Below are positions 1-64,000 of a stretch of 64,000 bases of DNA, piece after piece. Under the pieces are notes generated by a model. The model saw nothing but the letters and a program-made list of their open reading frames with translations, made no database searches and had not been told where the DNA came from. Position 1 is the stretch's first letter. Every line of letters starts with the position of its first letter. The DNA comes from Micromonospora sp. MP36 (lineage in GTDB: Bacteria > Actinomycetota > Actinomycetes > Mycobacteriales > Micromonosporaceae): NCBI RefSeq assembly GCF_008119785.1, contig NZ_VSFA01000001.1, positions 248,001 to 312,000 on the forward strand. Reading direction: 5' to 3'. The position numbers were made by a program, and so were the translations under genes.

Positions 1-1792
1 CCGTGTGGGTGCCGTGACCACCCCGGTCACCCGGCGTGCGGCGGTGCTCCCACGGGTCGTACCAGGAGTCGTCGCCGCCGCGGAAGCCGGCAGCCAGCGC
101 CGGGTGCCGGCCGTCCACTCCGGAGTCGGAACTGCCCACCACCACGCCCGTGCCGGTCACGCCCAGCTGCGACCAGACCCGGTCGGCGCCGATCAGGGAC
201 ACGTTCCAGGCCGGGCCGGTCGGCGCCGGTTGGTTGCCCCGCGCCGGGGGCGCCGCCGCCGGCAACGGGCGCAGTCGCTGGCTGACCAGCACCCGGCCGA
301 CCTCCGGCCGCCCGGACAGCCAGGCCCGTACCTCCGGCCCGCCGTCCGTCTCGATGGCGTTGACCAGGTAGTACGGCGTCGGGTGCAGGCGCAGCCGGCT
401 CAGTTCGCGGCGCAGGTCCCCCTGGGTCCGGTCGGCGGTGGCCACCAGCCGCCGATACACCTCGGCCGCCCGTGCGGTCCGGCCGGCCCGCCCGGGCGCC
501 GCCGGGATCCCGGTCAGGTCGGCCTGTTCGCGCAGCACCACGAACAGCCGCTCGCCGTGCAGGCCGGGTTGGCCGGGGACGAGGTACACCACGGCCACGG
601 CGGCGAGCAGCGCCGCGGCGGTCAGCCCGGCCGCGCCCCGGCGCGGGGCGCGGGCGCGGGGCCGAGCCAGCAGCACCCCGTACCCGACGGCGAGCAGGAC
701 CGCGACGGCGAACGCGACGCCGGTCCCCACCGCCACCCAGTACGGCACGTCGCGGCTGGCGGCCAGCAGGACGGTGATCTCCTCCGGGTCGGTGAACGCC
801 AGCGGCCCGAGCAGCGCGAGGCCGACCAGCCAGCGGACCGGACGGCGGCCGGCTGGCCGGCCCGCACGCCGAGCCGCGACCTCCAGCGCGCCCAGCACGA
901 CGCCGAGCGGCGGCAGCAGGAACAGCGCCGGCAGTTGCGCCCCGGACTGCCCCGCCGCGGCGGCCAGCAGCGCCAGGGTGACCCCGGCGACCAGCCCGCC
1001 CACCAGCACCAGCCGGACCGGCCGGGGCGGCGCGCCGACGGCGAACCGGGCCCAGAAGGCGGCGTCGAGCAGGGCCGCCGCGAGCGCGCCGAGCGCGGCG
1101 GCGGCGAGGGCGGCGAGCAGCGTCTCCAGCGCCCCACCGAGCGCGCCCACCCAGGCCCAGGGCAGCAGCACGGCGAGCCCGGCGGCGACCGCGAGCAGGG
1201 TCACGGCGTCGAACCGCCGCCCGCCGGCCGACCCACCGCCACCCGGCGGCGCGTGCGCCGAGCCCGGCGGCCCGCCGGCCGGGCCAGCCGCGCCGTGCTC
1301 CGGGCTCGCTGCCGGCCCGCCCGGGCGGGCCACGAGGGGGGCGGGCGGCGCCTCCGCACGGCCGCGCGACAGCCGGCCGACGACCAGTGCGAGCAGAGCG
1401 GCCGCGGCGGCCAGCGCGGCCAGGTACGCCTCCTCGTGCACCGGCGGCACCGTCCGCAGCAGGGTCAGCGCGCCGAGCGCCAGCGTCCCGGCCAGCCAGG
1501 CGCGGCCGGTGACGCGGACCGCCGGGGACCGGGGCAGCAGCGCCAGCGCGAGGGTGGGCGCGCCCACCAGCAACACGCTGGCCAGCGCGACCACCGGCCA
1601 GGCCAGCACCGCGCGCGGCAGGCCGGCGGTCAGCACCACCTGGTCGACCACCCAGCCGGCGACCTGGCCCGGCACGGTCACGAGAACGGCCCAGGCGCCG
1701 GTGAGCACGGCGGCGACCACCGGCCACGGCCCGGGTTGGCGGGGAGCGGGAGCCGGCGGCGGGACCGGGGCAGCGGGGGGACCGACGTCCAT
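1..1792 (-). CDS. Membrane-anchored S8 (subtilisin) serine peptidase, C-terminus outside window
   Basis: The first 597 codons are present and the frame is open to the left edge. Residues 1 to about 405 are a polytopic membrane region with roughly ten hydrophobic stretches, interrupted by a Pro/Gly-rich loop near 150-195. I do not recognise this region as a named family. Residues about 405-540 look like an extracytoplasmic propeptide (YYLVNAIETDGGPEVRAWL is typical of S8 prodomains). The catalytic domain follows, with the Asp motif SSDSGVDG (Asp near 556) and the His motif GGHGTHT (His near 593). The Ser motif must lie beyond the window. ATG 1792 is favoured because TACGGT ends 7 nt upstream on the minus strand, a leaderless arrangement; an in-frame ATG two codons earlier is the alternative. 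It is divergent from glpD. By inference it cleaves proteins outside the membrane. The peptidase call is firm, the substrate unknown. Confidence 0.8.
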   Translation of the reverse strand, partial: MDVGPPAAPVPPPAPAPRQPGPWPVVAAVLTGAWAVLVTVPGQVAGWVVDQVVLTAGLPRAVLAWPVVALASVLLVGAPTLALALLPRSPAVRVTGRAWLAGTLALGALTLLRTVPPVHEEAYLAALAAAAALLALVVGRLSRGRAEAPPAPLVARPGGPAASPEHGAAGPAGGPPGSAHAPPGGGGSAGGRRFDAVTLLAVAAGLAVLLPWAWVGALGGALETLLAALAAAALGALAAALLDAAFWARFAVGAPPRPVRLVLVGGLVAGVTLALLAAAAGQSGAQLPALFLLPPLGVVLGALEVAARRAGRPAGRRPVRWLVGLALLGPLAFTDPEEITVLLAASRDVPYWVAVGTGVAFAVAVLLAVGYGVLLARPRARAPRRGAAGLTAAALLAAVAVVYLVPGQPGLHGERLFVVLREQADLTGIPAAPGRAGRTARAAEVYRRLVATADRTQGDLRRELSRLRLHPTPYYLVNAIETDGGPEVRAWLSGRPEVGRVLVSQRLRPLPAAAPPARGNQPAPTGPAWNVSLIGADRVWSQLGVTGTGVVVGSSDSGVDGRHPALAAGFRGGDDSWYDPWEHRRTPGDRGGHGTHT

Positions 1793-1856
1793 GACCATCA
1801 CCGTACGGCCCGGGCGGCGCGTGTCGTCGAAGCGCGCGGACGGTTACGGTGGACGG

Positions 1857-3677
1857 GTGCGCGACCCGAACGTGTCCCGATCCGTGGCCGGTCAGCTCTC
1901 CGCCGAGCGCCGCGCCGATGACCTGCGCCGACTCCGCGCCGAGCGCTTCGACGTGCTGGTCATCGGCGGTGGGGTGACCGGGGCGGGTGCCGCCGTCGAC
2001 GCGGCGTCCCGCGGGCTCAAGGTGGCCCTGGTGGAGGCGCGGGACTACGCCGCGGGCACCTCCAGCCGGTCCAGCAAGCTCATCCACGGCGGCCTGCGCT
2101 ACCTGGAGCAGTTGGAGTTCCACCTGGTCCACGAGGCGCTGACCGAGCGGGGGCTGCTCGCCACCCGGCTCGCCCCGCACCTGGTGCGGCCGGTGCCGTT
2201 CCTGGTGCCGCTCCCCGCCGAGGGCGGGCCGCGGGACCTGCCGAGGCGGTTCTTCCGCCGGTCGTACTACGGCGCCGGGGTGGCCGCCTACGACGCGTTC
2301 GCCGGGGTGTTCGGCGGCGGCCGTGGCATGCCGCTGCACCGGCACCTGACCCGCGAGGGCGCCCGCCGGGTCTTCCCGAGCCTGCGCGCCGACCAGCTGG
2401 CCGGGGCGATCCGCTACTACGACGGGCAGGTCGACGACGCCCGCCTGGTGGTGACGCTGGCCCGGACGGCGGCCAGCCTCGGGGCGACGGTGGTGACCAG
2501 CGCCCGAGCGGTCGGGCTGCTCCGGCAGGCCCGCGAGGTCACCGGGGTCCGGGTCCGCGACCTGGAGGCGCCCACCGGCTCGCCGGACGCCGAGTTCGAG
2601 GTACGCGCCCGCACGGTGATCGCCGCGACCGGGGTGTGGAGCGACGACATGTCGCGGATGCTCAACGACGTCGGGCTGCGCCCCGGCCTGCGGGTCCGGG
2701 CCTCAAAGGGCGTGCACCTGGTGGTGCCCCGCTCGGCGATCACCGGCGAGGCCGGGCTGATCCTGCGGACCGCCACCAGCGTGCTCTTCGTCATCCCGTG
2801 GGGCGGTCACTGGATCATCGGCACCACGGACACCGACTGGCGGCTCGACCGGTCCCACCCGGCGGCCACCGCGCGGGACATCGACTACCTGCTGGAGCAG
2901 GTCAACACGGTGCTGGACCGCCCGCTCACCACCGACGACATCGAGGGCGTGTACGCCGGGCTGCGCCCGCTGCTGGCCGGCGAGGCGGACTCCACCTCGA
3001 AGCTCTCCCGGGAGCACGCGGTGGTCGAGCCGATGCTCGGGCTGCTGCTGGTGGCCGGCGGCAAATACACGACGTACCGGGTGATGGCCTCGGACGTGGT
3101 CGACCGGGCGGTGCACCGGCTGGGCTGGACGCGCCCGTCGCGTACCGCCGACCTGCCGCTGCTCGGTGCCGACGGGTACGCGGCGATGTGGCGGGACCGG
3201 GCCGACCTGGCCCGCCGGCACGGGGTGCCGGTCGGCGTGGTCGAGCACCTGCTGGAGCGGTACGGCACGCTCACCCTCGACGTGCTCGCCCTGGTCGGCA
3301 CCGACCCGCTGCTGGGCTCGCCGCTCGCCGGGGCCCCCGAATATCTCGCCGCCGAGGTGACCTACGCGGCCCGCGCCGAGGGGGCGCTGCACTTGGAGGA
3401 CGTGCTGACCCGGCGTACCCGGATCTCCATCGAGACCAGCCACCGCGGCCTGGAGTCGGCGGAGCACGCCGCGGAGCTGATGGGTGCGGTGCTCGGCTGG
3501 GACGAGGCGACCCGGGCCCGCGAGGTCGCCCACTACCGGGCCCGGGTGGAGGCCGAGCGGCGGTCGCAGGCGATGCCGGACGACGTGGCCGCCGACGCGG
3601 CGCGGCTGGGTGCCCCCGACGTCCGCGGCTTCGCGGCGGACCGGGGTGGGGACGAGCTTCCGTCATCCCCACGGTGA
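1857..3677 (+). CDS. glpD: Glycerol-3-phosphate dehydrogenase, FAD-dependent
   Basis: Oxidises sn-glycerol 3-phosphate to dihydroxyacetone phosphate at the membrane and passes electrons to the respiratory quinone pool. The 606-residue protein has the N-terminal FAD dinucleotide fold (VIGGGVTGAGAAVDAASRG near residue 36), the GlpD signature around SSRSSKLIHGGLRYLEQ, and the C-terminal DAO_C helical domain, a normal length for the family. GTG 1857 was chosen because TACGGT lies exactly 6 nt before it, giving a leaderless promoter; an in-frame GTG at 1872 is possible. The gene stands alone, with no glpF or glpK beside it, and shares a short intergenic region with the divergent S8 peptidase. Confidence 0.93.
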   Translation: MRDPNVSRSVAGQLSAERRADDLRRLRAERFDVLVIGGGVTGAGAAVDAASRGLKVALVEARDYAAGTSSRSSKLIHGGLRYLEQLEFHLVHEALTERGLLATRLAPHLVRPVPFLVPLPAEGGPRDLPRRFFRRSYYGAGVAAYDAFAGVFGGGRGMPLHRHLTREGARRVFPSLRADQLAGAIRYYDGQVDDARLVVTLARTAASLGATVVTSARAVGLLRQAREVTGVRVRDLEAPTGSPDAEFEVRARTVIAATGVWSDDMSRMLNDVGLRPGLRVRASKGVHLVVPRSAITGEAGLILRTATSVLFVIPWGGHWIIGTTDTDWRLDRSHPAATARDIDYLLEQVNTVLDRPLTTDDIEGVYAGLRPLLAGEADSTSKLSREHAVVEPMLGLLLVAGGKYTTYRVMASDVVDRAVHRLGWTRPSRTADLPLLGADGYAAMWRDRADLARRHGVPVGVVEHLLERYGTLTLDVLALVGTDPLLGSPLAGAPEYLAAEVTYAARAEGALHLEDVLTRRTRISIETSHRGLESAEHAAELMGAVLGWDEATRAREVAHYRARVEAERRSQAMPDDVAADAARLGAPDVRGFAADRGGDELPSSPR

Positions 3678-3738
3678 CCAGCGGGTAACGTCGCTCCGGA
3701 GGGTACCGGCGCTACCTACGGAAGTGTAGGTTCCCTGC

Positions 3739-4248
3739 GTGCTTCGTCCATCATGGTCGCGCGTTCTCCCCGGGTCCGCCGGCGTCCTGCTGGCGACCGC
3801 CCTGACCGGCTGCTCGCTGATCGGCCCGGCCGAGGGCGCCACCACGCCGGACGCGGGCCAGGCATCGAGCGCCACCACGGACGCCCGACGCGTCTCGCTG
3901 GTGCAGCGGCTGGGCATCGACGGCCCGGTCCGGACGCTCGACGTGGACCCGAGCGGGCGGTGGCAGTGCCGGGACTGCGCCGGTGACGGGGTCGAATCGA
4001 CCGGATCGCTCAACCCGGAGCAGACGCGGCGGTTGCAGCGGATGCTCGCCGACCCGGCCCTGGCCCAGGAGACCGACGAGGCCCGCCGCTACAAGCAGAG
4101 CTGCATCGACGCGTTGACCTCCACCCTGCTGATCCCGCCGGGGCTGACCATCACCTCGCAGGACTGCCCGGGCGAGGAGAAGCCGCCGGTGGCCAACCGG
4201 ATCCTGCTGCTGCTCACCCAGGTCACCCCGGCCGAGGACAAGGGCTGA
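3739..4248 (+). CDS. Small secreted lipoprotein of unknown function
   Basis: A 169-residue protein with an N-terminal signal and lipobox (LLATALTGCS, Cys near residue 25), so it should be lipid-anchored on the outer face of the membrane. The mature part has a WQCRDCAGDG segment with two close cysteines plus two further cysteines (QSCIDA, SQDCPG), which could form two disulphides. It resembles actinobacterial hypothetical proteins, but I cannot assign a function. GTG 3739 is preceded by TAGGTT at 6 nt, suggesting leaderless transcription. It converges on the FAD oxidase, with 3 nt between stop codons. Confidence 0.75.
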   Translation: MLRPSWSRVLPGSAGVLLATALTGCSLIGPAEGATTPDAGQASSATTDARRVSLVQRLGIDGPVRTLDVDPSGRWQCRDCAGDGVESTGSLNPEQTRRLQRMLADPALAQETDEARRYKQSCIDALTSTLLIPPGLTITSQDCPGEEKPPVANRILLLLTQVTPAEDKG

Positions 4249-4251
4249 GCG

Positions 4252-5652
4252 TCAGAACACCTTGCCGGGGTTGAAAAGGCCCGCCGGGTCGAGCGCCTGC
4301 TTGATCGCCTGGTGCACCCGGATGCCCACCGGGCCGATCTCCCGGGCCAGCCAGTCCCGCTTGAGCAGCCCGACGCCGTGCTCGCCGGTGCAGGTGCCGC
4401 CGAGCTCCAGCCCGAGCCGCATGATCTCGTCGAAGGCTCGCCGGCCGCGCGCCACGCTGGCCGGGTCGGCCCGGTCGACCACGATGTTCGGGTGCATGTT
4501 GCCGTCGCCGGCGTGCCCCACCACGCCGATCAGCACGCCGCACTCCTCGGCGATCCGGGCCACCCCGTCGAGCAGGGCCGCCAGCGCGCCGCGCGGCACC
4601 GCCACGTCGTCGATGACCAGGCCGCCGGTGCCGGCGGGGAAGGTGTCGGCGGCGAACTTCTCCATCGCGGGGTGGGCCAGCCGCCGCGCCTGGAGCAGGG
4701 CCGCCGCCTCCGCCGCGTCGGTGGCCGCATAGACCTCGTCCGCGCCGGCCGCCGTGCACACCTCGGCGATCCCGGCCAGGTCGTCCGCCGCCCGCCCACC
4801 GGTGTCCACCGCCGCCAGCAGCAGCGCCTGCGCGTCGGTCCGCAGCCCCATCGGCCGGTACGCCTCGATGGCCCGCAGGTGGGTGTGGTCCAGCAGTTCC
4901 AGCAGGCTCGGGGTGAGTCCGCGCTCGGCGATGCCGGCGACCGCCGTGCCGGCCGCCGCCGTGGTGGGGAAGACCGCGACCAGGGTCAGCGAGTCCTCCG
5001 GCGCCGGCCGCAGCGAGACGGTCACCTCGGTGATCACGCCGAGGGTGCCCTCGGAGCCGACGAAGAGCCGGGTCAGGTCGTAACCGGCGACCCCCTTGGC
5101 GGTGCGCCGACCGGTGCGCAGCACCTCGCCGGAGGCGAGCACCACCTCCAGGCCGAGCACGTACTCGGTGGTCACGCCGTACTTGACGCAGCACATGCCG
5201 CCGGCGTTGGTGGCCACGTTGCCGCCGATGGTGGACGACTCCCACGAGCCCGGGTCCGGCGGGTACCACAGCCCCTGCTTCGCCACCGCGTCGGCCAGCG
5301 CGGCGTTGACCACGCCCGGCTGCACCACGGCGATCCGGCTCACCGGGTCGATCTCCAGGATCCGGTCCATGGCCACCATGCTCAGCAGCACCGCACCGTC
5401 GACCGCGTTCGCCGCGCCGGCCAGCCCGGTCCGCGCCCCCTGCGGCACCACCGGTACGCCGTGCCGGGCCGCCGCCCGCACCACCGCCACGACCTCCGCG
5501 GTGGTGCGCGGGCGGACCACGGCCAGCGGCTTCCCGGCCGTGCAGAGGTCGGCCTCGTCCCGCTCGTGGGTGCGGAGCAGGTCCGGGTCGGTCAGCACGG
5601 CGGCGTCGCCGAGCGCTGACCGCAGGTCGTCGAGGAGGGGGATGGCGGTCAT
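4252..5652 (-). CDS. FAD-linked oxidase, glycolate oxidase GlcD / D-lactate dehydrogenase type
   Basis: Probable flavin-dependent 2-hydroxyacid dehydrogenase of the GlcD/DLD family, 466 residues. The PCMH-type FAD-binding domain spans about 35-215, with VVPQGARTGLAGAANA and STIGGNVATNAGGM as FAD contacts. The C-terminal FAD-oxidase domain spans about 220-460 and carries the family motif GHAGDGNMHPNIV. No iron-sulfur subunit (GlcF or GlcE) is encoded next to it, so it is more likely a single-subunit D-lactate or 2-hydroxyacid dehydrogenase than a glycolate oxidase complex. Substrate cannot be read from sequence. Confidence 0.85.
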   Translation of the reverse strand: MTAIPLLDDLRSALGDAAVLTDPDLLRTHERDEADLCTAGKPLAVVRPRTTAEVVAVVRAAARHGVPVVPQGARTGLAGAANAVDGAVLLSMVAMDRILEIDPVSRIAVVQPGVVNAALADAVAKQGLWYPPDPGSWESSTIGGNVATNAGGMCCVKYGVTTEYVLGLEVVLASGEVLRTGRRTAKGVAGYDLTRLFVGSEGTLGVITEVTVSLRPAPEDSLTLVAVFPTTAAAGTAVAGIAERGLTPSLLELLDHTHLRAIEAYRPMGLRTDAQALLLAAVDTGGRAADDLAGIAEVCTAAGADEVYAATDAAEAAALLQARRLAHPAMEKFAADTFPAGTGGLVIDDVAVPRGALAALLDGVARIAEECGVLIGVVGHAGDGNMHPNIVVDRADPASVARGRRAFDEIMRLGLELGGTCTGEHGVGLLKRDWLAREIGPVGIRVHQAIKQALDPAGLFNPGKVF

Positions 5653-5711
5653 GCCGGGAAGGCTAGGTCGTGACCGTCGTGATCATCAACCGGGCGTACC
5701 GTTGGGTCGCC

Positions 5712-5999
5712 ATGCTGTACCTGGACCGGCCGGCGGTGCCCTGGCGGGGACGGCTCTGGTCGCACCTGATCAGCGACGTCTCGTACGCGGAGCTGCACGC
5801 CTTCGCCGAGGCGCTGGGCGCGCCCCGCCGCGGCTTCGACCGGGACCACTACGACCTGCCGGCGGAGCGGTTCCCGATGGCCGTCTGGCTCGGCGCCCGG
5901 GTGGTCCCCTCCCGGGACCTCGTCCGGCTGCTGCGGGACGCCGGACTCCGCCGCCCCAAACACCTCACCCGGCCCGCAGGGTCGCGAGTTCCCGGGTGA
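5712..5999 (+). CDS. DUF4031 domain protein
   Basis: About 95 residues matching the small DUF4031 family: WRGRLWSHLISDVSYAELH, then FDRDHYDLPAERF, then a C-terminal LRDAGLRRPK. The function of the family is not established. ATG 5712 (MLYLDRP) is preferred over an upstream in-frame GTG at 5670, because family members start near this point and TACCGT lies 9 nt upstream. Its 3' end overlaps the convergent HD-domain gene by 35 bp, so the two transcripts share an antisense segment. Confidence 0.75.
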   Translation: MLYLDRPAVPWRGRLWSHLISDVSYAELHAFAEALGAPRRGFDRDHYDLPAERFPMAVWLGARVVPSRDLVRLLRDAGLRRPKHLTRPAGSRVPG

Positions 6000-6648
6000 G
6001 GTTGGCGCGGGCCGGGACCTCCCAGCGGGCGTGCGGCTCGGGCAGGCGGTAGAGGGCGGGCAGGGCCAGCAGGCCGGCCAGCACCGCCGCCCGGCCGGCG
6101 CGGAAGTCCGGGTCGGGGACGTGGGCGTACTCGCGCCGGACGGCCGCGGCGTAGCGGTCGTACCCCTCGGGCGGGGCGGCCAGGACCGCCAGGTCGGCGT
6201 CGCACAGCAGGGCGCCGTCCGGGTCGTCCGCCCGCACCGCGTGCCCGGCGGTGAGCAGCACCAGCCGGCGTACCTCGGCCACCGCGTCCGGCGGCAGCCC
6301 GAGCCCGGCGAGCAGGTCGCCGGCCAGCTCGGCGCTGGCCCGCTCGTTGGCGTCCCCGCCGGCCCGCGGGTCGTACACCGCGTCGTGGTACCAGGCCGCC
6401 AGCCGGACCAGCTCCGGCCGCCGCGCCTGCCCGGCGTACGCGTCAACCACGTCCAGCACCGCCCGCAGGTGCGCCACCGTGTGGTAGTGCCGGTGCGGCT
6501 CCCGCCACCCGGCCAGCAGCCGCGCCCCGGCGCGCGCCACGGCGGCCGGATCGGCCGCCCCCGCCGCCCGGGCCGCGTCCCGCCACCGCTCGATCAGCTC
6601 CTCCACCCGGTGCAGTCTGCCCCACCATCGGCGAGAAGGAGGATTCAC
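5965..6648 (-). CDS. HD domain metal-dependent phosphohydrolase-like protein
   Basis: A 227-residue all-helical protein of the HD family, with metal-ligand motifs HYHTVAHL (near 55), AAWYHDAVYD (the HD pair, near 87) and NERASAELA. Close relatives are annotated as predicted metal-dependent HD phosphohydrolases of about 200 residues. Substrate is unknown. The GTG start used here gives MNPPSRRWW; an internal GTG at 6609 (VEELIERW) would remove 13 residues and is equally possible. It is divergent from the FUSC-like gene, with only 26 nt between starts. Confidence 0.8.
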   Translation of the reverse strand: MNPPSRRWWGRLHRVEELIERWRDAARAAGAADPAAVARAGARLLAGWREPHRHYHTVAHLRAVLDVVDAYAGQARRPELVRLAAWYHDAVYDPRAGGDANERASAELAGDLLAGLGLPPDAVAEVRRLVLLTAGHAVRADDPDGALLCDADLAVLAAPPEGYDRYAAAVRREYAHVPDPDFRAGRAAVLAGLLALPALYRLPEPHARWEVPARANLTRELATLRAG

Positions 6649-6674
6649 CGGGTGCGGACCGGGTAGTCCCGGCC

Positions 6675-7937
6675 ATGGCCGGGGCCCGGGACCGACGACT
6701 GCCGTTCCTGCGGCGTAAACGGCTGCGCGAAGGGCTGGTCGACGTCGACGGGGCCCGGATCGCCGAGGCGATGGACGAGCTCCGCCACCGGAGCAAGGCC
6801 ACCTGGCACGACCGGCTGCACCGGGTGCGTACCGCCGCTGGCCTCGCCGTCCAGGCGGGTCTCGCCGCCGCCCTGGCCTACCTGGTCTCCCACCGGCTGC
6901 TCAGGAACCCGCAACCGGTGTTCGCGCCGATCTCTGCGGTGGGCACCCTGGCCGCCTCCGTCGGCCAGCGGTTCCGCCGGACCGTGGAGCTGATCGTCGG
7001 GGTGGCCATCGGGGTGGCGCTCGGCGATGGCCTGGTCTACCTCCTCGGGACCGGCGCCTGGCAGCTCGGTCTGGTGGTGACCGCGGCGATCCTGCTGAGC
7101 ATCTTCGCCGGGGCGAGCGTGGCCGTGGTGATCCAGGCGGCGGCCACCGCCGTGCTGATCGTGACGCTCAGCCCGTCCACCAAGAACCTGGAGGTGCCAC
7201 GCTTCATCGACGCGTTCGTGGGCGGGAGCATCGCGCTGATCGTCACGGCGATCCTGCTGCCGCTGAACCCGTTACGGGTGATCAACCGGGCCGCCCGGCC
7301 GGCGTTGGACCTCCTCTCCGATCAGCTCGACGCCTGCGCGGAGGCGCTGCGCAGACGGGACCGGAACGCGGCGCAGCAGGCGCTGCTCCGGCTCCGGGAG
7401 AACAAGGAGGAGCTGGCCGCGCTCTCCGAGGCGATCGAGGGCGCCAAGGAGACCGCCACCATCTCGCCGGCCCGCTGGCACCGGCGCAGCGAGCTGACCC
7501 ACTACGCGGAGGCGGCCGACCCGATCGACCGGGCGATGCGCAACAGCGGCACCCTGATCCGTCGCTCGGTCACCCTGATCGAGGACGAGGAGCCCATCCC
7601 CGAGCCGATGCCCGATGCGATCGCCCACCTCGCGGAGTCGGTCCGCGTGCTGCGGCACGAGTTCTCCGCGGGACAGGAGCCGCAGAAGGCGCGGGAGCGG
7701 TCGCTGCGCGCGGTCAGCGAGGCCAGCCGGGCGTACGCCGAGGGCGTGGGCTTCTCCGGCAGCGTGGTGATCGCGCAGGTCCGCACCGCGGCCAGTGACC
7801 TGATGGTGGCCTCCGGCATCGACCAGGAGGAGGCGAACCGGCTGATCCGGCAGGCGTTCGGCGAACGGGAGCAGCGGGCCGCCAGCCAGCCCGACCAGGG
7901 CGCGTCCCCGCCCCCCACCGCACCCCCGGTCGGCTGA
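6675..7937 (+). CDS. FUSC / aromatic acid exporter-like membrane protein
   Basis: A 420-residue protein with an N-terminal basic cytoplasmic stretch, then about five or six transmembrane helices (residues 55-200) that match the FUSC/ArAE type, including a GVAIGVALGDGLVY repeat-like helix. A long cytoplasmic helical region follows (210-400), and the tail is Pro-rich. FUSC proteins are thought to export aromatic acids or similar small molecules. Actinobacterial single-module members like this one have no proven substrate. ATG 6675 starts MAGARDRR. Confidence 0.75.
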   Translation: MAGARDRRLPFLRRKRLREGLVDVDGARIAEAMDELRHRSKATWHDRLHRVRTAAGLAVQAGLAAALAYLVSHRLLRNPQPVFAPISAVGTLAASVGQRFRRTVELIVGVAIGVALGDGLVYLLGTGAWQLGLVVTAAILLSIFAGASVAVVIQAAATAVLIVTLSPSTKNLEVPRFIDAFVGGSIALIVTAILLPLNPLRVINRAARPALDLLSDQLDACAEALRRRDRNAAQQALLRLRENKEELAALSEAIEGAKETATISPARWHRRSELTHYAEAADPIDRAMRNSGTLIRRSVTLIEDEEPIPEPMPDAIAHLAESVRVLRHEFSAGQEPQKARERSLRAVSEASRAYAEGVGFSGSVVIAQVRTAASDLMVASGIDQEEANRLIRQAFGEREQRAASQPDQGASPPPTAPPVG

Positions 7938-7962
7938 CCCGCCCCGGTGGTCCGGCGGCCGG

Positions 7963-9282
7963 TCAGGGGAGGGTGGCCAGCGCGGTGAGGAGGGCGTCGA
8001 CCTCGGCGGCGGTGCTGCCGAGGCCGAGGCTCGCCCGGAGCGCGGTCGGCGGCAGGTCGCTCCGGCCACTGCGCGCGGCCGCCTCGGCGAGCAGCCGACG
8101 GGCCAGCGGATGGGCGCAGAAGAGCCCGTCTCGGACCCCGATCCGGTGCGCGTCGGCCAGGTGGGCGGCCACCTCGGCGGAGTCCCGCCCGGCGACCACG
8201 AAGGAGACGATGCCCACCCGGGGCGCGTCCGGCCCGAAGGTACACAGCTCCACCACGTGCGGCAGGGCCGCGATCCCGGTCCGCAGCCGGGTCAGCAGGG
8301 CCTGCTCCTGGGCGTGCAGCGCGTCCCGGTCCGCCTCGGCCAGCGCGGTGCAGACCGCCGCGAGGGCCACCGCGCCGAGCAGGTTCGGGGTCCCCGCCTC
8401 GTGCCGGGCCGGCCCGCTGGCCCACCGCACCTCGTGGGTGGCCGTGCCGACGTGGCTGGTGGCCCCGCCGCCGACCAGGTACGGCGGGGCCGCGTCCAGC
8501 CAGTCGCCGCGCCCGACGAGCACGCCCGCCCCGAACGGGGCGTACAGCTTGTGCCCGGACAGGGCCAGGTAGTCGACGTCCAGCGCGGCCAGGTCCACCG
8601 GGACGTGCGGGGCGAGCTGTGCCGCGTCCACCAGGATCCGGGCGTCGTGCCGGTGCGCCACCCGGGCCAGCTCGGCCACCGGCCAGCGTTCCCCGGTCAC
8701 GTTGCTCGCGCCGGTCACCGCGACCAGCACCGGCAGGCCCGGCCGGCTCTCGGCACCTGCCGCCGGCCGCGACCGCCCGGCCGGCGTACCCGACCCGGTG
8801 GCGGTGCCCCGGCGCAGCTCGGTGAGGGCGGCGTCGAGGGCGCGGACCGCCTCGGCGGGGCTGGCCGGCACCGGCAGCCGGACCGAGCCACGCGGCCAGG
8901 GGAGCAGGTTGGCGTGGTGCTCACCGGCGAAGGTGACCACGGTGGTGCCGGCGGGCAGCGCCCGGGCCAGCAGGTTGACCGCGTCGGTGGTGTTGCGGGT
9001 GAAGATCAGGTGATCGTCCGGGCGGGCGCCGAGGAAGTCCGCGACCGTCTGCCGGGCCCGCTCGTAGGCGAGGGTGCAGCGCCGCGACAGCGCCCCGGCG
9101 CCGCGGTGCACGCTCGCGTACCAGGGCAGCAGCTCGGCCACCGCGTCGGCCGCGGCCCGCGCGCACGGCGCGCTGGCGGCGTGGTCGAGGTTGATCTCTC
9201 CGGGTACGCCGAGCACGCCCAGCGGGTCCGGCCGGGTCGGCGCCGGCAGCGTGGGCAGCGAGGGTACGAGGGTGACGGTCAT
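7963..9282 (-). CDS. Class V aminotransferase, cysteine desulfurase-like, under a SAM-IV-like riboswitch
   Basis: A 439-residue PLP enzyme of the class V fold. The substrate-side N-terminus is INLDHAASAPC, GEHHANLLPW matches the SufS/CsdA family, DAAQLAPHVPVD holds the PLP Asp, and SGHKLYAPFGAG holds the Schiff-base Lys. The residues near GLFCAHPL supply a Cys in the region where desulfurases carry their active-site Cys. ATG 9282 is set by a strong GGGAGG 7 nt upstream. The upstream leader (see separate entry) suggests control by S-adenosylmethionine, which places the enzyme in sulfur/methionine metabolism rather than general iron-sulfur assembly. An Ala/Gly/Ser/Arg-rich insert interrupts the middle (about residues 170-185). 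Exact reaction uncertain. Confidence 0.85.
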   Translation of the reverse strand: MTVTLVPSLPTLPAPTRPDPLGVLGVPGEINLDHAASAPCARAAADAVAELLPWYASVHRGAGALSRRCTLAYERARQTVADFLGARPDDHLIFTRNTTDAVNLLARALPAGTTVVTFAGEHHANLLPWPRGSVRLPVPASPAEAVRALDAALTELRRGTATGSGTPAGRSRPAAGAESRPGLPVLVAVTGASNVTGERWPVAELARVAHRHDARILVDAAQLAPHVPVDLAALDVDYLALSGHKLYAPFGAGVLVGRGDWLDAAPPYLVGGGATSHVGTATHEVRWASGPARHEAGTPNLLGAVALAAVCTALAEADRDALHAQEQALLTRLRTGIAALPHVVELCTFGPDAPRVGIVSFVVAGRDSAEVAAHLADAHRIGVRDGLFCAHPLARRLLAEAAARSGRSDLPPTALRASLGLGSTAAEVDALLTALATLP

Positions 9283-9342
9283 GCCGGAACCTCCCGGGTC
9301 CAGGGGACCCCGGGGTGGGCTACCGGGACGGGGTCCGCGCTT

Positions 9343-9452
9343 GCCCAGCACGCGGTTCGGGCTGGGCCCGGTCATCACCCGGGGCACCCCACCGCGAACT
9401 CGACGAGGGTTGCCGGCCAGCAAGCCGGGGCTTGACGCTGGCGCTCGTGACC
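9343..9452 (-). promoter_or_regulatory. SAM-IV-like riboswitch in the leader of the class V aminotransferase
   Basis: On the minus strand the element starts GGTCACGAGCGCCAGCG, continues with CAAGCCCCGGCTTGCTGG and CCGGCAACCCTCG, and closes with GGTGATGACC, so its ends pair as P1. A further hairpin, GCCCAGC/GCTGGGC, follows at 9343-9367. This order of conserved blocks is that of the SAM-IV class known from Actinomycetales. A TATGCT box at 9461-9466 places the transcript start near 9455, just before P1. The remaining leader runs 60 nt to the Shine-Dalgarno sequence of the downstream gene. The call rests on remembered consensus, not on a covariance search. Confidence 0.85.
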
Positions 9453-9517
9453 TGCCCCGCAGCATAGCGGGCCGGATGCGGCCGGACCAGAGGGGCACGG
9501 GTGACTACGCTGACCGC

Positions 9518-10963
9518 ATGGCCGACACCCCGCCCGGCGGCGCCCTGCCGCCGCCGTCCGCGCCCGTCCTCCCGCCGCCGGGGTCGTCGACCCCCCGGAT
9601 GCCGCTGCGCCGGCTCGGCTGGCGGCGGATCCTGGCGCTCGCCGCGGTGGTGCTGCTGATCGCCGCCGGCGCGGTGTTCATGGTCTTCACCCTCGGCGAG
9701 AGCCTGGGTGCCGAGGCCCTGCTGGTCGGCGTGGTCGCGGCGATCCTGCCGGTGCCGGTGCTGGTCTCCTGCTTCCTCTGGCTGGACCGGTACGAGCCGG
9801 AGCCGCTGAAATACCTGATCTTCTGCTTCGCCTGGGGCGCGTTCGTCTCCACCGCCATCTCGCTGCTGGTCAACGAGACCGGCGCCCGGCTGTTCAAGGA
9901 CTGGGGGCTGCCGACCGCGCTGACCGCCGTGCTGGTCGCCCCGTTCATCGAGGAGTTGACCAAGGCGGCCGGGCCGATCCTGCTGCTGATCTTCCGCCGT
10001 CGGGAGTTCTCCGGGATCACCGACGCGCTGGTCTACTGCGGGCTCTCCGCGGTCGGCTTCGCCATGGTGGAGAACATCCTCTACCTGGGCGGATACGGCT
10101 ACCGCACCGGCGTCGAGGAGTACGGGCCGGCCACCGGCGCCCAGCAGGTGATCGCCATCTTCATCGTGCGGATCCTGCTCTTCGGCTTCGCCCACCCGCT
10201 GTTCACCTCGATGACCGGGGTCGGGCTGGGCGTCGCCGCCCGTACCGCCGACCGGCGGATCCGCGTCCTCGCCCTGATCGCCGGCCTGCTGCTGGCGATG
10301 ATGCTGCACGGCACCTGGAACCTGCTCCCGTCGCTGGCCGCCGCCACCGGGCAGCCGATCATCGTGCTGTACGGCTACATCGGCGTGATGGTGCCCATCT
10401 TCTTCGGCATGGTCGGGTTGGCCATCTGGCTGCGGGCGTGGGAGGGGCGGCTCACCGAGCGCATCCTGCCGGACTACGTCCGGGCCGGCTGGCTCACCCC
10501 ACCGGAGGTGGCGGCGCTGGGCAGCCTCGGGCGGCGGCACGCCGCGCGCACCTGGGCCCGGCGGGTGGCCGGCGACGGCGGGGTGAAGGCGATGCGGGGC
10601 TACCAGTTCGCCGCCACCCGACTGGCGCTGCTGCGCGACGGGATACGCCGCGGGCTGGACCGGAAACCGGCCGAACGGGACCGGACCTTGCGGGAGGAAC
10701 GGGAGTTGCTGGACGCGATCGCCGCGTACCGGGCGTTCTTCGTGGGTCGGGACCCGCAGGCCCCGGTCGGGGTGTGGGACGGGCAGCGCTACCACCTGCG
10801 GTTCCCGGACGGCTCGCAGCGCCCGGTGGCGGCTCCGGACGAGCCGGTGGTGCCGATCCCGGTGGTGCTGACCCAGCCGCCGCCCCCGCCCGACCCGGGC
10901 GCCTACGGCCCACCCGGCTGGTCCGGCCCGAGAACCGCCGCGCCCTGGCCCCCCGGCGCCTGA
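9518..10963 (+). CDS. PrsW family intramembrane metalloprotease
   Basis: A 481-residue protein with a Pro-rich cytoplasmic N-terminus and eight or so transmembrane helices (residues 35-310). It has the PrsW catalytic motifs FIEELTKAA (near 144), FGFAHPLF (near 224) and MMLHGTWN (near 263). A soluble C-terminal region (320-481) ends in a Pro-rich tail. In Bacillus, PrsW cleaves an anti-sigma factor; here the substrate is unknown. ATG 9518 follows TACGCT by 6 nt, so the transcript is probably leaderless. It is divergent from the riboswitch-controlled aminotransferase. Confidence 0.88.
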   Translation: MADTPPGGALPPPSAPVLPPPGSSTPRMPLRRLGWRRILALAAVVLLIAAGAVFMVFTLGESLGAEALLVGVVAAILPVPVLVSCFLWLDRYEPEPLKYLIFCFAWGAFVSTAISLLVNETGARLFKDWGLPTALTAVLVAPFIEELTKAAGPILLLIFRRREFSGITDALVYCGLSAVGFAMVENILYLGGYGYRTGVEEYGPATGAQQVIAIFIVRILLFGFAHPLFTSMTGVGLGVAARTADRRIRVLALIAGLLLAMMLHGTWNLLPSLAAATGQPIIVLYGYIGVMVPIFFGMVGLAIWLRAWEGRLTERILPDYVRAGWLTPPEVAALGSLGRRHAARTWARRVAGDGGVKAMRGYQFAATRLALLRDGIRRGLDRKPAERDRTLREERELLDAIAAYRAFFVGRDPQAPVGVWDGQRYHLRFPDGSQRPVAAPDEPVVPIPVVLTQPPPPPDPGAYGPPGWSGPRTAAPWPPGA

Positions 10964-11060
10964 CGGCGCCCACCTGGCTGGTCCGGCACCGGTTCTCCGT
11001 GGGCCCGCCGACCCGGGTCCCCGGCGCCTGGCGGCCTCGTCTGGCCGGGCGTGGGGAGGG

Positions 11061-11228
11061 TCAGGCCATCACGCCGGTGAGGAAGTCGCCGAGACCCTGG
11101 GCGATGGCCATCAGGACGGCGCCGATCGACTTGAACAGTTGCGCCGCGCCGTCCGGCCGGAACGCCATGAAGAAGATCAGGAAGCCGACCGCTCCCACGA
11201 TCAGCAGCTTCTTCAGGAATACCGGCAT
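11061..11228 (-). CDS. Small hydrophobic protein, 55 residues
   Basis: The reading frame starts at an ATG preceded by GGGAGG 4-5 nt upstream and encodes MPVFLKKLLIVGAVGFLIFF, one clear membrane helix, followed by a short amphipathic tail (LFKSIGAVLMAIAQGLGDFL). Only two to three basic residues lie before the helix. No family is recognised. Similar tiny membrane proteins are common in actinobacteria and are often missed. It lies in the same direction as, and just downstream of, the GroES-like gene (76-nt gap). Confidence 0.6.
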   Translation of the reverse strand: MPVFLKKLLIVGAVGFLIFFMAFRPDGAAQLFKSIGAVLMAIAQGLGDFLTGVMA

Positions 11229-11304
11229 GGTCCCTCCCCAGGGCGCTGGTGGTTGCCTGGCTTCCCAGCGGAAAGCGGCGCAAACAGCACCCCGGGGCGG
11301 GCGG

Positions 11305-11652
11305 TTACAGGTAGAGGCCGGTCGATCCGGCCGGCTCGTTCTCCACCCGCTCGGCCGCGACGGCGTGCACGTCCCGCTCGCGCAGCAGGACGTACGCCCG
11401 CCCGTGCAACTCCACCTCGGAGCGGTCGTCGGGGTCGAAGAGCACCCGGTCGCCGGCGACGATGGAGCGCACGTGCGGGCCCACCCCCATCGCGGTCGCC
11501 CAGGCCAGTCGCTTGCCCACGGCCGCGGTGGCCGGGATCACGATGCCGGCGGTGGAGCGGCGCTCACCGTCGGCGCCCTCCGTACGCACCAGTACGCGGT
11601 CGTGCAGCAGGCGGATCGGCAGGCCGGAGTCGAGGTTCTGGTCGGCGGTCAC
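11305..11652 (-). CDS. GroES (Cpn10)-like protein
   Basis: A 115-residue protein with the Cpn10 beta-barrel pattern: LLHDRVLVR at the N-terminus, TAGIVIPATA in place of the GroEL-contacting mobile-loop region, GVGPHVRSIVAGDRVLFDP, and HGRAYVLLRERDVHAV at the end. It is longer than GroES (about 95-100 residues) at both ends and has no groEL beside it, so it is probably a diverged paralogue rather than the housekeeping co-chaperonin. A chaperone role is inferred from fold similarity only. Confidence 0.75.
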   Translation of the reverse strand: MTADQNLDSGLPIRLLHDRVLVRTEGADGERRSTAGIVIPATAAVGKRLAWATAMGVGPHVRSIVAGDRVLFDPDDRSEVELHGRAYVLLRERDVHAVAAERVENEPAGSTGLYL

Positions 11653-11806
11653 GCGAAGACGCTACCGCGTGCCCCGGAGTCGACCGTCGGCGTGGTTGAT
11701 CGGCGCGCGACACGGGCAATGTGTGGCGATCTCGCCCTAGGGTGGGACGGACGGACGTATCCTGTCCCCCCTGTGCGTGGGCGGACCAGATTTGCGGGAG
11801 GTGCGC

Positions 11807-13105
11807 TTGAGCCGCTTCGAGCGGATGCGCAGACGGCTCCGCCGTGCATACGAGTCCGGTCGCCACTCGGCGCGGGCCGCCCGGACCGACCCCGACCGCG
11901 CGCCGGGGGAGTCGGGGGTCGCCTCGCCGTCCACGCCGGGCCCGGCCGCCCCCACTGCGGCGACGGTGGCCGGGGTGGAGCCCCCGGCCGCCCTGCACAC
12001 CTCGACCGGTAGCCGGGACGACGCGGAGGTGCCGCACGCGATGCGGATCGCCGCCGCCTGGTCCTGGCGGTTGATCGTGATCGGCATCGTGGCCTGGTCG
12101 CTGCTCAAGATCATCGGCACCATTCGCATCGTGATCATCCCCCTGGCGATCGCGCTGCTGCTCTCCGCGCTGCTCGCGCCGGCGGTCGGCTGGCTGCTCA
12201 AGGCCCGCTTCCCGCGGTCGCTGGCGACCGGGGTGGTGCTGGTCGGCGGCCTGGCCGCGGTGGTCGGCACGCTCACCCTGGTGGTCAACGAGTTCATCCA
12301 GGGCGTGCCGGAACTGAGCGACAAGTCGTCGCAGGGCGTCCGGCAGATCCAGAACTGGCTCAAGACCGGCCCGCTGCACGTGTCGGACAGCCAGATCAAC
12401 CACTACATCGACGAGGCGCAGACCTGGATCAGCGGCAACTCCAAGACGTTCACCACCAGCGCCCTCTCCGCCACGGCCACGCTGGCCGAAGTGCTCACCG
12501 GCACCGTCCTGGTGCTCTTCGCGACCTTCTTCTTCCTCCGCGACGGCAACAAGATCTGGCGGTTCCTGGTCCGGCTGCTGCCGGTGGCCGCCCGGTGGAA
12601 GGTCGACGACGCCGGCCGGGCCTCCTGGTCGACGCTGGGCGCGTACGTCCGGGCCACCGTGCTGGTCGCCTTCATCGACGCGGTCGGCATCGGCATCTTC
12701 CTGGTCGTCTTCAACATCCCGTTCGCCTTCCCGCTGGCCGCCCTGGTCTTTCTGGGGGCGTTCATCCCGATCGTCGGGGCGGCGCTCTCCGGCGGGGTGG
12801 CCGTGCTGGTGGCGCTGGTCGACAGCGGCCCGGTGACCGCGTTGATCATCCTTGGTGCGGTGATCGGGGTGCAGCAGCTGGAGGGGCACGTGCTCCAGCC
12901 GCTGATCATGGGGCGGGCGGTGGCCATCCACCCGCTCGCCGTGATCATCGGAATCGCTGCCGGGGTGGTCCTCGCCGGCATCGCCGGCGCGCTCGTCGCG
13001 GTGCCGCTGATCGCCGTGCTCAACACCGCGATCCGCCGGCTCGCCGCCCGGACCGTGCCGGACACCCCACCGGACGCCGTGGTGGTCGCCTCCCAGGCCC
13101 CCTGA
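11807..13105 (+). CDS. AI-2E family transporter (TqsA/PerM-like)
   Basis: About 432 residues with the family arrangement: a basic cytoplasmic N-terminus with a Pro/Ala linker, membrane helices from about residue 90, a soluble loop carrying SGNSKTFTTSALS, then the conserved TM block GAFIPIVGAALSG and LVDSGPVTALIILGAV. The C-terminal helices have EGHVLQPLIMGRAVAIHPLAV, the strongest family signature. TTG 11807 is chosen because GGGAGGTG precedes it at normal spacing. GTG codons at 11777 and 11801 are in frame but worse placed. Family members export AI-2 or act as ion antiporters; the substrate here is unknown. Confidence 0.85.
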   Translation: MSRFERMRRRLRRAYESGRHSARAARTDPDRAPGESGVASPSTPGPAAPTAATVAGVEPPAALHTSTGSRDDAEVPHAMRIAAAWSWRLIVIGIVAWSLLKIIGTIRIVIIPLAIALLLSALLAPAVGWLLKARFPRSLATGVVLVGGLAAVVGTLTLVVNEFIQGVPELSDKSSQGVRQIQNWLKTGPLHVSDSQINHYIDEAQTWISGNSKTFTTSALSATATLAEVLTGTVLVLFATFFFLRDGNKIWRFLVRLLPVAARWKVDDAGRASWSTLGAYVRATVLVAFIDAVGIGIFLVVFNIPFAFPLAALVFLGAFIPIVGAALSGGVAVLVALVDSGPVTALIILGAVIGVQQLEGHVLQPLIMGRAVAIHPLAVIIGIAAGVVLAGIAGALVAVPLIAVLNTAIRRLAARTVPDTPPDAVVVASQAP

Positions 13106-13118
13106 CCCACCCTGTCCC

Positions 13119-13228
13119 GCTCCACTCCCGGGTGCCGCCCGGCGCGGCGGCCGCCCGGCCGGAGGCCGCGACCTGCCCGAGGGCGCCGAGGGCGGCGCGG
13201 AGGGCGCCCGCCGCACCCGGAGTGGAGC
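13119..13228. terminator. Convergent-gene inverted repeat, possible bidirectional terminator
   Basis: GCTCCACTCCCGGGTGC at the left pairs with GCACCCGGAGTGGAGC at the right with a single bulged base. The 77 nt between them are very G+C-rich and can fold further. It lies exactly between the stops of the AI-2E and dinG genes. Confidence 0.5.
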
Positions 13229-13238
13229 AACGCCGGGA

Positions 13239-15383
13239 TCAGGACCTGCCGAGGCGTTCCAGCGCGCCCCGGGCCACGTCCGGCCGGGTGGTGTACCAGA
13301 ACGGCGGCAGCGAGCGCCGCAGGAACGGGCCGTAGCCCCGGGCCGTCTCCAGCCGGGAGTCGAGCACCGCCACCACGCCCCGGTCGCCGGTCGCCCGGAT
13401 CAGCCGGCCGACGCCCTGCGCCAGCCGGACCGCCGCGATCGGCACGCTGACCGCCGCGAAACCGGAGCCGCCGCTCGCGTCCACCGCCGCCGCCCGGGCC
13501 GCGGCGAGCGGCTCGTCCGGCCGGGGGAAGGGCAGCCGGTCGATCACCACCAGCTGGCAGGCGTCACCCGGCACGTCGACCCCCTGCCAGAGCGACATCA
13601 CCCCGAACAGGCAGCTCTCCCGCTCCTCCCGGAACCGGCGGACCAGCAGCGGCAGCGCCTCCTCGCCCTGGAGCAGCACCGGCAGGTCGGTCCGCGCGCG
13701 GAGCAGCTCCGCCGCCTGCTGCGCGGCCCGTCGCGACGAGAAGAGCCCGAGGGTACGCCCACCGAGCGCGCCGACCAGCGCCAGCAGTTCCTCGCCGGCC
13801 GCCTCGGGCAGCCCGGAGACGCTGGGCCGGGGCAGGTGCGCGGCGACGTACAGGATGCCCTGCCGGGCGTAGTCGAACGGCGAGCCGACGTCGAGCGACC
13901 GCCAGCCGGGCCCGTCGGTGGCGGGCACGGTGCCGACGGCGGCGCGGCTGCCCGCGGTGCTCGCGACCGGCGCGGCGGCGGTGCCGGTGCGGCCAGCGGC
14001 GGCCGCGCTGGCCAGCGCGGCGGCGGCCGGGGAGGGCGGGGCGGGCGGCGGCGCCTCCAGCCCCAGCGCCCGGGCGACGGTGTCGAACCGGCCGCCCAGC
14101 GCCAGCGTGGCCGAGGTGGCGACCACCGTGCGCTCGTCGTACAGGTGGGTGGCGAGCGTGCCGGCGACCGAGAGCGGCGCGACCACCAGCGCCCGCCGGC
14201 TCCCGTTCTCCGGCCTCTCCACCCAGGCGACGTCGTGGTCGGCCTCCTCCAGCAGCCGCTGCGCGGTGGTGGAGAGCTCGTCCAGCACCGCCTTCGCCTG
14301 CTGCTTGCGGACCGGGTCCGGGTCGTCGGCCTTGACCTCGCCGATCGCCTCCAGCGCGGCCCGGGTCGCCGCGTCGAGCAGCGTGCACGCCTCCCGGAGG
14401 GCCGGCGGCAGCCCGGCGGTGAGCCGCCCGGCCGGCGCCTCGGCCAGCCCCACCGCGAGGGCGTCGCCCGCTTCGGTGAGCCGCTCGGCGATCTCCGGGC
14501 GGAGCAGCGGCCGGGCCCGGCGGGCGGACCGGTCGATCAGCTCGGGGACCAGCTCCGCCTGGGCGGCGGACGACACCCGGTCCGCCAGCTCGTGCGCCTC
14601 GTCCACCACGAGCAGCTTGTGCGGCGGCACGATGTGCCGGCCGGCGAGCATGTCGACGGCGAGCAGGCTGTGGTTGGTCACCACGATGTCCGCCTCGCGG
14701 GCCCGGGCCCGGGACGCCTCGGCGAAGCACTCCTGGCCGAACGGGCAGCGGGTGGCGCCCACGCACTCCCGGGCCGGCATCGAGACCGACCGCCAGACCT
14801 GGTCGTCGACGCCCGGGTCGAGCTCGTCCCGATCGCCGGTGGCGGTCTCCTCCGCCCAGTCGCGCAACCGCTGCATCTGCTTGCCCAGCCGGCCCGCCTC
14901 GCCGAGCCACTTGGTGCCGCCGCCGGGCCGGGGCGCGTCGAAGAGGGCCTCCTCCGGCTCGTCCTCGACCGAACTGTCCAGCCGGGCCAGGCAGAGGTAG
15001 TGGTGCCGGCCCTTCAGCACGGCGAAGGTGGGGCGGCGGCCGAGCAGCGGCTCCACCGCGTCGGCCAGCCGGGGCAGGTCGTGGTCGACCAGCTGGGACT
15101 GCAACGCCAGGGTGGCGGTGGAGACCACCACCGGGCCGTCCACGGTCAGCGCCGGCGCCAGGTATGCCAAAGACTTGCCGGTGCCCGTGCCGGCCTGGAC
15201 CAGCAGGTGCTCGCCGGAGGCGATGCTCCGCTCGATCGCCTCGGCCATCTGCTGCTGGCCGGGTCGCGCCGCGCCGCCGGGGACCGCGCCGACCGCCGCG
15301 GCCAGCAGCTCGTCGCCGCTGGGCCGGGTGCCCCGACGTTGCTTTCTGACGGTGGGACCGGTGGCGGTACGGGGCGGGGTCAC
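13239..15383 (-). CDS. dinG: DinG/XPD-type ATP-dependent DNA helicase
   Basis: About 714 residues. It has Walker A (QAGTGTGKSLAYL), Walker B (LVVDEAHELADR), and the four iron-sulfur-cluster cysteines, one in HHYLCLARL and three in ECVGATRCPFGQECF. Motif VI is QGVGRLIRATGDRG. This is the superfamily 2, 5'-3' DinG helicase implicated in unwinding D-loops, R-loops and other damage structures. GTG 15383 is preferred because TACGGT ends 6 nt upstream, and because the upstream extension is unlike the family. An Ala/Gly-rich low-complexity insert sits about two-thirds along. Confidence 0.9.
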   Translation of the reverse strand: MTPPRTATGPTVRKQRRGTRPSGDELLAAAVGAVPGGAARPGQQQMAEAIERSIASGEHLLVQAGTGTGKSLAYLAPALTVDGPVVVSTATLALQSQLVDHDLPRLADAVEPLLGRRPTFAVLKGRHHYLCLARLDSSVEDEPEEALFDAPRPGGGTKWLGEAGRLGKQMQRLRDWAEETATGDRDELDPGVDDQVWRSVSMPARECVGATRCPFGQECFAEASRARAREADIVVTNHSLLAVDMLAGRHIVPPHKLLVVDEAHELADRVSSAAQAELVPELIDRSARRARPLLRPEIAERLTEAGDALAVGLAEAPAGRLTAGLPPALREACTLLDAATRAALEAIGEVKADDPDPVRKQQAKAVLDELSTTAQRLLEEADHDVAWVERPENGSRRALVVAPLSVAGTLATHLYDERTVVATSATLALGGRFDTVARALGLEAPPPAPPSPAAAALASAAAAGRTGTAAAPVASTAGSRAAVGTVPATDGPGWRSLDVGSPFDYARQGILYVAAHLPRPSVSGLPEAAGEELLALVGALGGRTLGLFSSRRAAQQAAELLRARTDLPVLLQGEEALPLLVRRFREERESCLFGVMSLWQGVDVPGDACQLVVIDRLPFPRPDEPLAAARAAAVDASGGSGFAAVSVPIAAVRLAQGVGRLIRATGDRGVVAVLDSRLETARGYGPFLRRSLPPFWYTTRPDVARGALERLGRS

Positions 15384-15507
15384 CGTGCGACCGTACCCGC
15401 CGCGGCCGACGGCGGTCCCGCCCATCCGGCCGCGTGGCGCGATCCGGGGTCGCGTCCGGTTACCTGCCGATCGCGTCGCGTGGCCGGAATCGGTTAGGGT
15501 GCCAGTC

Positions 15508-16014
15508 ATGCCGAGCGACGTGGTCCGCGTGATCTACCGCAAGTACGACGGCAGCGCCCACCGCGACTACCCGGCCCGCCGGCTCGCCGAGGACGACCTC
15601 GGCGTCTGGCTCGGCGTGCCGGCCGGCACCGAATCGGTCTACCACGGCCGGCCGTCGGTCGAGCAGATCCCGTTCGTCCTGCTGGTGCCCCGGCACAACT
15701 GGTGGACCGGGATGTTCAACCCGCCGCCTCGGACCAGCGAGGTCTACTGCGACATCACCACCCCGGCGCACTGGGAGGGCGAGGACACGGTCCACCTGAT
15801 CGACCTCGACCTGGACGTGGTGCGCCGCCGCGAGACCGGCGTCGTCGAGCTGCGCGACGAGGACGAGTTCGCCGAGCACCGGGAGCGCTTCGGCTACCCG
15901 GACGACCTGGTCGTCGAGGCCGAGGCGGCGGCCCGTTGGCTGTTCGGCGCGCTCGGCGACGGCACCGAGCCGTTCGCCACGTCGTACCGGAAGTGGCTGG
16001 CCCTGGTGGTCTGA
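15508..16014 (+). CDS. DUF402 domain protein (FomD/YgaC-type fold)
   Basis: 168 residues. The DUF402 core is visible as YCDITTPAHWEG, then HLIDLDLDVVRRR, then ELRDEDEFAEHRERFGYP. The clustered acidic residues would bind a divalent metal. Members include FomD-like nucleotide hydrolases, but the role of stand-alone actinobacterial copies is not known. ATG 15508 lies 7 nt after TAGGGT, so it is probably leaderless. It converges on sigJ with 7 nt between the genes. Confidence 0.8.
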   Translation: MPSDVVRVIYRKYDGSAHRDYPARRLAEDDLGVWLGVPAGTESVYHGRPSVEQIPFVLLVPRHNWWTGMFNPPPRTSEVYCDITTPAHWEGEDTVHLIDLDLDVVRRRETGVVELRDEDEFAEHRERFGYPDDLVVEAEAAARWLFGALGDGTEPFATSYRKWLALVV

Positions 16015-16021
16015 GCCGGCC

Positions 16022-16978
16022 TCACCCGTGCGGCGGCCAGCCCGCCTGCGTCCCCACCGCCGGCAGCTGGGTCACCTTCTCCGGGTTTAGCTGGTTGTAG
16101 ACGCCGGTGACCCGGCCCTCGTGCACCGCGAACGAGGTGACCATGCGGATCGTCCGCCCGTCCCGGTACGCCGTCTCCGCGTGCCAGCCCAGCGTGCCGT
16201 CCACCAGCACGGGCCGGGCAAGGACCCGACCGGTGTACCGGGCGGCCTGGCCGAAGAGCCCGAGGATGAAGCGGGCCACCGCCTCGGCCCCGACCACCGG
16301 CCGGCGGGCCGCCGGGAAGTGCCCGCCGCTGTCGCCGATCAGCACCACGTCCGGGGCGAGCACCTTGACCAGCCGCTCCAGCTCGCCGGACTCCACGGCG
16401 GCGGTGAACGCGGCGAGCACCCGCTGCTGCTCGGCCAGGTCGGCGGTGTGCCGCGGGACGTCCGGCGCGGTCACCGCCCGGCGGGCCCGGGAGGCGAGCT
16501 GCCGGGCCGCGACCGGGGTGGTGCCGAGCACCTCCGCGACCGTGGCGAACGGCACGGCGAAGACGTCGTGCAGCACGAACGCCACCCGCTGCTCGGGGCT
16601 CAGCCGTTCCAGCACCACCAGCAGGGCGGTGCCGAGCTGGTCGGCGCGGACCGCCCGCTCGGCCGGGTCGGGGGCGAACCCGTCCGCCGCGGGCAGGTCG
16701 GTCACCACCGGCTCCGGCAACCACTGACCGGGGTACGCCTCGCGGCGTACCCGGGCGGAGCGGAGCACGTCCAGGCAGATGCGCGAGCAGGTGGTGGTCA
16801 GCCAGCCTCGCAGCTCCCGGATCTGGGCGCGGGCGGCGGGGTCGGCGAGCGCGCCCGCGTACCGCAGCCAGGTCTCCTGCACGGCGTCCTCGGCCTCGCT
16901 CCGGCTGCCCAGCATCCGGTGCGCGACCGCCATGAGATGGCCACGCTCCGCCTCGAAATCCGCGGCCAGGTCCGTCAC
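16022..16978 (-). CDS. sigJ: ECF sigma factor, SigJ (ECF41-like) family
   Basis: 318 residues. Region 2 (about 5-75) has AHRMLGSRSEAEDAVQETWL, region 4 (about 110-165) has LERLSPEQRVAFVLHDVF, and a SnoaL-like C-terminal domain (about 190-300) ends in NQLNPEKVTQL. This fused SnoaL-like domain is the hallmark of SigJ/ECF41 sigma factors and acts as a built-in regulatory domain. No partner gene of the carboxymuconolactone decarboxylase or oxidoreductase type, which often accompanies ECF41 factors, lies beside it. GTG 16978 follows GGGAGGGA at a good distance and fits the family start. Confidence 0.85.
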   Translation of the reverse strand: MTDLAADFEAERGHLMAVAHRMLGSRSEAEDAVQETWLRYAGALADPAARAQIRELRGWLTTTCSRICLDVLRSARVRREAYPGQWLPEPVVTDLPAADGFAPDPAERAVRADQLGTALLVVLERLSPEQRVAFVLHDVFAVPFATVAEVLGTTPVAARQLASRARRAVTAPDVPRHTADLAEQQRVLAAFTAAVESGELERLVKVLAPDVVLIGDSGGHFPAARRPVVGAEAVARFILGLFGQAARYTGRVLARPVLVDGTLGWHAETAYRDGRTIRMVTSFAVHEGRVTGVYNQLNPEKVTQLPAVGTQAGWPPHG

Positions 16979-17154
16979 GATCCGCTCCCTCCCGCCGGAG
17001 ACACATTCTCCCCGTACCTCTGGACGATCCGCCGCCCCCAAACGTGACACGTCGCCGCGTCCCGCCGTCAGGTCAACGATCAGCGCCGGGTGTGGATCTT
17101 GGGGCGGGGTGCGCTCGGGAGGCGGGGGTGGGCGCGGTGGGTGAGGATCGGGGG

Positions 17155-18150
17155 ATGAGCGGAGTCGATGAGGTGGTGCGGCCCGAGGGCGGCGCGATGC
17201 GGGAGCTGCTGCGGGTGGCGCCGGACGGCCGGGCCGTGGACCTCGCGGGCATCGATCCCCGGTCGACGCTGGGGCTGCCCGTGGCGGCCGGGAGCGGCAG
17301 CCGGCGCAAGGAGTGGGCGCGCGGGCAGGTCGAGCTGCTCGGCGTGGCGCTCGGCCGCCAGCAGGAGATGTTGTACGCCGGGGCGAAGGCCGCCGCCGGC
17401 CCGGAGACGCCGACCAGCGCCCCGACCCAGGCCGGCGCGTACCTGGCCGGCGACGGCCCGCGCCGGGTGCTGCTGGTGCTCCAGGCCATGGACTGCGGCG
17501 GCAAGGACGGCACGATCAAGCGGGTGGCCGGCGCGATGAATCCGCTGGGCCTGCACATCCGCTCGTTCGGGCCGCCGACCGAGGAGGAGCGGCGGCACGA
17601 CTTCCTCTGGCGGATCCGCCGGGCCCTGCCGCCGCCCGGGTACGTCGGGATCTTCAACCGCTCGCACTACGAGGACGTGCTGATCGCCCGGGTGGAGTCG
17701 CTGGTCGACGAGGCCACCTGGCGGGGCCGCTACGACGCGATCAACGCCTTCGAGCGGGAGCTGACCGAGAACTCGGTCACCCTGCTGAAGGTGATGCTGC
17801 ACATCTCGTACGCCGAGCAGGGCGAGCGGCTGATGGAGCGGCTCACCGACCCGACGAAGTACTGGAAGTACAACCCGAGCGACCTCGACACCCGCGCCCG
17901 CTGGGACGGCTACCAGGCCGCGTACGCCGAGGCGCTCCACCGGTGCGCCACGGACGCCGCGCCCTGGTTCGTGGTGCCGGCGGACCGGAAGTGGTACCGC
18001 GACTGGGCGGTGGCCCACCTGCTCCGGGAAACGTTCGACGGGCTGGATCTGGGGTATCCGCCCGCCGATTTCGACGTCGAGCGGGAGCGCGAGCGGTTGC
18101 GGGGTGAGGGGCGGGAAGATCAAGGTGAACGGCAGGTGAACGAGCGGTGA
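17155..18150 (+). CDS. ppk2: Polyphosphate kinase 2 family phosphotransferase
   Basis: 331 residues of the PPK2 P-loop family. Walker A is QAMDCGGKDGTIK (near 112), the PPK2 signature FNRSHYEDVL is near 168, and the lid-module region ERLTDPTKYWKYN and FVVPADRKWYRDW complete the fold. Such enzymes transfer phosphate between polyphosphate and nucleotides. Whether this one favours NDP or NMP cannot be read with confidence. ATG 17155 is chosen over the upstream frame. The end of the gene carries the PHO box of the next operon, tying it physically to phosphate regulation. Confidence 0.88.
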   Translation: MSGVDEVVRPEGGAMRELLRVAPDGRAVDLAGIDPRSTLGLPVAAGSGSRRKEWARGQVELLGVALGRQQEMLYAGAKAAAGPETPTSAPTQAGAYLAGDGPRRVLLVLQAMDCGGKDGTIKRVAGAMNPLGLHIRSFGPPTEEERRHDFLWRIRRALPPPGYVGIFNRSHYEDVLIARVESLVDEATWRGRYDAINAFERELTENSVTLLKVMLHISYAEQGERLMERLTDPTKYWKYNPSDLDTRARWDGYQAAYAEALHRCATDAAPWFVVPADRKWYRDWAVAHLLRETFDGLDLGYPPADFDVERERERLRGEGREDQGERQVNER

Positions 18151-18156
18151 ATCGCC
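18124..18156 (+). promoter_or_regulatory. PHO box: three 11-nt PhoP repeats
   Basis: GGTGAACGGCA, GGTGAACGAGC and GGTGAATCGCC follow one another with no gap, the 11-nt periodicity of actinobacterial PhoP-binding sites (reverse complement of GTTCACC). The box covers the last codons and stop of ppk2 and lies about 45 nt upstream of a TAGCAT -10 candidate at 18202-18207 for the DUF47-pit operon. Predicted phosphate-starvation control. A small palindrome (CCCCTGACCAGGGG) follows directly. Confidence 0.75.
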
Positions 18157-18270
18157 CCTGACCAGGGGTGGGCCGACGGATGCCCGGTTACGCCGGGTAC
18201 CTAGCATGCGCAGAGCGGACGCCCCGCGGGGCGACGGCCACCCTTCCACCGACACGACGAGGTCCGTGCT

Positions 18271-18897
18271 GTGAAGTTTTCCTTCCGTCCCACCGAGGGC
18301 GCCTTCTACGAGCTCTTCACCAGGGCCGCGCAGAACCTGGTGCGGGGTACCGAGCTCCTCAACGAGTTGGCGCTGCCCGGCGTTGACGTGCAGTCGGTCA
18401 GCGAGCGGCTGACCGAGGTCGAGCACGACAGCGACCAGATCACCCACGACCTGTTCAAGAAGATCAACTCCACCTTCATCACGCCGTTCGACCGCGAGGA
18501 CATCTACCGGCTGGGCTCGCTGCTCGACGACGTGATGGACCACCTGGAGGCGGTCGGCAACCTGCTCTACCTGTACGGCCTGACCAAGCTCCCCGCGCTG
18601 CCGCGCGAGCTGCACGAACTGGTGAACGTGCTGGACCAGCAGGCCAAGCTGACCGCCGACGCCATGCCGCAGCTGCGGTCGATGAAGAACCTCGAGGACT
18701 ACTGGATCGAGTGCAACCGGCTCGAGAACGACGGTGACCAGGCGTACCGGATGCTGCTCGTCCGCCTCTTCTCCGGCGAGTACGACGCGCTGACCGTGCT
18801 GAAGATGAAGGAGGTGGCCGACGAGCTGGAGGCCGCCTGCGACGCCTTCGAGCACGTGGCCAACACCGTCGAGACCATCGCGGTCAAGGAGTCCTGA
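18271..18897 (+). CDS. DUF47 (PhoU-like) phosphate transport regulator
   Basis: 208 residues, all helical, with the PhoU-like metal-binding acidic patterns LTEVEHDSDQITHDL, DREDIYRLGSLLDDVMD and ECNRLENDGDQAYRML. DUF47 proteins are encoded with PiT transporters and are thought to regulate them. The pit gene begins 4 nt after this stop, so the two form an operon. The GTG start has a GAGG about 10 nt upstream. A PHO box lies upstream of the promoter. Confidence 0.9.
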   Translation: MKFSFRPTEGAFYELFTRAAQNLVRGTELLNELALPGVDVQSVSERLTEVEHDSDQITHDLFKKINSTFITPFDREDIYRLGSLLDDVMDHLEAVGNLLYLYGLTKLPALPRELHELVNVLDQQAKLTADAMPQLRSMKNLEDYWIECNRLENDGDQAYRMLLVRLFSGEYDALTVLKMKEVADELEAACDAFEHVANTVETIAVKES

Positions 18898-18901
18898 GCC
18901 C

Positions 18902-19906
18902 GTGACTCCCGAACTCATCGCCGTGCTGGCGGTGATCGTGGTCGCCATGGCGTTCGACTACACGAACGGCTTCCATGACGCGGCCAACGCGATCGCCACC
19001 AGCGTCTCCACCCGGGCGCTGACCCCCCGGGTCGCCCTCGCGCTGGCTGCCGTCGGCAACTTCGTCGGCGCGCACTTCGGCGCCGGGGTGGCCAAGACGG
19101 TCGGCGACGGCCTGGTCACCCTGCCCACCGGGGTGGCCAGCCTCGGGGTGGTCTTCGCCGGCGTGCTCGGCGCGATCGCCTGGAACCTGATCACCTGGTA
19201 CTTCGGCCTGCCGTCGTCCTCCTCGCACGCCCTGTTCGGCGGCCTGGTCGGGGCGACCCTCTTCGCCGCCGACGGCGTCGTGCAGTGGGGCAACATCATC
19301 GACAAGGTCATCATCCCGATGGTGCTTTCGCCGGTGGTCGGCCTGATCCTCGGCTTCCTGGTGATGCTGGCGATCCTCTGGCTCTTCCGGAAGGGGCAGC
19401 CGGGCAAGCTGAACCGGGGCTTCCGCTGGGCGCAGACCGCCTCGGCCGCCGCCATGTCGGTCGGTCACGGCATGCAGGACGCCGCCAAGACCATGGGCAT
19501 CATCGTGCTGGCCCTCTACACGGGTGGCTACCAGTCCGACAAGACCCACATCCCGCAGTGGGTGTTCTGGACCTCGGCGGCCATGCTGGCGGCCGGCACC
19601 TACGCGGGTGGCTGGCGGATCATCCGGACCCTGGGCCGCAAGATCATCGACCTGGGCCCGCCGGAGGGCTTCGCCGCCGAGACCGTGGCCAGTGCGGTGC
19701 TCTACTTCAACGCCCTGGTGCTGAAGGCCCCGATCTCCACCACCCACACCATCACCTCGGCGATCATGGGCGTGGGCGCGACCAAGCGCCTCTCCGCGGT
19801 GCGCTGGAACGTGGCCGGCAACATCGTCGTCGCCTGGATCATCACGTTCCCGGCGGCGGCGGCCATCGCCTGCCTGGCGTACCTGCTGGTCCGTCCGCTG
19901 TTCTGA
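18902..19906 (+). CDS. pit: PiT family inorganic phosphate transporter
   Basis: 334 residues and about ten transmembrane helices. Both copies of the PiT signature are visible: DYTNGFHDAANAIATSVSTR near the N-terminus and KAPISTTHTITSAIMGVGATK near the C-terminus. It is a low-affinity symporter of metal-phosphate or phosphate with a cation. GTG 18902 has AAGGAG upstream, inside the end of the DUF47 gene, so translation is likely coupled. Confidence 0.93.
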   Translation: MTPELIAVLAVIVVAMAFDYTNGFHDAANAIATSVSTRALTPRVALALAAVGNFVGAHFGAGVAKTVGDGLVTLPTGVASLGVVFAGVLGAIAWNLITWYFGLPSSSSHALFGGLVGATLFAADGVVQWGNIIDKVIIPMVLSPVVGLILGFLVMLAILWLFRKGQPGKLNRGFRWAQTASAAAMSVGHGMQDAAKTMGIIVLALYTGGYQSDKTHIPQWVFWTSAAMLAAGTYAGGWRIIRTLGRKIIDLGPPEGFAAETVASAVLYFNALVLKAPISTTHTITSAIMGVGATKRLSAVRWNVAGNIVVAWIITFPAAAAIACLAYLLVRPLF

Positions 19907-19913
19907 GACCGAC

Positions 19914-19949
19914 GTGAGGGCTCCCGGCCGCCCGGCCGGGGGCCCTCAC
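19914..19949. terminator. Rho-independent-type hairpin after pit
   Basis: GTGAGGG-CTCCCGGCCG pairs with CGGCCGGGGG-CCCTCAC across a 2-3 nt loop. It lies right after the pit stop and includes the stop codon of the convergent oxidoreductase pseudogene, so it can serve both strands. No T tract, as usual in actinomycetes. Confidence 0.75.
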
Positions 19950-20914
19950 GCGTACGAGACGCCGATCCGGGCCCGGATGCCGTCGAGCAGGGCCATCACC
20001 TCCAGGGTGGCGGCGTGCGGCACCAGCGGGCTCTCGATCAGCCCGGCCGCCAGGCAGCGCTGCACCTCGGCGGCCTCGTACTGGTAGCCGCCGCCGGTCA
20101 GCTCCGCCGCGACGGTCTCCGGCTCGGCGCCGCGCCGGTGCAGCACCGCCGCGCCCGGCCGGTAGAACGGCTCGGGCAGGTCGATCCGGCCGCGGGTGCC
20201 GGTGATCGACGCGGTGATCGCGGTGGCGCCCACCATCCCGCAGCTCAGGGTCGCCACCGCGCCGGAGTCCCAGCCGAGCACCATGCCGGTGTTCTCGTCG
20301 ACGCCCTCCGGGCTCAGTCGGGCCCACGCCTGCACCTGCCGCGGCACGCCGAGCAGCAGGTGGGCCAGGCTCACCGGATAGACCCCGAGGTCGAGCAGGG
20401 CCCCGCCGCCGAGCGTCCGGGCCCGCATCCGGTGCCCGGCCGGGAACGGCCCGGCCACCCCGAAGTCCGCCCGTACGTGGGTCACCTCGCCGATCGCCCC
20501 CGCCGCGATCAGCTCAAGCACCCGCAGGAGCAGCGGGTTGGTCCGCATCCACATGGCCTCCATGAGGAAGCGGCCGCGGGCGCGCGCCGTCTCGATCAGC
20601 TCGGTGCTGGTCGCCAGGTCGAGGATGCACGGCTTCTCCACCAGGACGGCCTTGTCACCCGCCAGGCAGGCCATGGCGGCCTAGTGGTGGGCGGCGTGCG
20701 GGGTGGCCACGTAGATGACGTCCAGGTCCGGGTCCGCGGCCAGTTCCGCCCACGAGGCGTACGCCCGGGGCACGTCGTGCCGGGCGGCGAACAGCTCGGC
20801 GCTCTCCCGGGTACGCGAGCCGACCGCCACCAGCTCTGCTCCCGGCACCAGCCGCAGGTCCGCCGCGAAACGGCCGGCGATCAGCCCGGTGGCCAGGATT
20901 CCCCAACGCGTCAT
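19946..20914 (-). pseudogene. Gfo/Idh/MocA oxidoreductase with an in-frame amber stop
   Basis: Two halves of one NAD(P)-dependent Gfo/Idh/MocA-type oxidoreductase lie in the same frame. The first 77 codons (MTRWGILATGLIAGRFAADL to YVATPHAAHH) hold the nucleotide-binding fold. TAG at 20681-20683 follows, then AAMACLAGDKAVLVEKPC and the rest of the substrate domain (RTLGGGALLDLGVYPVSLAH). In relatives the interrupted position usually holds Glu, Asp or Ala, so a GAG to TAG change would explain it. Nothing else is lost. Either a recent nonsense mutation or a sequencing error. An internal ATG at 20674 could give a 242-residue fragment lacking the Rossmann start, which should be inactive. Confidence 0.85.
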
Positions 20915-20986
20915 GAGACGGCACGCTATCCCGGTCCGCCGGATCGCCGGAGCGTTGATCCACTGGTCGGGAACTAGGCTCGCAGG

Positions 20987-21814
20987 ATGACCACCAACGG
21001 TTTCGCCGCACCCCCCGCCCTGGTGGAGCACGCCCGCCGGTTCCGCGCCGAGGGCGGCGTCCCGGCCGTGCCCCGGGTCGCGGCCACCGTGCTGCTGCTC
21101 CGCCCCGCCGGCGCCGACTTCGAGGTGTACGTCATCCGCCGGGTCGCCGCGATGGCCTTCGGCGGCGTGTACGCGTTCCCCGGCGGCGGGGTGGACCGCT
21201 CCGACTCGCAGGCGCACCTGGACTGGGCCGGCCCGGAGCCGGCCGCGTGGGGTGGCCGGCTCGGCCTCGGCCCGGACGCCGCCCAGGCGGTGGTCTGCGC
21301 CGCCGCCCGGGAGGTCTTCGAGGAGGCCGGCGTGCTGCTGGCCGGCCCGGACGCGGCGACCGTGGTCGGCGACGTGAGCGGGGACGACTGGGAGGCGGCC
21401 CGGCAGGACCTGGTGTCCCGCCGGACCGGCTTCGCCGACCTGCTGGCCGGCCGGCGGCTTACCCTCCGGTCCGACCTGCTGCTGCCGTGGAGCCGCTGGA
21501 TCACCCCGGAGTTCGAGCCGCGCCGCTTCGACACGTACTTCTTCGTGGCCCTGCTGCCGGAGGGGCAGCGGACCCGGGACGTCTCCGGCGAGGCCGACCA
21601 CACCATGTGGATCCGCCCGGCGGAGGCCCTGGCCCGGGCGGCGGCCGGCGAGCTGAACATGTTGCCGCCCACCCTGGTCACCCTGAATCAGGTCGCCGCC
21701 ACGGGTGACCTGGCCGGCGTGGCCCGGGCCGCGGCGACCCGCGACGCCGCCACCCCCGTCACCCCGCGCCTCGACCTCCCCGCGAACGGCGAGCCCCGCT
21801 TCCTCCTCGACTGA
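20987..21814 (+). CDS. NUDIX hydrolase, NUDT19-like
   Basis: 275 residues. The NUDIX box is split by an insertion as in NUDT19-type proteins: VYAFPGGGVDRSD, then about 30 residues later CAAAREVFEEAGVLL, which supplies the REVFEEAG metal-binding glutamates. NUDT19-like enzymes hydrolyse CoA and acyl-CoA esters; for this protein that is inference from family. ATG 20987 follows TAGGCT by 6 nt (leaderless). It converges on pstB across a clear hairpin. Confidence 0.82.
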   Translation: MTTNGFAAPPALVEHARRFRAEGGVPAVPRVAATVLLLRPAGADFEVYVIRRVAAMAFGGVYAFPGGGVDRSDSQAHLDWAGPEPAAWGGRLGLGPDAAQAVVCAAAREVFEEAGVLLAGPDAATVVGDVSGDDWEAARQDLVSRRTGFADLLAGRRLTLRSDLLLPWSRWITPEFEPRRFDTYFFVALLPEGQRTRDVSGEADHTMWIRPAEALARAAAGELNMLPPTLVTLNQVAATGDLAGVARAAATRDAATPVTPRLDLPANGEPRFLLD

Positions 21815-21826
21815 CCCGGGTACGCC

Positions 21827-21860
21827 GAGGGGCGCCGGTCGAGATCGACCGACGCCCCTC
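21827..21860. terminator. Bidirectional terminator between NUDIX gene and pstB
   Basis: GAGGGGCG pairs with CGCCCCTC, and inside it GGTCGA/TCGACC pairs again, giving a nearly continuous stem of about 14 bp with a small loop. It lies between two convergent stops. Confidence 0.8.
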
Positions 21861-21879
21861 GCGGACCGGGATCAGTGGC

Positions 21880-22656
<777 letters not shown>

Positions 22657-22676
22657 GGTGGTGGTACCTCCGGGGT

Positions 22677-23765
22677 TCATCGGCCGAGCCGGTTGCGACG
22701 GGCCAGCAACTTCGCCGCGACGGTCAGGATGAGGACGAGGGCGACCAGGGTCAGCGCCGCGGTCCACGCCCGCGCCGGCGAGTACTTCGAGGCCTCGCCG
22801 GCCTGCTGGTAGACGAAGAGGGCCAGCGACGACTGGTTGTTCTCGAACGGGTTGAAGTTGATCGCCGCGCCGCCACCGGCGACGAGCAGCACCGGCGCGG
22901 TCTCGCCGGCGGCCCGCGCGATGGCGAGCATGATGCCGGTGACGATGCCGGGCAGCGCGGTCGGCAGCACGACCCGCAGGACGGTCTTCCACTTCGGCAC
23001 GCCGAGGGCGTACGCGCCCTCCCGCAGCGGGGCCGGGACGAGGCGGAGCATCTCCTCGCTGGACCGGACCACGGTGGGCAGCATGAGCACGCTCAGCGCC
23101 AGGGCGGCGGCGAAGCCGGAGAAGCCGGGCCGGCCGTCGTTGAAGAATGGCGAGACGATCAGCACCCAGAAGGCCAGCACGAACAGGCCGGTGACGATCG
23201 ACGGGATGCCGGTCATGACGTCCACGAAGAAGCGGATCGTGAAGGCGAACCGGCCGCGGCCGTACTCGACGACGTAGATGGCGCAGAGCACGCCGAGCGG
23301 GACGGTGATCAGGGCGGCGATGCCGACCTGCTCCAGGGTCCCGACGATGGCGTGGTAGGCGCCGCCGTTCGCGTCCCGGGCGCCGATGTTGTTCATCGAG
23401 GTGAGGAAGAAGTTGCCGTCCAGCCGCTCGGCGCCCTTGCTGACCAGGGTCCAGACCACCGAGGCCAGCGGCAGCACCGCCAGCACGAAGGCGGAGTGGA
23501 TCAGCGCGCTCCAGGTCCGGTTGCGGGCGGACCGGCGGCCCTCCACCGCGTTCGCGGCGGCGTAGAGGCCGGCCAGGTAGAGCAGCGCGCCGAGGACCAC
23601 GACCAGGACCGGGCCGCCGATGCCGGCGCCGTACACGATCCCGGCGGCGACCAGCAGGGCCACGACGGCGACGGCGGGCGCGGCGTACGCCGGAAGCCGC
23701 TTGGCCCGCAGCGTGACCGGCTGGGCCGGGGGCTGCGGGCGGTGGGAGGTGACGGTGGTGGTCAT
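22677..23765 (-). CDS. pstA: Phosphate ABC transporter permease PstA
   Basis: 362 residues. A cytoplasmic start is followed by two helices specific to actinobacterial PstA (about 28-75), then the six-helix permease core. The EAA-like loop reads [19 protein letters not shown], followed by [13 protein letters not shown]. The start codon overlaps the pstC stop (ATGA), so the two permease genes are translationally coupled. Confidence 0.95.
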
Positions 23766-24847
23766 GCGGCCGACTCCGTGAACTCGCGGCGGCGGTAGAT
23801 GATCGCGCGGGCGGTGATGTTGACGATCAGCGTGATCGCGAAGAGCACCAGGCCGGAGGCGATCAGGGCCCCCCGACCGGTGTCGTTCGCCTCGGCGAAC
23901 CGGTTCGCGATGTTCGCCGCGATCGAGTTGCCGCCGCTCTGCAGGATGTTGAACGAGATGGCGTACGTGGAGCCGAGGGTCAGCGCCAGGGCGATGGTCT
24001 CGCCGAGCGCGCGGCCCAGGCCGAGCATCACCGCGGCGATCACGCCCGGCCGGCCGTACGGGAGGACGGCGGTCCGGATCATCTCCCAGCGGGTGGCGCC
24101 CAGGGCGAGGGCGGCCTCCTCGTTGGCCGTCGGCGTCTGCCGGAACACCTCGCGGGACAGCGAGGTGATGATCGGCAGTACCATGATCGCCAGCACCACC
24201 GAGCCGAGCAGGATCGAGTTCCCGTACGGGCCCTCGCCGAAGATCGGGATCCAGCCGAAGTAGCGGTTGAGCCAGGTCGACAGGTCGGCGATCGGCTGGG
24301 CGAAATAGTCCCGGCCCCAGAGCCCGAAGACCACGCTGGGCACGGCGGCCAGCAGGTCGATCAGGAAGCCGAGGCCGTTGCCCAGCCGGCGGGGGGCGTA
24401 GTGCGACAGGTAGAGGGCGATGCCCATCGCGACCGGCACCGCCATGAGCAGAGCGAGCAGCGCGGTGAGCACGGTGCCGAAGGCGAGCGCCCCGATGCCG
24501 AACTTCGGCGGGTTCTCGTTCGGGAACCAACCCTCGAAGGTCCAGAAGGACTCGGTGTTCGCCCGCAGCGCCGGCACGGCCTTCGCGATCAGGAAGACCG
24601 CGATCGCCGCGATGACGACCAGGACGGCGGTGCCGGCGGCCAGGGTAAGGCCACGGAACGCCCGTTCCGCGCCGAAGGCCCGGGCCCGGGGCAGGGCCCC
24701 GCCACCGCCCAGGCCGGGTTCGCGGTTACCAGGGTTGCCGGAGGTCTCGGCCACACGCGCCGAGGCACCGGCGGGCCACTCGTGGCTTGAGGCCACGCGG
24801 GTCCCGCCGGTGCCGGCGTGCGCCGAGCGCTGAGGGGTGTCACCCAT
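23762..24847 (-). CDS. pstC: Phosphate ABC transporter permease PstC
   Basis: 361 residues. A Gly/Pro-rich cytoplasmic N-terminus of about 65 residues is longer than in E. coli PstC but usual in actinomycetes. Six helices follow, with the permease loop [19 protein letters not shown] and [14 protein letters not shown]. It pairs with PstA to form the channel. The pstS stop lies 44 nt upstream. Confidence 0.95.
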
Positions 24848-24891
24848 CTGCTCGCTCGCTTCGCATTGAGAAGGTGGTGTGGGCCGGTGCG

Positions 24892-25995
24892 TCAGGCGAG
24901 GCTCTTGACCGCGGTCTCGACCTTGGTGCGGACCGAGTCCGGCAGCGGGGCGTAGCCCAGCTCGACCAGGTCCTGCTGGCCCTCGGCGCTGGCCGCGTGG
25001 GTCAGCAGGCCCTTGACCAGCGGCAGCTTGTCGGCCGCCAGGCCCTTGCTGCAGACGATCTCGTAGGTCACCAGGACGATCGGGTACGCCCCGGCCTCCT
25101 TGGTGTTGTAGTCGATCGACATCTTCAGGTCGTTGCCCTGGCCCTCGATCTTGGCCCCGGCGATCGCCTTGCCGGCCGACTCGGCGGTCAGCTCAGCCCA
25201 CTCGCCGGCACCGTTCTGGACCTTGGCCTTCTTCAGGCCGGAGTTCTCGGCGTACGACCACTCGACGTAGCTGATGGTGCCCTCGGTGCTCTTGACCTTG
25301 CTGGCCACACCGTCGGACTTGGCCGCGCCGACGCCGCCCGGGGCCTTCCAGGCCTTGGCGTTGCCGAAGGTCCAGTCCGCCTCAGCGGTCTTGGAGAGGT
25401 ACTTGGTGAAGTTGTCGGTGGTGCCCGACTCGTCGGAGCGGTGCACCGCCTGGATCGCGGTCGACGGCAGCTTGGCGTCCGGGTTGTCGGCCTTGATCGC
25501 CGGGTCGTCCCACTTGGTCACCTTGCCGGCGAAGATCTGTGCCAGGGTGGCCGGCTTGAGCTGGAGGTTGTCCACGCCGCCGACGTTGTAGACGATGGCC
25601 ACCGGGCCGATCACCATCGGCAGGTTGAGGGCCTGGCCGCCGACGCACTTGGCGTCCGCCTGCGGCTGCTCCTCCGGCTTGAGGGCGGAGTCCGAACCGG
25701 CGAAGTCGGCGGTGCCGGCGATGAAGGCCTGGATGCCGGCGCCCGAACCGCTGGGCTCGTAGTTGATCGTGGTGCCCGCGCACTTCTGCTGGTACGCCTT
25801 GATCCACTCGGCCATCGCGTTCTTCTGCGCGGAGGAACCCTGCGCGTTCAGCGTGCCCGTGGCGCAGTCGGCGGCAGCGGCGGAGCCGGAGGCGGAGGCG
25901 CCGCTCGGCGCGTTGTTGTCCGAACCGCAGGCGCTGAGACCGAGCACCGCGGTAAGAGCGAGGCAGGCGATGGCGCCGTGGCGCTGCAGCTTCAC
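24892..25995 (-). CDS. pstS: Phosphate-binding lipoprotein PstS
   Basis: 367 residues. A signal peptide ends in lipobox LGLSACGS (Cys near 23), followed by a Ser/Ala linker and the PstS fold. Phosphate-contacting segments are GSSAQKNAM, SGSGAGIQAF, GSDSALK and HRSDESGTTDNF. It captures phosphate at high affinity for PstCAB. It is first in the operon, with a PHO box upstream. GTG 25995 is used; no other start fits the signal peptide. Confidence 0.96.
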   Translation of the reverse strand: MKLQRHGAIACLALTAVLGLSACGSDNNAPSGASASGSAAAADCATGTLNAQGSSAQKNAMAEWIKAYQQKCAGTTINYEPSGSGAGIQAFIAGTADFAGSDSALKPEEQPQADAKCVGGQALNLPMVIGPVAIVYNVGGVDNLQLKPATLAQIFAGKVTKWDDPAIKADNPDAKLPSTAIQAVHRSDESGTTDNFTKYLSKTAEADWTFGNAKAWKAPGGVGAAKSDGVASKVKSTEGTISYVEWSYAENSGLKKAKVQNGAGEWAELTAESAGKAIAGAKIEGQGNDLKMSIDYNTKEAGAYPIVLVTYEIVCSKGLAADKLPLVKGLLTHAASAEGQQDLVELGYAPLPDSVRTKVETAVKSLA

Positions 25996-26110
25996 CTGAG
26001 GGGTTTCCCTTCACGTCTTTGTCAGGTCGCCCGGTCCGGGAGGCCGGGTGCCGGCGCTGACCGGCTGAAGATGAAGCTAGAAGTGCCAGGTAGACGGTTC
26101 GCCGGTCAGA

Positions 26111-26132
26111 AGTGAACGGAAGATGAACAGGC
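26111..26132 (-). promoter_or_regulatory. PHO box and promoter region of pstSCAB
   Basis: On the minus strand GTTCATCTTCC is followed by GTTCACTTCTG, two PhoP repeat units with 11-nt spacing. A TAGCTT -10 candidate lies about 32 nt further downstream (plus 26074-26079). The stretch between pstS and mshD (about 305 nt) holds this box, the promoter and a 5' leader; I see no gene in it. A third GTTCA lies 50 nt upstream but is not in phase. Confidence 0.65.
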
Positions 26133-26300
26133 TCGCTCCGTGGAACGACGGCCAGCTGAGTGTGTGTTGTCCATTACATGAACTGGCGGGGAGGTGTCCC
26201 CTTTATCGCCATACGTCGGGCGGCGCGGGATCGCCCCGGAACGTCACCGTGATGGTCCCGTGATGCGTGCTGTCCGGTCCTGTCGACGTCGGCGACGGGG

Positions 26301-27227
26301 TCAGCCGAGCTGGTAGTTGACGTGCGCGGACCAGCGGGCGAAGCCGAGCCGCTCGTAGAGCGCGACCGCCCCGGTGTTCGACTCGTCGACGTAGAGCATC
26401 ACCCGGTCCAGCCCGCGCCGGTCCCGCAGATACGCCAGCCCGGCGGTGGTGAGCGCCCGGCCGAGCCCGCCCCGGTGCGCGGTCGGGGACACCCCGAGCA
26501 CGTAGACCTCGCCGATCGGGGTCGAGCCGGGCCGCTCGTGCACCTTGGTCCAGTGGAAGCCGAGCAGCCGGCCGGTGGACGACTCCACGGCGAGCAGGAA
26601 ACCGGCCGGGTCGAACCACGGCTCGGCGAGGCGTACCCGCAGGTCGGCCAGGGTCCACCGGCCCTGCTCGGGGTGCGCGGCAAAGGCGGCGTTGTTGAGC
26701 GCCAGCCACGCCTCGTCGTCCTCGCCGGGGCGGAAGACACGCAGCTCGACCCCGTCTGGCAGCGCAGGCTCGGGCAGGGCCGTGGTCAGCGGGCGGCGCA
26801 GCTGCCAGAGCACCCGGGCGCGGGCGAAGCCCAGGTCGACCGCGAGCGCCGCGGCCGACGGGTGGTCGCCGTGCGCCCAGGCGCGCAGCGGCCCGGACGC
26901 CGCGGCCAGCACGCCCCGGGCCAGCGCCCGTCCGGTGCCGCGCCGGCGGTACGTCGGATGCACCACCATCTCCACCCCGATGCCGTTCGCCGGGTCGGTG
27001 GTGTCCAGGTGGGCGTACCCGGTGAGGGTGTTGTCGGTGGCCCGGGCGGTGAGGTGCACGGCGGCCGCCTCCGGCTCCCGCAGCCGCAGCAGCACGTGCT
27101 CGTCGAGCGGGTCGGCGCCGTCGGCGTCTCCGGCGACGCGGGCCAGCGCCAGCACCTCGGCCACCTCGACCGGCGCCAGCCGGTCGGCGCGGACGACCCG
27201 GTCGGCGGTCGGCTCGGTGCTGCTCAT
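26301..27227 (-). CDS. mshD: Mycothiol acetyltransferase
   Basis: Acetylates Cys-GlcN-Ins with acetyl-CoA, the last step of mycothiol synthesis. 308 residues with two GNAT domains. The N-terminal domain is degenerate but keeps VHPTYRRRGTGRALAR. The C-terminal catalytic domain has GEVYVLGVSPTAHRGGLGRAL, and LGFHWTKVHE is a MshD hallmark. The start codon sits inside a perfect 14-bp stem (separate entry), which might limit translation. mshA is at the far end of the window. Confidence 0.92.
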   Translation of the reverse strand: MSSTEPTADRVVRADRLAPVEVAEVLALARVAGDADGADPLDEHVLLRLREPEAAAVHLTARATDNTLTGYAHLDTTDPANGIGVEMVVHPTYRRRGTGRALARGVLAAASGPLRAWAHGDHPSAAALAVDLGFARARVLWQLRRPLTTALPEPALPDGVELRVFRPGEDDEAWLALNNAAFAAHPEQGRWTLADLRVRLAEPWFDPAGFLLAVESSTGRLLGFHWTKVHERPGSTPIGEVYVLGVSPTAHRGGLGRALTTAGLAYLRDRRGLDRVMLYVDESNTGAVALYERLGFARWSAHVNYQLG

Positions 27228-27261
27228 GCCGCCGCCTCGCTGCGCTCGGCGGCGGCATGAG
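27223..27261. repeat. Perfect 14-bp inverted repeat covering the mshD start codon
   Basis: CTCATGCCGCCGCC and GGCGGCGGCATGAG are exact reverse complements around the 11-nt loop TCGCTGCGCTC. In the mshD transcript the stem would bury the AUG. The loop motif recurs in looser form about 40 nt further on (CGCTCGCTGCCGCTCGCT), so this may be a member of a dispersed palindromic element. Confidence 0.85.
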
Positions 27262-27373
27262 GCACCACGGCACTGTGCTGACGATTCGCTCGCTGCCGCT
27301 CGCTCATCCCGTCACCGTAGCGGGCGGCGGGCCGCCGATCCGGCCCGACGCCCGCGCTGGCCCGTGGTGGTCG

Positions 27374-28219
27374 TCACGTGGTGCCGGTGGGCAGCGCCTC
27401 CAGCTGGAACCGGCGCAGCAGCTCGGGCAGCAGGTACTGCAACGCCTCGACGGTGCCCGACCGGTCGCCGCCGGCGTCGTGCATCAGCACGATCGAGCCG
27501 GGGGCAGTCTGGGTCAGCACCGTATCGGCGATCTGCGCCGCGCCGGGCATCGACCAGTCCACCGGGTCCACCGCCCAGTGCAGCGGGACCATGCCCAACT
27601 CCTCGGCGACCGACACGACCTGGGACGTCCAGGCCCCACCGGGCTGCCGGTAGTACGCGACCCGCGCGTTCGGCGCCGCCGCCCGGATCGCCGCGTCGGT
27701 CCGCAGCAGGTCGTCCCGGATCGTCCCCGGCGACCGGTCGCCCAGGCTCACGTCGTGGTTCCAGGAGTGGTTGCAGAGGGTGTGCCCCTCGGACACGATC
27801 GCCTGGACCAGGTCCGGGTTGCTCTCCGCGTTCTCCCCCACCACGCAGAAGGTGGCCTTCACCCGGTACTGCCTGAGCAGGGCGAGCACCTGCGGGGTGT
27901 ACTGCGGGTCGGGCCCGTCGTCGAAGGTCAGCGCCACCCGGGACGACCCGGTGGTGACCATGGCGCCGAACGGCCCGTCCGGGTCACCCTGCGGCTGGCG
28001 GTCCCGCTCGGACGGGCTCGGGCTGGCGGACGGCGAGGCGGAGGGGCGGGTGGGGGGTGGCTGGTCGGCGTAGTGCGTGCTGTTGACGTTGGCGGTCGCC
28101 CCGGTGGGCGGGGGTGCCAGCTGGGCCATCAGGCTGTGGCCGATCGCGAACGACGAGCCGAGCAGCGCGGCCAGCACCAGGGTCACGGTCGCGATCCGGC
28201 GTAGTGTCTTGGCCGACAT
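27374..28219 (-). CDS. Polysaccharide deacetylase (carbohydrate esterase 4), secreted or anchored
   Basis: About 281 residues. An N-terminal hydrophobic segment (signal or anchor, about 8-30) is followed by a Pro/Ser-rich linker and a NodB-type domain. The domain carries motif 1 ALTFDDGPD, motif 2 CNHSWNHD (metal-binding His pair), motif 3 YYRQPGG, motif 4 WAVDPVDW and motif 5 IVLMHDAGG. It should remove acetyl groups from cell-wall or exogenous aminosugar polymers outside the cell. ATG 28219 is used; a GTG three codons upstream is possible. Confidence 0.88.
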   Translation of the reverse strand: MSAKTLRRIATVTLVLAALLGSSFAIGHSLMAQLAPPPTGATANVNSTHYADQPPPTRPSASPSASPSPSERDRQPQGDPDGPFGAMVTTGSSRVALTFDDGPDPQYTPQVLALLRQYRVKATFCVVGENAESNPDLVQAIVSEGHTLCNHSWNHDVSLGDRSPGTIRDDLLRTDAAIRAAAPNARVAYYRQPGGAWTSQVVSVAEELGMVPLHWAVDPVDWSMPGAAQIADTVLTQTAPGSIVLMHDAGGDRSGTVEALQYLLPELLRRFQLEALPTGTT

Positions 28220-28391
28220 CACCGGCACCGCCCGTCGGGCTCGCCGTGTCGGCCTGTGCGCTTCTCCCTGATCCCCGTACGCATTGCCGCCCCCTTTGTC
28301 CGAATTTGACTCAGGATAATCTCGGCCAAGAGGGCAAAAGGGTCAGAAGGGAGGAAGCTTCACGAAAGAGGGAAACAGAAGAGGTTTCCGG

Positions 28392-29105
28392 TCAGACTGG
28401 CAGGGGTGCGGTCTCCGACTCCGGCAGCGAGCGCGACGGCGGCACGACGAACTTGTAGCCCACCTGGCGCACGGTGCCGATCATCGACTCGTACTCCGAG
28501 CCGAGCTTGGCGCGCAGCCGCCGGACGTGCACGTCGACCGTCCGGGTGCCGCCGAAGTAGTCGTAGCCCCAGACCTCGCGGAGCAGTTGGTCGCGGGTGA
28601 ACACCCGGCCCGGATGCTGGGCGAGAAACTTCAGCAGCTCGAACTCCTTGTAGGTGAGGTCGAGCGGGCGGCCCTTGAGCTTGGCCGCGTAGGTGTCCGG
28701 GTCGATGGTGAGCTCGCCGGCCCGGATCGAGCCGCCGGCGCCGGCCGTCGCGTTGCTGAGCCGGCCGACCGCGAGCCGCAGCCGCGCCTCCACCTCGGCC
28801 GGTCCCGCCCCGGCCAGGATGACGTCGTCCACGCCCCAGTCGGCGTTCAGCGCGATCAGGCCGGCCTCGGTGACCACGGCGACCAGCGGCACCCCCAGCC
28901 CGGTGGCGTGCAGCATCCGGCAGGTCGCGCGGGCCTCGCTCAGCTCGGAGCGGGCGTCCACCAGGACGGCGTCCGGGGTCGGGCCGGACACCAGCGTGCG
29001 GACGTCGCGGGGCGCGGTGCGGACCGAGTGCGGCAGCAGGTCGAGCGCCGGCAGCACCGCCGATGGTTCCCCCGCGCGGGCGGTCACCAGCAGCAGGATC
29101 TCCAC
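28392..29105 (-). CDS. glnR: GlnR, OmpR-type orphan nitrogen response regulator
   Basis: 237 residues. The receiver-like domain keeps Asp50 ([10 protein letters not shown]) but lacks a typical acidic pocket, as in GlnR proteins of Streptomyces and mycobacteria, which work without a partner kinase. The winged helix (about 135-225) contains [20 protein letters not shown] and [20 protein letters not shown], a near match to known GlnR. It activates nitrogen assimilation genes (glnA, amtB and others) under nitrogen limitation. GTG 29105 follows GGAGGTGATC, a near-perfect ribosome binding site. A possible GlnR site lies upstream. Confidence 0.93.
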
Positions 29106-29299
29106 ACGATCACCTCCGTCCCCCGGCGGCCTCGGCCGCGCGTGACCAGCGACACTCCCGGGCGGGGTGGCACTGCGAACTTGCGTGGGACCCGGCGTCG
29201 CTGACGGGCGACTAACGGCTTGAGCGTAACGGATCGACCGGATCCGGCTTCCGTACGATTTCCCGTTTGTCCGATCTGCCCTCGATCGCGGCCCAGGTT

Positions 29300-29315
29300 T
29301 TAACGTTGCCGAAAC
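29300..29315. promoter_or_regulatory. Candidate GlnR box between glnR and a membrane protein gene
   Basis: TTAAC-GTTGCC-GAAAC matches the a-site/b-site pattern of GlnR boxes (GTnAC, 6 nt, GAAAC) with correct spacing and one mismatch. It is about 195 nt before glnR and 43 nt before the divergent membrane gene. Only one a/b pair is seen, so affinity may be low. Nothing else was recognised in the 252-nt intergenic region. Confidence 0.45.
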
Positions 29316-29357
29316 CGTGACCTCCGCCGGAGCCGCCGGGTCTGGCACGATCGGGGC

Positions 29358-30404
29358 GTGTTTCCCTCCACCTCGCCCGACACGGGCCGCGACCCGTGGG
29401 CCGACGACGCGCGTCCGGGGCCGGCCGGCCCGTCCCGTGGCTATCCGCCGGGTCCGCGCACTGGTCCGACGGACGGCGAGGAGCGGACCGAACGGACGGG
29501 CCCGCGCCGGCTCCGCAAGGGCGGCCCGGGGCGACGCCCGGACCCCGAGTCCGCCGACGAGGCCGTGGAGGAGGTGCCCCCGGTCCCGGTCCGCCGACCG
29601 CTGGCGCTGACCGTCGCGGGCTTCGCCGCGCTGCTCGGCGTCGGCCTGGTGCTCGGCGCGCAGACCGCCGGCCCGGGGCACCGGCTGCCCTTCGCGTTCA
29701 TCGTCTTCGGCGTCCAACTGCTCTTCGTGCTCGCCTGGACGATGGCCATGCGCCCGCCGGCGCTGCTGGTGGTCGCGCTGGTCAGCGCCGGGGTGGCCGC
29801 GATCGCCGACGCCGCCGCGGTGCAGTCGGAGATCGCCGGCCTGGCCCCGCTCGGGTACGCCGCGGCCGCTGGCTTCGTGCTCGGCGTGCTCGGCCAGCTC
29901 GTCCGCCGGGTGGACCGGGTCCGGGTGACCGACTCGCTCGGCAGCACCCTGCTGATCGTGGTGGGCGTGGTCGCGTTCGCCAGCCTGATCGTGCTCAGCC
30001 GGATCCCGAAGGGGACCCAGGCGATCACCGTCTGCCTCACCGCCACCGGTGTCGCGCTCCTGGTGGCTCGGCTGACCGACGCGGTGGCGCCCTGGCCCCG
30101 GCTCGCCCCGCAGGTGCCCCGGGGGGCTGCCGGCGTGGTCGTGGGCGCCATGCTCGGCACCCTGACCAGCGCGGTGTTCGGTAGCTACCTGGTCGGCTTC
30201 ACCCCCACCAGCGCCGCCCTGGTCGGGCTGGTCACGGCGGCCACCGCCGTGCTGGCCGACCTCGCCGTCGGGTACGCCGAGGCGGGCCGGCTGATGGCCG
30301 GCGAGCCGCCCACCATGTGGATCGCCCGGCACATGCAGGGGCCACTGGGCGGCTTCGCGCTCGCCGCGCCGGCCGCGTACGCCATGTGCGTGCTCTTCCT
30401 CTGA
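29358..30404 (+). CDS. Integral membrane protein, unknown function
   Basis: 348 residues. A hydrophilic N-terminus of about 75 residues (Pro/Arg/Glu-rich, likely disordered and cytoplasmic) precedes about nine transmembrane helices. The C-terminal half has a [20 protein letters not shown] helix and ends [18 protein letters not shown]. Homologous proteins are found beside glnR in related actinomycetes as far as I recall, but none has a known function. GTG 29358 start. Confidence 0.75.
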
Positions 30405-30502
30405 GCGTGCGGTTGGGGATTTCACGCCTCGGGTAAGTACCGTTGCGCCCCGAGAGGACGACAGCGCGGATCTCGCGACCGGCAGCGAGGACAGGAGGCG
30501 GC

Positions 30503-31288
30503 GTGGCAGAGGCGTACCCGGCGTACGAGGACCGGCCCCGACGACGGGGCCGGAAGGTGCTGATCGGTTTCGTCGTCCTGCTGCTGGTCCTGGCCGGGCT
30601 GCTGGTGGTCGCCGACCGGGCGGCCGCCGGCGTGGCCGAGCGCGCCATCGCCGACCAGGTGCGGCAGGAGGTCGCCAAGCAGGACGTGCAGTCCGCGCCG
30701 CCCAAGGTCGACGTGGCCGGCTTCCCGTTCCTCACCCAGGTGGTCGCCGGAAAGTACCAGCACATCTCGATCGTGCTGACCGACGTGACGGGCTCCGTGC
30801 AGGGCGACGCGGTCAGTGTGCCGCGGCTGGACGTGGACGCCCGCAACGTGCGGGCGTCGCTGGACACCCTCCGGTCCGGCCAGGGTGACGTGGTCGCCGA
30901 GAGCGTCGACGGTCGCGCCACCATCAGCTACGACAGCCTGGCGAAGATGCTCGACCGGCCGGGGCTCACCCTCGGCGAGCGGGACGGCAAGCTCACGGTC
31001 ACCGCTCCGGCGGACATCCTCGGCGTCAAGCTCACCGTCCACGGCACCGCCGACCTGACGGTCGCCGGAGGCAAGGTGGCGCTGCGGTTCAACGACCTGA
31101 CCGCCGAGGGCCTGCCGAACCTGCCCATGGCCAAGGCGCTGCTGGCCAACTACGCCCGGAGCATCTCGATCAACGTGCCCCTGCCCGAGCTGCCGTTCCA
31201 GCTCGCTGTCCGGAAGGTGGAACCGAAGCCGGAGGGCCTGGTGGTCACCGCCGACGCGAAGAACGTGCCGATCAACTCCGCCAGCTGA
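30503..31288 (+). CDS. LmeA-like (DUF2993) phospholipid-binding protein
   Basis: 261 residues. One membrane-anchor helix (about residues 20-42, [20 protein letters not shown]) is followed by the DUF2993 beta-rich domain with [20 protein letters not shown], the family hallmark. The mycobacterial member LmeA binds phospholipids in the periplasm and affects lipomannan elongation; for this species the lipid partner is unknown. GTG 30503 has AGGAGG 5 nt upstream. Confidence 0.85.
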
Positions 31289-31303
31289 CGGAATCCCTAC
31301 TCA

Positions 31304-31326
31304 CGGCCCGACCACCGGTCGGGCCG
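31304..31326. terminator. Terminator after the LmeA-like gene
   Basis: CGGCCCGACC and GGTCGGGCCG form a perfect 10-bp stem with a 3-nt loop, 15 nt after the stop codon. Confidence 0.8.
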
Positions 31327-31410
31327 TCGGCGTTGTCCGGGCTGGTGCCGTGTCCCGGATGCTGGTCGGACCGGTGGCGCCGGCCGGAGCGGCTGGTAGT
31401 GTCCCTCCCC

Positions 31411-31488
31411 ATGGGGACGCTCCTCACCAAACGGCGCGCGGTCGACCTGTGCCGCGTGGCCACCTGCCTGTGTCGCCCCGTCATCTGA
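31411..31488 (+). CDS. Cysteine-rich leader peptide of the sulfurtransferase operon
   Basis: A 25-codon frame from ATG to TGA encodes a peptide with core DLCRVATCLC followed by RPVI, preceded by a basic KRR. This is the pattern of the short actinobacterial leader peptides found before sulfur-assimilation operons. TAGTGT ends 8 nt before the ATG, so the peptide is probably translated from a leaderless transcript. Three Cys codons within eight codons would make ribosome progress sensitive to charged Cys-tRNA. The sulfurtransferase gene starts 203 nt downstream. Confidence 0.8.
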   Translation: MGTLLTKRRAVDLCRVATCLCRPVI

Positions 31489-31691
31489 CGGCGGGGCTGT
31501 CCTCGGCCGCCTAGCGGCCACCGGCACACAGGGTCCGCGTACCCTCCGGTTTCCCTTGATCGCCCGGCAGCGGCGCCGTCGCACGTACCCGTGATCCGTT
31601 CCTAGCTCTGGGTCCCGCGCGTGGTGCGACAACTACCGACTTCGATCTCCGCGCGCAGGCTCACCATCCGTCCTCACCAGGGAGTGATCTG
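31489..31691 (+). promoter_or_regulatory. Untranslated leader between the Cys leader peptide and the sulfurtransferase gene
   Basis: No further gene is seen here. A compact hairpin (GGCCGC-CTA-GCGGCC, 31505-31519) begins 16 nt after the leader peptide stop, close enough to respond to a stalled ribosome. The region ends in GGGAGTGATCTG before the ATG. It is the expected place for an attenuation-like switch. The mechanism is inferred from layout only. Confidence 0.5.
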
Positions 31692-32540
31692 ATGAGTCGC
31701 GACACCGCACTCGTCTCGGCCGAGTGGGCCGAGAAGAACATCGACGCCCCGGGCGTCGTCTTCGTCGAGGTCGACGAGGACACGTCGGCCTACGACACCG
31801 GCCACATCGCCGGCGCCGTCAAGCTCGACTGGAGGACTGACCTCCAGGACCCGGTGCGCCGGGACTTCGTCAACAAGACCCAGTTCGAGGCGCTGCTCTC
31901 GGACCGGGGCATCGGCAACGACGACGTCGTCGTCCTCTACGGCGGCAACAACAACTGGTTCGCCGCGTACGCGTACTGGTACTTCAAGCTCTACGGTCAC
32001 CGTGACGTGAAGCTGCTCGACGGCGGTCGCAAGAAGTGGGAGCTGGACGCCCGCCCGCTGGTCACCGACCGGGTGGAGCGCCCGCGGACGCAGTACGTCG
32101 CGAGCGAGCCGGACACCTCGATCCGCGCCTTCCGCGACGAGGTGGTCGCCGCGATCGGCACCAAGAACCTGGTCGACGTGCGCAGCCCCGACGAGTACGC
32201 GGGCCGGCTGCTCGCCCCCGCCCACCTGCCGCAGGAGCAGGCCCAGCGGGCCGGCCACGTGCCGACCGCGATCAGCGTGCCGTGGTCCAAGGCGGCCAAT
32301 GAGGACGGCACCTTCAAGTCCGACGACGAGCTGCGCAGGATCTACGCGGACGCCGGGCTGGACGACAGCAAGGAGACGATCGCCTACTGCCGGATCGGCG
32401 AGCGCTCCTCGCACACCTGGTTCGTGCTCCAGGAGCTGCTCGGCCACCGGAACGTGAAGAACTACGACGGCTCGTGGACCGAGTACGGCTCGCTGGTCGG
32501 CGTGCCGGTCGCGCTCGGCGACGAGCCGGGGGAGGCCTGA
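31692..32540 (+). CDS. Sulfurtransferase, thiosulfate sulfurtransferase type (CysA/SseA)
   Basis: 282 residues with two rhodanese domains. The N-terminal structural domain (about 5-130) contains VVLYGGNNNWFAAYAYW. The catalytic C-terminal domain (about 155-275) has active-site loop CRIGERSSHTWF, with Cys as sulfur acceptor. It moves sulfane sulfur from thiosulfate or a similar donor. It is co-transcribed with the DUF1416 gene (5-nt gap) and preceded by the Cys leader peptide, so it is likely tuned to cysteine supply. Mycobacterial orthologues are named CysA. Confidence 0.9.
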   Translation: MSRDTALVSAEWAEKNIDAPGVVFVEVDEDTSAYDTGHIAGAVKLDWRTDLQDPVRRDFVNKTQFEALLSDRGIGNDDVVVLYGGNNNWFAAYAYWYFKLYGHRDVKLLDGGRKKWELDARPLVTDRVERPRTQYVASEPDTSIRAFRDEVVAAIGTKNLVDVRSPDEYAGRLLAPAHLPQEQAQRAGHVPTAISVPWSKAANEDGTFKSDDELRRIYADAGLDDSKETIAYCRIGERSSHTWFVLQELLGHRNVKNYDGSWTEYGSLVGVPVALGDEPGEA

Positions 32541-32545
32541 TCACC

Positions 32546-32887
32546 ATGACTGCTTCCACTGCGGCAACGGCTGCCACCGCCGCCGGTTGCGCTGCTCCCG
32601 ACCAGGCCGCGCCGCTGCCGGCCAGCCTGGACCTGGAGAAGGAGACCGTCATCACCGGCCTGGTCAAGGCCGAGTCCGGCGAGGTCGTGCCGGGCGCGTA
32701 CGTCCGGCTGCTCGACTCGACCGGCGAGTTCACCGCCGAGGTGGTGACCTCCCCGGCCGGCCAGTTCCGGTTCTTCGCCGCGCCGGGCAACTGGACCCTG
32801 CGGGCGCTCTCCCGGCACGGCAACGGCGACACCGCCGTCACCGCCGCTCGCGGGATCAACGAGGTGGCCGTGACGGTCGCCGCCTGA
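32546..32887 (+). CDS. DUF1416 protein
   Basis: 113 residues. An Ala/Thr-rich start with GCAAPDQA is followed by a beta-sandwich-like domain: ETVITGLVKAESGEVVPGAY, RLLDSTGEFTAEV and FRFFAAPGNWTLRALS. DUF1416 genes follow the CysA-type sulfurtransferase throughout actinobacteria, which implies a linked role in sulfur transfer, but no activity is established. The GC motif near residue 15 could be a sulfur acceptor; that is speculation. Confidence 0.85.
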   Translation: MTASTAATAATAAGCAAPDQAAPLPASLDLEKETVITGLVKAESGEVVPGAYVRLLDSTGEFTAEVVTSPAGQFRFFAAPGNWTLRALSRHGNGDTAVTAARGINEVAVTVAA

Positions 32888-32905
32888 CCCACGCTCTGAC
32901 CGACC

Positions 32906-32944
32906 CGTGGCCCGTCGCCCTGCCCCCCAGGGCGGCGGGCCACG
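32906..32944. terminator. Strong terminator of the sulfurtransferase operon
   Basis: CGTGGCCCG-CGCCCTG pairs with CAGGGCG-CGGGCCACG, about 16 bp with one mismatch and a 5-nt C loop, starting 19 nt after the DUF1416 stop. Confidence 0.85.
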
Positions 32945-33108
32945 GGTCGTTCCGGGGCGCTCCCGCCCGGCCTGGCCCGGTCAGGCCGGCTCGGGATTGA
33001 TCGACTGCGGGTCGGCGATGTGGTGGGGGCCGCGGCCGTGCGACACCGCCAGATCGGCGACCTGGCACCGCCAGGCCGGGGCTCGCCGCCGCGTGACACG
33101 ATGGCCCG

Positions 33109-33954
33109 GTGAGTGGTGCTGTCCAGGCGGGGTACGCCCCGCCGACCCGTCCCGACCAGCCGGCCCCGGGGCGGCGCGGGCTGCGTTGGCTGGTGGCCGC
33201 GGCGGCGGCGTGGGCGGTGCTGCTCGCCGGGCTGACCTGGTGGTCGGTGCGGCACGACCCGCCGACCGTGAAGGAGCAGCGCAGCCTGGGCCAGGCGATT
33301 CCGGTGGTGGACGGCGCGGTGGGGCGCCTGGTGGCCGCCGTGGACGGCGAGGCCTGGGAGCTGACCCCGGCCCAGCTGCGCCGGGGCTGCCGGGTCACCC
33401 CGCTGGCCGACGGGGCGACACTGACCCGGGGCCTAGACGTGCTGGTCGCCGTCGGCAGCGAGCGGGCCCTGCTGGAGCGGGTGGCGCAACGACTGCCGGC
33501 CGACTGGTGGGCCGGGGTCGGTGCCGCGTCGGGCGGTCCCCGGCTGCGCGCCGACGCGGGGGAGTTCGTGGCGGTCGACGGGCGGGTGGTGGCCGACGGA
33601 CGGGTCCGACTCTCTGCCGCGACCGGCTGCCGTCCCGTCGACCCCGCGTACGCCGAGCCGCGGCCGGCGCCCGCCGTCGCACCGGAGCTGGGGGCGGCGC
33701 TGCGGGCGCTGGGCCGCTCCGGCCCGCCACCTGCCGAGGTGGTCGTGGCGCCCTGCCCGGCGGGCGGGACCGCCCGGACGGTCAGCGCCGCGGCCGGCGG
33801 CAAGCCGGTGTCGCTGGCGCCGCTGCGCCCGCTCGGCGTCGCCGTGGTCGACCGTCCCGAGACGTACGCCTACCGGGCCGGGCCGGTGGCCGTGCTGGCC
33901 GACGCCACCGGCGACCAGCTAAGGCTGGCTGCCTCGACCGGCTGCGCCGGCTGA
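33109..33954 (+). CDS. Membrane-anchored protein with four extracytoplasmic cysteines, unknown
   Basis: 281 residues. The cytoplasmic N-terminus (1-25) is followed by one membrane helix (about 26-46, WLVAAAAAWAVLLAGLTWW) and an exported domain. Four cysteines fall in RRGCRVTP, AATGCRPV, VAPCPAGG and ASTGCAG. The two segments RLSAATGCRP and RLAASTGCAG, about 115 residues apart, suggest a duplicated module with one disulphide each. No family is recognised. GTG 33109 start. Confidence 0.65.
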   Translation: MSGAVQAGYAPPTRPDQPAPGRRGLRWLVAAAAAWAVLLAGLTWWSVRHDPPTVKEQRSLGQAIPVVDGAVGRLVAAVDGEAWELTPAQLRRGCRVTPLADGATLTRGLDVLVAVGSERALLERVAQRLPADWWAGVGAASGGPRLRADAGEFVAVDGRVVADGRVRLSAATGCRPVDPAYAEPRPAPAVAPELGAALRALGRSGPPPAEVVVAPCPAGGTARTVSAAAGGKPVSLAPLRPLGVAVVDRPETYAYRAGPVAVLADATGDQLRLAASTGCAG

Positions 33955-34088
33955 CGCCCGGTCCGGCCGACCCGGGGCCGCTCCCGGGCTGGCGGCCTCG
34001 ACCCGCTGACCGCCTGGTTCGGCCGACCCGGGCCCTCCGGACCGCGCCTCCCGGCCGAGGAGGTGGCGGGGCCGCCGGGGTGCGAACG

Positions 34089-36134
34089 TCAGTGGCTGTG
34101 GTCGTGCGGGCCGCGGCTGCGGCCCAGGGCGTCCACCCGGCCCCACCGGCCCGGGATGTCGAGCACCTCCACCCGGCCGATCCCCTCGGGCAGGGCGGGA
34201 TCGATGATCAGGTGCTCGCCCTGCGGCTCCAGGCCGAGCATCACCCGGAGCAGCAGCAGCGGCGTGCCGGACGACCAGGCCTGCGGGCTGCACGCGGTCG
34301 GGTACTGCACCGGGTAGTCGGTGAGGGTGCGCTCGTAGCCGGCGAACGCCTCGGGGAGCCGCCCGTCGAAGTAGCGGGACGCGGCGAGCATCCCGTCGCA
34401 GATCCGGCCGGCCTCCTCCCGGAAGCCGTACTTCATCAGCCCCCAGGCGATGAACGAGTTGTCGAACGGCCAGACCGTGCCGACGTGGTAGCCGATCGGG
34501 TTGTAGCGGCCCTGGTCGTCGGCGAGGGTACGCACCCCCCACCCGGAGAAGAGGCGCGGCCCGAGCAGGTGACCGGCCACCGCGGCGGCCCGTGACTCGT
34601 CCACGATGCCGCTCCACAGCAGGTGGCCGATGTTGGACGAGAGGGCGTCGACGTGCCGTCCCTCCGGGTCCAGGGCCATCGCGTAGTACTCCTTATCCGG
34701 GATCCAGAAGTCCCGGTTGAACCGCTCCTTCAGCTCCGCCGCCTCGCGTTCCAGCCGGTCGGCGTACGCGGGGTCGTTCCAGAACGTCCGGGCCAGCCGG
34801 GCGCCGCGCAGCTTGGCGTCGTACGCGTACCCCTGGAGCTCGCAGGTGGCCCGGGGGAACCCGGGCAGCCGGCCGTCGGCGTAGGAGACGGAGTCCCAGG
34901 AGTCCTTCCAACACTGGTTGGGCAGGCCGGTCTCCGGGTTGCGGGTCATGTACCAGACGTATCCGGTGCCGAGCAGGTCCCCGTACGTGTCGATCCAGTT
35001 CAGCGCCGCCCGGGTCTCGTGCTCCAGTTGCCGGACCAGCGTGGCGTCCCCGGTCCACCGCTCGTACTCGTCGAGCAGGATCACGAAGAGCGTGGTCGAG
35101 TCGGCTGAGCCGTAGTACGGGGAGTGCGGCTGCTCCTCGAAGCCGGCGGTCTCGCCGTACCGCAGTTCGTGCAGGATCTTGCCGGGCTCCTCGTCCCGGA
35201 AGTCGTCCAACCGGCTGCCCTGCAGGCCGGCCAGCATGAGGATGGTCGGCGGGACCAGGCCGGGCAGGAAGGGCAGCACCTGGAGCGAGGTGAAGATGCT
35301 GTCCCGGCCGAAGAGGGTCATGAACCAGGGCAGGCCGGCGGCGAGCAGCCGCACCCCCAGCGCGATCGACTCGTACCGGAGGGCGGCCAGGTCGTTGAGG
35401 CTGCGCCGGTACGCCCCGGCCAGCGGCTGGCAGTCGCAGCCGAGTTTCGGCGCCCGCTCGATCAGGTCGTTCTGCTCGGCGTGGATCGCCGCGGCCGTGC
35501 GGTGCCCGCCCAGCGGCAGGGTGCTCCGGATGTCCTCGCCCCGGGCGCCGTAGATGACGGTGCTGACCTGCAACCGGGTGGCCCACTCGCCGTGCGGACC
35601 GACCCGGATCCGGAAGGTCATGCCGCCCTCGTCGATGTCGGCCGGCGCGCTCGTGCTGATCACGGTCTCCCGGTGGAGATTCTCCCGCCGGTAGACCAGC
35701 CGGAGCTCGTTCGCCGCCACGCTCGGGGTGGTGCGTCCCTTCTTCGGCCGCTGGTGCTTGATCTCGAAGACGTCCGCGAAGTCCGCGCCGATGTCGATTC
35801 GGAGACTGAACTCCTTCTCCTGCTCCGAGTGGTTGATCAGGGTCAGCTCCTCGCCGAAGCTGCCGCCGATCGCCCGGCTACGGATCACCGAGACCTTGGC
35901 GTCCACGTAGTGCGTCGGCTCGCCGGGGACCAGGAAGAAGCGCGTCGCGTACGACTGGGAGTCGTCGACGGAGAGCGGCTGCAGTCGCTGGCCGTCGAGG
36001 GTGAGTATCCACGCGGAGACGAACCGGGTGTCGAAGGAGAACAGCCCGGTGGGGAAGTCAAAGGACGGCTCGATGTCGCCGCGCTCGTCGCTGACCAGGA
36101 ACGTGTTGCCGTCCAGGATGCTGACCCGAGTCAT
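34089..36134 (-). CDS. Amylo-alpha-1,6-glucosidase-like (glycogen debranching type) glycoside hydrolase
   Basis: 681 residues. The N-terminal bis domain (about 5-225) starts ILDGNTFLVSDERGDIEP and carries SFDTRFVSAW. An (alpha/alpha)6 barrel (about 260-660) has LPWFMTLFGRDSIFTSLQ, CWKDSWDSVSYADG, and GYHVGTVWPFDNSFIAWGL, which includes probable acid residues. Family members cleave alpha-1,6 or related glucosidic bonds in storage glucans; the exact substrate is uncertain. A His-rich tail (GPHDHSH) ends the protein. The start overlaps the SCP2 gene stop by 4 nt (ATGA). Confidence 0.87.
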   Translation of the reverse strand: MTRVSILDGNTFLVSDERGDIEPSFDFPTGLFSFDTRFVSAWILTLDGQRLQPLSVDDSQSYATRFFLVPGEPTHYVDAKVSVIRSRAIGGSFGEELTLINHSEQEKEFSLRIDIGADFADVFEIKHQRPKKGRTTPSVAANELRLVYRRENLHRETVISTSAPADIDEGGMTFRIRVGPHGEWATRLQVSTVIYGARGEDIRSTLPLGGHRTAAAIHAEQNDLIERAPKLGCDCQPLAGAYRRSLNDLAALRYESIALGVRLLAAGLPWFMTLFGRDSIFTSLQVLPFLPGLVPPTILMLAGLQGSRLDDFRDEEPGKILHELRYGETAGFEEQPHSPYYGSADSTTLFVILLDEYERWTGDATLVRQLEHETRAALNWIDTYGDLLGTGYVWYMTRNPETGLPNQCWKDSWDSVSYADGRLPGFPRATCELQGYAYDAKLRGARLARTFWNDPAYADRLEREAAELKERFNRDFWIPDKEYYAMALDPEGRHVDALSSNIGHLLWSGIVDESRAAAVAGHLLGPRLFSGWGVRTLADDQGRYNPIGYHVGTVWPFDNSFIAWGLMKYGFREEAGRICDGMLAASRYFDGRLPEAFAGYERTLTDYPVQYPTACSPQAWSSGTPLLLLRVMLGLEPQGEHLIIDPALPEGIGRVEVLDIPGRWGRVDALGRSRGPHDHSH

Positions 36135-36523
36135 CCGGGCTGTCCGGCCTGTTCGCGGGCGACCTCGCGGGCCACCTCGCGGGGATCCCGGGTGCCGGGC
36201 GGATCGGGGAAGAACCGGCGGAAGAGGAGGAACAGCAGCACGTTGCCGCTGAGCGTGGCCTCGTTGCGGAACACCGCCGCCAGGGCCGACTCGCGGCCTT
36301 CGGCCAGTTCCTCGAACAGGTCGGCACCGACCGTGAAAGTGGCGTCCGCCAGCCGCTGCTCCCGGCTCACCCGGACCGACCCGGGCGCCAGCTCCAGGTA
36401 CCAGTGCTCGGTGCGGTTGCCCGCGGTCAGGTCGACCTGGAGGGTGCCGCCGGCCGGCCCGCGCAGCACCGCCGGGGCACGCTTCGGCAGTGCCGCGAAG
36501 AACTCCTCGGTCGCCTGACCCAC
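36131..36523 (-). CDS. SCP2 sterol-binding domain protein
   Basis: About 130 residues: ATEEFFAALPKRAPAVLRG, then VDLTAGNRTEHWYLELAPG, then DATFTVGADLFEELAEG and SALAAVFRNEATLSGN, the SCP2-fold order. SCP2 domains bind lipids or hydrophobic ligands. Its stop overlaps the start of the debranching enzyme gene, so they form an operon, an odd pairing. The start is uncertain: GTG near 36523 gives a family-like length, and GTG 36577 would add 18 residues. No clear ribosome binding site for either. Confidence 0.75.
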   Translation of the reverse strand: MGQATEEFFAALPKRAPAVLRGPAGGTLQVDLTAGNRTEHWYLELAPGSVRVSREQRLADATFTVGADLFEELAEGRESALAAVFRNEATLSGNVLLFLLFRRFFPDPPGTRDPREVAREVAREQAGQPG

Positions 36524-36613
36524 ATCCGAATCGTAGGCAGCAGCCGGACATGCCGGGTCATTATCGGCGCTCCACACAAGGTGGACATCGGTCCCGGGCC
36601 GGCCCGGGCGGCG

Positions 36614-36976
36614 TCAGTAGACCAGGGCCTGGGCGCCCTCGGCCATCGCCTCCTCGACGAAGACGGCCGCGCCGGCGATGCGTACGCCGGGGATGACGTC
36701 ACCCTGGCCGATGTCCCGCCGGGCGGCGCACTGGGTGCAGGCGGTGACCTTGCCGGTGGCCAGGATCACGTGCAGCAGTTCGGCCAGCGGCGCGGAGTGC
36801 GGCAGTTCGAACTCCTGCGCCCGCCCGGGCAGCGCGAACCAGGTTGACTCCCCGGTCAGCCAGAGCGACACGTCGACCCCGGCGGCCGCCGCCGTGGCGG
36901 CGACGGTGAAGGCCTGCGCGCAGCGCTCGGGTGCGTCCGCCCCGGCGGTGGCCTTGACGACGAGAGTACGGGCCAT
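36614..36976 (-). CDS. DsrE family protein
   Basis: 120 residues with the DsrE/DsrF-like alpha-beta fold: RTLVVKATAGADAPERCAQA, VDVSLWLTGE and a CTQCAARRDIGQGD motif with a CxxC pair that could carry sulfane sulfur. Related proteins handle sulfur relay, but the function here is unknown. ATG 36976 follows TATGCT by 7 nt on the minus strand. The promoter interlocks with that of the divergent small gene. Confidence 0.8.
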   Translation of the reverse strand: MARTLVVKATAGADAPERCAQAFTVAATAAAAGVDVSLWLTGESTWFALPGRAQEFELPHSAPLAELLHVILATGKVTACTQCAARRDIGQGDVIPGVRIAGAAVFVEEAMAEGAQALVY

Positions 36977-36983
36977 GGCGCCC

Positions 36984-36993
36984 AGCATAGGAT
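36984..36993. promoter_or_regulatory. Overlapping divergent -10 boxes
   Basis: The minus-strand box TATGCT (plus 36984-36989) and the plus-strand box TAGGAT (36988-36993) share two bases. Each lies 7 nt before a start codon: the DsrE gene on one side and the 34-residue membrane peptide on the other. The two promoters cannot be occupied at the same time. Confidence 0.6.
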
Positions 36994-37000
36994 GGCCCGG

Positions 37001-37105
37001 ATGGTTACCGAGATCGGGTTCGTCAGCCTGCTGGTCGCCGGCCTGGGCGCGCTCGCCGGTGGCCTGGTCTATCTGGCCGTGAAGATCTCGAGAGGAAAAT
37101 GGTGA
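37001..37105 (+). CDS. 34-residue single-helix membrane peptide
   Basis: ATG to TGA encodes one hydrophobic helix (IGFVSLLVAGLGALAGGLVY) with a basic end (KISRGKW). TAGGAT lies 7 nt upstream, giving a leaderless start. Its last codons overlap the start of the nitrobindin gene by 7 nt, so translation of the two is likely coupled. No family known. Confidence 0.6.
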   Translation: MVTEIGFVSLLVAGLGALAGGLVYLAVKISRGKW

Positions 37106-37692
37106 GCGACAACCCACTTGCGCCGCCGCCGTGGCTGAACGCGCCGCCGGTCGACCCGTACCCGTACGAGGAGAGCCACGACCTGCGCGTCGGCCCGAAG
37201 CTGCACCCGAGCCTGGACGGCCTGCTGCCGTACATCGGGGTGTGGCGGGGGCGCGGCCGGGGCGGGTTCCCGACCATCGAGGACTTCGACTTCGCACAGG
37301 AGATCCGGATCAGCCACGACGGCCGGCCGTTCCTGCTCTACGAGTCCCGCGCCTGGATCCTCGACGAGCAGAGCCGCCCGGTCCGCCCGGCCGGCCGTGA
37401 GGTCGGCTGGTGGCGTCCGGTGATGGACGGCGACCGGGTCACCGACGAGGTGGAAGCCCTGATGAGCACGCCGACCGGGGTGATGGAGCTGCACATCGGC
37501 CGGCGCAAGGGCACCCAGATCGAGTTCGCCACCGACGCGGTGCTCCGGACGGCCACCGCCAAGGAGGTCACCGCCGGTGCCCGCCTCTTCGGCATCGTCG
37601 AGGGCGCCCTGCTGTACGCCCAGGAGATGGCCGCCATGGGCCACCCCCTGAGCCCCCACCTCTCCGCCCGCCTCCTCCGCGTGGCCGGCTGA
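37099..37692 (+). CDS. Nitrobindin / FABP-like heme-binding beta-barrel protein
   Basis: 197 residues. The nitrobindin signature G-V-W-R-G-R-G-R-G (LLPYIGVWRGRGRGGFPTI) is followed by antiparallel strands (FDFAQEIRISHDGRPFLLYE) and C-terminal histidines (MGHPLSPHLSARL) that should include the proximal heme ligand. Bacterial nitrobindins bind ferric heme and isomerise peroxynitrite. ATG 37099 overlaps the small membrane ORF; GTG 37102 is an alternative. Confidence 0.85.
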   Translation: MVSDNPLAPPPWLNAPPVDPYPYEESHDLRVGPKLHPSLDGLLPYIGVWRGRGRGGFPTIEDFDFAQEIRISHDGRPFLLYESRAWILDEQSRPVRPAGREVGWWRPVMDGDRVTDEVEALMSTPTGVMELHIGRRKGTQIEFATDAVLRTATAKEVTAGARLFGIVEGALLYAQEMAAMGHPLSPHLSARLLRVAG

Positions 37693-37826
37693 CGCCGCCC
37701 CGGCCCGTCGGGATCATGAGGGTGCCGGCGATGCCGCGCCCGACGCCGCCGGCGACCTCGCGGTCGACAGCGCGGGGCTCCGCCGGTGTGGGCGGGGCGG
37801 TGCGGTGGCCGAACTATGATCGGACG

Positions 37827-38255
37827 GTGTCCGAATCCTCCCTCGCGGAACTGCTCCGCTCCCGTGGGCTGCGGCTGACGGCGCAGCGGCAGCTCGTCCT
37901 GCAGGCGGTGATGGACCTGGGGCACGCCACGCCGGAGCAGGTGCACACGGCGGTCCGGGAGGTGGCCGCCGGGGTCAACATCACCACCATCTACCGGACG
38001 TTGGAGCTGCTGGAGCGGCTCGGGCTGGTGACGCACACCCACCTGTCCCACGGCTCGCCGACCTACCACGCGGCGGGCGAGCACCAGCACGTCCACCTGG
38101 TCTGCCGGGAGTGCGGCGCGATCGACGAGATCGAGCCCGAGCTGCTCCGCCCGCTCGCCGACCAGTTGGCCGCACAGCGGGGGTTCCAGGTGGACATCGG
38201 GCACGTGGCGCTCTTCGGCGTCTGCGGCCAGTGCGAGGACGGGGGACGCAAATGA
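37827..38255 (+). CDS. Fur family metalloregulator, FurB/Zur-like
   Basis: 142 residues. The winged helix (about 10-80) has LTAQRQLVLQAVMDLGHATP and NITTIYRTLELLERLGLV. The dimerisation domain carries HQHVHLVCRECGAIDEIE and GVCGQCEDGG, the two CxxC pairs of a structural zinc site. The Zur assignment is favoured by similarity to actinobacterial FurB but is not certain. TATGAT lies 6 nt before the GTG (leaderless). The gene overlaps ygfZ by 4 nt. Confidence 0.85.
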   Translation: MSESSLAELLRSRGLRLTAQRQLVLQAVMDLGHATPEQVHTAVREVAAGVNITTIYRTLELLERLGLVTHTHLSHGSPTYHAAGEHQHVHLVCRECGAIDEIEPELLRPLADQLAAQRGFQVDIGHVALFGVCGQCEDGGRK

Positions 38256-39364
38256 TCGACATCGCGGGAGCGGTGGCCGCCGAGGCCATCGACGAGGAGA
38301 CCCGGGAGCAGCCGGAGCCGGTGCACCGGGCGGCCGGGGTTGGCCCGGTGGCCGCCCACTACGGCGACCCGCTGCGCGAGCAGCGCACCCTGGCCACCGG
38401 CGTCGGCCTGGTCGACCGCTCGCACCGGGGTGTGGTGGCGGTGCCGGGCGAGGAGCGGATCGGCTGGTTGCACACCCTGACCAGCCAGCACCTCGCCGGG
38501 CTGGGCGCCTGGCAGGGCACCGAGCTGCTCGTCCTCTCTCCGCACGGGCACCTCGAGCAGCACGCCATGGTCGCCGACGACGGCGAGACCACCTGGCTGG
38601 ACACCGAGCCGGGGATGACCACCGGGCTGCTGTCGTACCTGGAGAAGATGCGGTTCTTCAGCAAGGTCGACCCGCGCGACGCGACCGCCGACCACGCGCT
38701 GCTCTCGCTGGTCGGGCCGGAGGCCACCGGCGCGCTCGACACGCTCGGCGTCACCGGGTTGGCGGCGCCGGACGCCGTCGCCGTGCCGGGCCCGAAGTTC
38801 CGCTCCGGCGAGCTGCCGTCCCGGCCCTCCGTGGTGTACGACGTCAAGCCGCTGCCGGTCGGCGGGTGGGCCCGGCGGGTGCCGCTCGGCGTGGACCTGC
38901 TGGTGCCCCGGGACGCGATGACCCAGGTGGTGGACGAGCTGCGGGGGGCCGGCGTGCCGGTGGCCGGGCTGTGGGCGTACGAGGCGATCCGGGTGGCCGC
39001 CCGGCGGCCGCGGGTCGGGGTGGACACCGACCACCGGACGATCCCGGCCGAGGTGGATCTGATCGCGCCGGCCGTACACCTGGACAAGGGCTGCTACCGG
39101 GGGCAGGAGACGGTGGCCCGGGTGCACAACCTGGGCCGGCCGCCGCGCCGCCTCGTCCTGTTGCACCTGGACGGGGTGACCACCGACCAGCTGCCGGCCG
39201 CCGGCACCCCGGTGACCCTGGACGGCCGGGCGGTCGGTTTCGTCGGCACCGCGGTGCAGCACCACGAGCTGGGCCAGATCGCCCTCGCCGTGGTCAAGCG
39301 CAACGTCGCCGAGGACGCCCGCCTGCTGGTCGGCGAGGCCGCCGCCGCCATCGAGCCGTCGTAA
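38252..39364 (+). CDS. ygfZ: YgfZ/GcvT-like folate-binding protein
   Basis: 370 residues. It has the GcvT-like fold with the YgfZ signature KGCYRGQETVARVHNLG near residue 285, including the conserved Cys. YgfZ proteins bind folate and help assemble or repair iron-sulfur enzymes. ATGA overlap with the Fur-family gene means metal control and iron-sulfur maintenance are co-expressed. Confidence 0.88.
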   Translation: MIDIAGAVAAEAIDEETREQPEPVHRAAGVGPVAAHYGDPLREQRTLATGVGLVDRSHRGVVAVPGEERIGWLHTLTSQHLAGLGAWQGTELLVLSPHGHLEQHAMVADDGETTWLDTEPGMTTGLLSYLEKMRFFSKVDPRDATADHALLSLVGPEATGALDTLGVTGLAAPDAVAVPGPKFRSGELPSRPSVVYDVKPLPVGGWARRVPLGVDLLVPRDAMTQVVDELRGAGVPVAGLWAYEAIRVAARRPRVGVDTDHRTIPAEVDLIAPAVHLDKGCYRGQETVARVHNLGRPPRRLVLLHLDGVTTDQLPAAGTPVTLDGRAVGFVGTAVQHHELGQIALAVVKRNVAEDARLLVGEAAAAIEPS

Positions 39365-39490
39365 GGGTGCCTCGCCGAGGGCCGCAAGGCGGAAATTCTT
39401 TCGGCTCTGCGCCCGATCAGGCATGATTCTTCCGCCTCGGCCCGCTCCGGCCATCGACCGGAGGTGGGTGGGGAGTCTAGGATCGCCGGC

Positions 39491-40318
39491 ATGAGCACAG
39501 GGACGTTGATCACGGTTGCCCCCACCGGTGCGGAGTCGGCGAAGGCGGAGGTGCCGGCGCTGCCGGTGACCCTTGACGAGTTGCTGCTCACCGCCAAGGA
39601 GTGCGAGGCGCTCGGCGCCGCCGTGATCCACGTCCACATCCGCGACGACGAGGCGAAGCCCACCCTCGACCAGGGGCGGCTGCGCGAGACCGTCGCGGCG
39701 CTGCGGGAGACCACCGACCTGATCGTGCAGCTCTCCTCGGGCGGCGCGGTGACCGACCCGGAGGCCGACCGGCTGGCCGTGCTGGACGCCGGCCCGGACA
39801 TGGCCTCCTGCACCATGGGCACGGTCAACTTCGGTGACGACGTCTTCCTCAACCGCTGGGAGTTCATCGTCGACCTGCACACCCGGATGCAGGAGAAGGG
39901 CGTCGTCCCCGAGTACGAGATCTTCGACCTCGGCCACCTCACCGCCCTCCAGCGCCTGCTCGGCAAGTACGGCCTGCCGCACGGCGGGCACGTGCACGTC
40001 GACTTCGTGATGGGCGTGCCGGGCGGCATGCCGGGCAGCACGGCGACCCTGGTCGCCGCCCAGCAGATGCTGCGCGACCTGCCGGAGGGCACCACCTTCT
40101 CGGCCACCGGGATCGGCCGCAGCACCCTCCCCGTGCTGCTCGCCTCCCTCTCGGCCGGCGGCCACCTGCGGGTCGGCATGGAGGACACGGTCACCTACGC
40201 CAAGGGCCAGCCGGTCGAGTCCAACATGCAACTGGTCGCCCGCGCGGTCGGCTTCGCCCAGCTCGCCCAGCGTCCGCCGCTGACCACCACCGAGGCCCGG
40301 CAGCTCCTCGGCATGTAA
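39491..40318 (+). CDS. BKACE family beta-keto acid cleavage enzyme
   Basis: 275 residues of the DUF849/BKACE TIM-barrel family. Metal-binding HVHIRDDEAKPTLD, LSSGGAVTDPEADR, and HGGHVHVDFVMGVPGGMPG give the HxH ligands. ATGIGRSTLPVLLASLS follows. The prototype (Kce) cleaves 3-keto-5-aminohexanoate with acetyl-CoA in lysine fermentation, but most family members act on other beta-keto acids, and the substrate here is not predicted. TAGGAT lies 7 nt before the ATG. Confidence 0.85.
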   Translation: MSTGTLITVAPTGAESAKAEVPALPVTLDELLLTAKECEALGAAVIHVHIRDDEAKPTLDQGRLRETVAALRETTDLIVQLSSGGAVTDPEADRLAVLDAGPDMASCTMGTVNFGDDVFLNRWEFIVDLHTRMQEKGVVPEYEIFDLGHLTALQRLLGKYGLPHGGHVHVDFVMGVPGGMPGSTATLVAAQQMLRDLPEGTTFSATGIGRSTLPVLLASLSAGGHLRVGMEDTVTYAKGQPVESNMQLVARAVGFAQLAQRPPLTTTEARQLLGM

Positions 40319-40412
40319 GCCGCGGCAGGCCCGGCACCCCTGTACGCCCAGGGCCGACGCCGCTGGTCACCCCGGTGACGGGCCCGCCGCGCCCGTCGGT
40401 ACCGTCCACCTC

Positions 40413-41372
40413 GTGGGAAAGACGTACGAGGGCGGCGTGCCGCTCGCCGAGGTGGTCCGGTCCGGGTTCGTGGAGGGCATCCACCGTGGCTCCGTGGCGG
40501 TGCTCGACGCCGCCGGTGCACCGGTGGCCGGGGCGGGGGACGTGGCCTCGCCGATCTTCCCCCGCTCGTCCAACAAGCCGATGCAGGCGATCGGCATGCT
40601 CCGGGCCGGCCTGCCGCTGACCGAACCGGCCGACGTGGCGCTGGTCTCGGCCAGCCATGCCGGTGAGGAGTTCCACGTCGAGCGGGTCACGGCGCTGCTA
40701 CGCGGCGCCGGACTGACCGAGGAGGCCCTGCACTGCCCGCCGGACCTGCCGGTCGGCGAGGCGGCCCGGGAGGCGGTGCTGCGGGCCGGCGGCGGGCCCA
40801 CGCGGACCCGGATGAACTGCTCCGGCAAGCACACCGGGATGCTGCTGACCTGCCTCGCGGCCGGCTGGCCGCTGGACGGCTACTGGCGGCCCGAGCATCC
40901 GCTCCAGCAGCGGCTGGCCGCCGCGATCGAGGAGTTCACCGGGGAGACGGCGGCGGCCGTCGGGGTGGACGGCTGCGGCGCTCCCGTGCTCGCCGTCTCG
41001 CTGACCGGGCTGGCCCGGGCGTACCTGCGGCTGGTCTCCGCCGAGCCCGGCACCGTCGAGCGGACGGTGGCGGACGCCATGCGGGCGTACCCGGAGTTGG
41101 TGGGCGGCACCCAGGCGGACGACACCCGGCTGATGCGCGGCGTACCCGGGCTGCTGGCGAAGGTCGGCGCGGAGGGTGTCGTCGCGGCGGCGGTCCCGGG
41201 GATCGGCGCCGTGGCCCTCAAGATCGACGACGGCGCCGGACGGGCCCGGATGCCGGTGCTGGTGGCGGCGCTGCGCCGGCTCGGCGTCGAGGCCCCGGTG
41301 CTGGCCGAGTACGCCGAGCTGCCGCTGCTCGGCGGCGGCCTGCCGGTCGGCGCCATCCGCCCGCTCTGGTAG
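40413..41372 (+). CDS. Asparaginase, PF06089 (AnsA-like, type II annotation)
   Basis: 319 residues: RSGFVEGIHRGSVAVLDAAG, SPIFPRSSNKPMQAIGML and RMNCSGKHTGMLLTCLA, followed by GVDGCGAPVLAVSLTG, are the conserved blocks of this asparaginase family, which is distinct from E. coli AnsB. Activity on asparagine is assigned by family. TACCGT lies 7 nt before GTG 40413. A strong palindrome follows the stop. Confidence 0.85.
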   Translation: MGKTYEGGVPLAEVVRSGFVEGIHRGSVAVLDAAGAPVAGAGDVASPIFPRSSNKPMQAIGMLRAGLPLTEPADVALVSASHAGEEFHVERVTALLRGAGLTEEALHCPPDLPVGEAAREAVLRAGGGPTRTRMNCSGKHTGMLLTCLAAGWPLDGYWRPEHPLQQRLAAAIEEFTGETAAAVGVDGCGAPVLAVSLTGLARAYLRLVSAEPGTVERTVADAMRAYPELVGGTQADDTRLMRGVPGLLAKVGAEGVVAAAVPGIGAVALKIDDGAGRARMPVLVAALRRLGVEAPVLAEYAELPLLGGGLPVGAIRPLW

Positions 41373-41385
41373 CCCTGGGGCCTGA

Positions 41386-41421
41386 TTCACGGAAAGAGTG
41401 GACAGCCACTCTTTCCGTGAA
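41386..41421. terminator. Perfect 16-bp hairpin between convergent genes
   Basis: TTCACGGAAAGAGTGG and CCACTCTTTCCGTGAA are exact reverse complements around loop ACAG. It lies 14 nt after the asparaginase stop and 31 nt from the stop of the convergent hydrolase. It is notably A+T-richer than everything around it. Confidence 0.8.
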
Positions 41422-41451
41422 GCTGCGTGACACGCCTGCGTCCGGCAGGGC

Positions 41452-42249
41452 TCAGGGCAGGAAGTCGAGCAGGGCGGCGTTGACCGGTTCGGGGCGTTCG
41501 AGCGGGAGCAGGTGGGCGGCGTCGGGGACGTCCGGCAGCCGCACCCCGTGCGGGGCCTCGGCGGCGATCCGGTCGGCGAGCCGGCGCAGGTCCGCGAGGT
41601 CGTCCGCGCCGGCGCCGACCAGCACCGGCATGGCCAGCTCACCCAGCCGGCCGATCGCCGGCGGGTCGAGTTCGCCCACCTCGACGGCGCTGAGCGCCAG
41701 TTCGGCGGCGAGGGCCCGCCGGTCCATCTCGTCGGCGAACCGGATCAGCTCCGGATCGACGTCCTCGGGGCCGCGGGTCGGGCCGACCACCCAGAACCGC
41801 ACCTCGCCCGCCGCGGTCGCGGCGAAGTCCTCCGGATCGACCTCGCCGATCAGTTCGTCCCAGAGCTGTTCGGTCTCCTCGGACCACTCGTTGCCGGAGA
41901 CCGGGGCGCCGAAGAGGGCCAGCGCGGAGACCCGGTCCGGGTACGCCAGCGCGGCGTCCACCGCCACCTTGCCGCCGAACGAGCAGCCCACCAGCGCGGC
42001 GCGTGGGACACCCAGGGCGTCCAGCAGCCCGATCACGTCGTCGTGGTGCGCGAACGGGCTCGGTGGCAGCTCGGACTCGCCGTAGCCGCGGAGGTCCACG
42101 GCGATCACCCGGTGTCGGGCGGCGAGCGCGGGCAGCTGGCCCCGCCACATCCGCCGGTCGGCGATGCCGGCGTGGAGCAGCACCACCGGGCTGCCGCTGC
42201 CGACCTCGTCGTACGCGAGCACCGCACCATTCACGTCGATCTTGACCAC
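41452..42249 (-). CDS. Alpha/beta hydrolase
   Basis: About 265 residues. The oxyanion strand is PVVLLHAGIADRRMWRGQ, the nucleophile elbow is GCSFGGKVAV (Ser), and the acid region MPVLVGAGADDLADLR is followed by late His in PDAAHLLPLERPE. A generic esterase or hydrolase; substrate unknown. GTG 42249 is chosen because TACCGT lies 6 nt upstream; an upstream in-frame GTG at 42273 is possible. Confidence 0.82.
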   Translation of the reverse strand: MVKIDVNGAVLAYDEVGSGSPVVLLHAGIADRRMWRGQLPALAARHRVIAVDLRGYGESELPPSPFAHHDDVIGLLDALGVPRAALVGCSFGGKVAVDAALAYPDRVSALALFGAPVSGNEWSEETEQLWDELIGEVDPEDFAATAAGEVRFWVVGPTRGPEDVDPELIRFADEMDRRALAAELALSAVEVGELDPPAIGRLGELAMPVLVGAGADDLADLRRLADRIAAEAPHGVRLPDVPDAAHLLPLERPEPVNAALLDFLP

Positions 42250-42302
42250 GGGGGAACGGTACGGACCGGACACCGGTCACGCAACCGGCTATCTGAGACC
42301 CT

Positions 42303-42354
42303 GCTAACTCTGGTTAGCATTTTGCTTGCAGTAGCTAGCGCCCCGCGTTAGCGT
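42303..42354 (+). promoter_or_regulatory. Promoter and likely operator of the XRE gene
   Basis: A perfect inverted repeat GCTAAC-TCTG-GTTAGC (42303-42318) lies directly upstream of -35 TTGCAG (42326-42331). A 17-nt spacer holds GCTAGC, and -10 TAGCGT (42349-42354) is overlapped by another GTTAGC. The ATG is 6 nt after the -10. Repeated GTTAGC half-sites over a promoter suggest autoregulation by the XRE protein. Confidence 0.6.
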
Positions 42355-42360
42355 GGAGTC

Positions 42361-43014
42361 ATGGCCACCGGTAAGGACCTTCCCGACGTCGGCGGGTTCA
42401 TTCGCGATCTGCGCCGCAACGCGAAGATCTCGCTGCGGCAGCTCGCCGAGCAGGCCGGCGTGAGTAACCCGTACCTCAGTCAGATCGAGCGCGGCCTGCG
42501 CAAGCCGAGCGCCGAGGTGCTCCAGCAACTCGCCAGCGCGCTGCGCGTCTCGACCCCGGCGATGTACCTGCGCGCCGGGCTGCTGGACGCCAAGGAGGGG
42601 CAGGGCGTGCTCGCGGCGATCGCCGTCGATCCCGAGCTCACCATGGCCCAGAAACAGTCACTCACCCAGATCTACGAGACGTTCCGCCGGGAGAACGCCC
42701 GGCTCGCCGAGGCGACCGCCGCGGCGCAGGGCGCCACCGAGCCGACCGCGGCCACCGCGCCGACCCCGGCGGCCACCGAGCCGACCCCGTCGACCGGCGT
42801 GCCGGCCGCGGCGCCGTCGGCCCCGGCCGCCAGCACGCCGGCCACGGCCGGCCCCGCGACGCCGGGCGGCACGCCGACCGAGGCCGTCCTCGAGTCGGTC
42901 GCCGTCACCGAGGCGGGTCCCGCGCCCGCCCCGACCACCGCCGACCCCGACAGGAAGACCGCCCACCGGGTGGTCCGGAAGGCCGCCGGCGCGGCCGAGG
43001 AGGAGAAGTTATGA
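42361..43014 (+). CDS. XRE-family transcriptional regulator, upstream partner of the HbhA-like gene
   Basis: 217 residues. The XRE helix-turn-helix (about 10-68) has LRRNAKISLRQLAEQAGVSN and PYLSQIERGLRKPSAEVLQQ. A short helical segment is followed by a long Ala/Thr/Pro-rich tail (about 118-190) and a basic end (HRVVRKAAGAAEEEKL). It corresponds to the gene before hbhA in Mycobacterium (Rv0474-like). Leaderless promoter with operator-like repeats. It overlaps the next gene by 4 nt. Confidence 0.82.
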   Translation: MATGKDLPDVGGFIRDLRRNAKISLRQLAEQAGVSNPYLSQIERGLRKPSAEVLQQLASALRVSTPAMYLRAGLLDAKEGQGVLAAIAVDPELTMAQKQSLTQIYETFRRENARLAEATAAAQGATEPTAATAPTPAATEPTPSTGVPAAAPSAPAASTPATAGPATPGGTPTEAVLESVAVTEAGPAPAPTTADPDRKTAHRVVRKAAGAAEEEKL

Positions 43015-43664
43015 CCCAGCCGAAGACCAACCGCATTCCGGCCCCGCTCTACGCCGCCGCCGGCGCCGGCGAGCTGGCCCTCGAGCAGCTCCGCAAGCTG
43101 CCCGCCGCGGTCAGCGACCTCGGCACCCGGGTGGTCGCCGAATTCGGCGGCAAGGCCGTCGTGACCGGTGTCGAGCTGCGCCAGAAGGCCACCGAGACGC
43201 TGAAGACCGCCAACCAGACGCTGAAGACCGCCAACCTGACCGCGACCGGGCTGCGGGAGAAGGCCGTCCCGACCGACCTCGACCTGGACAAGCTCCGCGA
43301 GGCCGCCGGCCGCAACGCCGCCGCCGTGCTGGCCGGCGCCCAGGAGCGGGCCCAGGCCGCGCAGGCCCGGGCGGTGGCCGCGTACGCCGAGCTGGTCGCC
43401 CGCGGTGAGCGGGTCGTCGGCGCGGGCGTGCTGGAGGCCGCCGACACGGTGAACGCCGACATCGAGGCGACCGAGAGCGTCACCCCGCCGGCCGAGGTGC
43501 CGACCCCGACCGAGGTGGCCGCGGCCGCCGAGGCCAAGCCGGCCGCCGTGAAGCGCACCCGGGCCACCAAGGCCACCGCCACCAGGGCCACCGCGGCGAA
43601 GTCGGCGACCCCGTCGGCGAAGCTGCCGAAGACCACGAAGCGGACCCGGCCCGCCGCCGAGTGA
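43011..43664 (+). CDS. HbhA-like (heparin-binding hemagglutinin family) protein
   Basis: 217 residues. An N-terminal short segment (IPAPLYAAAGAGELALEQL) like mycobacterial HbhA is followed by a long coiled-coil-type helix with an internal repeat (LKTANQTLKTANLTATGLR) and an Ala/Thr/Lys/Arg-rich C-terminal tail (KRTRATKATATRATAAK), like the Lys/Pro/Ala tail of HbhA. In mycobacteria HbhA binds sulfated glycans and also acts in lipid-body and polar growth contexts. In a non-pathogen a cell-surface or lipid-organising role is more likely. Start overlaps the XRE stop. Confidence 0.75.
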   Translation: MTQPKTNRIPAPLYAAAGAGELALEQLRKLPAAVSDLGTRVVAEFGGKAVVTGVELRQKATETLKTANQTLKTANLTATGLREKAVPTDLDLDKLREAAGRNAAAVLAGAQERAQAAQARAVAAYAELVARGERVVGAGVLEAADTVNADIEATESVTPPAEVPTPTEVAAAAEAKPAAVKRTRATKATATRATAAKSATPSAKLPKTTKRTRPAAE

Positions 43665-43676
43665 GTCGAAGCTGGA

Positions 43677-43722
43677 CCGAGACCCCGGACAGCGTCCTGT
43701 CGGACGTTTTCCGGGGTCTCGG
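43677..43722 (+). terminator. Terminator after the HbhA-like gene
   Basis: CCGAGACCCCGGA and TCCGGGGTCTCGG form a perfect 13-bp stem. A second small pairing (GTCC/GGAC) is possible within the 20-nt loop. It begins 12 nt after the stop. Confidence 0.82.
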
Positions 43723-43737
43723 CATAAGCTTGCCGAC

Positions 43738-44058
43738 ATGGCCTACGCCGCGCCGATCTTCGCGTTCGAAGTCCGCTACGTGATCGAGCTGATCCTGCTC
43801 GTCTTCGCCCTGGTGATCGAGGCGGTGGCGCTGGTCCACGCGATCACCCAGCGCTCCGACGCGTTCGCCGCGATCGGCACCCTGCCCAAGGGCGGCTGGA
43901 TCGCCATCCTGGCGGTCTGCCTGGTGCTCACCCTGCTCGGCGTCGGCGGCGGCGTGCTGAGCATCTTCACCCTGATCGGCATCGCGGCCGCGATGATCTA
44001 CCTGCTGGACGTCCGGGTCGGGCTGCGCGACCTGCACGACGGCCGGGGCTCCTGGTGA
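43738..44058 (+). CDS. DUF2516 small membrane protein
   Basis: 106 residues and three membrane helices (about 8-32, 42-62, 68-92), with IELILLVFALVIEAVALVHA and KGGWIAILAVCLVLTLLGVG. DUF2516 genes follow hbhA in mycobacteria (Rv0476-like), so the gene order XRE, HbhA, DUF2516 is conserved here. No known function. TAAGCT lies 7 nt before the ATG. It overlaps the next gene by 4 nt. Confidence 0.82.
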   Translation: MAYAAPIFAFEVRYVIELILLVFALVIEAVALVHAITQRSDAFAAIGTLPKGGWIAILAVCLVLTLLGVGGGVLSIFTLIGIAAAMIYLLDVRVGLRDLHDGRGSW

Positions 44059-44942
44059 GGAGCTTCCGCTGGCCCCCGCCACCGGACGGCGGCCCCCGCA
44101 CCTGGGGGCCCGGCCCCGGCGCCCCTCGCACCGGCCGGCCGGCGCTGCCCGAGCCGGAGACCGAACTGGTCACCACCCCGCACGGCGTACGGCTGGAGCG
44201 GCTGGTCACCGGCACCGGTGACCCGGTGACGGTGTTCGCCCACGGGCTCGGCAACGGCATCGCCATCACCCGCCCGTTCGGCAGCGGGGTCACCGGCCGG
44301 AAGATCTTCTTCCAGTTCCGTGGGCACGGCCGCTCCGACTCGCCGCCCGGGCCGTGGAGCTACCTGGACCTGGCCCGCGACCTGCGGGCGATCGCCGACC
44401 TCGGCGGCGCCACCCGGGCCTTCGGGGCGAGCCTCGGCGCGGGCGCGTTGTGCCGGCTGCTCGCCGAGAGCCCGGAACGCTTCGAGAAGCTGGTCTTCTT
44501 CCTGCCCGCCGTGCTGGACACCCCGCGGGGCGAGGTGGCCCGGGTCCGGCTGACCGATCTGCTCGACGCGGTGGCGGAGGGAGACGCCTCCGCGCTGGCC
44601 GACGTGGTGTCGCTGGAGCTGCCGCCGGCCGTCCGCAACACCCCGGCCGGCTGGGCCTACCTGCGGCAACGGCTGGACCAACTGCTCCGGGACGGGCTCG
44701 CGCCGGGGCTGGCCAGCCTGCCGGACCAGACCCCGCTGCGGACCCCCGACGCGCTCGCCGGGGTCACCGTTCCGGCGCTGGTGATCGGCTGCGCCGGCGA
44801 CGACCTGCACCCGGTGGCGGTCGCCGAGCAGTTGGCCGCCGCGCTGCCGCAGGCCACCCTGCACGTGTACGACCGGCCCGGCGTCCTCTGGTCCGACCGC
44901 GCCGACCTGCGGGAGCGGATCTCGGCGTTCCTCAACGGGTAA
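44055..44942 (+). CDS. Alpha/beta hydrolase
   Basis: 295 residues. A Pro-rich N-terminus precedes VTVFAHGLGNGIAITRPFG (oxyanion region) and RAFGASLGAGALCRLL (nucleophile Ser elbow). The acid is probably in ALVIGCAGDDLHPVAV; the usual late His is not evident and may lie in the loop HVYDRPGV. No substrate predicted. Coupled to the DUF2516 gene through a GTGA overlap. Confidence 0.78.
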   Translation: MRSFRWPPPPDGGPRTWGPGPGAPRTGRPALPEPETELVTTPHGVRLERLVTGTGDPVTVFAHGLGNGIAITRPFGSGVTGRKIFFQFRGHGRSDSPPGPWSYLDLARDLRAIADLGGATRAFGASLGAGALCRLLAESPERFEKLVFFLPAVLDTPRGEVARVRLTDLLDAVAEGDASALADVVSLELPPAVRNTPAGWAYLRQRLDQLLRDGLAPGLASLPDQTPLRTPDALAGVTVPALVIGCAGDDLHPVAVAEQLAAALPQATLHVYDRPGVLWSDRADLRERISAFLNG

Positions 44943-44952
44943 CCTGCCCGGC

Positions 44953-45689
44953 ATGGGCGTCACACACCACGGCCGTACGCACCGCCTCGACCTCGCTGAC
45001 CCCACCCTGCGGGAGTGGGAGTGCACGGTGCTGGCGGCCGATCCCGAGCAGGGCATCGTGCTGGACCGGTCGGCCTTCTATCCGGGCGGCGGCGGGCAGC
45101 CGCCGGACCACGGGGTGCTGCTCTGGCAGGGGTGCAGACCCGGATCGTGGGCACCCGCAAGGGCGACGACCTCTGGCTCATCCCGGCCGAGGGTGACCCA
45201 CTGCCGCCGGTCGGCACCGCCGTCACCGGTGCGGTCGAGGACGTCCGGCGGACCATGCTGATGCGTACCCACTCCGGGCTGCACGTGCTCTGCGGGGTGG
45301 TCTTCCGCGACTTCGGCGCGCTGGTCACCGGCGGCAACATGGAACCCGGCGAGGCCCGGATGGACTTCAACCTCCCCGAGGTGCCGCCGGACTTCAAGTC
45401 CCGGATCGAGGAGCTGGTCAACGCCGAGGTGGCCGCCGAGCGGTCGGTCGCCGTGCGGGTGCTGCCCCGGGCGGAGGCGCTGGCCCTGCCGGACATCATC
45501 CGTACCCAGTCCAATCTGATCCCGCCGGACGAGCAGGAGGTCCGGATCGTCGACATCGTCGGGCTGGACGTGCAGGCCGACGGGGGCACCCACGTCGCCT
45601 CCACCGCCCAGATCGGCAAGGTCCAGGTGGTCAAGGTGGAGAGCAAGGGCCGGGCCAACCGCCGGGTCCGCGTCCGCCTGGTGGACTGA
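44953..45689 (+). pseudogene. AlaX-type alanyl-tRNA editing protein, frameshifted
   Basis: The gene starts LDRSAFYPGGGGQPPDHGVLLW and then shifts frame at a GGGG run (45129-45132). The remaining 185 residues continue in the +1-related frame (VGTRKGDDLWLIPAEG, MRTHSGLHVLCG with the zinc HxxxH motif, ALVTGGNMEP, GGTHVASTAQIGK). Adding one G at the run restores a single 245-residue AlaX. AlaX removes serine or glycine mis-charged on tRNA-Ala. Either a recent single-base deletion or a homopolymer sequencing error. TAACCT lies 7 nt before the ATG. Confidence 0.85.
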
Positions 45690-45720
45690 ATCTGGGCAGC
45701 CGCCTGGCGGACTGACGCGA

Positions 45721-45749
45721 CTCCCGGCGCGCGACCCGCGCGCCGGGAG
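45721..45749. terminator. Bidirectional terminator
   Basis: CTCCCGGCGCGC and GCGCGCCGGGAG form a perfect 12-bp stem with a 5-nt loop between the convergent AlaX and acetyltransferase genes. Confidence 0.85.
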
Positions 45750-45757
45750 CCGTGGGC

Positions 45758-46660
45758 TCAGACCAGGTCGACGCGTTCGCGTTCGATCGGGTAGCCGGCC
45801 CGGGCGAAGGCCGCGGCCATCGGGTGGTTGGTCTGGTCGGTGGCCGCCACGACCTCCGTCTCGCCGGCCTCGACCAGCACGTGGGTCGCCTCGACCAGCA
45901 GGTCGTACGCGTAGCCGTGCCCGCGCTGCCCGGGCACCACGCCGACGAAGCCGACGATCGGGTCGCGGTGGTTGCGGGCCGGCACGGTCAGGCCGACCAG
46001 CTCGCCGTTCGGAGTCCAGGCGAGCCGCCACCAGTCGCGCGGGCTGGGCAGCCAGCGCAATAGGTCCAGCTCCTCCTGGGCGGCGGCGTCCGGTCCGGAC
46101 GCCGCGGCGGTGTGCCGGGCGTGCGCGTCCAGGCTGCCCTCGACGACGCGGCGGAGCACGTCCAGCACGACCGCGTCGTCCGGCTCCGGGCGGAACTCCA
46201 GCCGCCCCGGCCGGTCGGGCAGCCCGCAGTCCAGGGTCCAGCGGTACCGGTACCGCCACACCAGCACCGACATGCCGGCCTCGGTGGCGGCGGCGATCCG
46301 GGCCTCGGCCTCGGCCCGTACCGCCGGGTCGGTGCGCCAGCCGACCGGTAGTGAGATCGAGTACTCGGCCCGCAGCGGCGCGCTCCGGAGCAGTTGGACC
46401 GCCGCGTCGGGGTCGGTGAAGTCGAACCAGTCGAGCGCCAGGGGTTGGTCGTCGTCCGGCCCACCCCACCAGGCGGCGCGGGCCACGACGACGCCGTCGC
46501 GCAGCGCGATCCAGCTCCACTCGGGGCGGTACTGGCCGTCGGCGGCCATGTCGAGCCAGCGCTCGCCGAACGCGGCGCGCCCGACCAGACCGGGGTCGGA
46601 CAGGGAATCGAAGAGCTTTTCCTCGCCCGCGTTGAGCGGGCGGATGACCAGGTCGGTCAT
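45758..46660 (-). CDS. GNAT family N-acetyltransferase
   Basis: 300 residues. A diverged N-terminal GNAT half (RWLDMAADGQYRPEWSWIAL) is followed by a catalytic C-terminal half with IVGFVGVVPGQRGHGYAYDL (acetyl-CoA loop) and VVAATDQTNHPMAAAFARAG. Substrate unknown. ATG 46660 follows GGAAGGAAACC. The leader contains an 18-codon ORF with an excellent ribosome binding site, so translation may be controlled by it. Confidence 0.82.
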   Translation of the reverse strand: MTDLVIRPLNAGEEKLFDSLSDPGLVGRAAFGERWLDMAADGQYRPEWSWIALRDGVVVARAAWWGGPDDDQPLALDWFDFTDPDAAVQLLRSAPLRAEYSISLPVGWRTDPAVRAEAEARIAAATEAGMSVLVWRYRYRWTLDCGLPDRPGRLEFRPEPDDAVVLDVLRRVVEGSLDAHARHTAAASGPDAAAQEELDLLRWLPSPRDWWRLAWTPNGELVGLTVPARNHRDPIVGFVGVVPGQRGHGYAYDLLVEATHVLVEAGETEVVAATDQTNHPMAAAFARAGYPIERERVDLV

Positions 46661-46689
46661 GGTTTCCTTCCGGGAGGCGAGTGCTCCCG

Positions 46690-46746
46690 TCAGGACGCCC
46701 GGGTCCTCGTGACCGGGTGGGAGCACGGCAATGTCGTGATGGACAC
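46690..46746 (-). CDS. Short upstream ORF (18 codons) in the acetyltransferase leader
   Basis: GTG 46746 is preceded by AAGGAGGTGAG at 8 nt, a better ribosome site than that of the main gene, and runs to TGA 29 nt before the acetyltransferase ATG. The peptide is rich in Thr and Arg near its end (PVTRTRAS) and has TT and one Cys (TTLPCSH). A TATGCT -10 box lies about 30 nt before it, and a CGGGAG/CTCCCG hairpin sits between the two ORFs. Likely a regulatory leader peptide, but no family is known. Confidence 0.55.
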   Translation of the reverse strand: MSITTLPCSHPVTRTRAS

Positions 46747-46913
46747 GGCGCTCACCTCCTTCCGGTCGTCGAGGACGCTCGGCGAGCATACCGGCCGGGT
46801 GCCGCGCCGGCACCGGGATATCCCCTCGGCGGCCCGGCTGGCGCGCGCATTGACCGGACCTTGTGCCGGCTGCCGCACCGCTCGATGCCACACCAGCGGC
46901 GCTGGCCGAGGCC

Positions 46914-47609
46914 TCAGCGCCGGAGCAGGTCGGGCGGCAGGTGGGCGGCCCTTACGTCGAGCAGCCAGCGCTCCACGGTCTCCTCGTCGGGCCGGTCCGG
47001 CAGCGGCGTACGGATCCGGTCGAAGTCGCGCTCGGCCGCCGCGACCAGCGCCTCCGCCTCGGCCAGGGCACCGCCCGCGACCCGCTCGCCGAAGGCCCGG
47101 AACCACTCCGGGTCGGCCAGCCGGATCTCCAGCACGCCGGTCGCGTAGAGCACCCGGCCCTGGTGCAGCAGCCGGGCCAGGTGCCGGGCGTGCTTCGCCG
47201 TGCGCCGCCGCCCGCCCACGGTGGAGTCCCGGCCCGCCAGCTTCCGGAACTGCTGTCCGGCGTATCCGAGGTAGGCGTCCCGGACCCGGGGCGCGCTGAG
47301 GAACGCCGAGCGGATGGCGATCAGCCGCTCGCCGAACTCGGTCCGGGTCTCGTAGCAGTCGTCCGGCAGCCACATCAGCTCCGTGGCGGTCGGGTTGCCG
47401 CTCAACGCCAGGCGGCAGTATTTCCGCGCCTCGTGCCGGGTCACGTCCGGCTCGGTGGTGACCACCGAATCCCGGGGCGGGTGCAGGCCGTGGAAGGCCA
47501 CCGTCGGCGCGGCGAAGACGCCGATCCGGTCCACGTCCGAGCCCGGGCCGGCCAGCCCGTACGCGACCGAGCCGACGATCCCGGAGAGCAGCAGGTGCAT
47601 GCCGGCCAT
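46914..47609 (-). CDS. RlaP/DUF4-like nucleotidyltransferase
   Basis: 231 residues of the nucleotidyltransferase superfamily in the subgroup with PF10127. The catalytic G-S and acidic pair are in GSVAYGLAGPGSDVDRIGVF, with a third acidic residue in a following strand (ATELMWLPDD). The helical C-terminal part has TAKHARHLARLLHQGRVLYA. Substrate unknown; RNA or small-molecule nucleotidylation is possible. ATG 47609 used; the next ATG (MHLLLSG) is three codons on. Confidence 0.72.
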   Translation of the reverse strand: MAGMHLLLSGIVGSVAYGLAGPGSDVDRIGVFAAPTVAFHGLHPPRDSVVTTEPDVTRHEARKYCRLALSGNPTATELMWLPDDCYETRTEFGERLIAIRSAFLSAPRVRDAYLGYAGQQFRKLAGRDSTVGGRRRTAKHARHLARLLHQGRVLYATGVLEIRLADPEWFRAFGERVAGGALAEAEALVAAAERDFDRIRTPLPDRPDEETVERWLLDVRAAHLPPDLLRR

Positions 47610-47677
47610 GATGGCGGATCCGGATCGCCCGGGAAACCGGACTTCCGCTGTCAGGTATCGCTGCCATCGTCATCCGT

Positions 47678-48592
47678 ATGACGCAACCGCTGACAGGGAA
47701 GATCGCACTCGTCGCCGGGGCGACCCGGGGCGCCGGTCGGCAGATCGCCGTCCAACTCGGTGCCGCCGGGGCGACCGTCTACGCCACCGGCCGCAGCACC
47801 CGGGAGCGCCGCTCCGAGATGGACCGGCCGGAGACCATCGAGGAGACGGCCGAGCTGGTCACCGCCGCCGGCGGCACCGGCATCGGCGTCCCCGTCGACC
47901 ACCTCGACCCCGACCAGGTACGCCGCCTGGTCGACCGGATCGACGCCGAGCAGGGCCGCCTCGACGTGCTGGTGAACGACATCTGGGGCGGCGACCCGCT
48001 GATCACCTGGGAGAAGCCGGTCTGGGAGCAGCCGCTCGACGCCGGCTTCCGCATGCTCCGACTGGCCGTGGACACCCACATCATCACCAGCCATTTCGCC
48101 CTGCCGCTGTTGATCCGCAACCCGGGCGGCCTGGTCGTCGAGATCGGCGACGGCACCAAGGAGTACAACGACCGGACGTACCGGCTCTCGGTCTTCTACG
48201 ACCTGGCCAAGGTGTCGGTGAACCGGCTCGCCTTCACCCAGTCGCACGAGTTGGCGCCGCACGGCGGCACGGCCGTCGCGCTCACCCCCGGATGGATGCG
48301 GTCCGAGGCGATGCTGGAGCACTACGGGGTCACCGAGGCCAACTGGCGCGACGGCGCGACGAAGGAGCCGCACTTCGTCATGTCGGAGACGCCGGCCTTC
48401 GTCGGGCGCGCGGTGGCCGCACTGGCCGCCGACCCGGACCGGGCCCGCTGGAACGGCGAGTCCGTCGACGCCGGCGGACTCGCCCAGGTGTACGGCTTCA
48501 CCGACCTCGACGGCACCCGCCCGCACTTCCTGCGGTACGAGAAGGAGGTGATCGCGGCCGGAAAGCCGGCGGACGACACCGGCTACCGCTGA
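47678..48592 (+). CDS. Short-chain dehydrogenase/reductase
   Basis: 304 residues. The NAD(P) motif is AGATRGAGRQIAVQLG, and the catalytic YxxxK is in FYDLAKVSVNRLAF. The family Ser position differs (IGDGTKEYND), and LVNDIWGG replaces the usual NNAG, typical of the longer SDR subgroup. The extra C-terminal region has DGTRPHFLRYEKEV. Substrate unknown. It overlaps the convergent WYL gene by 10 bp. Confidence 0.82.
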   Translation: MTQPLTGKIALVAGATRGAGRQIAVQLGAAGATVYATGRSTRERRSEMDRPETIEETAELVTAAGGTGIGVPVDHLDPDQVRRLVDRIDAEQGRLDVLVNDIWGGDPLITWEKPVWEQPLDAGFRMLRLAVDTHIITSHFALPLLIRNPGGLVVEIGDGTKEYNDRTYRLSVFYDLAKVSVNRLAFTQSHELAPHGGTAVALTPGWMRSEAMLEHYGVTEANWRDGATKEPHFVMSETPAFVGRAVAALAADPDRARWNGESVDAGGLAQVYGFTDLDGTRPHFLRYEKEVIAAGKPADDTGYR

Positions 48593-49602
48593 CCGGCGGC
48601 CGTGGCCGTCTCCGCCGCATCCGACAGGGGCCCGCCGAGGTAGAGCGCGGCCGCGCGGCGGGCCGCCGCAGCGAAGCGCTCCCGCAGCTCCGGCGGGTCG
48701 AGCACCTCCACCTCGGGGCCGAGCGAGAGCAGTTGGGTGTACGCCACCTCGACGGACTCGACGGGCAGCCGGAGCACCATCCGGCCCTGCCCGTCGGGCC
48801 CGTCGGCGGCGCCGACCGCCTCGTCGTACACGAACGGGGCGTCGACGAGGTGCCGGAGCGCGCGCAGGCCGGCGGGGCTGAGCCGGACGGTGACCTCGGC
48901 CCGCAAGATGTCCCGCAGGAACGCCTCGGCCTGCTCCCGCCAGTACGCCCCCAGGTCGAAGCCCTGGTCCCGGTCGAAGGTCTCCCCGCCCACCTCGACG
49001 CCGACCACCCGGTCCACCCGGTACGTCCGGTACCCGTCGCCGACCCGGCCGACCAGATACCAGACGCCGCTCTTCAGCACCAGCCCGTACGGCTGGACCA
49101 CGCGGGTCACCTCCCGCTCGCCCCGGCGGTAGCGCAGCTCGACCACCCGGTCCCGCCAGACCGCCCGGGCCAGCTCGGTCAGCCACCGGGGCGGCTCGCT
49201 CTGCCGGAACCAGCCCGGCACATCGAGGTGGAACCGCTGCCCGGTCCGGGCCGGGGCGTCCCGCAGGCTCGGCGGGAGCGCGGCGAGCACTTTCAGCTCG
49301 GCGGCGGCCACCGCGTCGGCCAGCCCCATGTCGCCGGCCGGACCGGGCAGCCCGGCCAGGAAGAGCGCCTCCGCCTCGTCCCGGGTCAGCCCGGTCAGCC
49401 GGGTCCGGTAGCCGCCGAGCAGGCGGTACCCGCCGGCCCGGCCCCGGTCCGCGTACACCGGCACGCCGGCGGCGGAGAGTGCCAACACGTCCCGGTAGAC
49501 GGTGCGCTCGGAGACCTCCAGCTCGCGGGCCAGTTCGGCCGCGGTCATCGTCTCCCGCGACTGCAGCAGCAGCACGAGCGAGATCAGCCGGGACGCACGC
49601 AC
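48583..49602 (-). CDS. WYL-domain transcriptional regulator (YafY type)
   Basis: About 339 residues. The N-terminal HTH_11 (about 1-55) is RASRLISLVLLLQSRETMTA and ELARELEVSERTVYRDVLAL. The WYL domain (about 135-215) has VVQPYGLVLKSGVWYLVGRV, followed by WCX-like C-terminal sequence. Such proteins respond to ligands or nucleic acid and control local genes; the target is unknown, with the SDR gene a plausible candidate. GTG 49602 fixes the HTH start. Confidence 0.85.
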   Translation of the reverse strand: MRASRLISLVLLLQSRETMTAAELARELEVSERTVYRDVLALSAAGVPVYADRGRAGGYRLLGGYRTRLTGLTRDEAEALFLAGLPGPAGDMGLADAVAAAELKVLAALPPSLRDAPARTGQRFHLDVPGWFRQSEPPRWLTELARAVWRDRVVELRYRRGEREVTRVVQPYGLVLKSGVWYLVGRVGDGYRTYRVDRVVGVEVGGETFDRDQGFDLGAYWREQAEAFLRDILRAEVTVRLSPAGLRALRHLVDAPFVYDEAVGAADGPDGQGRMVLRLPVESVEVAYTQLLSLGPEVEVLDPPELRERFAAAARRAAALYLGGPLSDAAETATAAGQR

Positions 49603-49666
49603 CCGCCCATCCTGCCCGAGTTCACGCGACCAGGGTTGCTGCGGGCGACCACTAGGCTGTCCGGTC

Positions 49667-50458
49667 GTGGACGTACCCCGCCTCGCCGCGCCGGTGACCG
49701 GCGCCGCCAGCCGCTTCCTCTCCGGCGCCGGCCTGCTGCTGCGCGGCATCGGCCTCTACGTCCGCAGCCCCGGGCTCATGCTGCTCGGCATCGTCCCGGC
49801 GCTCATCTCCGGGGTGCTCTTCGTCGCCGCGTTCGCCACCCTGCTGTACTTCGTGGACGACCTCGCCGCCCTGGTCACCCCGTTCGCCGACGACTGGTCG
49901 GGGGCCTGGCGGGGCCTGGTCCGGGTGATCGCCGGGCTGGCGATCGTGGGCCTGGCCGGGCTGCTCGGGGTGCTCACCTTCACCGCGGTCACCCTGGCCG
50001 TCGGCGACCCGTTCTACGAGAAGATCTCCGAGCGGGTCGAGGACCGGCTCGGCGGCACGCCGGGCGCGGTCGAGGTGTCCTTCTGGGCCTCGCTGCGCCG
50101 CAGCATCGTCGACTCGCTACGGCTGGTGGCGGTCTCCGCGCTGGTCGGCGTACCCCTCTTCGCGGCCGGCTTCATCCCGGTGGTCGGGCAGACGGTCGTC
50201 CCGGTGATCGGCGCGGCGGTGGGTGGCTGGTTCCTCGCCCTGGAGTTGGTCGGCGCGGCCTTCTACCGCCGGGGGATGGGGCTGCCGGAGCGCCGGTCAC
50301 TGCTCAAGGCCAACCGCCCGACCACCCTGGGGTTCGGGGTGGCCGTCTTCGTGTGCTTCCTGATCCCGCTCGGCGCGGTGCTGATCATGCCGGCGGCCGT
50401 CGCCGGCGCCACCCTGCTCGCCCGCCGGTCGCTCGGACAGTCCGTCGAGGAGGGCTGA
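49667..50458 (+). CDS. EI24 (CysZ/DUF540) domain membrane protein
   Basis: 263 residues and about four or five membrane helices, with RGIGLYVRSPGLMLLGIVPA, ATLLYFVDDLAALVTPFADD and VALAVGDPFYEKISERVEDR-like EI24 signatures (the exact text is VTLAVGDPFYEKISERVEDR). CysZ, the E. coli relative, handles sulfate uptake; the substrate here is not predicted. TAGGCT lies 8 nt before the GTG (leaderless). Confidence 0.8.
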   Translation: MDVPRLAAPVTGAASRFLSGAGLLLRGIGLYVRSPGLMLLGIVPALISGVLFVAAFATLLYFVDDLAALVTPFADDWSGAWRGLVRVIAGLAIVGLAGLLGVLTFTAVTLAVGDPFYEKISERVEDRLGGTPGAVEVSFWASLRRSIVDSLRLVAVSALVGVPLFAAGFIPVVGQTVVPVIGAAVGGWFLALELVGAAFYRRGMGLPERRSLLKANRPTTLGFGVAVFVCFLIPLGAVLIMPAAVAGATLLARRSLGQSVEEG

Positions 50459-50544
50459 CCTGGAGATCATCCTGGTCGAGGGCGAGATCACCATCCCCTT
50501 CGGCACGGGCACGTACGCGACCGCCGAACAGGTGGCCGCCGGGC

Positions 50545-51444
50545 TCAGCTGAGCTCGCGCAGGCAGGACCACTGGGCGGCCACCGGCCGGTAGCCGAGCC
50601 GGGCGTTGACCGCCAGCATCGGCGCGTTCGCCTCGTCGTTCGAGGTGTACGCGATCCGTACGCCCGACTTGGCGGCGCGGTGCAGCGCGGCCTGCTTCAC
50701 CAGGCGGGCCAGGCCCCGCCCCCGGTGCCCGGGCACCGTGCCGGTGAACGCCGACCACATCCGGTCGCCGTCCCGCTTGACCAGGCTGACCGCGGTCAGC
50801 ACGCCGTCCACCTCGGCTACCGTGCTGGCGTCCCGGTCCAGCCCTGGGTTGATCCAGACCTCGTTGTGCCAGATGTCGTAGCCCATGGCGTCCGTCGGGA
50901 CGTCGCCCGGTTCGTCCAGCGAAGACTCGGCGTCCACCTGATGGATCCGGTGCGGGTCCACCTCGGTGGCCGGGAGCAGCCGTACGTCCGGCGGCGGCTC
51001 GGGCATCGGCGGGGCGGGCCGTAGGTCGAGTGCGGAGTAGCGCAGCTCCCGACTGGGCGCGAAGCCGTGCCGGCGGGCGAACGGCAGGGACCCGGGCTGG
51101 GACCAGGTGAGCACCCGCCGCGTGCCGATGGCGCGCAGGTGGCCGAGCGCGGCATGCAGGAGTGCGGTGCCGATGCCCCGACTCCGGTGCGCCGGGTGTA
51201 CGTGCAGGGTGGAGATCTCACCCACGTCCGGCTCCGAGGTCTGGCTGTTCCGGTACGCCGACACCCAGCCGACCACCTGCCCGTCCGCCTCGGCCACCCA
51301 GGCCGTCCAGTCTTCCTCGGGCGGCGGATGGGCGATCATGTGCCGGGTCGACTCGACACCGCGCACCAGGTAGGGGTGCACGACAGTCCGGAGGGCCACG
51401 ACGCCCGGCGCGTCGTCGGGGTGGGCGGGACGGATCGCAGACAC
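50545..51444 (-). CDS. GNAT acetyltransferase with two GNAT domains
   Basis: 299 residues. The N-terminal GNAT domain has ISTLHVHPAHRSRGIGTALL, and the C-terminal one has FTGTVPGHRGRGLARLVKQA. The layout resembles MshD and similar double-GNAT proteins, but it is not the mshD of this genome. Substrate unknown. TACCGT lies 6 nt before GTG 51444, so it is leaderless. Confidence 0.85.
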   Translation of the reverse strand: MSAIRPAHPDDAPGVVALRTVVHPYLVRGVESTRHMIAHPPPEEDWTAWVAEADGQVVGWVSAYRNSQTSEPDVGEISTLHVHPAHRSRGIGTALLHAALGHLRAIGTRRVLTWSQPGSLPFARRHGFAPSRELRYSALDLRPAPPMPEPPPDVRLLPATEVDPHRIHQVDAESSLDEPGDVPTDAMGYDIWHNEVWINPGLDRDASTVAEVDGVLTAVSLVKRDGDRMWSAFTGTVPGHRGRGLARLVKQAALHRAAKSGVRIAYTSNDEANAPMLAVNARLGYRPVAAQWSCLRELS

Positions 51445-51619
51445 GGGCCGACGGTAGCCGCAGCCCCCAGAACGCGCGACGAGTTAATGCCGCCACTTTC
51501 GCCTGTAAATGCAAAAAGTCGTGCGCTCACCATCAGAAGTTTCGTCTCCAGCATCTGTCCTTTGTGTTTCGCGGCCGTTAAGGTCCCGTAGAAGATGGTC
51601 GATCGGATGAGGAGGCGCC

Positions 51620-54600
51620 GTGTCCCGCAAGCCGTTACGCCGTCTGCTGTCGGCAGCGCTCGGTGCGCTGCTGGCGCTGCCGATATCCGGAAGCTTCGCC
51701 ACGCCGGCCGCGGCGGCCGAACCGGGCTTCCGGGCCCTGGTCTTCTCGAAGACCGCGGGATTCCGGCACGGTTCGATCCCCGCCGGGATCGCGGCGATTC
51801 AGAAGCTCGGCCAGGACAACAACTTCACGGTCGACGCGACCGAGGACGCCGGGGCGTTCACCGACGCGAACCTGGCCCGCTACGACGTGGTGGTCTGGCT
51901 CTCCACCACCGGCGACGTGCTCGACGACGACCAGCAGGCGGCCTTCGAGCGGTACATCCGCGCCGGCGGCGGCTACGCCGGCGTACACGCCGCCTCGGAC
52001 ACCGAGTACGAGTGGCCGTGGTACGGCAAGCTCGTGGGCGCGTACTTCAACAGCCACCCGGCCATCCAGCAGGCCACGGTGAAGGTGGACGACCACGTGC
52101 ACCCGTCCACCGAGTCCCTGCCGGACCGGTGGGTTCGCACCGACGAGTGGTACAACTACCGCACCGACCCGCGCGGCAAGGTGCACGTGCTCGCGGCCCT
52201 CGACGAGCGGACGTACGGCGCGGGATCGGGCGCGATGGGCACGAGCCACCCGATCGCCTGGTGCCAGCAGTACGACGGAGGACGGTCCTGGTACACCGGC
52301 GGCGGCCACACCGACGCCTCGTACGCCGAACCGGAGTTCCTCAAGCACCTGCTCGGCGGGATCCAGACGGCGGCCGGCGTGCTGCCGGCGGACTGCGGGG
52401 CGACCGTCGACGACAACTTCGCCCAGGTGACCCTCGCCAAGGGCGCGGACACCACCGGCGAACCCATGAACCTCGCGGTGCTGCCCGACCGGCGGGTGCT
52501 GCACACCTCCCGCGACGGCCGCGTCTTCCTCACCACCCCGGAGGGCGTGACCAGCCTCGCCGGCCGGCTCCCGGTCTACAACCACGACGAGGACGGATTG
52601 CAGGGCATCGGGGTGGACCCCGGCTTCGCCGGCAACGGCTGGATCTACCTCTACTACGCACCCCCGCTGGACACCCCGGAGGGGGACGCGCCGAACGACG
52701 GCACCAGCGCCGACTTCGCCCGCTTCGACGGGGTGAACCGGCTGTCCCGGTTCAAACTCACCGGCGGCACCCTCGACCTAGCCAGCGAGCAGGAGATCCT
52801 CGAGGTGCCGGCCAACCGGGGCATCTGCTGCCACGCCGGCGGTGACATCGCCTTCGACGCGGCGGGCAACCTCTACCTTTCCACCGGCGACGACTCCAAC
52901 CCGTTCGCCTCCAGCGGCTACAACCCGATCGACGAGCGGCCCAGCCGAAACCCCGCGTACGACGCGCAGCGCTCGTCGGCCAACCCGAACGACCTGCGGG
53001 GCAAGGTGCTGCGGATCAAGGTGGCCGCCGACGGCAGCTACCAGTCGCCGGAGGGGAACCTCTTCCCGGCCGGCACCGCCGGCACCCGCCCCGAGATCTA
53101 CGCGATGGGTTTCCGTAACCCGTTCCGCTTCACCGTCGACCCGGAGACCGGCTGGCTCTACCTCGGCGAGTACGGCCCGGATGCCGGCGCCGCCGACCCC
53201 AACCGCGGCCCCGCCGGGATGGTGGAGTTCAACCAGATCCGCGGCCCCGGCAACTTCGGCTGGCCGTACTGCGTCGGCCCGAACGTCGCATACAACGACT
53301 ACGACTTCGCCACCGGGACCTCCGGCCCGAAGTTCGACTGCGCCGCCCCGCGCAACACCTCGCCGCACAACACAGGCAAGCAGGACCTGCCCGCCGCGCA
53401 ACCGGCGTGGATCACGTACGACGGCGCCTCGGTGCCGGAGTTCGGCGACGGCAGCGAGTCGCCGATGGGCGGCCCGGTCTACCGGTACGACCCGGACCTG
53501 AGGTCGGACACCAAGTTCCCCGCGTACTACGACGGAACGTTCTTCGCGGCCGACTGGGGACGGGGCTGGATCAAGAACATCGTCCTGGACGACGCCGGCC
53601 AGCCGCAGAGCATCAACCCGTTCCCCGAGCAGGTGGTGCGGCCGATGGACATCGAGTTCGGACCCGACGGCTCCCTCTACGTCCTCGACTACGGCAGCGG
53701 CTACTTCGGCGGCGCGCCGGACTCGGCCGTCTACCGGATCGACTACGTCAAGGGCAAGCGCGCCCCGATCCCGGCGGTGAGCGCCAACCCGACCTCCGGC
53801 GCGGCCCCGCTCACCGTGGCCTTCTCCTCCGCCGGATCCCGGGACCCCGACCCCGGCGACTCGTTCACCTACGCCTGGGACTTCACCGACGACGGCACGG
53901 TCGACTCGACCGAGCCGGACCCCACGTTCACCTACCCCACCAAGGGGCAGTTCACCGCCCGGCTCACCTTGACCGACCAGGCCGGTACGACCGGGACGGC
54001 GACCGTGCAGATCACGGTCGGCAACACGGCGCCGCGCGTCGAGTTCACCTCCCCGCCCGCCGGTGGCGTGTTCCAGTTCGGTGACCGGGTGCCGTTCAAG
54101 ACGACCGTCACCGATCCCGAGGACGGCGAGATCGACTGCGGGACCGTGCAGATCGACTACGCCCTCGGCCACGACACGCACAGCCACGGGCTGGTCCAGA
54201 CGCACGCCTGCGAGGGGGTGCTCGACACCGTCGCCGAGGACGGCCACAGCGCCGACGCCAACCTCTACGGCGTGCTCGCCGCGACCTACACCGACCAGGG
54301 TGCGGCCGGGGTGCCGCCGCTCACCGGGCAGACCCGGCTGGTCCTCCAGCCGCGGGTCCGGCAGAGTGAGCACTTCACCGAGGCCAACGGGATCCAGGTC
54401 GTCGACGCGGGCGGCGCGCGCGGCGGGAAGCGCGTCGGATACATCGACAACGGCGACTGGATCGCGTTCGACACGTACAACCTGACCGGGATCACCGGTG
54501 TCCAGGCCCGGCTCTCCTCGGGCGGCGGAGGCGGCACCCTCGAATTCCGGGCGGACCGGCCCGACGGGCCCCTGGTCGCCAGCCTGGCCGTGGCGAACAC

Positions 54601-57271
54601 CGGCGGCTGGGACAACTACGTCGACAGCCCGGTCGTCCCGGTCACCGACCCCGGCGGCACCCACCGGCTCTACCTGGTGTTCAAGGGCTCCGGCGGTGGG
54701 CTGTTCGACGTCGACCAGTTCACCTTCCACGGCAAGGGCGTGGCGTCGAGCACCCGGCCGGAGGTGAGCGCGTCGGCCGACGTCACCCAGGCGGAGGTCC
54801 CGGCGACCGTCCACTTCACCGCCACCAGCGCGGACCGGGACGGGGACCCGCTCAGCTACGCCTGGGAGTTCGGTGACGGCGCGACGTCGACCGAGCAGAA
54901 CCCGACGCACACCTACACCAGGGCCGGCATCCACACCGCCAAGGTCACGGTGCGGGATCCGTCCGGGCTGGCCGCGTCGGCCACCGTCACGGTGAACACT
55001 TACCGGGTGGCACCGCCCTGCGCAGACCCGTCCGCCGAGGTGAACCCGGACGACGAGTTCACCGGCGAGGTCATCGACCGGTGCCGGTGGACGGTGCTGC
55101 GCGAGGACTCGGCGCACTACCGGCTCGTCAACGGGTCGCTGCAGGTCGACGCCCTCCCGGGTGACATGTACGGCGGCGCCACGGACGCGAAGAACATCCT
55201 GCTCCAGGACGCCCCGGACGGGTCGTGGCAGGCCGTGACGAAGCTGACCATCGACCACACGGACACGTGGGAGCAGGCGGGCCTCATCGTCCACGGCGAC
55301 GACCCGAACTTCGTCAAGTTCTCGTTCATCCGGACCGACAGCGGCGTACGCAACTTCGAGTTCATCCAGCAGCAGGGCGGGTCGCCGATCGACGGCGGCA
55401 CCGTCGACCGTTCGCCCAACCTGGCCGTGGACTTCCCGCACACGGTGTGGATGAAGGTCACCAGCGACGGGCGGACCCTGACGGCGGCGTACTCGACCGA
55501 CGGCGAGCAGTGGACGACCGTCGGTCGGCCGCGGAACCTGGCCGCGGTGCCGAACCCGAAGGTGGGTGTCGCCGCCTTCAACGGCACCGGCAACCCGGCG
55601 TCGTTCGACTTCTTCCGGCTCGACGACGCGCCGCAGCACGCCTGCACGCCGACCGCCCCGGAGGCCGGCTACACCAGCCTCTTCGACGGCACCGCGGCGA
55701 GCCTGGCGAAGTGGAAGCAGGCCGGGCCGGGCGGCTTCCTGCACGCCGCCGACTGCACCCTGCTGTCCTACGGCGGCCTGGGCCTGCACTGGTACGACCA
55801 GAGCTTCCGGGACTACCGCCTGAAGCTGGACTGGAAGCTGGCCGGGGACGACAACTCCGGGGTCTTCGTCGGGTTCCCGAACCCGGGCAACGACCCGTGG
55901 TCGGCGGTCAACCAGGGGCACGAGATCCAGATCGACGCCACGGACGTGCCGGAGAAGACGACCGGAGCGATCTACAACTTCCAGTCGGCCGACCTGGCCG
56001 CCCGGGACGCCGCGCTCAAGCCTCCGGGGCAGTGGAACTCGTACGAGATCGTCGTCCGGGGCCAGAGCATCGTGGTCTTCCTGAACGGCGTGAAGATCAA
56101 CCAGTACGTCAACACCGACCCGGCCCGGATGCAGCAGCCCAGCTACGTCGGCATCCAGAACCACGGCGACGGTGACGACGTCTACTTCCGCAACATCCGG
56201 CTCCAGGAGTTGCCGGCCGACACCGTCGCGCCCACCACCCGGGCGACGACCTCCCCGGCGGACCCGGACGGTGCCGCCGGCTGGTTCCGCTCCGACGTCA
56301 CGGTGACCCTGAACGCCACCGACGGCGACAGCGGCGTGGCGCGGACCGAGTACCGGACCAACGGTGGGTGGACCGCGTACACCGGGCCGATCCCGGTGTC
56401 CGGCGACGGCGAGCACACCGTCGAGTACCGCTCAGTGGACCTCGCGGGCAACGCCGAGGAGGCGCGGCAGCTGGTGGTCAAGCTCGACGGGACCGCGCCG
56501 GTCTCCGCCGCCACGTTCGCCCCGCCGGGCGACGCGGGGTGGCACAACGGAGCTGTGCCGGTCACCATCACGGCCGCCGACCAGACCTCCGGAGTGGGGA
56601 AGATCGAGTACTCGCTCGACGGGGGTGCCTGGACGCCGTACAGCGACTCGGTGGAGGTGCGCGGCGACGGCAACCACACCCTCCGGTACCGGGCGACGGA
56701 CCGGGCGGGCAACGTCGAGGACGTGAAGTCCGCCGTGCTGAAGATCGACGGTACGGCCCCGGCGGTCCTCCTCTCCGGGGTGGCGGCCGGCGCCACGTAC
56801 GGCGACAGCCAGGACGTGCGGATCACCTACTCGGCGACGGACGGTACGTCGGGGGTGGCGTCGCTGGTCGGCACGCTCGACGGGAAGCCGATCCTCGACA
56901 ACACCCTGCTGCCGCTCTACGGGCTGTCGCTCGGCGAGCACACCCTGGCGGTGGTGGCGACCGACGAGGCGGGCAACCGGTCGACCCGGTCGATCACCTT
57001 CACCGTGACGACCTCGATCGAGGACATGGGCAACCTGGTGGACCGGTTCCGGTCCACCGGCTGGCTCTCTGCCGAGAGTGCCACCCAGCTGCACAAACCG
57101 TTGGACCAGGCCGGCAAGTTCGCGGCCAAGGGGCTCAACAAGCAGGCGGTGCGGGAGCTCCGGCCGTTCCGGGACCTGGCGGGTGACCCGAAGGTCGTGC
57201 CGAACGCCGAGGTGCGCGCCGTCCTGGTCCGCGACGCGGACGTGATGATCGGGCGGTTGTCCGGGAAGTAG
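51620..57271 (+). CDS. Secreted multi-domain ThuA / sugar dehydrogenase / DUF1080 protein, 1883 residues
   Basis: A signal peptide (about 1-33) is followed by: a ThuA domain (about 36-258, FSKTAGFRHGSIPAGIAAIQ, AGVHAASDTEYEWPWYG); a PQQ-type glucose/sorbosone dehydrogenase propeller (about 264-711, LQGIGVDPGFAGNG, RGKVLRIKVA, MGFRNPFRFTVD); PKD domain 1 (717-801); a linker; a CBM6-like domain (about 914-1040, GGKRVGYIDNGDWIAFDTYN); PKD 2 (1048-1127, GDPLSYAWEFGDGATS); a laminin-G/DUF1349-like domain (1142-1337); a DUF1080 domain (1348-1531, YTSLFDGTAASLAKWK, DNSGVFVGFP); three Ig-like repeats (1538-1797, HTVEYRSVDLAGN); and a FIMAH-like end (1798-1882). It is predicted to bind and oxidise or hydrolyse (3-keto-)sugars of plant or microbial polymers. 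GTG 51620 has GAGGAG upstream; -10 TAAGGT at 51579. Confidence 0.85.
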   Translation: MSRKPLRRLLSAALGALLALPISGSFATPAAAAEPGFRALVFSKTAGFRHGSIPAGIAAIQKLGQDNNFTVDATEDAGAFTDANLARYDVVVWLSTTGDVLDDDQQAAFERYIRAGGGYAGVHAASDTEYEWPWYGKLVGAYFNSHPAIQQATVKVDDHVHPSTESLPDRWVRTDEWYNYRTDPRGKVHVLAALDERTYGAGSGAMGTSHPIAWCQQYDGGRSWYTGGGHTDASYAEPEFLKHLLGGIQTAAGVLPADCGATVDDNFAQVTLAKGADTTGEPMNLAVLPDRRVLHTSRDGRVFLTTPEGVTSLAGRLPVYNHDEDGLQGIGVDPGFAGNGWIYLYYAPPLDTPEGDAPNDGTSADFARFDGVNRLSRFKLTGGTLDLASEQEILEVPANRGICCHAGGDIAFDAAGNLYLSTGDDSNPFASSGYNPIDERPSRNPAYDAQRSSANPNDLRGKVLRIKVAADGSYQSPEGNLFPAGTAGTRPEIYAMGFRNPFRFTVDPETGWLYLGEYGPDAGAADPNRGPAGMVEFNQIRGPGNFGWPYCVGPNVAYNDYDFATGTSGPKFDCAAPRNTSPHNTGKQDLPAAQPAWITYDGASVPEFGDGSESPMGGPVYRYDPDLRSDTKFPAYYDGTFFAADWGRGWIKNIVLDDAGQPQSINPFPEQVVRPMDIEFGPDGSLYVLDYGSGYFGGAPDSAVYRIDYVKGKRAPIPAVSANPTSGAAPLTVAFSSAGSRDPDPGDSFTYAWDFTDDGTVDSTEPDPTFTYPTKGQFTARLTLTDQAGTTGTATVQITVGNTAPRVEFTSPPAGGVFQFGDRVPFKTTVTDPEDGEIDCGTVQIDYALGHDTHSHGLVQTHACEGVLDTVAEDGHSADANLYGVLAATYTDQGAAGVPPLTGQTRLVLQPRVRQSEHFTEANGIQVVDAGGARGGKRVGYIDNGDWIAFDTYNLTGITGVQARLSSGGGGGTLEFRADRPDGPLVASLAVANTGGWDNYVDSPVVPVTDPGGTHRLYLVFKGSGGGLFDVDQFTFHGKGVASSTRPEVSASADVTQAEVPATVHFTATSADRDGDPLSYAWEFGDGATSTEQNPTHTYTRAGIHTAKVTVRDPSGLAASATVTVNTYRVAPPCADPSAEVNPDDEFTGEVIDRCRWTVLREDSAHYRLVNGSLQVDALPGDMYGGATDAKNILLQDAPDGSWQAVTKLTIDHTDTWEQAGLIVHGDDPNFVKFSFIRTDSGVRNFEFIQQQGGSPIDGGTVDRSPNLAVDFPHTVWMKVTSDGRTLTAAYSTDGEQWTTVGRPRNLAAVPNPKVGVAAFNGTGNPASFDFFRLDDAPQHACTPTAPEAGYTSLFDGTAASLAKWKQAGPGGFLHAADCTLLSYGGLGLHWYDQSFRDYRLKLDWKLAGDDNSGVFVGFPNPGNDPWSAVNQGHEIQIDATDVPEKTTGAIYNFQSADLAARDAALKPPGQWNSYEIVVRGQSIVVFLNGVKINQYVNTDPARMQQPSYVGIQNHGDGDDVYFRNIRLQELPADTVAPTTRATTSPADPDGAAGWFRSDVTVTLNATDGDSGVARTEYRTNGGWTAYTGPIPVSGDGEHTVEYRSVDLAGNAEEARQLVVKLDGTAPVSAATFAPPGDAGWHNGAVPVTITAADQTSGVGKIEYSLDGGAWTPYSDSVEVRGDGNHTLRYRATDRAGNVEDVKSAVLKIDGTAPAVLLSGVAAGATYGDSQDVRITYSATDGTSGVASLVGTLDGKPILDNTLLPLYGLSLGEHTLAVVATDEAGNRSTRSITFTVTTSIEDMGNLVDRFRSTGWLSAESATQLHKPLDQAGKFAAKGLNKQAVRELRPFRDLAGDPKVVPNAEVRAVLVRDADVMIGRLSGK

Positions 57272-57286
57272 GAGGGTTTGCGAGGC

Positions 57287-57323
57287 GGCCGGGGCCGGGG
57301 GTGCCACACCCCCGGCCCCGGCC
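57287..57323. terminator. Perfect 17-bp bidirectional terminator hairpin
   Basis: GGCCGGGGCCGGGGGTG and CACCCCCGGCCCCGGCC pair fully around CCA, between the convergent stops of the ThuA-family gene and the LacI gene. Confidence 0.85.
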
Positions 57324-57341
57324 CTGTCCGGTGGTTCTCGG

Positions 57342-58349
57342 CTACGCGGAGTCGCGGACGACGAGCTCGGTCGGCAGCATCAGCGCCTGCTCGACCGTCC
57401 CGCCCGCCGCGATCCGGAGCAGCTGCCGGGTCATCGCCCGGCCCAGCTCCACTATCGGCTGCCGGATCGTGGTCAGCGGCGGTTCGGTGTACGCCGCCGT
57501 CTCGATATCGTCGAAGCCGACCACCGCCACGTCGTCCGGCACCCGCCGCCCCGCCTCCCGCAGGGTCCGCAGGGCGGCGTGCGCCATCAGGTCGGACGCG
57601 GCGAACACCGCGTCCAGGTCCGGGTGCTCGGCGAGCAGTTGCCGCATCGCCGCGGTGCCGGACTCCCGGGTGAAGTCGCCGAACGCGACCAGCTCGGGCA
57701 GCCCGGCCGCGGCGACGGTCTCCCGGTAGCCGACCAGCCGCTCGATGCCGGCGACCATGTCCTGGGGCCCGGCGATGGTGGCAATCCGCCGCCGGCCCCC
57801 CTCGATCAGGTGGCGCACCGCCCGGGCGACCCCGCCGACGTGGTCGATGTCGACGTACGGCACCTCGGCGCCGTCCAGCGGCCGGCCGCTGCACACCACC
57901 GGGATGCCGAGCCGGGCCAGCTTGCCGGGCAGCGGGTCCGCGCCGTGCAGCGAGGCGAAGAGCACCCCGTCCACGTGCCGGCCGGTGGTGTACCGCTCGA
58001 CCCGCTCGTGCCCGGCCGGCGAGCCGGCCAGCATGAGCACGAGCTGCTTGTCCGCCGCCTCCAACTCCTGTGCCGCTCCGCGGATGATGCCCGGGAAGAC
58101 CTGGTCGTCGGAGAAGACCCGGGTCGCCGCCTCGGGCAGCACCAGCGCGATCGAGTCGGTCCGCTGGGTGACCAGGCTGCGGGCGGCCAGGTTCGGCACG
58201 TACCCGAGCTCCTCGACGGCCTGGCGGACGGCCCGCTGGATCGACTCGGCGACCGTGGTGGAGCCGTTGACCACCCGGGAGACCGTGGCCCGGGACACGC
58301 CGGCCCGGCGGGCCACCGCCTCCAGGGTCGGGCGCTGCGCCGTCGTCAT
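57342..58349 (-). CDS. LacI family transcriptional repressor
   Basis: 335 residues. The HTH/hinge (about 8-60) is LEAVARRAGVSRATVSRVVN with LAARSLVTQR, followed by a periplasmic-binding-like domain (about 65-335, HVDGVLFASLHGADPLPG, VAVVGFDDIETAAYTEPPLT). Likely a sugar-responsive repressor. Its gene is 20 nt downstream of the GH1 remnant in the same direction, the usual bglA-lacI arrangement, and faces the ThuA protein gene, its probable remaining target. ATG 58349; a GTG five codons earlier is possible. Confidence 0.87.
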   Translation of the reverse strand: MTTAQRPTLEAVARRAGVSRATVSRVVNGSTTVAESIQRAVRQAVEELGYVPNLAARSLVTQRTDSIALVLPEAATRVFSDDQVFPGIIRGAAQELEAADKQLVLMLAGSPAGHERVERYTTGRHVDGVLFASLHGADPLPGKLARLGIPVVCSGRPLDGAEVPYVDIDHVGGVARAVRHLIEGGRRRIATIAGPQDMVAGIERLVGYRETVAAAGLPELVAFGDFTRESGTAAMRQLLAEHPDLDAVFAASDLMAHAALRTLREAGRRVPDDVAVVGFDDIETAAYTEPPLTTIRQPIVELGRAMTRQLLRIAAGGTVEQALMLPTELVVRDSA

Positions 58350-58368
58350 CCCCGTTACCCCCACCTCG

Positions 58369-58525
58369 TCACAGCCCGTTCCGGGAGATCACCTCCTGGT
58401 GCCAGCGGGCGCTCCTTGGGCGTGCGCCGCCGGGTCAGGTGGTCGACGTGGACGATCCCGAACCGCATGCGGTAACCCTCGACCCGTTCGAAGTTGTCCA
58501 ACGACGACCATACGAGATCGCCCGC
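58369..58525 (-). pseudogene. C-terminal remnant of a GH1 beta-glucosidase
   Basis: About 52 codons of the GH1 C-terminus survive: DLVWSSLDNFERVEGYRMRF and GIVHVDHLTRRRTPKE, corresponding to the WSLLDNFEW and RFGIVHVDY regions of family 1 glycosidases. A frameshift follows KE, and the other frame then gives ARWHQEVISRNGL and TGA, the normal family end. Everything upstream (about 400 residues, with both catalytic Glu) is missing. It lies 20 nt before the LacI gene. Confidence 0.75.
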
Positions 58526-58615
58526 GCAGGTCGACCCTGCGGGCGACGCCGCGATCGCCGACATCTCGTCACCGTGCGTAATGGCGACGACTGCAGGCAC
58601 CTTCTCCGGCGCCCG

Positions 58616-58684
58616 CTTTGCCCTGCAGCCGCATACGCAGCAGCCACGTTCCGTGCCCGCTGCGTAGGTGGCTGCAGAGCAAAG
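58616..58684. repeat. 69-nt imperfect inverted repeat
   Basis: Two 26-nt arms, beginning CTTTGCCCTGCAGCC and ending GGCTGCAGAGCAAAG, pair with three mismatches around a 17-nt loop. I recall similar TGCAGCC/GGCTGCAG elements between genes of Micromonospora relatives, but could not search. It sits at the broken side of the GH1 remnant. Confidence 0.7.
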
Positions 58685-58936
58685 GCGGACGGGAGCGACT
58701 ACGGTGCCTCCGCGCTGCTGGGGCTAATAGTCCGATTTGCTGTCGTTCGGCGGAGGGTTTGGGTGGTCCCAAGGTCACGCAGGTTCGGCGTTGGTGACCC
58801 AACGTGAGGATTACCCGCCGTCACTCGTTGCCCGACGCTCGGCGCCCAGGCGAACGGCGGAGCGTGGCCTCCCCATGCCGGGACGCCACTCTCCGCCGGG
58901 CTGTTGCGCGAGCCCAGGGTGCCGCCGGGCGAGGGG
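58685..58936. other. Gene-poor stretch, no function recognised
   Basis: About 250 nt after the palindrome, less G+C-biased than its surroundings, with no convincing coding region on either strand and no intact mobile-element end. It may be decayed sequence left by whatever removed the body of the GH1 gene. Confidence 0.4.
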
Positions 58937-59692
58937 TCAGCCCACCCGCAACCCGTCGAGCAGCCGGCGGTCGCCGGCCACGCCGAGGGCGTCGAAGCTG
59001 ATCCGTCCCATCAGGGCCAGCAGCAGGTCGCTCGCCGTCCCGGTGATCTGGGCCCGGGCATGGTGCTCGTCGTGGTCGAGGATGGTGGTGGTGTCCAGCA
59101 GCGCCACCCCCTCGCCGCGCAGCCGCAGGTACCAGTTCTGGGCGGCGTCGATCGCGGTCACCTGCACCACGCCGTGCCACTGGCCGGGCTGGATCCGCCG
59201 GCCCGCCGGCAGCCAGGTGTCCAGCACCTCGCTCACCCCGTCGGCCGCGAGCTTGGCCTCGATCGGCTCACCGGCGGCGATGGCGACCTGGGCGTCCCAG
59301 CGGTGCACTGCCGTCTCGTGCGCAACCCGTCGCGGCCAGAAGCCCGCCTTCTTCGGCTGCGGCGCGAAGTTCCACGCCGGCGCCTCCGGGTCCAGCCCCT
59401 CGAGCAGGCGCATGAGTTGGTCGAACTCCTGGCGGTACCACTGTGCCGGGGTGAGGTCCGCGGGCGGGGCCACCTCCTCGCGTACCGGCCTGGTGGTGGT
59501 CCCGGCGGTCACCACCGTGCGGGTCCAGCGGTAGACCCCGCAGAGGTGGTGAGCGAGGTCGGAGACCGTCCAGCCGGGACAGGAGAGCACCGGAGTCTCC
59601 GCCGGCGCCTCCGCGACGGCGGCGGCGAAGGCGGGGCCCTCGGTACGCAATGCGCCGATCCAGAAGTCCTTCGTGCCGTGCAGTCTGCTCAT
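58937..59692 (-). CDS. Maleylpyruvate isomerase family mycothiol-dependent protein
   Basis: 251 residues of the DinB-like fold, with the mycothiol-dependent maleylpyruvate isomerase N-terminal domain: CPGWTVSDLAHHLCGVYRWT (metal-binding His), and later RRVAHETAVHRWDAQVA, supplying two more His ligands. The C-terminal SCP2-like part (LRGEGVALLDTTTI, TGTASDLLLALMGR) is typical. Members use mycothiol as cofactor; the true reaction is often unknown. ATG 59692 follows GGGAGG. Confidence 0.85.
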   Translation of the reverse strand: MSRLHGTKDFWIGALRTEGPAFAAAVAEAPAETPVLSCPGWTVSDLAHHLCGVYRWTRTVVTAGTTTRPVREEVAPPADLTPAQWYRQEFDQLMRLLEGLDPEAPAWNFAPQPKKAGFWPRRVAHETAVHRWDAQVAIAAGEPIEAKLAADGVSEVLDTWLPAGRRIQPGQWHGVVQVTAIDAAQNWYLRLRGEGVALLDTTTILDHDEHHARAQITGTASDLLLALMGRISFDALGVAGDRRLLDGLRVG

Positions 59693-59762
59693 CGCAATCC
59701 TCCCGGGGGTGACCGGGCCACCAGTGGGTGCCGCGGCTACCCCTCAGCCTAGGGTGAAAGGC

Positions 59763-60854
59763 GTGTCAGACGTCTACGCCGAACCGACGACCGGAGCCGA
59801 CCCGACCGACCCGGCCACCCTGGCGAGATACACCACGCTTCGCCTCGGCGGCGCGGCTGGGCGGCTGGAGACCGCCGGCAGCGCCGAGGAAATCGTACAA
59901 AAAGTGCAGGAGGCGGAGGCACGGGACGAGCCGGTCCTCATCCTCGCCGGCGGCAGCAACGTGGTGATCGGCGACCAGGGCTTCCCCGGCTCGGTGGTGC
60001 TGGTCCGGTCCCGGGGGTTCCGGGTGGTCGCCGGGGACGCCGACACGGTCACCGTACGGGTCGAGGCCGGCGAGCCCTGGGACGACCTGGTGGCCGCCAC
60101 CGTCGGGCAGGGCTGGTCCGGGCTGGAGTGCCTCTCCGGCATCCCCGGCTCGGCCGGGGCCACCCCCATCCAGAACGTCGGCGCGTACGGCCAGGAGGTG
60201 GCCGAGACCATCACCGGCGTCCAGGCGTACGACCGCACCCACCGCGAGGTGGTACGGATCGAGGCGGGCGACTGCGGGTTCGTGTACCGGGGGAGCATCT
60301 TCAAGTACAGCGACCGCTGGGTGGTGCTCTCGGTCGACTTCCGGCTGGCCCGCTCCCCGCTCTCCGGCCCGGTGCGGTACGCCGAACTGGCCCGGGCGCT
60401 CGGCGTCGAGGTCGGCGACCGGGTGCCGCTGGCCGACGCTCGGGCCACCGTGCTGCGGCTGCGCGCCGGCAAGGGCATGGTGCTAGACGGGGACGACCCC
60501 GACACCTGGTCGGTGGGCTCGTTCTTCACCAACCCGGTGCTGGAGCGCGAGGCGTACGAGCTGTTCCGGGAGCGCGCCGCGGACCTCGGCGAGCCGCCGT
60601 CCTGGCCGGGCGCGGGGGACGTGGTCAAGGTCAGCGCCGCCTGGCTGATCGACAAGGCCGGCTTCGGCAAGGGGTACCCCGGCCCGGAGGGGGTGGCCAT
60701 CTCCAGCAAGCACACCCTCGCGCTCACCAACCACAGCGGCACCGCCAGCACCTCGGCCCTGGTGGCCCTGGCCCGGGAGATCCGCGACGGCGTCCACGAC
60801 CGCTTCGGCGTCACCCTCCACCCCGAGCCCGTCCTCATCAACTGCACCATCTGA
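59763..60854 (+). CDS. murB: UDP-N-acetylmuramate dehydrogenase
   Basis: Reduces UDP-GlcNAc-enolpyruvate to UDP-MurNAc with NADPH and FAD. 363 residues. FAD-binding LILAGGSNVVIGDQGFPG, GLECLSGIPGSAGATPIQNV, and proton donor region WSVGSFFTNPVL (Ser) and PGPEGVAISSKHTLALTNH, followed by a final Glu region. TAGGGT lies 7 nt before GTG 59763, so leaderless; GTG 59754 is in frame but less well placed. Confidence 0.93.
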   Translation: MSDVYAEPTTGADPTDPATLARYTTLRLGGAAGRLETAGSAEEIVQKVQEAEARDEPVLILAGGSNVVIGDQGFPGSVVLVRSRGFRVVAGDADTVTVRVEAGEPWDDLVAATVGQGWSGLECLSGIPGSAGATPIQNVGAYGQEVAETITGVQAYDRTHREVVRIEAGDCGFVYRGSIFKYSDRWVVLSVDFRLARSPLSGPVRYAELARALGVEVGDRVPLADARATVLRLRAGKGMVLDGDDPDTWSVGSFFTNPVLEREAYELFRERAADLGEPPSWPGAGDVVKVSAAWLIDKAGFGKGYPGPEGVAISSKHTLALTNHSGTASTSALVALAREIRDGVHDRFGVTLHPEPVLINCTI

Positions 60855-60901
60855 CCCCACCCACCCGGGTCGCCGGCCCGGGGGCGGGGGAGAGGGGGCC
60901 G

Positions 60902-61687
60902 TCAGGTGGGGGAGATGGTGGGCCAGGGGACGGTGAGTTCGCCGTGCCGCCAGCGGCGGGGGCGGTCGAGGACGGGCCAGCCCGCCTCTTCGACGGCGGC
61001 TACCGTTCGGAGCCAGCGCTGGCGGGGGCCGAAGGGGGCGTAGCCGGCGGCGGCCTGCCAGGCCTCGTCGAGGGCGCGGATCAGGTCGTGGATCCGTTCC
61101 CCGGGGACGTTGCGGTGGATCAGCGCCTTGGGCAGCCGCTCGGCGAGCTGGGCCGGGCTCTCCAGCGTGGTCAGCTTCGCGGCCAGCGTCAGGGTGCGTG
61201 GGCCGGCCGCGTCGAGCAGCACCCAACCGCCCAGCCGGCCCAGCTCGTCGCAGGTCCCCTCGATCAGGAGCCCGCCCGGGGCCAGCCGTTCGGTGACCGT
61301 ACGCCAGGCGTCGGCCACCTCGCTCTCGTCGTACTGCCGCAGCACGTTGAACGCCCGGACCAGGGCGGGCCGGAGGCCGGCCAGCTCGAAGCCGCCCCGG
61401 GCGAAGGTCAGCCCGGGTGGGTCGGCGGCGGGCTGGGCGGCGGCCACGCGTACCGGATCGATCTCCAGCCCGACCACCCGGACGTCGGCGCGGACCCCGG
61501 CCGCGAGTCGGGCCCGAAGCTCGACGGCGGTGACCGGGGTGGCGCCGTAGCCCAGGTCGACCACCAGCGGGTCGGCGGCGGAGCGCAGCGCCTCGCCGCA
61601 GGTCTTCACGATCCAGTTGTCGACCCGGCGGAGCCGGTTCGGGTTGGTCGTCCCCCGGGTCACCACTCCGAGCGGCCGGTGCCGCAT
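60902..61687 (-). CDS. SAM-dependent methyltransferase-like protein
   Basis: 261 residues. A class I methyltransferase glycine-rich motif (VVDLGYGATPVTAVELRARL) and acidic strand end (VVGLEIDPVRVAAAQ) are visible. Motif IV is not typical (FNVLRQYDESEVADAW). The substrate is unknown; the protein is conserved among actinomycetes near murB and mshA as far as I recall. Its ATG overlaps the SDR stop by one base (TGATG). Confidence 0.75.
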   Translation of the reverse strand: MRHRPLGVVTRGTTNPNRLRRVDNWIVKTCGEALRSAADPLVVDLGYGATPVTAVELRARLAAGVRADVRVVGLEIDPVRVAAAQPAADPPGLTFARGGFELAGLRPALVRAFNVLRQYDESEVADAWRTVTERLAPGGLLIEGTCDELGRLGGWVLLDAAGPRTLTLAAKLTTLESPAQLAERLPKALIHRNVPGERIHDLIRALDEAWQAAAGYAPFGPRQRWLRTVAAVEEAGWPVLDRPRRWRHGELTVPWPTISPT

Positions 61688-62451
61688 CAGGCTGTCCGGT
61701 GCACCTTGTGCTGGGCGGCCTGGGCCAGCGGGCGGACCACCAGCTGGTCGATGTTGACGTGCTGCGGGCGGGTGGCGCACCAGGCGACGCAGTCGGCCAC
61801 GTCCTCGGCGACCAGCGGCTCCGCCACCCCGGCGTAGACGGCGGCGGCCCGCTCGGCGTCGCCTCCGAACCGGACCAGGCCGAACTCCTCGGTCTTCACC
61901 ATGCCCGGGTCGATCTCGATCACCCGCACCGGGCGGCCGCACAGCTCCAGCCGGAGGGTGCCGGCGATCGCCGTCTGGGCGTGCTTGGCCGCGGTGTAGC
62001 CGCCGCCGCCCTCGTAGACGACGCGCCCGGCGGTGGAGCTGACGATCACGATGGTGCCGGCGCCGGACGCCTCCAGCGCGGGCAGCAGCGCCTGGGTGAC
62101 CCGGAGCGTGCCCAGCACGTTCACGTCGTACATCCACTGCCAGTCGCCGATCGAGCCGGACTCCACCGGGTCCAGGCCGCGCGCCCCGCCGGCGTTGTTG
62201 ACCAGCAGGGTCACCGGGCCGGGCGCGGCGGCGGCCGCCGTGGCCAGGCCGGCCACCGACTCGTCCGAGGTGACGTCGCACTCCACCGCGGTGGCCGCGC
62301 CGCCGGCCGCCTCGATCTCGGCGACCAGGCCGGCCAGCCGGTCGGTACGCCGCGCGGCGGCGAGCACGTGGAAACCCTCGGCGGCCAGCCGGCGGGCGGT
62401 GGCCGCGCCGATCCCGCTGGACGCTCCGGTGACGATGGCGACAGAGGTCAT
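61687..62451 (-). CDS. Short-chain dehydrogenase/reductase
   Basis: 254 residues, classical SDR. TGASSGIGAATARRLA binds NAD(P), LLVNNAGGARGLD contains the NNAG, and the catalytic Ser is in IVSSTAGRVV with YTAAKHAQ as YxxxK. ATG 62451 is chosen (VAIVTGASSG near the start); an upstream ATG at 62502 adds 17 residues. Co-transcribed with the methyltransferase. Substrate unknown. Confidence 0.85.
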   Translation of the reverse strand: MTSVAIVTGASSGIGAATARRLAAEGFHVLAAARRTDRLAGLVAEIEAAGGAATAVECDVTSDESVAGLATAAAAAPGPVTLLVNNAGGARGLDPVESGSIGDWQWMYDVNVLGTLRVTQALLPALEASGAGTIVIVSSTAGRVVYEGGGGYTAAKHAQTAIAGTLRLELCGRPVRVIEIDPGMVKTEEFGLVRFGGDAERAAAVYAGVAEPLVAEDVADCVAWCATRPQHVNIDQLVVRPLAQAAQHKVHRTA

Positions 62452-62621
62452 CCCGGCATTCTCCCCCGCGTCCGGCATCGACGCGGTGATGAGGTCCGTC
62501 ACGCCGGCGGACCGCCCCGCGCATTACCACCCGCCGATCGGGAAGATGACATCCGGCGAGGACGTTGTCCGAAAAGCGCCGGGCGTGCGGGACGGCATCA
62601 ACCGTGACAGAGGGAGCGGAC

Positions 62622-63986
62622 GTGGCGGAGTTGCACACCGGTGTCGGTCGTCAGCGAGGTGCCCTGCCGTGGCCGCGGCCGCGCCGGATCGCCACCCTCT
62701 CCGTACACACCTCGCCGCTGCACCAGCCTGGCACGGGCGACGCGGGCGGCATGAACGTCTACATCCTGGAGGTCGCCCGGCGGTTGGCCGAGGCCGACGT
62801 CGAGGTGGAGATATTCACCCGGGCCACCTCCGGCGACCTGCCGCCGGTGGTCGAGATGGCGCCCGGCGTGCACGTCCGGCACGTCACCGCCGGCCCGCTG
62901 GAGGGGCTGACCAAAGAGGAGCTCCCCGGGCAGCTCTGCGCCTTCACCGCCGGCGTGCTCCGTGCCGAGGCGGCGCGCCCGCCGGGCCACTACGACCTCA
63001 TCCACTCGCACTACTGGCTCTCCGGGCAGGTCGGCTGGCTGGCCAAGGAGCGGTGGGGCGTGCCCCTGGTGCACACCGCGCACACCCTGGCGAAGGTCAA
63101 GAACGCCCAGCTCGCCGCCGGGGACCGGCCGGAGCCGAAGGCCCGGCTCATCGGCGAGGAGCAGGTGGTCGCCGAGGCCGACCGGCTGGTCGCCAACACC
63201 CGGGTGGAGGCCCGCGACCTGCTCTCCCGGTACGACGCCGAGCCGGACCGGGTGGCCGTCGTGGAGCCCGGCGTCGACCTGGACCGGTTCCGCCCGGTCG
63301 CCGGGGACCGGGACGCCGGCGTACGCGCCGCCCGCCGCCGCCTCGGCCTGCCCACCACCGGGTACGTGGTGGCGTTCGTCGGCCGGATCCAGCCGCTCAA
63401 GGCCCCGGACGTGCTGGTCCGCGCGGTCGCCGCACTGCGCGAGCGGGAGCCCGCGCTGGTCGACGAGCTGACCGTGGTGATCTGCGGCGGCCCCAGCGGC
63501 AGCGGTCTCGACCGGCCCACCGCGCTGATCGAGCTGGCCGGCGCGCTCGGGGTCGCCGACCGGGTGCGTTTCCTGCCGCCGCAGACCGGCGACGACCTGC
63601 CCGCCCTCTACCGGGCCGCCGACCTGGTCGCGGTGCCGTCGTACAACGAGTCGTTCGGTCTGGTCGCGCTGGAGGCCCAGGCGTGCGGCACACCCGTCCT
63701 GGCCGCCGCCGTGGGCGGTCTGGTCACCGCCGTCCGCGACGGGGTCAGCGGGGTGCTCATCGACGGCCACGACCCGGTCGACTGGGCCCGTACGCTGGCC
63801 CGGCTGCTCCCCGACCGGCTGCGCCGCGCCGCTCTGGGCCGGGGCGCGCAGCGTCACGCCCGCAACTTCTCCTGGCATCGCACCGTCTCCGGCCTGCTCG
63901 CCGTGTACGGCGAGGCGATCGCCGAGCACCGCGCCCGGCTGGCCGGGCAGCTCTCCGGCGACCCGGCCCTCTCCTGCTCCTGGTGA
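62622..63986 (+). CDS. mshA: D-inositol-3-phosphate glycosyltransferase
   Basis: First committed enzyme of mycothiol synthesis; joins GlcNAc from UDP-GlcNAc to inositol-3-phosphate. 454 residues, GT4 fold. N-terminal [20 protein letters not shown], acceptor region [20 protein letters not shown] with [11 protein letters not shown], donor-binding [14 protein letters not shown] and the E-x7-E motif [23 protein letters not shown] 62622 follows AGGGAG at 6 nt. The whole gene is inside the window; the last 14 nt hold no feature. Confidence 0.94.
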
Positions 63987-64000
63987 CCGGTCCCGCCCGG

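Follow-up and report, generated by a model that had tools for sequence, protein, structure and literature searches.

The fusion gene described here belongs to a little-studied family that is widespread in actinomycetes and whose proteins share a ThuA-GSDH-PKD-X-CBM6 core. It is a rare form within that family, and its product may tentatively be read, with rather less than even likelihood, as a secreted, polysaccharide-associated sugar oxidoreductase in which oxidation followed by cleavage on one chain is plausible. The observations that carry this explanation, the best we can offer, are the domain architecture, the conservation, the fold of the core and the repeated gene linkage. The most useful new points are the recurrent linkage of ThuA, GSDH and DUF1080, the finding that none of the 25 Micromonospora genomes examined has PqqC at its cut-off, and a domain with four conserved histidines, called X.

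The gene lies in the window (the whole 64,000-nucleotide stretch of DNA that was analysed) from Micromonospora sp. MP36. One continuous frame of 1883 codons with a signal peptide had been proposed; when the frame and its translation were read, positions 51620-57271 of the plus strand were found to be open and intact over 1883 amino acids, and the N-terminus was judged by eye to be signal-peptide-like. The features of the locus are as follows.

51620..57271, plus strand: fusion gene, 1883 codons, GTG start, with a GGAGG ribosome-binding motif just upstream
51620..51718, plus strand: signal-peptide-like N-terminus, residues 1-33 (translation read by eye)
51731..52366, plus strand: ThuA, residues 38-249 (PF06283, 280.2 bits against a cut-off of 33.4)
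52403..53719, plus strand: GSDH six-bladed propeller, residues about 262-700 (PF07995, 117.4 bits against a cut-off of 25)
52826..52834, plus strand: C403-C404-H405, vicinal cysteines beside the catalytic His (GSDH alignment, n=115)
53747..54037, plus strand: first PKD, residues about 710-806 (PKD_4 and PKD, 2 stretches each)
54038..54355, plus strand: domain X, residues 807-912, un-annotated, an Ig/PKD-like beta sandwich with conserved H851, H854, H856 and H876
54362..54730, plus strand: CBM6, residues 915-1037 (PF03422, 105 bits against a cut-off of 29)
54755..54994, plus strand: second PKD, residues 1046-1125 (Pfam)
55052..55618, plus strand: concanavalin-like GH43_C2/DUF1349, residues 1145-1333 (Pfam, 48 and 46 bits against cut-offs of 23 and 32)
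55667..56203, plus strand: DUF1080 / 3keto-disac_hyd, residues 1350-1528 (PF06439, 130.3 bits against a cut-off of 26.8)
56237..57010, plus strand: three Ig-like / OmpL47-type repeats, residues about 1540-1797 (Pfam, NCBIfam)
57017..57250, plus strand: FIMAH, residues 1800-1877 (PF22888, 55 bits against a cut-off of 25)
57287..57323, no strand: G+C-rich hairpin between the fusion and LacI genes (position counted by hand from the printed sequence)
57342..58364, minus strand: LacI-family regulator, convergent to the fusion gene (Pfam match)

Pfam matches were judged against the curated cut-offs, and the chain gave 22 Pfam and 8 NCBIfam matches. From the N-terminus the order is signal-like peptide, ThuA, GSDH, PKD, X, CBM6, PKD, GH43_C2/DUF1349, DUF1080, three Ig-like repeats and FIMAH. 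ThuA, GSDH, DUF1080, PKD, CBM6, Ig-like and FIMAH domains, all placed on one chain by the original prediction, each scored above the curated Pfam cut-off, including PKD_4 (108 bits against 27) and, in the Ig-like repeats, Big_13 (49 bits against 27), with OmpL47-type matches over 3 stretches in NCBIfam. The domains named there were right, and two were missed, GH43_C2/DUF1349 and X. The second PKD was likewise absent from that list. HMM searches found both the GSDH and the DUF1080 signatures, and key residues are not missing from both domains, contrary to what would have refuted the prediction. The DUF1080 domain of the fusion sits where the common long form has a second concanavalin-like domain.

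A survey of the genus for the same order of domains, suggested along with the prediction, found it in 4/151 genomes. The DUF1349-DUF1080 piece is whole in these four, the window's own genome included; the other three carriers are full-length, 93, 92 and 87% identical over this piece, and show the identical domain order. Over the six pairs of the four carriers, whole-gene dN/dS was 0.20-0.23. GSDH was among the lowest domains (0.10-0.17; the first PKD was lower in 2/6 pairs), DUF1080 gave 0.26-0.34, and FIMAH was the loosest (0.33-0.69). Nothing was found in favour of an assembly artefact or a chance read-through fusion, and the three orthologs of the same order together with purifying selection refute it, leaving it a virtually nil likelihood; the fusion gene is real and under purifying selection. 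Decayed remnants were seen in two more genomes at the same site between the LacI and GNAT genes, one corresponding to residues 1334-1550 (G010) and the other consisting of pieces in different frames (G107), and no fusion sequence was found between LacI and GNAT in three others (G150, G022 and G049). Since the gene is intact in only 4/151 genomes and two carry remnants, it is dispensable, and we regard it as an accessory gene with losses.

The fusion had also been placed under the control of the facing LacI repressor. The geometry held: the two genes converge with 70 bp between them, and the strong hairpin in this gap is probably a terminator acting in both directions. Control of the fusion by LacI did not hold. 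In 148/151 Micromonospora genomes the closest LacI has an identity of 81-100%, whereas the fusion is intact in 4; no match at 81% or above was found in G020, G102 and G105, and in G102 a broken LacI gene lies beside a retained fusion. No CG-centred 16-base palindrome with at most 1 mismatched pair was found in 51400-51640 or 58340-58700. We rejected LacI control because the regulator is near-universal, convergent and broken in G102, and because the search of 51400-51640 gave no CG-centred palindrome upstream of the fusion; LacI, nearly universal in the genus, is not part of the fusion system. Upstream of the fusion lies a divergent GNAT gene, and Pfam annotation of the window gave 0 sugar-pathway neighbours around the fusion.

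Relatives of the ThuA domain were found in at least 588 stretches, of which the best 80 were kept with organism names; the loci are not all separate, some overlapping and some, L070 and L093, coming from a single genome, and shares among them are not frequencies in nature. ThuA and GSDH lay on one chain in 69 of these best 80 of at least 588 loci. The statement that the domains usually occur in separate genes was therefore wrong for ThuA and GSDH, and the fusion is less singular than first proposed. ThuA, GSDH and DUF1080 shared one chain, in two orders, in nine of the best 80 of at least 588 (L055, L072, L092, L093, L094, L108, L109, L112 and L114), and in 3/80 of the same set a ThuA-DUF1080 gene adjoined a GSDH gene (L098, L100 and L111). 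The latter two-gene form was also seen in relatives within the genus (L023-L027, L148 and L149). Three single-chain layouts could be told apart: ThuA-GSDH-...-DUF1080 with X and CBM6; GSDH-...-CBM6-ThuA-DUF1080, which among the loci listed is found only in Streptomyces L108 and L109; and a ThuA-first form without X in which ThuA is interrupted (L112, L114 and L128, the last from the window's own genome). A GSDH-first single chain in Micromonospora was considered and rejected, as L148 and L149 show two neighbouring genes instead. That ThuA, GSDH and DUF1080 are joined time and again, either as parts of a single chain or through adjacent genes, supports a joint function. DUF1080 was absent from the covered stretch in 62 of the best 80 of at least 588 related loci, so the core works there without it. 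Among 21 other DUF1080 domains compared, that of Jiangella L094 was the closest to the fusion's (77%). When the ThuA-first three-domain arrangement, present in 8 rows, was mapped on a quickly built tree of 115 GSDH domains, 4 changes were required; starred branches force at least 3, and some of the 4 may be losses. We found no publication joining ThuA, DUF1080 and PQQ, nor ThuA with 'PQQ-dependent sugar dehydrogenase', in a search that lay mostly outside the subscription literature. The linkage makes for a testable proposal covering all three domains, namely extracellular 3-keto-sugar chemistry on polysaccharides.

The neighbouring genes of the best 80 of at least 588 loci included a ribose-type binding protein in 32/80, a Gfo/Idh/MocA gene in 30/80 and an AP_endonuc_2-type gene in 33/80; a GH95 query matched the fusions' own accessory modules (65/80 loci of that set) and was left out of the counts. 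In the same set, with related genomes counted as independent, binding proteins were seen in 13/18 loci with DUF1080 against 19/62 without. The L092 gene follows an importer and a Gfo/Idh/MocA gene and precedes inositol-phosphate-synthase-like and TIM-barrel genes, and the surroundings of L112 are similar. In the window's own genome, the zones within 10 kb of a GSDH match make up 1.86% of the bases; with genes and genomes treated as independent, these zones held 5/21 AP_endonuc_2 matches (0.39 expected), 2/19 Gfo/Idh/MocA matches (0.35 expected) and 5/36 Peripla_BP_4 matches (0.67 expected), the last including the window's own LacI. In Agrobacterium, a TIM-barrel enzyme that beta-eliminates 3-keto-glucosides is encoded in one operon with a Gfo oxidoreductase (PMC10628242), a possible parallel limited by the breadth of both the AP_endonuc_2 and the Gfo/Idh/MocA families.

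The fold of the core was examined using an AlphaFold model of residues 34-1042 built with 66 sequences (mean pLDDT 93, pTM 0.88). The ThuA domain matched 4jqs (Z 24.8, rmsd 2.4 over 219). The propeller matched the PQQ sugar dehydrogenase 3a9g (Z 40.5, rmsd 2.4, 332 aligned) and the PQQ-bound 3das of S. coelicolor (Z 36.4), with bacterial PQQ aldose dehydrogenases overall at Z 31-40, AA12 at Z 27-29 and human HHIP at Z 26-31. As HHIP, which the GSDH profile also matches (E 1e-14), is a binding protein, the fold alone is no proof of an enzyme. Indeed, the protein might be mainly polysaccharide-binding or adhesive, with the propeller and DUF1080 serving as non-catalytic scaffolds like the GSDH-like domain of HHIP; much of the chain consists of binding or spacer modules, and the dispensability of the gene and the PqqC result given below would fit. 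We consider this unlikely, given that H405, R499 and N500 are invariant in 115/115 aligned GSDH domains, near-copies included, that GSDH dN/dS is low, and that H123, D127, H146, E176 and H230 of ThuA are kept in at least 95% of 126 rows.

An alignment drawn from a profile of 31 of these domains sets H405, R499 and N500 against His144, Arg228 and Asn229 of sGDH (1c9u); there the histidine is catalytic, and the arginine and asparagine lie at the quinone (PMC6881810). C403 and C404, directly before H405, were each present in 111/115 GSDH domains, and vicinal cysteines were not present in the four solved relatives aligned. A vicinal disulfide is known from methanol dehydrogenase. The sGDH residue Lys377 aligns with G647, in a column of N 49, G 35, T 11, S 8 and A 4 (n=115), and Arg408 aligns with M676, in a column of M 97, I 10 and H 8 (n=115); R674, aligned with Arg406 of sGDH, is R in 47/115. 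By the same profile alignment, E. coli Asd keeps the Lys377 equivalent and both arginines. AA12 is also without the sGDH lysine and uses other residues (PMC6881789). Because the PQQ-carboxylate anchors Lys377 and Arg408 are absent, the domain is filed as a GSDH fold and not as a proven PQQ enzyme. PqqC at or above the cut-off was found in 0/25 Micromonospora genomes, 0/14 control genomes and 1/41 genomes overall, the one positive being G036; the own genome gave five PqqE matches, all under the cut-off (best 55 bits against 381), and yet it has 13 GSDH matches, of which three share a frame. Any quinone that the propeller uses as cofactor has to be scavenged.

We know of no C3-specific enzyme of the GSDH fold. 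C1 is the site of attack in sGDH, and AA12 has been modelled the same way (PMC6881810). It is possible, if on the unlikely side, that the fusion is an AA12-type auxiliary oxidoreductase, with a propeller that would oxidise C1 of released sugars or reducing ends and hand the electrons over to a partner such as a copper oxygenase; DUF1080 would have a task of its own or do no more than bind carbohydrate as a beta sandwich. The resemblance of the propeller to PQQ aldose dehydrogenases and AA12 is consistent with this, and so is the AA12 enzyme CcPDH, which joins a carbohydrate-binding module and cytochrome b and drives a lytic polysaccharide monooxygenase (PMC6881789, PMC5960967); domain X, with its four histidines behind the propeller, could be a metal relay. 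However, no AA8 cytochrome b domain was found among the 22 Pfam and 8 NCBIfam matches of the fusion, which is not filed as AA12, and a weak PVC-type CxxCH match (25.6 bits against 122) falls in the propeller. An AA12-type role would also leave the linkage of GSDH with ThuA and DUF1080 unexplained.

Domain X follows the propeller in nearly the whole family; the exceptions are 4 GSDH entries, of which one is on a cut-off contig. H851, H854 and H856 were found in 115/115 aligned entries and H876 in 112/115. Modelled alone, X formed a beta sandwich (pLDDT 87) whose highest-ranking fold matches were Ig, PKD and FnIII domains (Z up to 10.5); the copper protein CopC (5icu) matched with Z 8.4 (rmsd 3.0 over 90), and several LPMOs were among the weak matches (Foldseek E about 0.1). 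Unrelated Ig folds reach scores in the same range as these weak matches, which counts against the AA12-type reading, and X was not established as a known metal protein. No Pfam family was found over the cut-off in the X of the fusion, and 65 members gave weak Ig-type matches only. The best solved relative by sequence was 9kvu, a bacterial Ig domain (E 0.059), which was again the best in Foldseek (E 0.004), where there was no match at 0.001 or better. This absence of strong matches does not make X a new fold. Strict coevolution of the two cysteines with X was rejected, as 5 entries have the cysteines but no X, at least two of these being truncated where the stretch ends, and 7 have X but not the cysteines, one protein possibly appearing in more than one locus in these counts.

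ThuA proteins have, to our knowledge, no settled activity; a 2013 paper is said to deal with thuEFGKAB, and a broad-specificity 3-keto pathway was reportedly described in 2024. For DUF1080, the NSG, W-N, H-G and FRN motifs of the fusion aligned with those of all five solved DUF1080 proteins examined, and E1435-x-Q1437 aligned in 3/5, with 3h3l and 3s5q having an E-x-Q that is shifted in the alignment. Across 22 rows, the conservation of N1412, E1435, Q1437, W1472, N1473 and Q1513 is 95% or more and that of H1515 is 85-95%. Genetic evidence connects DUF1080, together with the LacABC 3-dehydrogenase, to the use of lactose by Caulobacter (PMC9007349). On a different reading, DUF1080 would be a direct endo-acting glycosidase that hydrolyses the polymer without prior oxidation, the propeller serving another purpose. 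PMC9007349 cites the DUF1080 protein THTE_1561 as an endo-xanthanase/lichenase, and DUF1080 proteins have been proposed for cleavage of the xanthan backbone (PMC5673643). The repeated linkage to an oxidoreductase domain argues against direct hydrolysis, as do the other DUF1080 proteins tied to 3-keto sugars (PMC9007349), and we think it very unlikely.

We return to oxidation followed by cleavage on one chain. Here CBM6 and the other beta-sandwich modules would anchor the protein to a polysaccharide or to pieces of one. Using a bound, scavenged quinone cofactor, the propeller would turn a sugar hydroxyl into a ketone, and DUF1080 would next cut the resulting 3-keto sugar at its glycosidic bond; ThuA may assist an undefined step of 3-keto-sugar handling, and the products would be imported into the cell. 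Secretion, catalysis, the cofactor, the C3 site, the order of the steps and the role of ThuA are what we infer for the fusion. In favour of this reading are the profile and fold matches, the conserved residues and motifs of GSDH and DUF1080, the recurrent linkage, the Caulobacter and Agrobacterium findings and the sugar-pathway genes near relatives; against it are the missing Lys377 and Arg408 equivalents, the PqqC and PqqE results, C1 as the site in sGDH and AA12, the HHIP match, the absence of sugar-pathway neighbours at the window locus, the loci without DUF1080, the dispensability of the gene and the cited endo-xanthanase/lichenase. An extracellular machine that binds, oxidises and cleaves had been predicted, and of this the secreted-looking binding chain, the invariant His, Arg and Asn of the propeller and the DUF1080 motifs stand, while oxidation plus cleavage is only plausible. 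A complete extracellular pathway, with a new quinone site, oxidation of polymer-bound sugars at C3 by a scavenged quinone, an electron relay through X and bond breakage by DUF1080, seems improbable; in its quinone site the vicinal cysteines would lie by the catalytic His and no lysine would anchor PQQ as in sGDH and Asd. If true, the pathway would be a non-hydrolytic way of taking polysaccharides apart outside the cell. The more general proposal of extracellular 3-keto-sugar chemistry would, if true, give soil actinomycetes an oxidative means of degrading glycans next to their hydrolases and copper oxygenases, and would suggest that they obtain PQQ or another quinone from neighbouring organisms. 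The genus is rich in proteins of the GSDH fold, and the 25 of its genomes that were searched gave no PqqC over the cut-off.

Several known systems resemble the fusion in part. It shares the PF06439 profile with the 3-keto-glycoside hydrolases BT2157 and CCNA_01705, together with the motifs of solved members; these two are single DUF1080 domains (PMC9007349), whereas DUF1080 is one of 12 modules in the fusion. The soluble PQQ aldose dehydrogenases (3das, 3a9g and A. calcoaceticus sGDH) share the six-bladed propeller and the catalytic His, Arg and Asn, and differ from the fusion, a chain of 1883 residues with Cys-Cys before the His and without equivalents of Lys377 and Arg408. The AA12 enzyme CcPDH of Coprinopsis is, like the fusion, a secreted propeller with a carbohydrate-binding module on the same chain and no sGDH lysine; it has an AA8 cytochrome b and a CBM1 (PMC6881789), of which there is no trace in the fusion. 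The ThuA-GSDH-PKD-X-CBM6 proteins have the same N-terminal core, the fusion being 45-68% identical to 65 aligned relatives over residues 34-1042. Most of the relatives compared by domain architecture carry two DUF1349-like or F5/8C domains and no DUF1080, unlike the fusion. In Jiangella L094 and Phytoactinopolyspora L055 the core is followed by DUF1349-like, DUF1080 and FIMAH domains, as in the fusion, which adds the second PKD and the three Ig repeats.

A vicinal Cys-Cys pair lying immediately N-terminal to the catalytic histidine of the propeller (window 52826-52834) was seen in 111/115 aligned relatives, near-copies included, and was missing in all four solved relatives that were aligned. 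Behind nearly all propellers of the ThuA-GSDH family, a PKD domain is followed by domain X (window 54038-54355), for which comparison with Pfam profiles gave no family name. H851, H854 and H856 of this domain were present in every one of the 115 aligned GSDH-family sequences, and H876 in 112 of them. Domain X may represent a metal-binding module.

The family takes other forms in Micromonospora. The genome of strain MP36 itself encodes a second one-chain ThuA-GSDH-PKD-DUF1080 protein (G000:C157; stretches L003, L004 and L128), near which lie a TIM-barrel gene and a gene for an Ig-repeat DUF1080 protein. A shorter variant, ThuA-GSDH-PKD-X-CBM6, was found at locus L021, with a fragment of the same form at L028. 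In the L021 ThuA domain, residues that are conserved elsewhere have been lost, among them the histidines numbered 146 and 230 in the window's fusion protein, and this short form has perhaps lost its enzyme function. Decayed remnants of the fusion gene were detected at the same LacI-GNAT site in genomes G010 (L150 2544-3188) and G107 (L151 1716-2875). In G102, a carrier of the fusion, the adjoining LacI gene is broken (L147 5108-5829), residues 6-123 and 218-340 being matched in different frames.

A multicopper-oxidase-like gene shares a stretch with ThuA-GSDH genes at L112 (14926-15942), L103 and L114, that is, at 3 of the best 80 loci among at least 588 encoding ThuA relatives; its product is a candidate electron acceptor. 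At L072, L092, L104, L108, L112 and L114, family members neighbour genes of the Gfo/Idh/MocA, inositol-phosphate-synthase-like, TatD and phosphodiesterase types, along with several for TIM-barrel proteins, a neighbourhood that resembles the ebo cluster.
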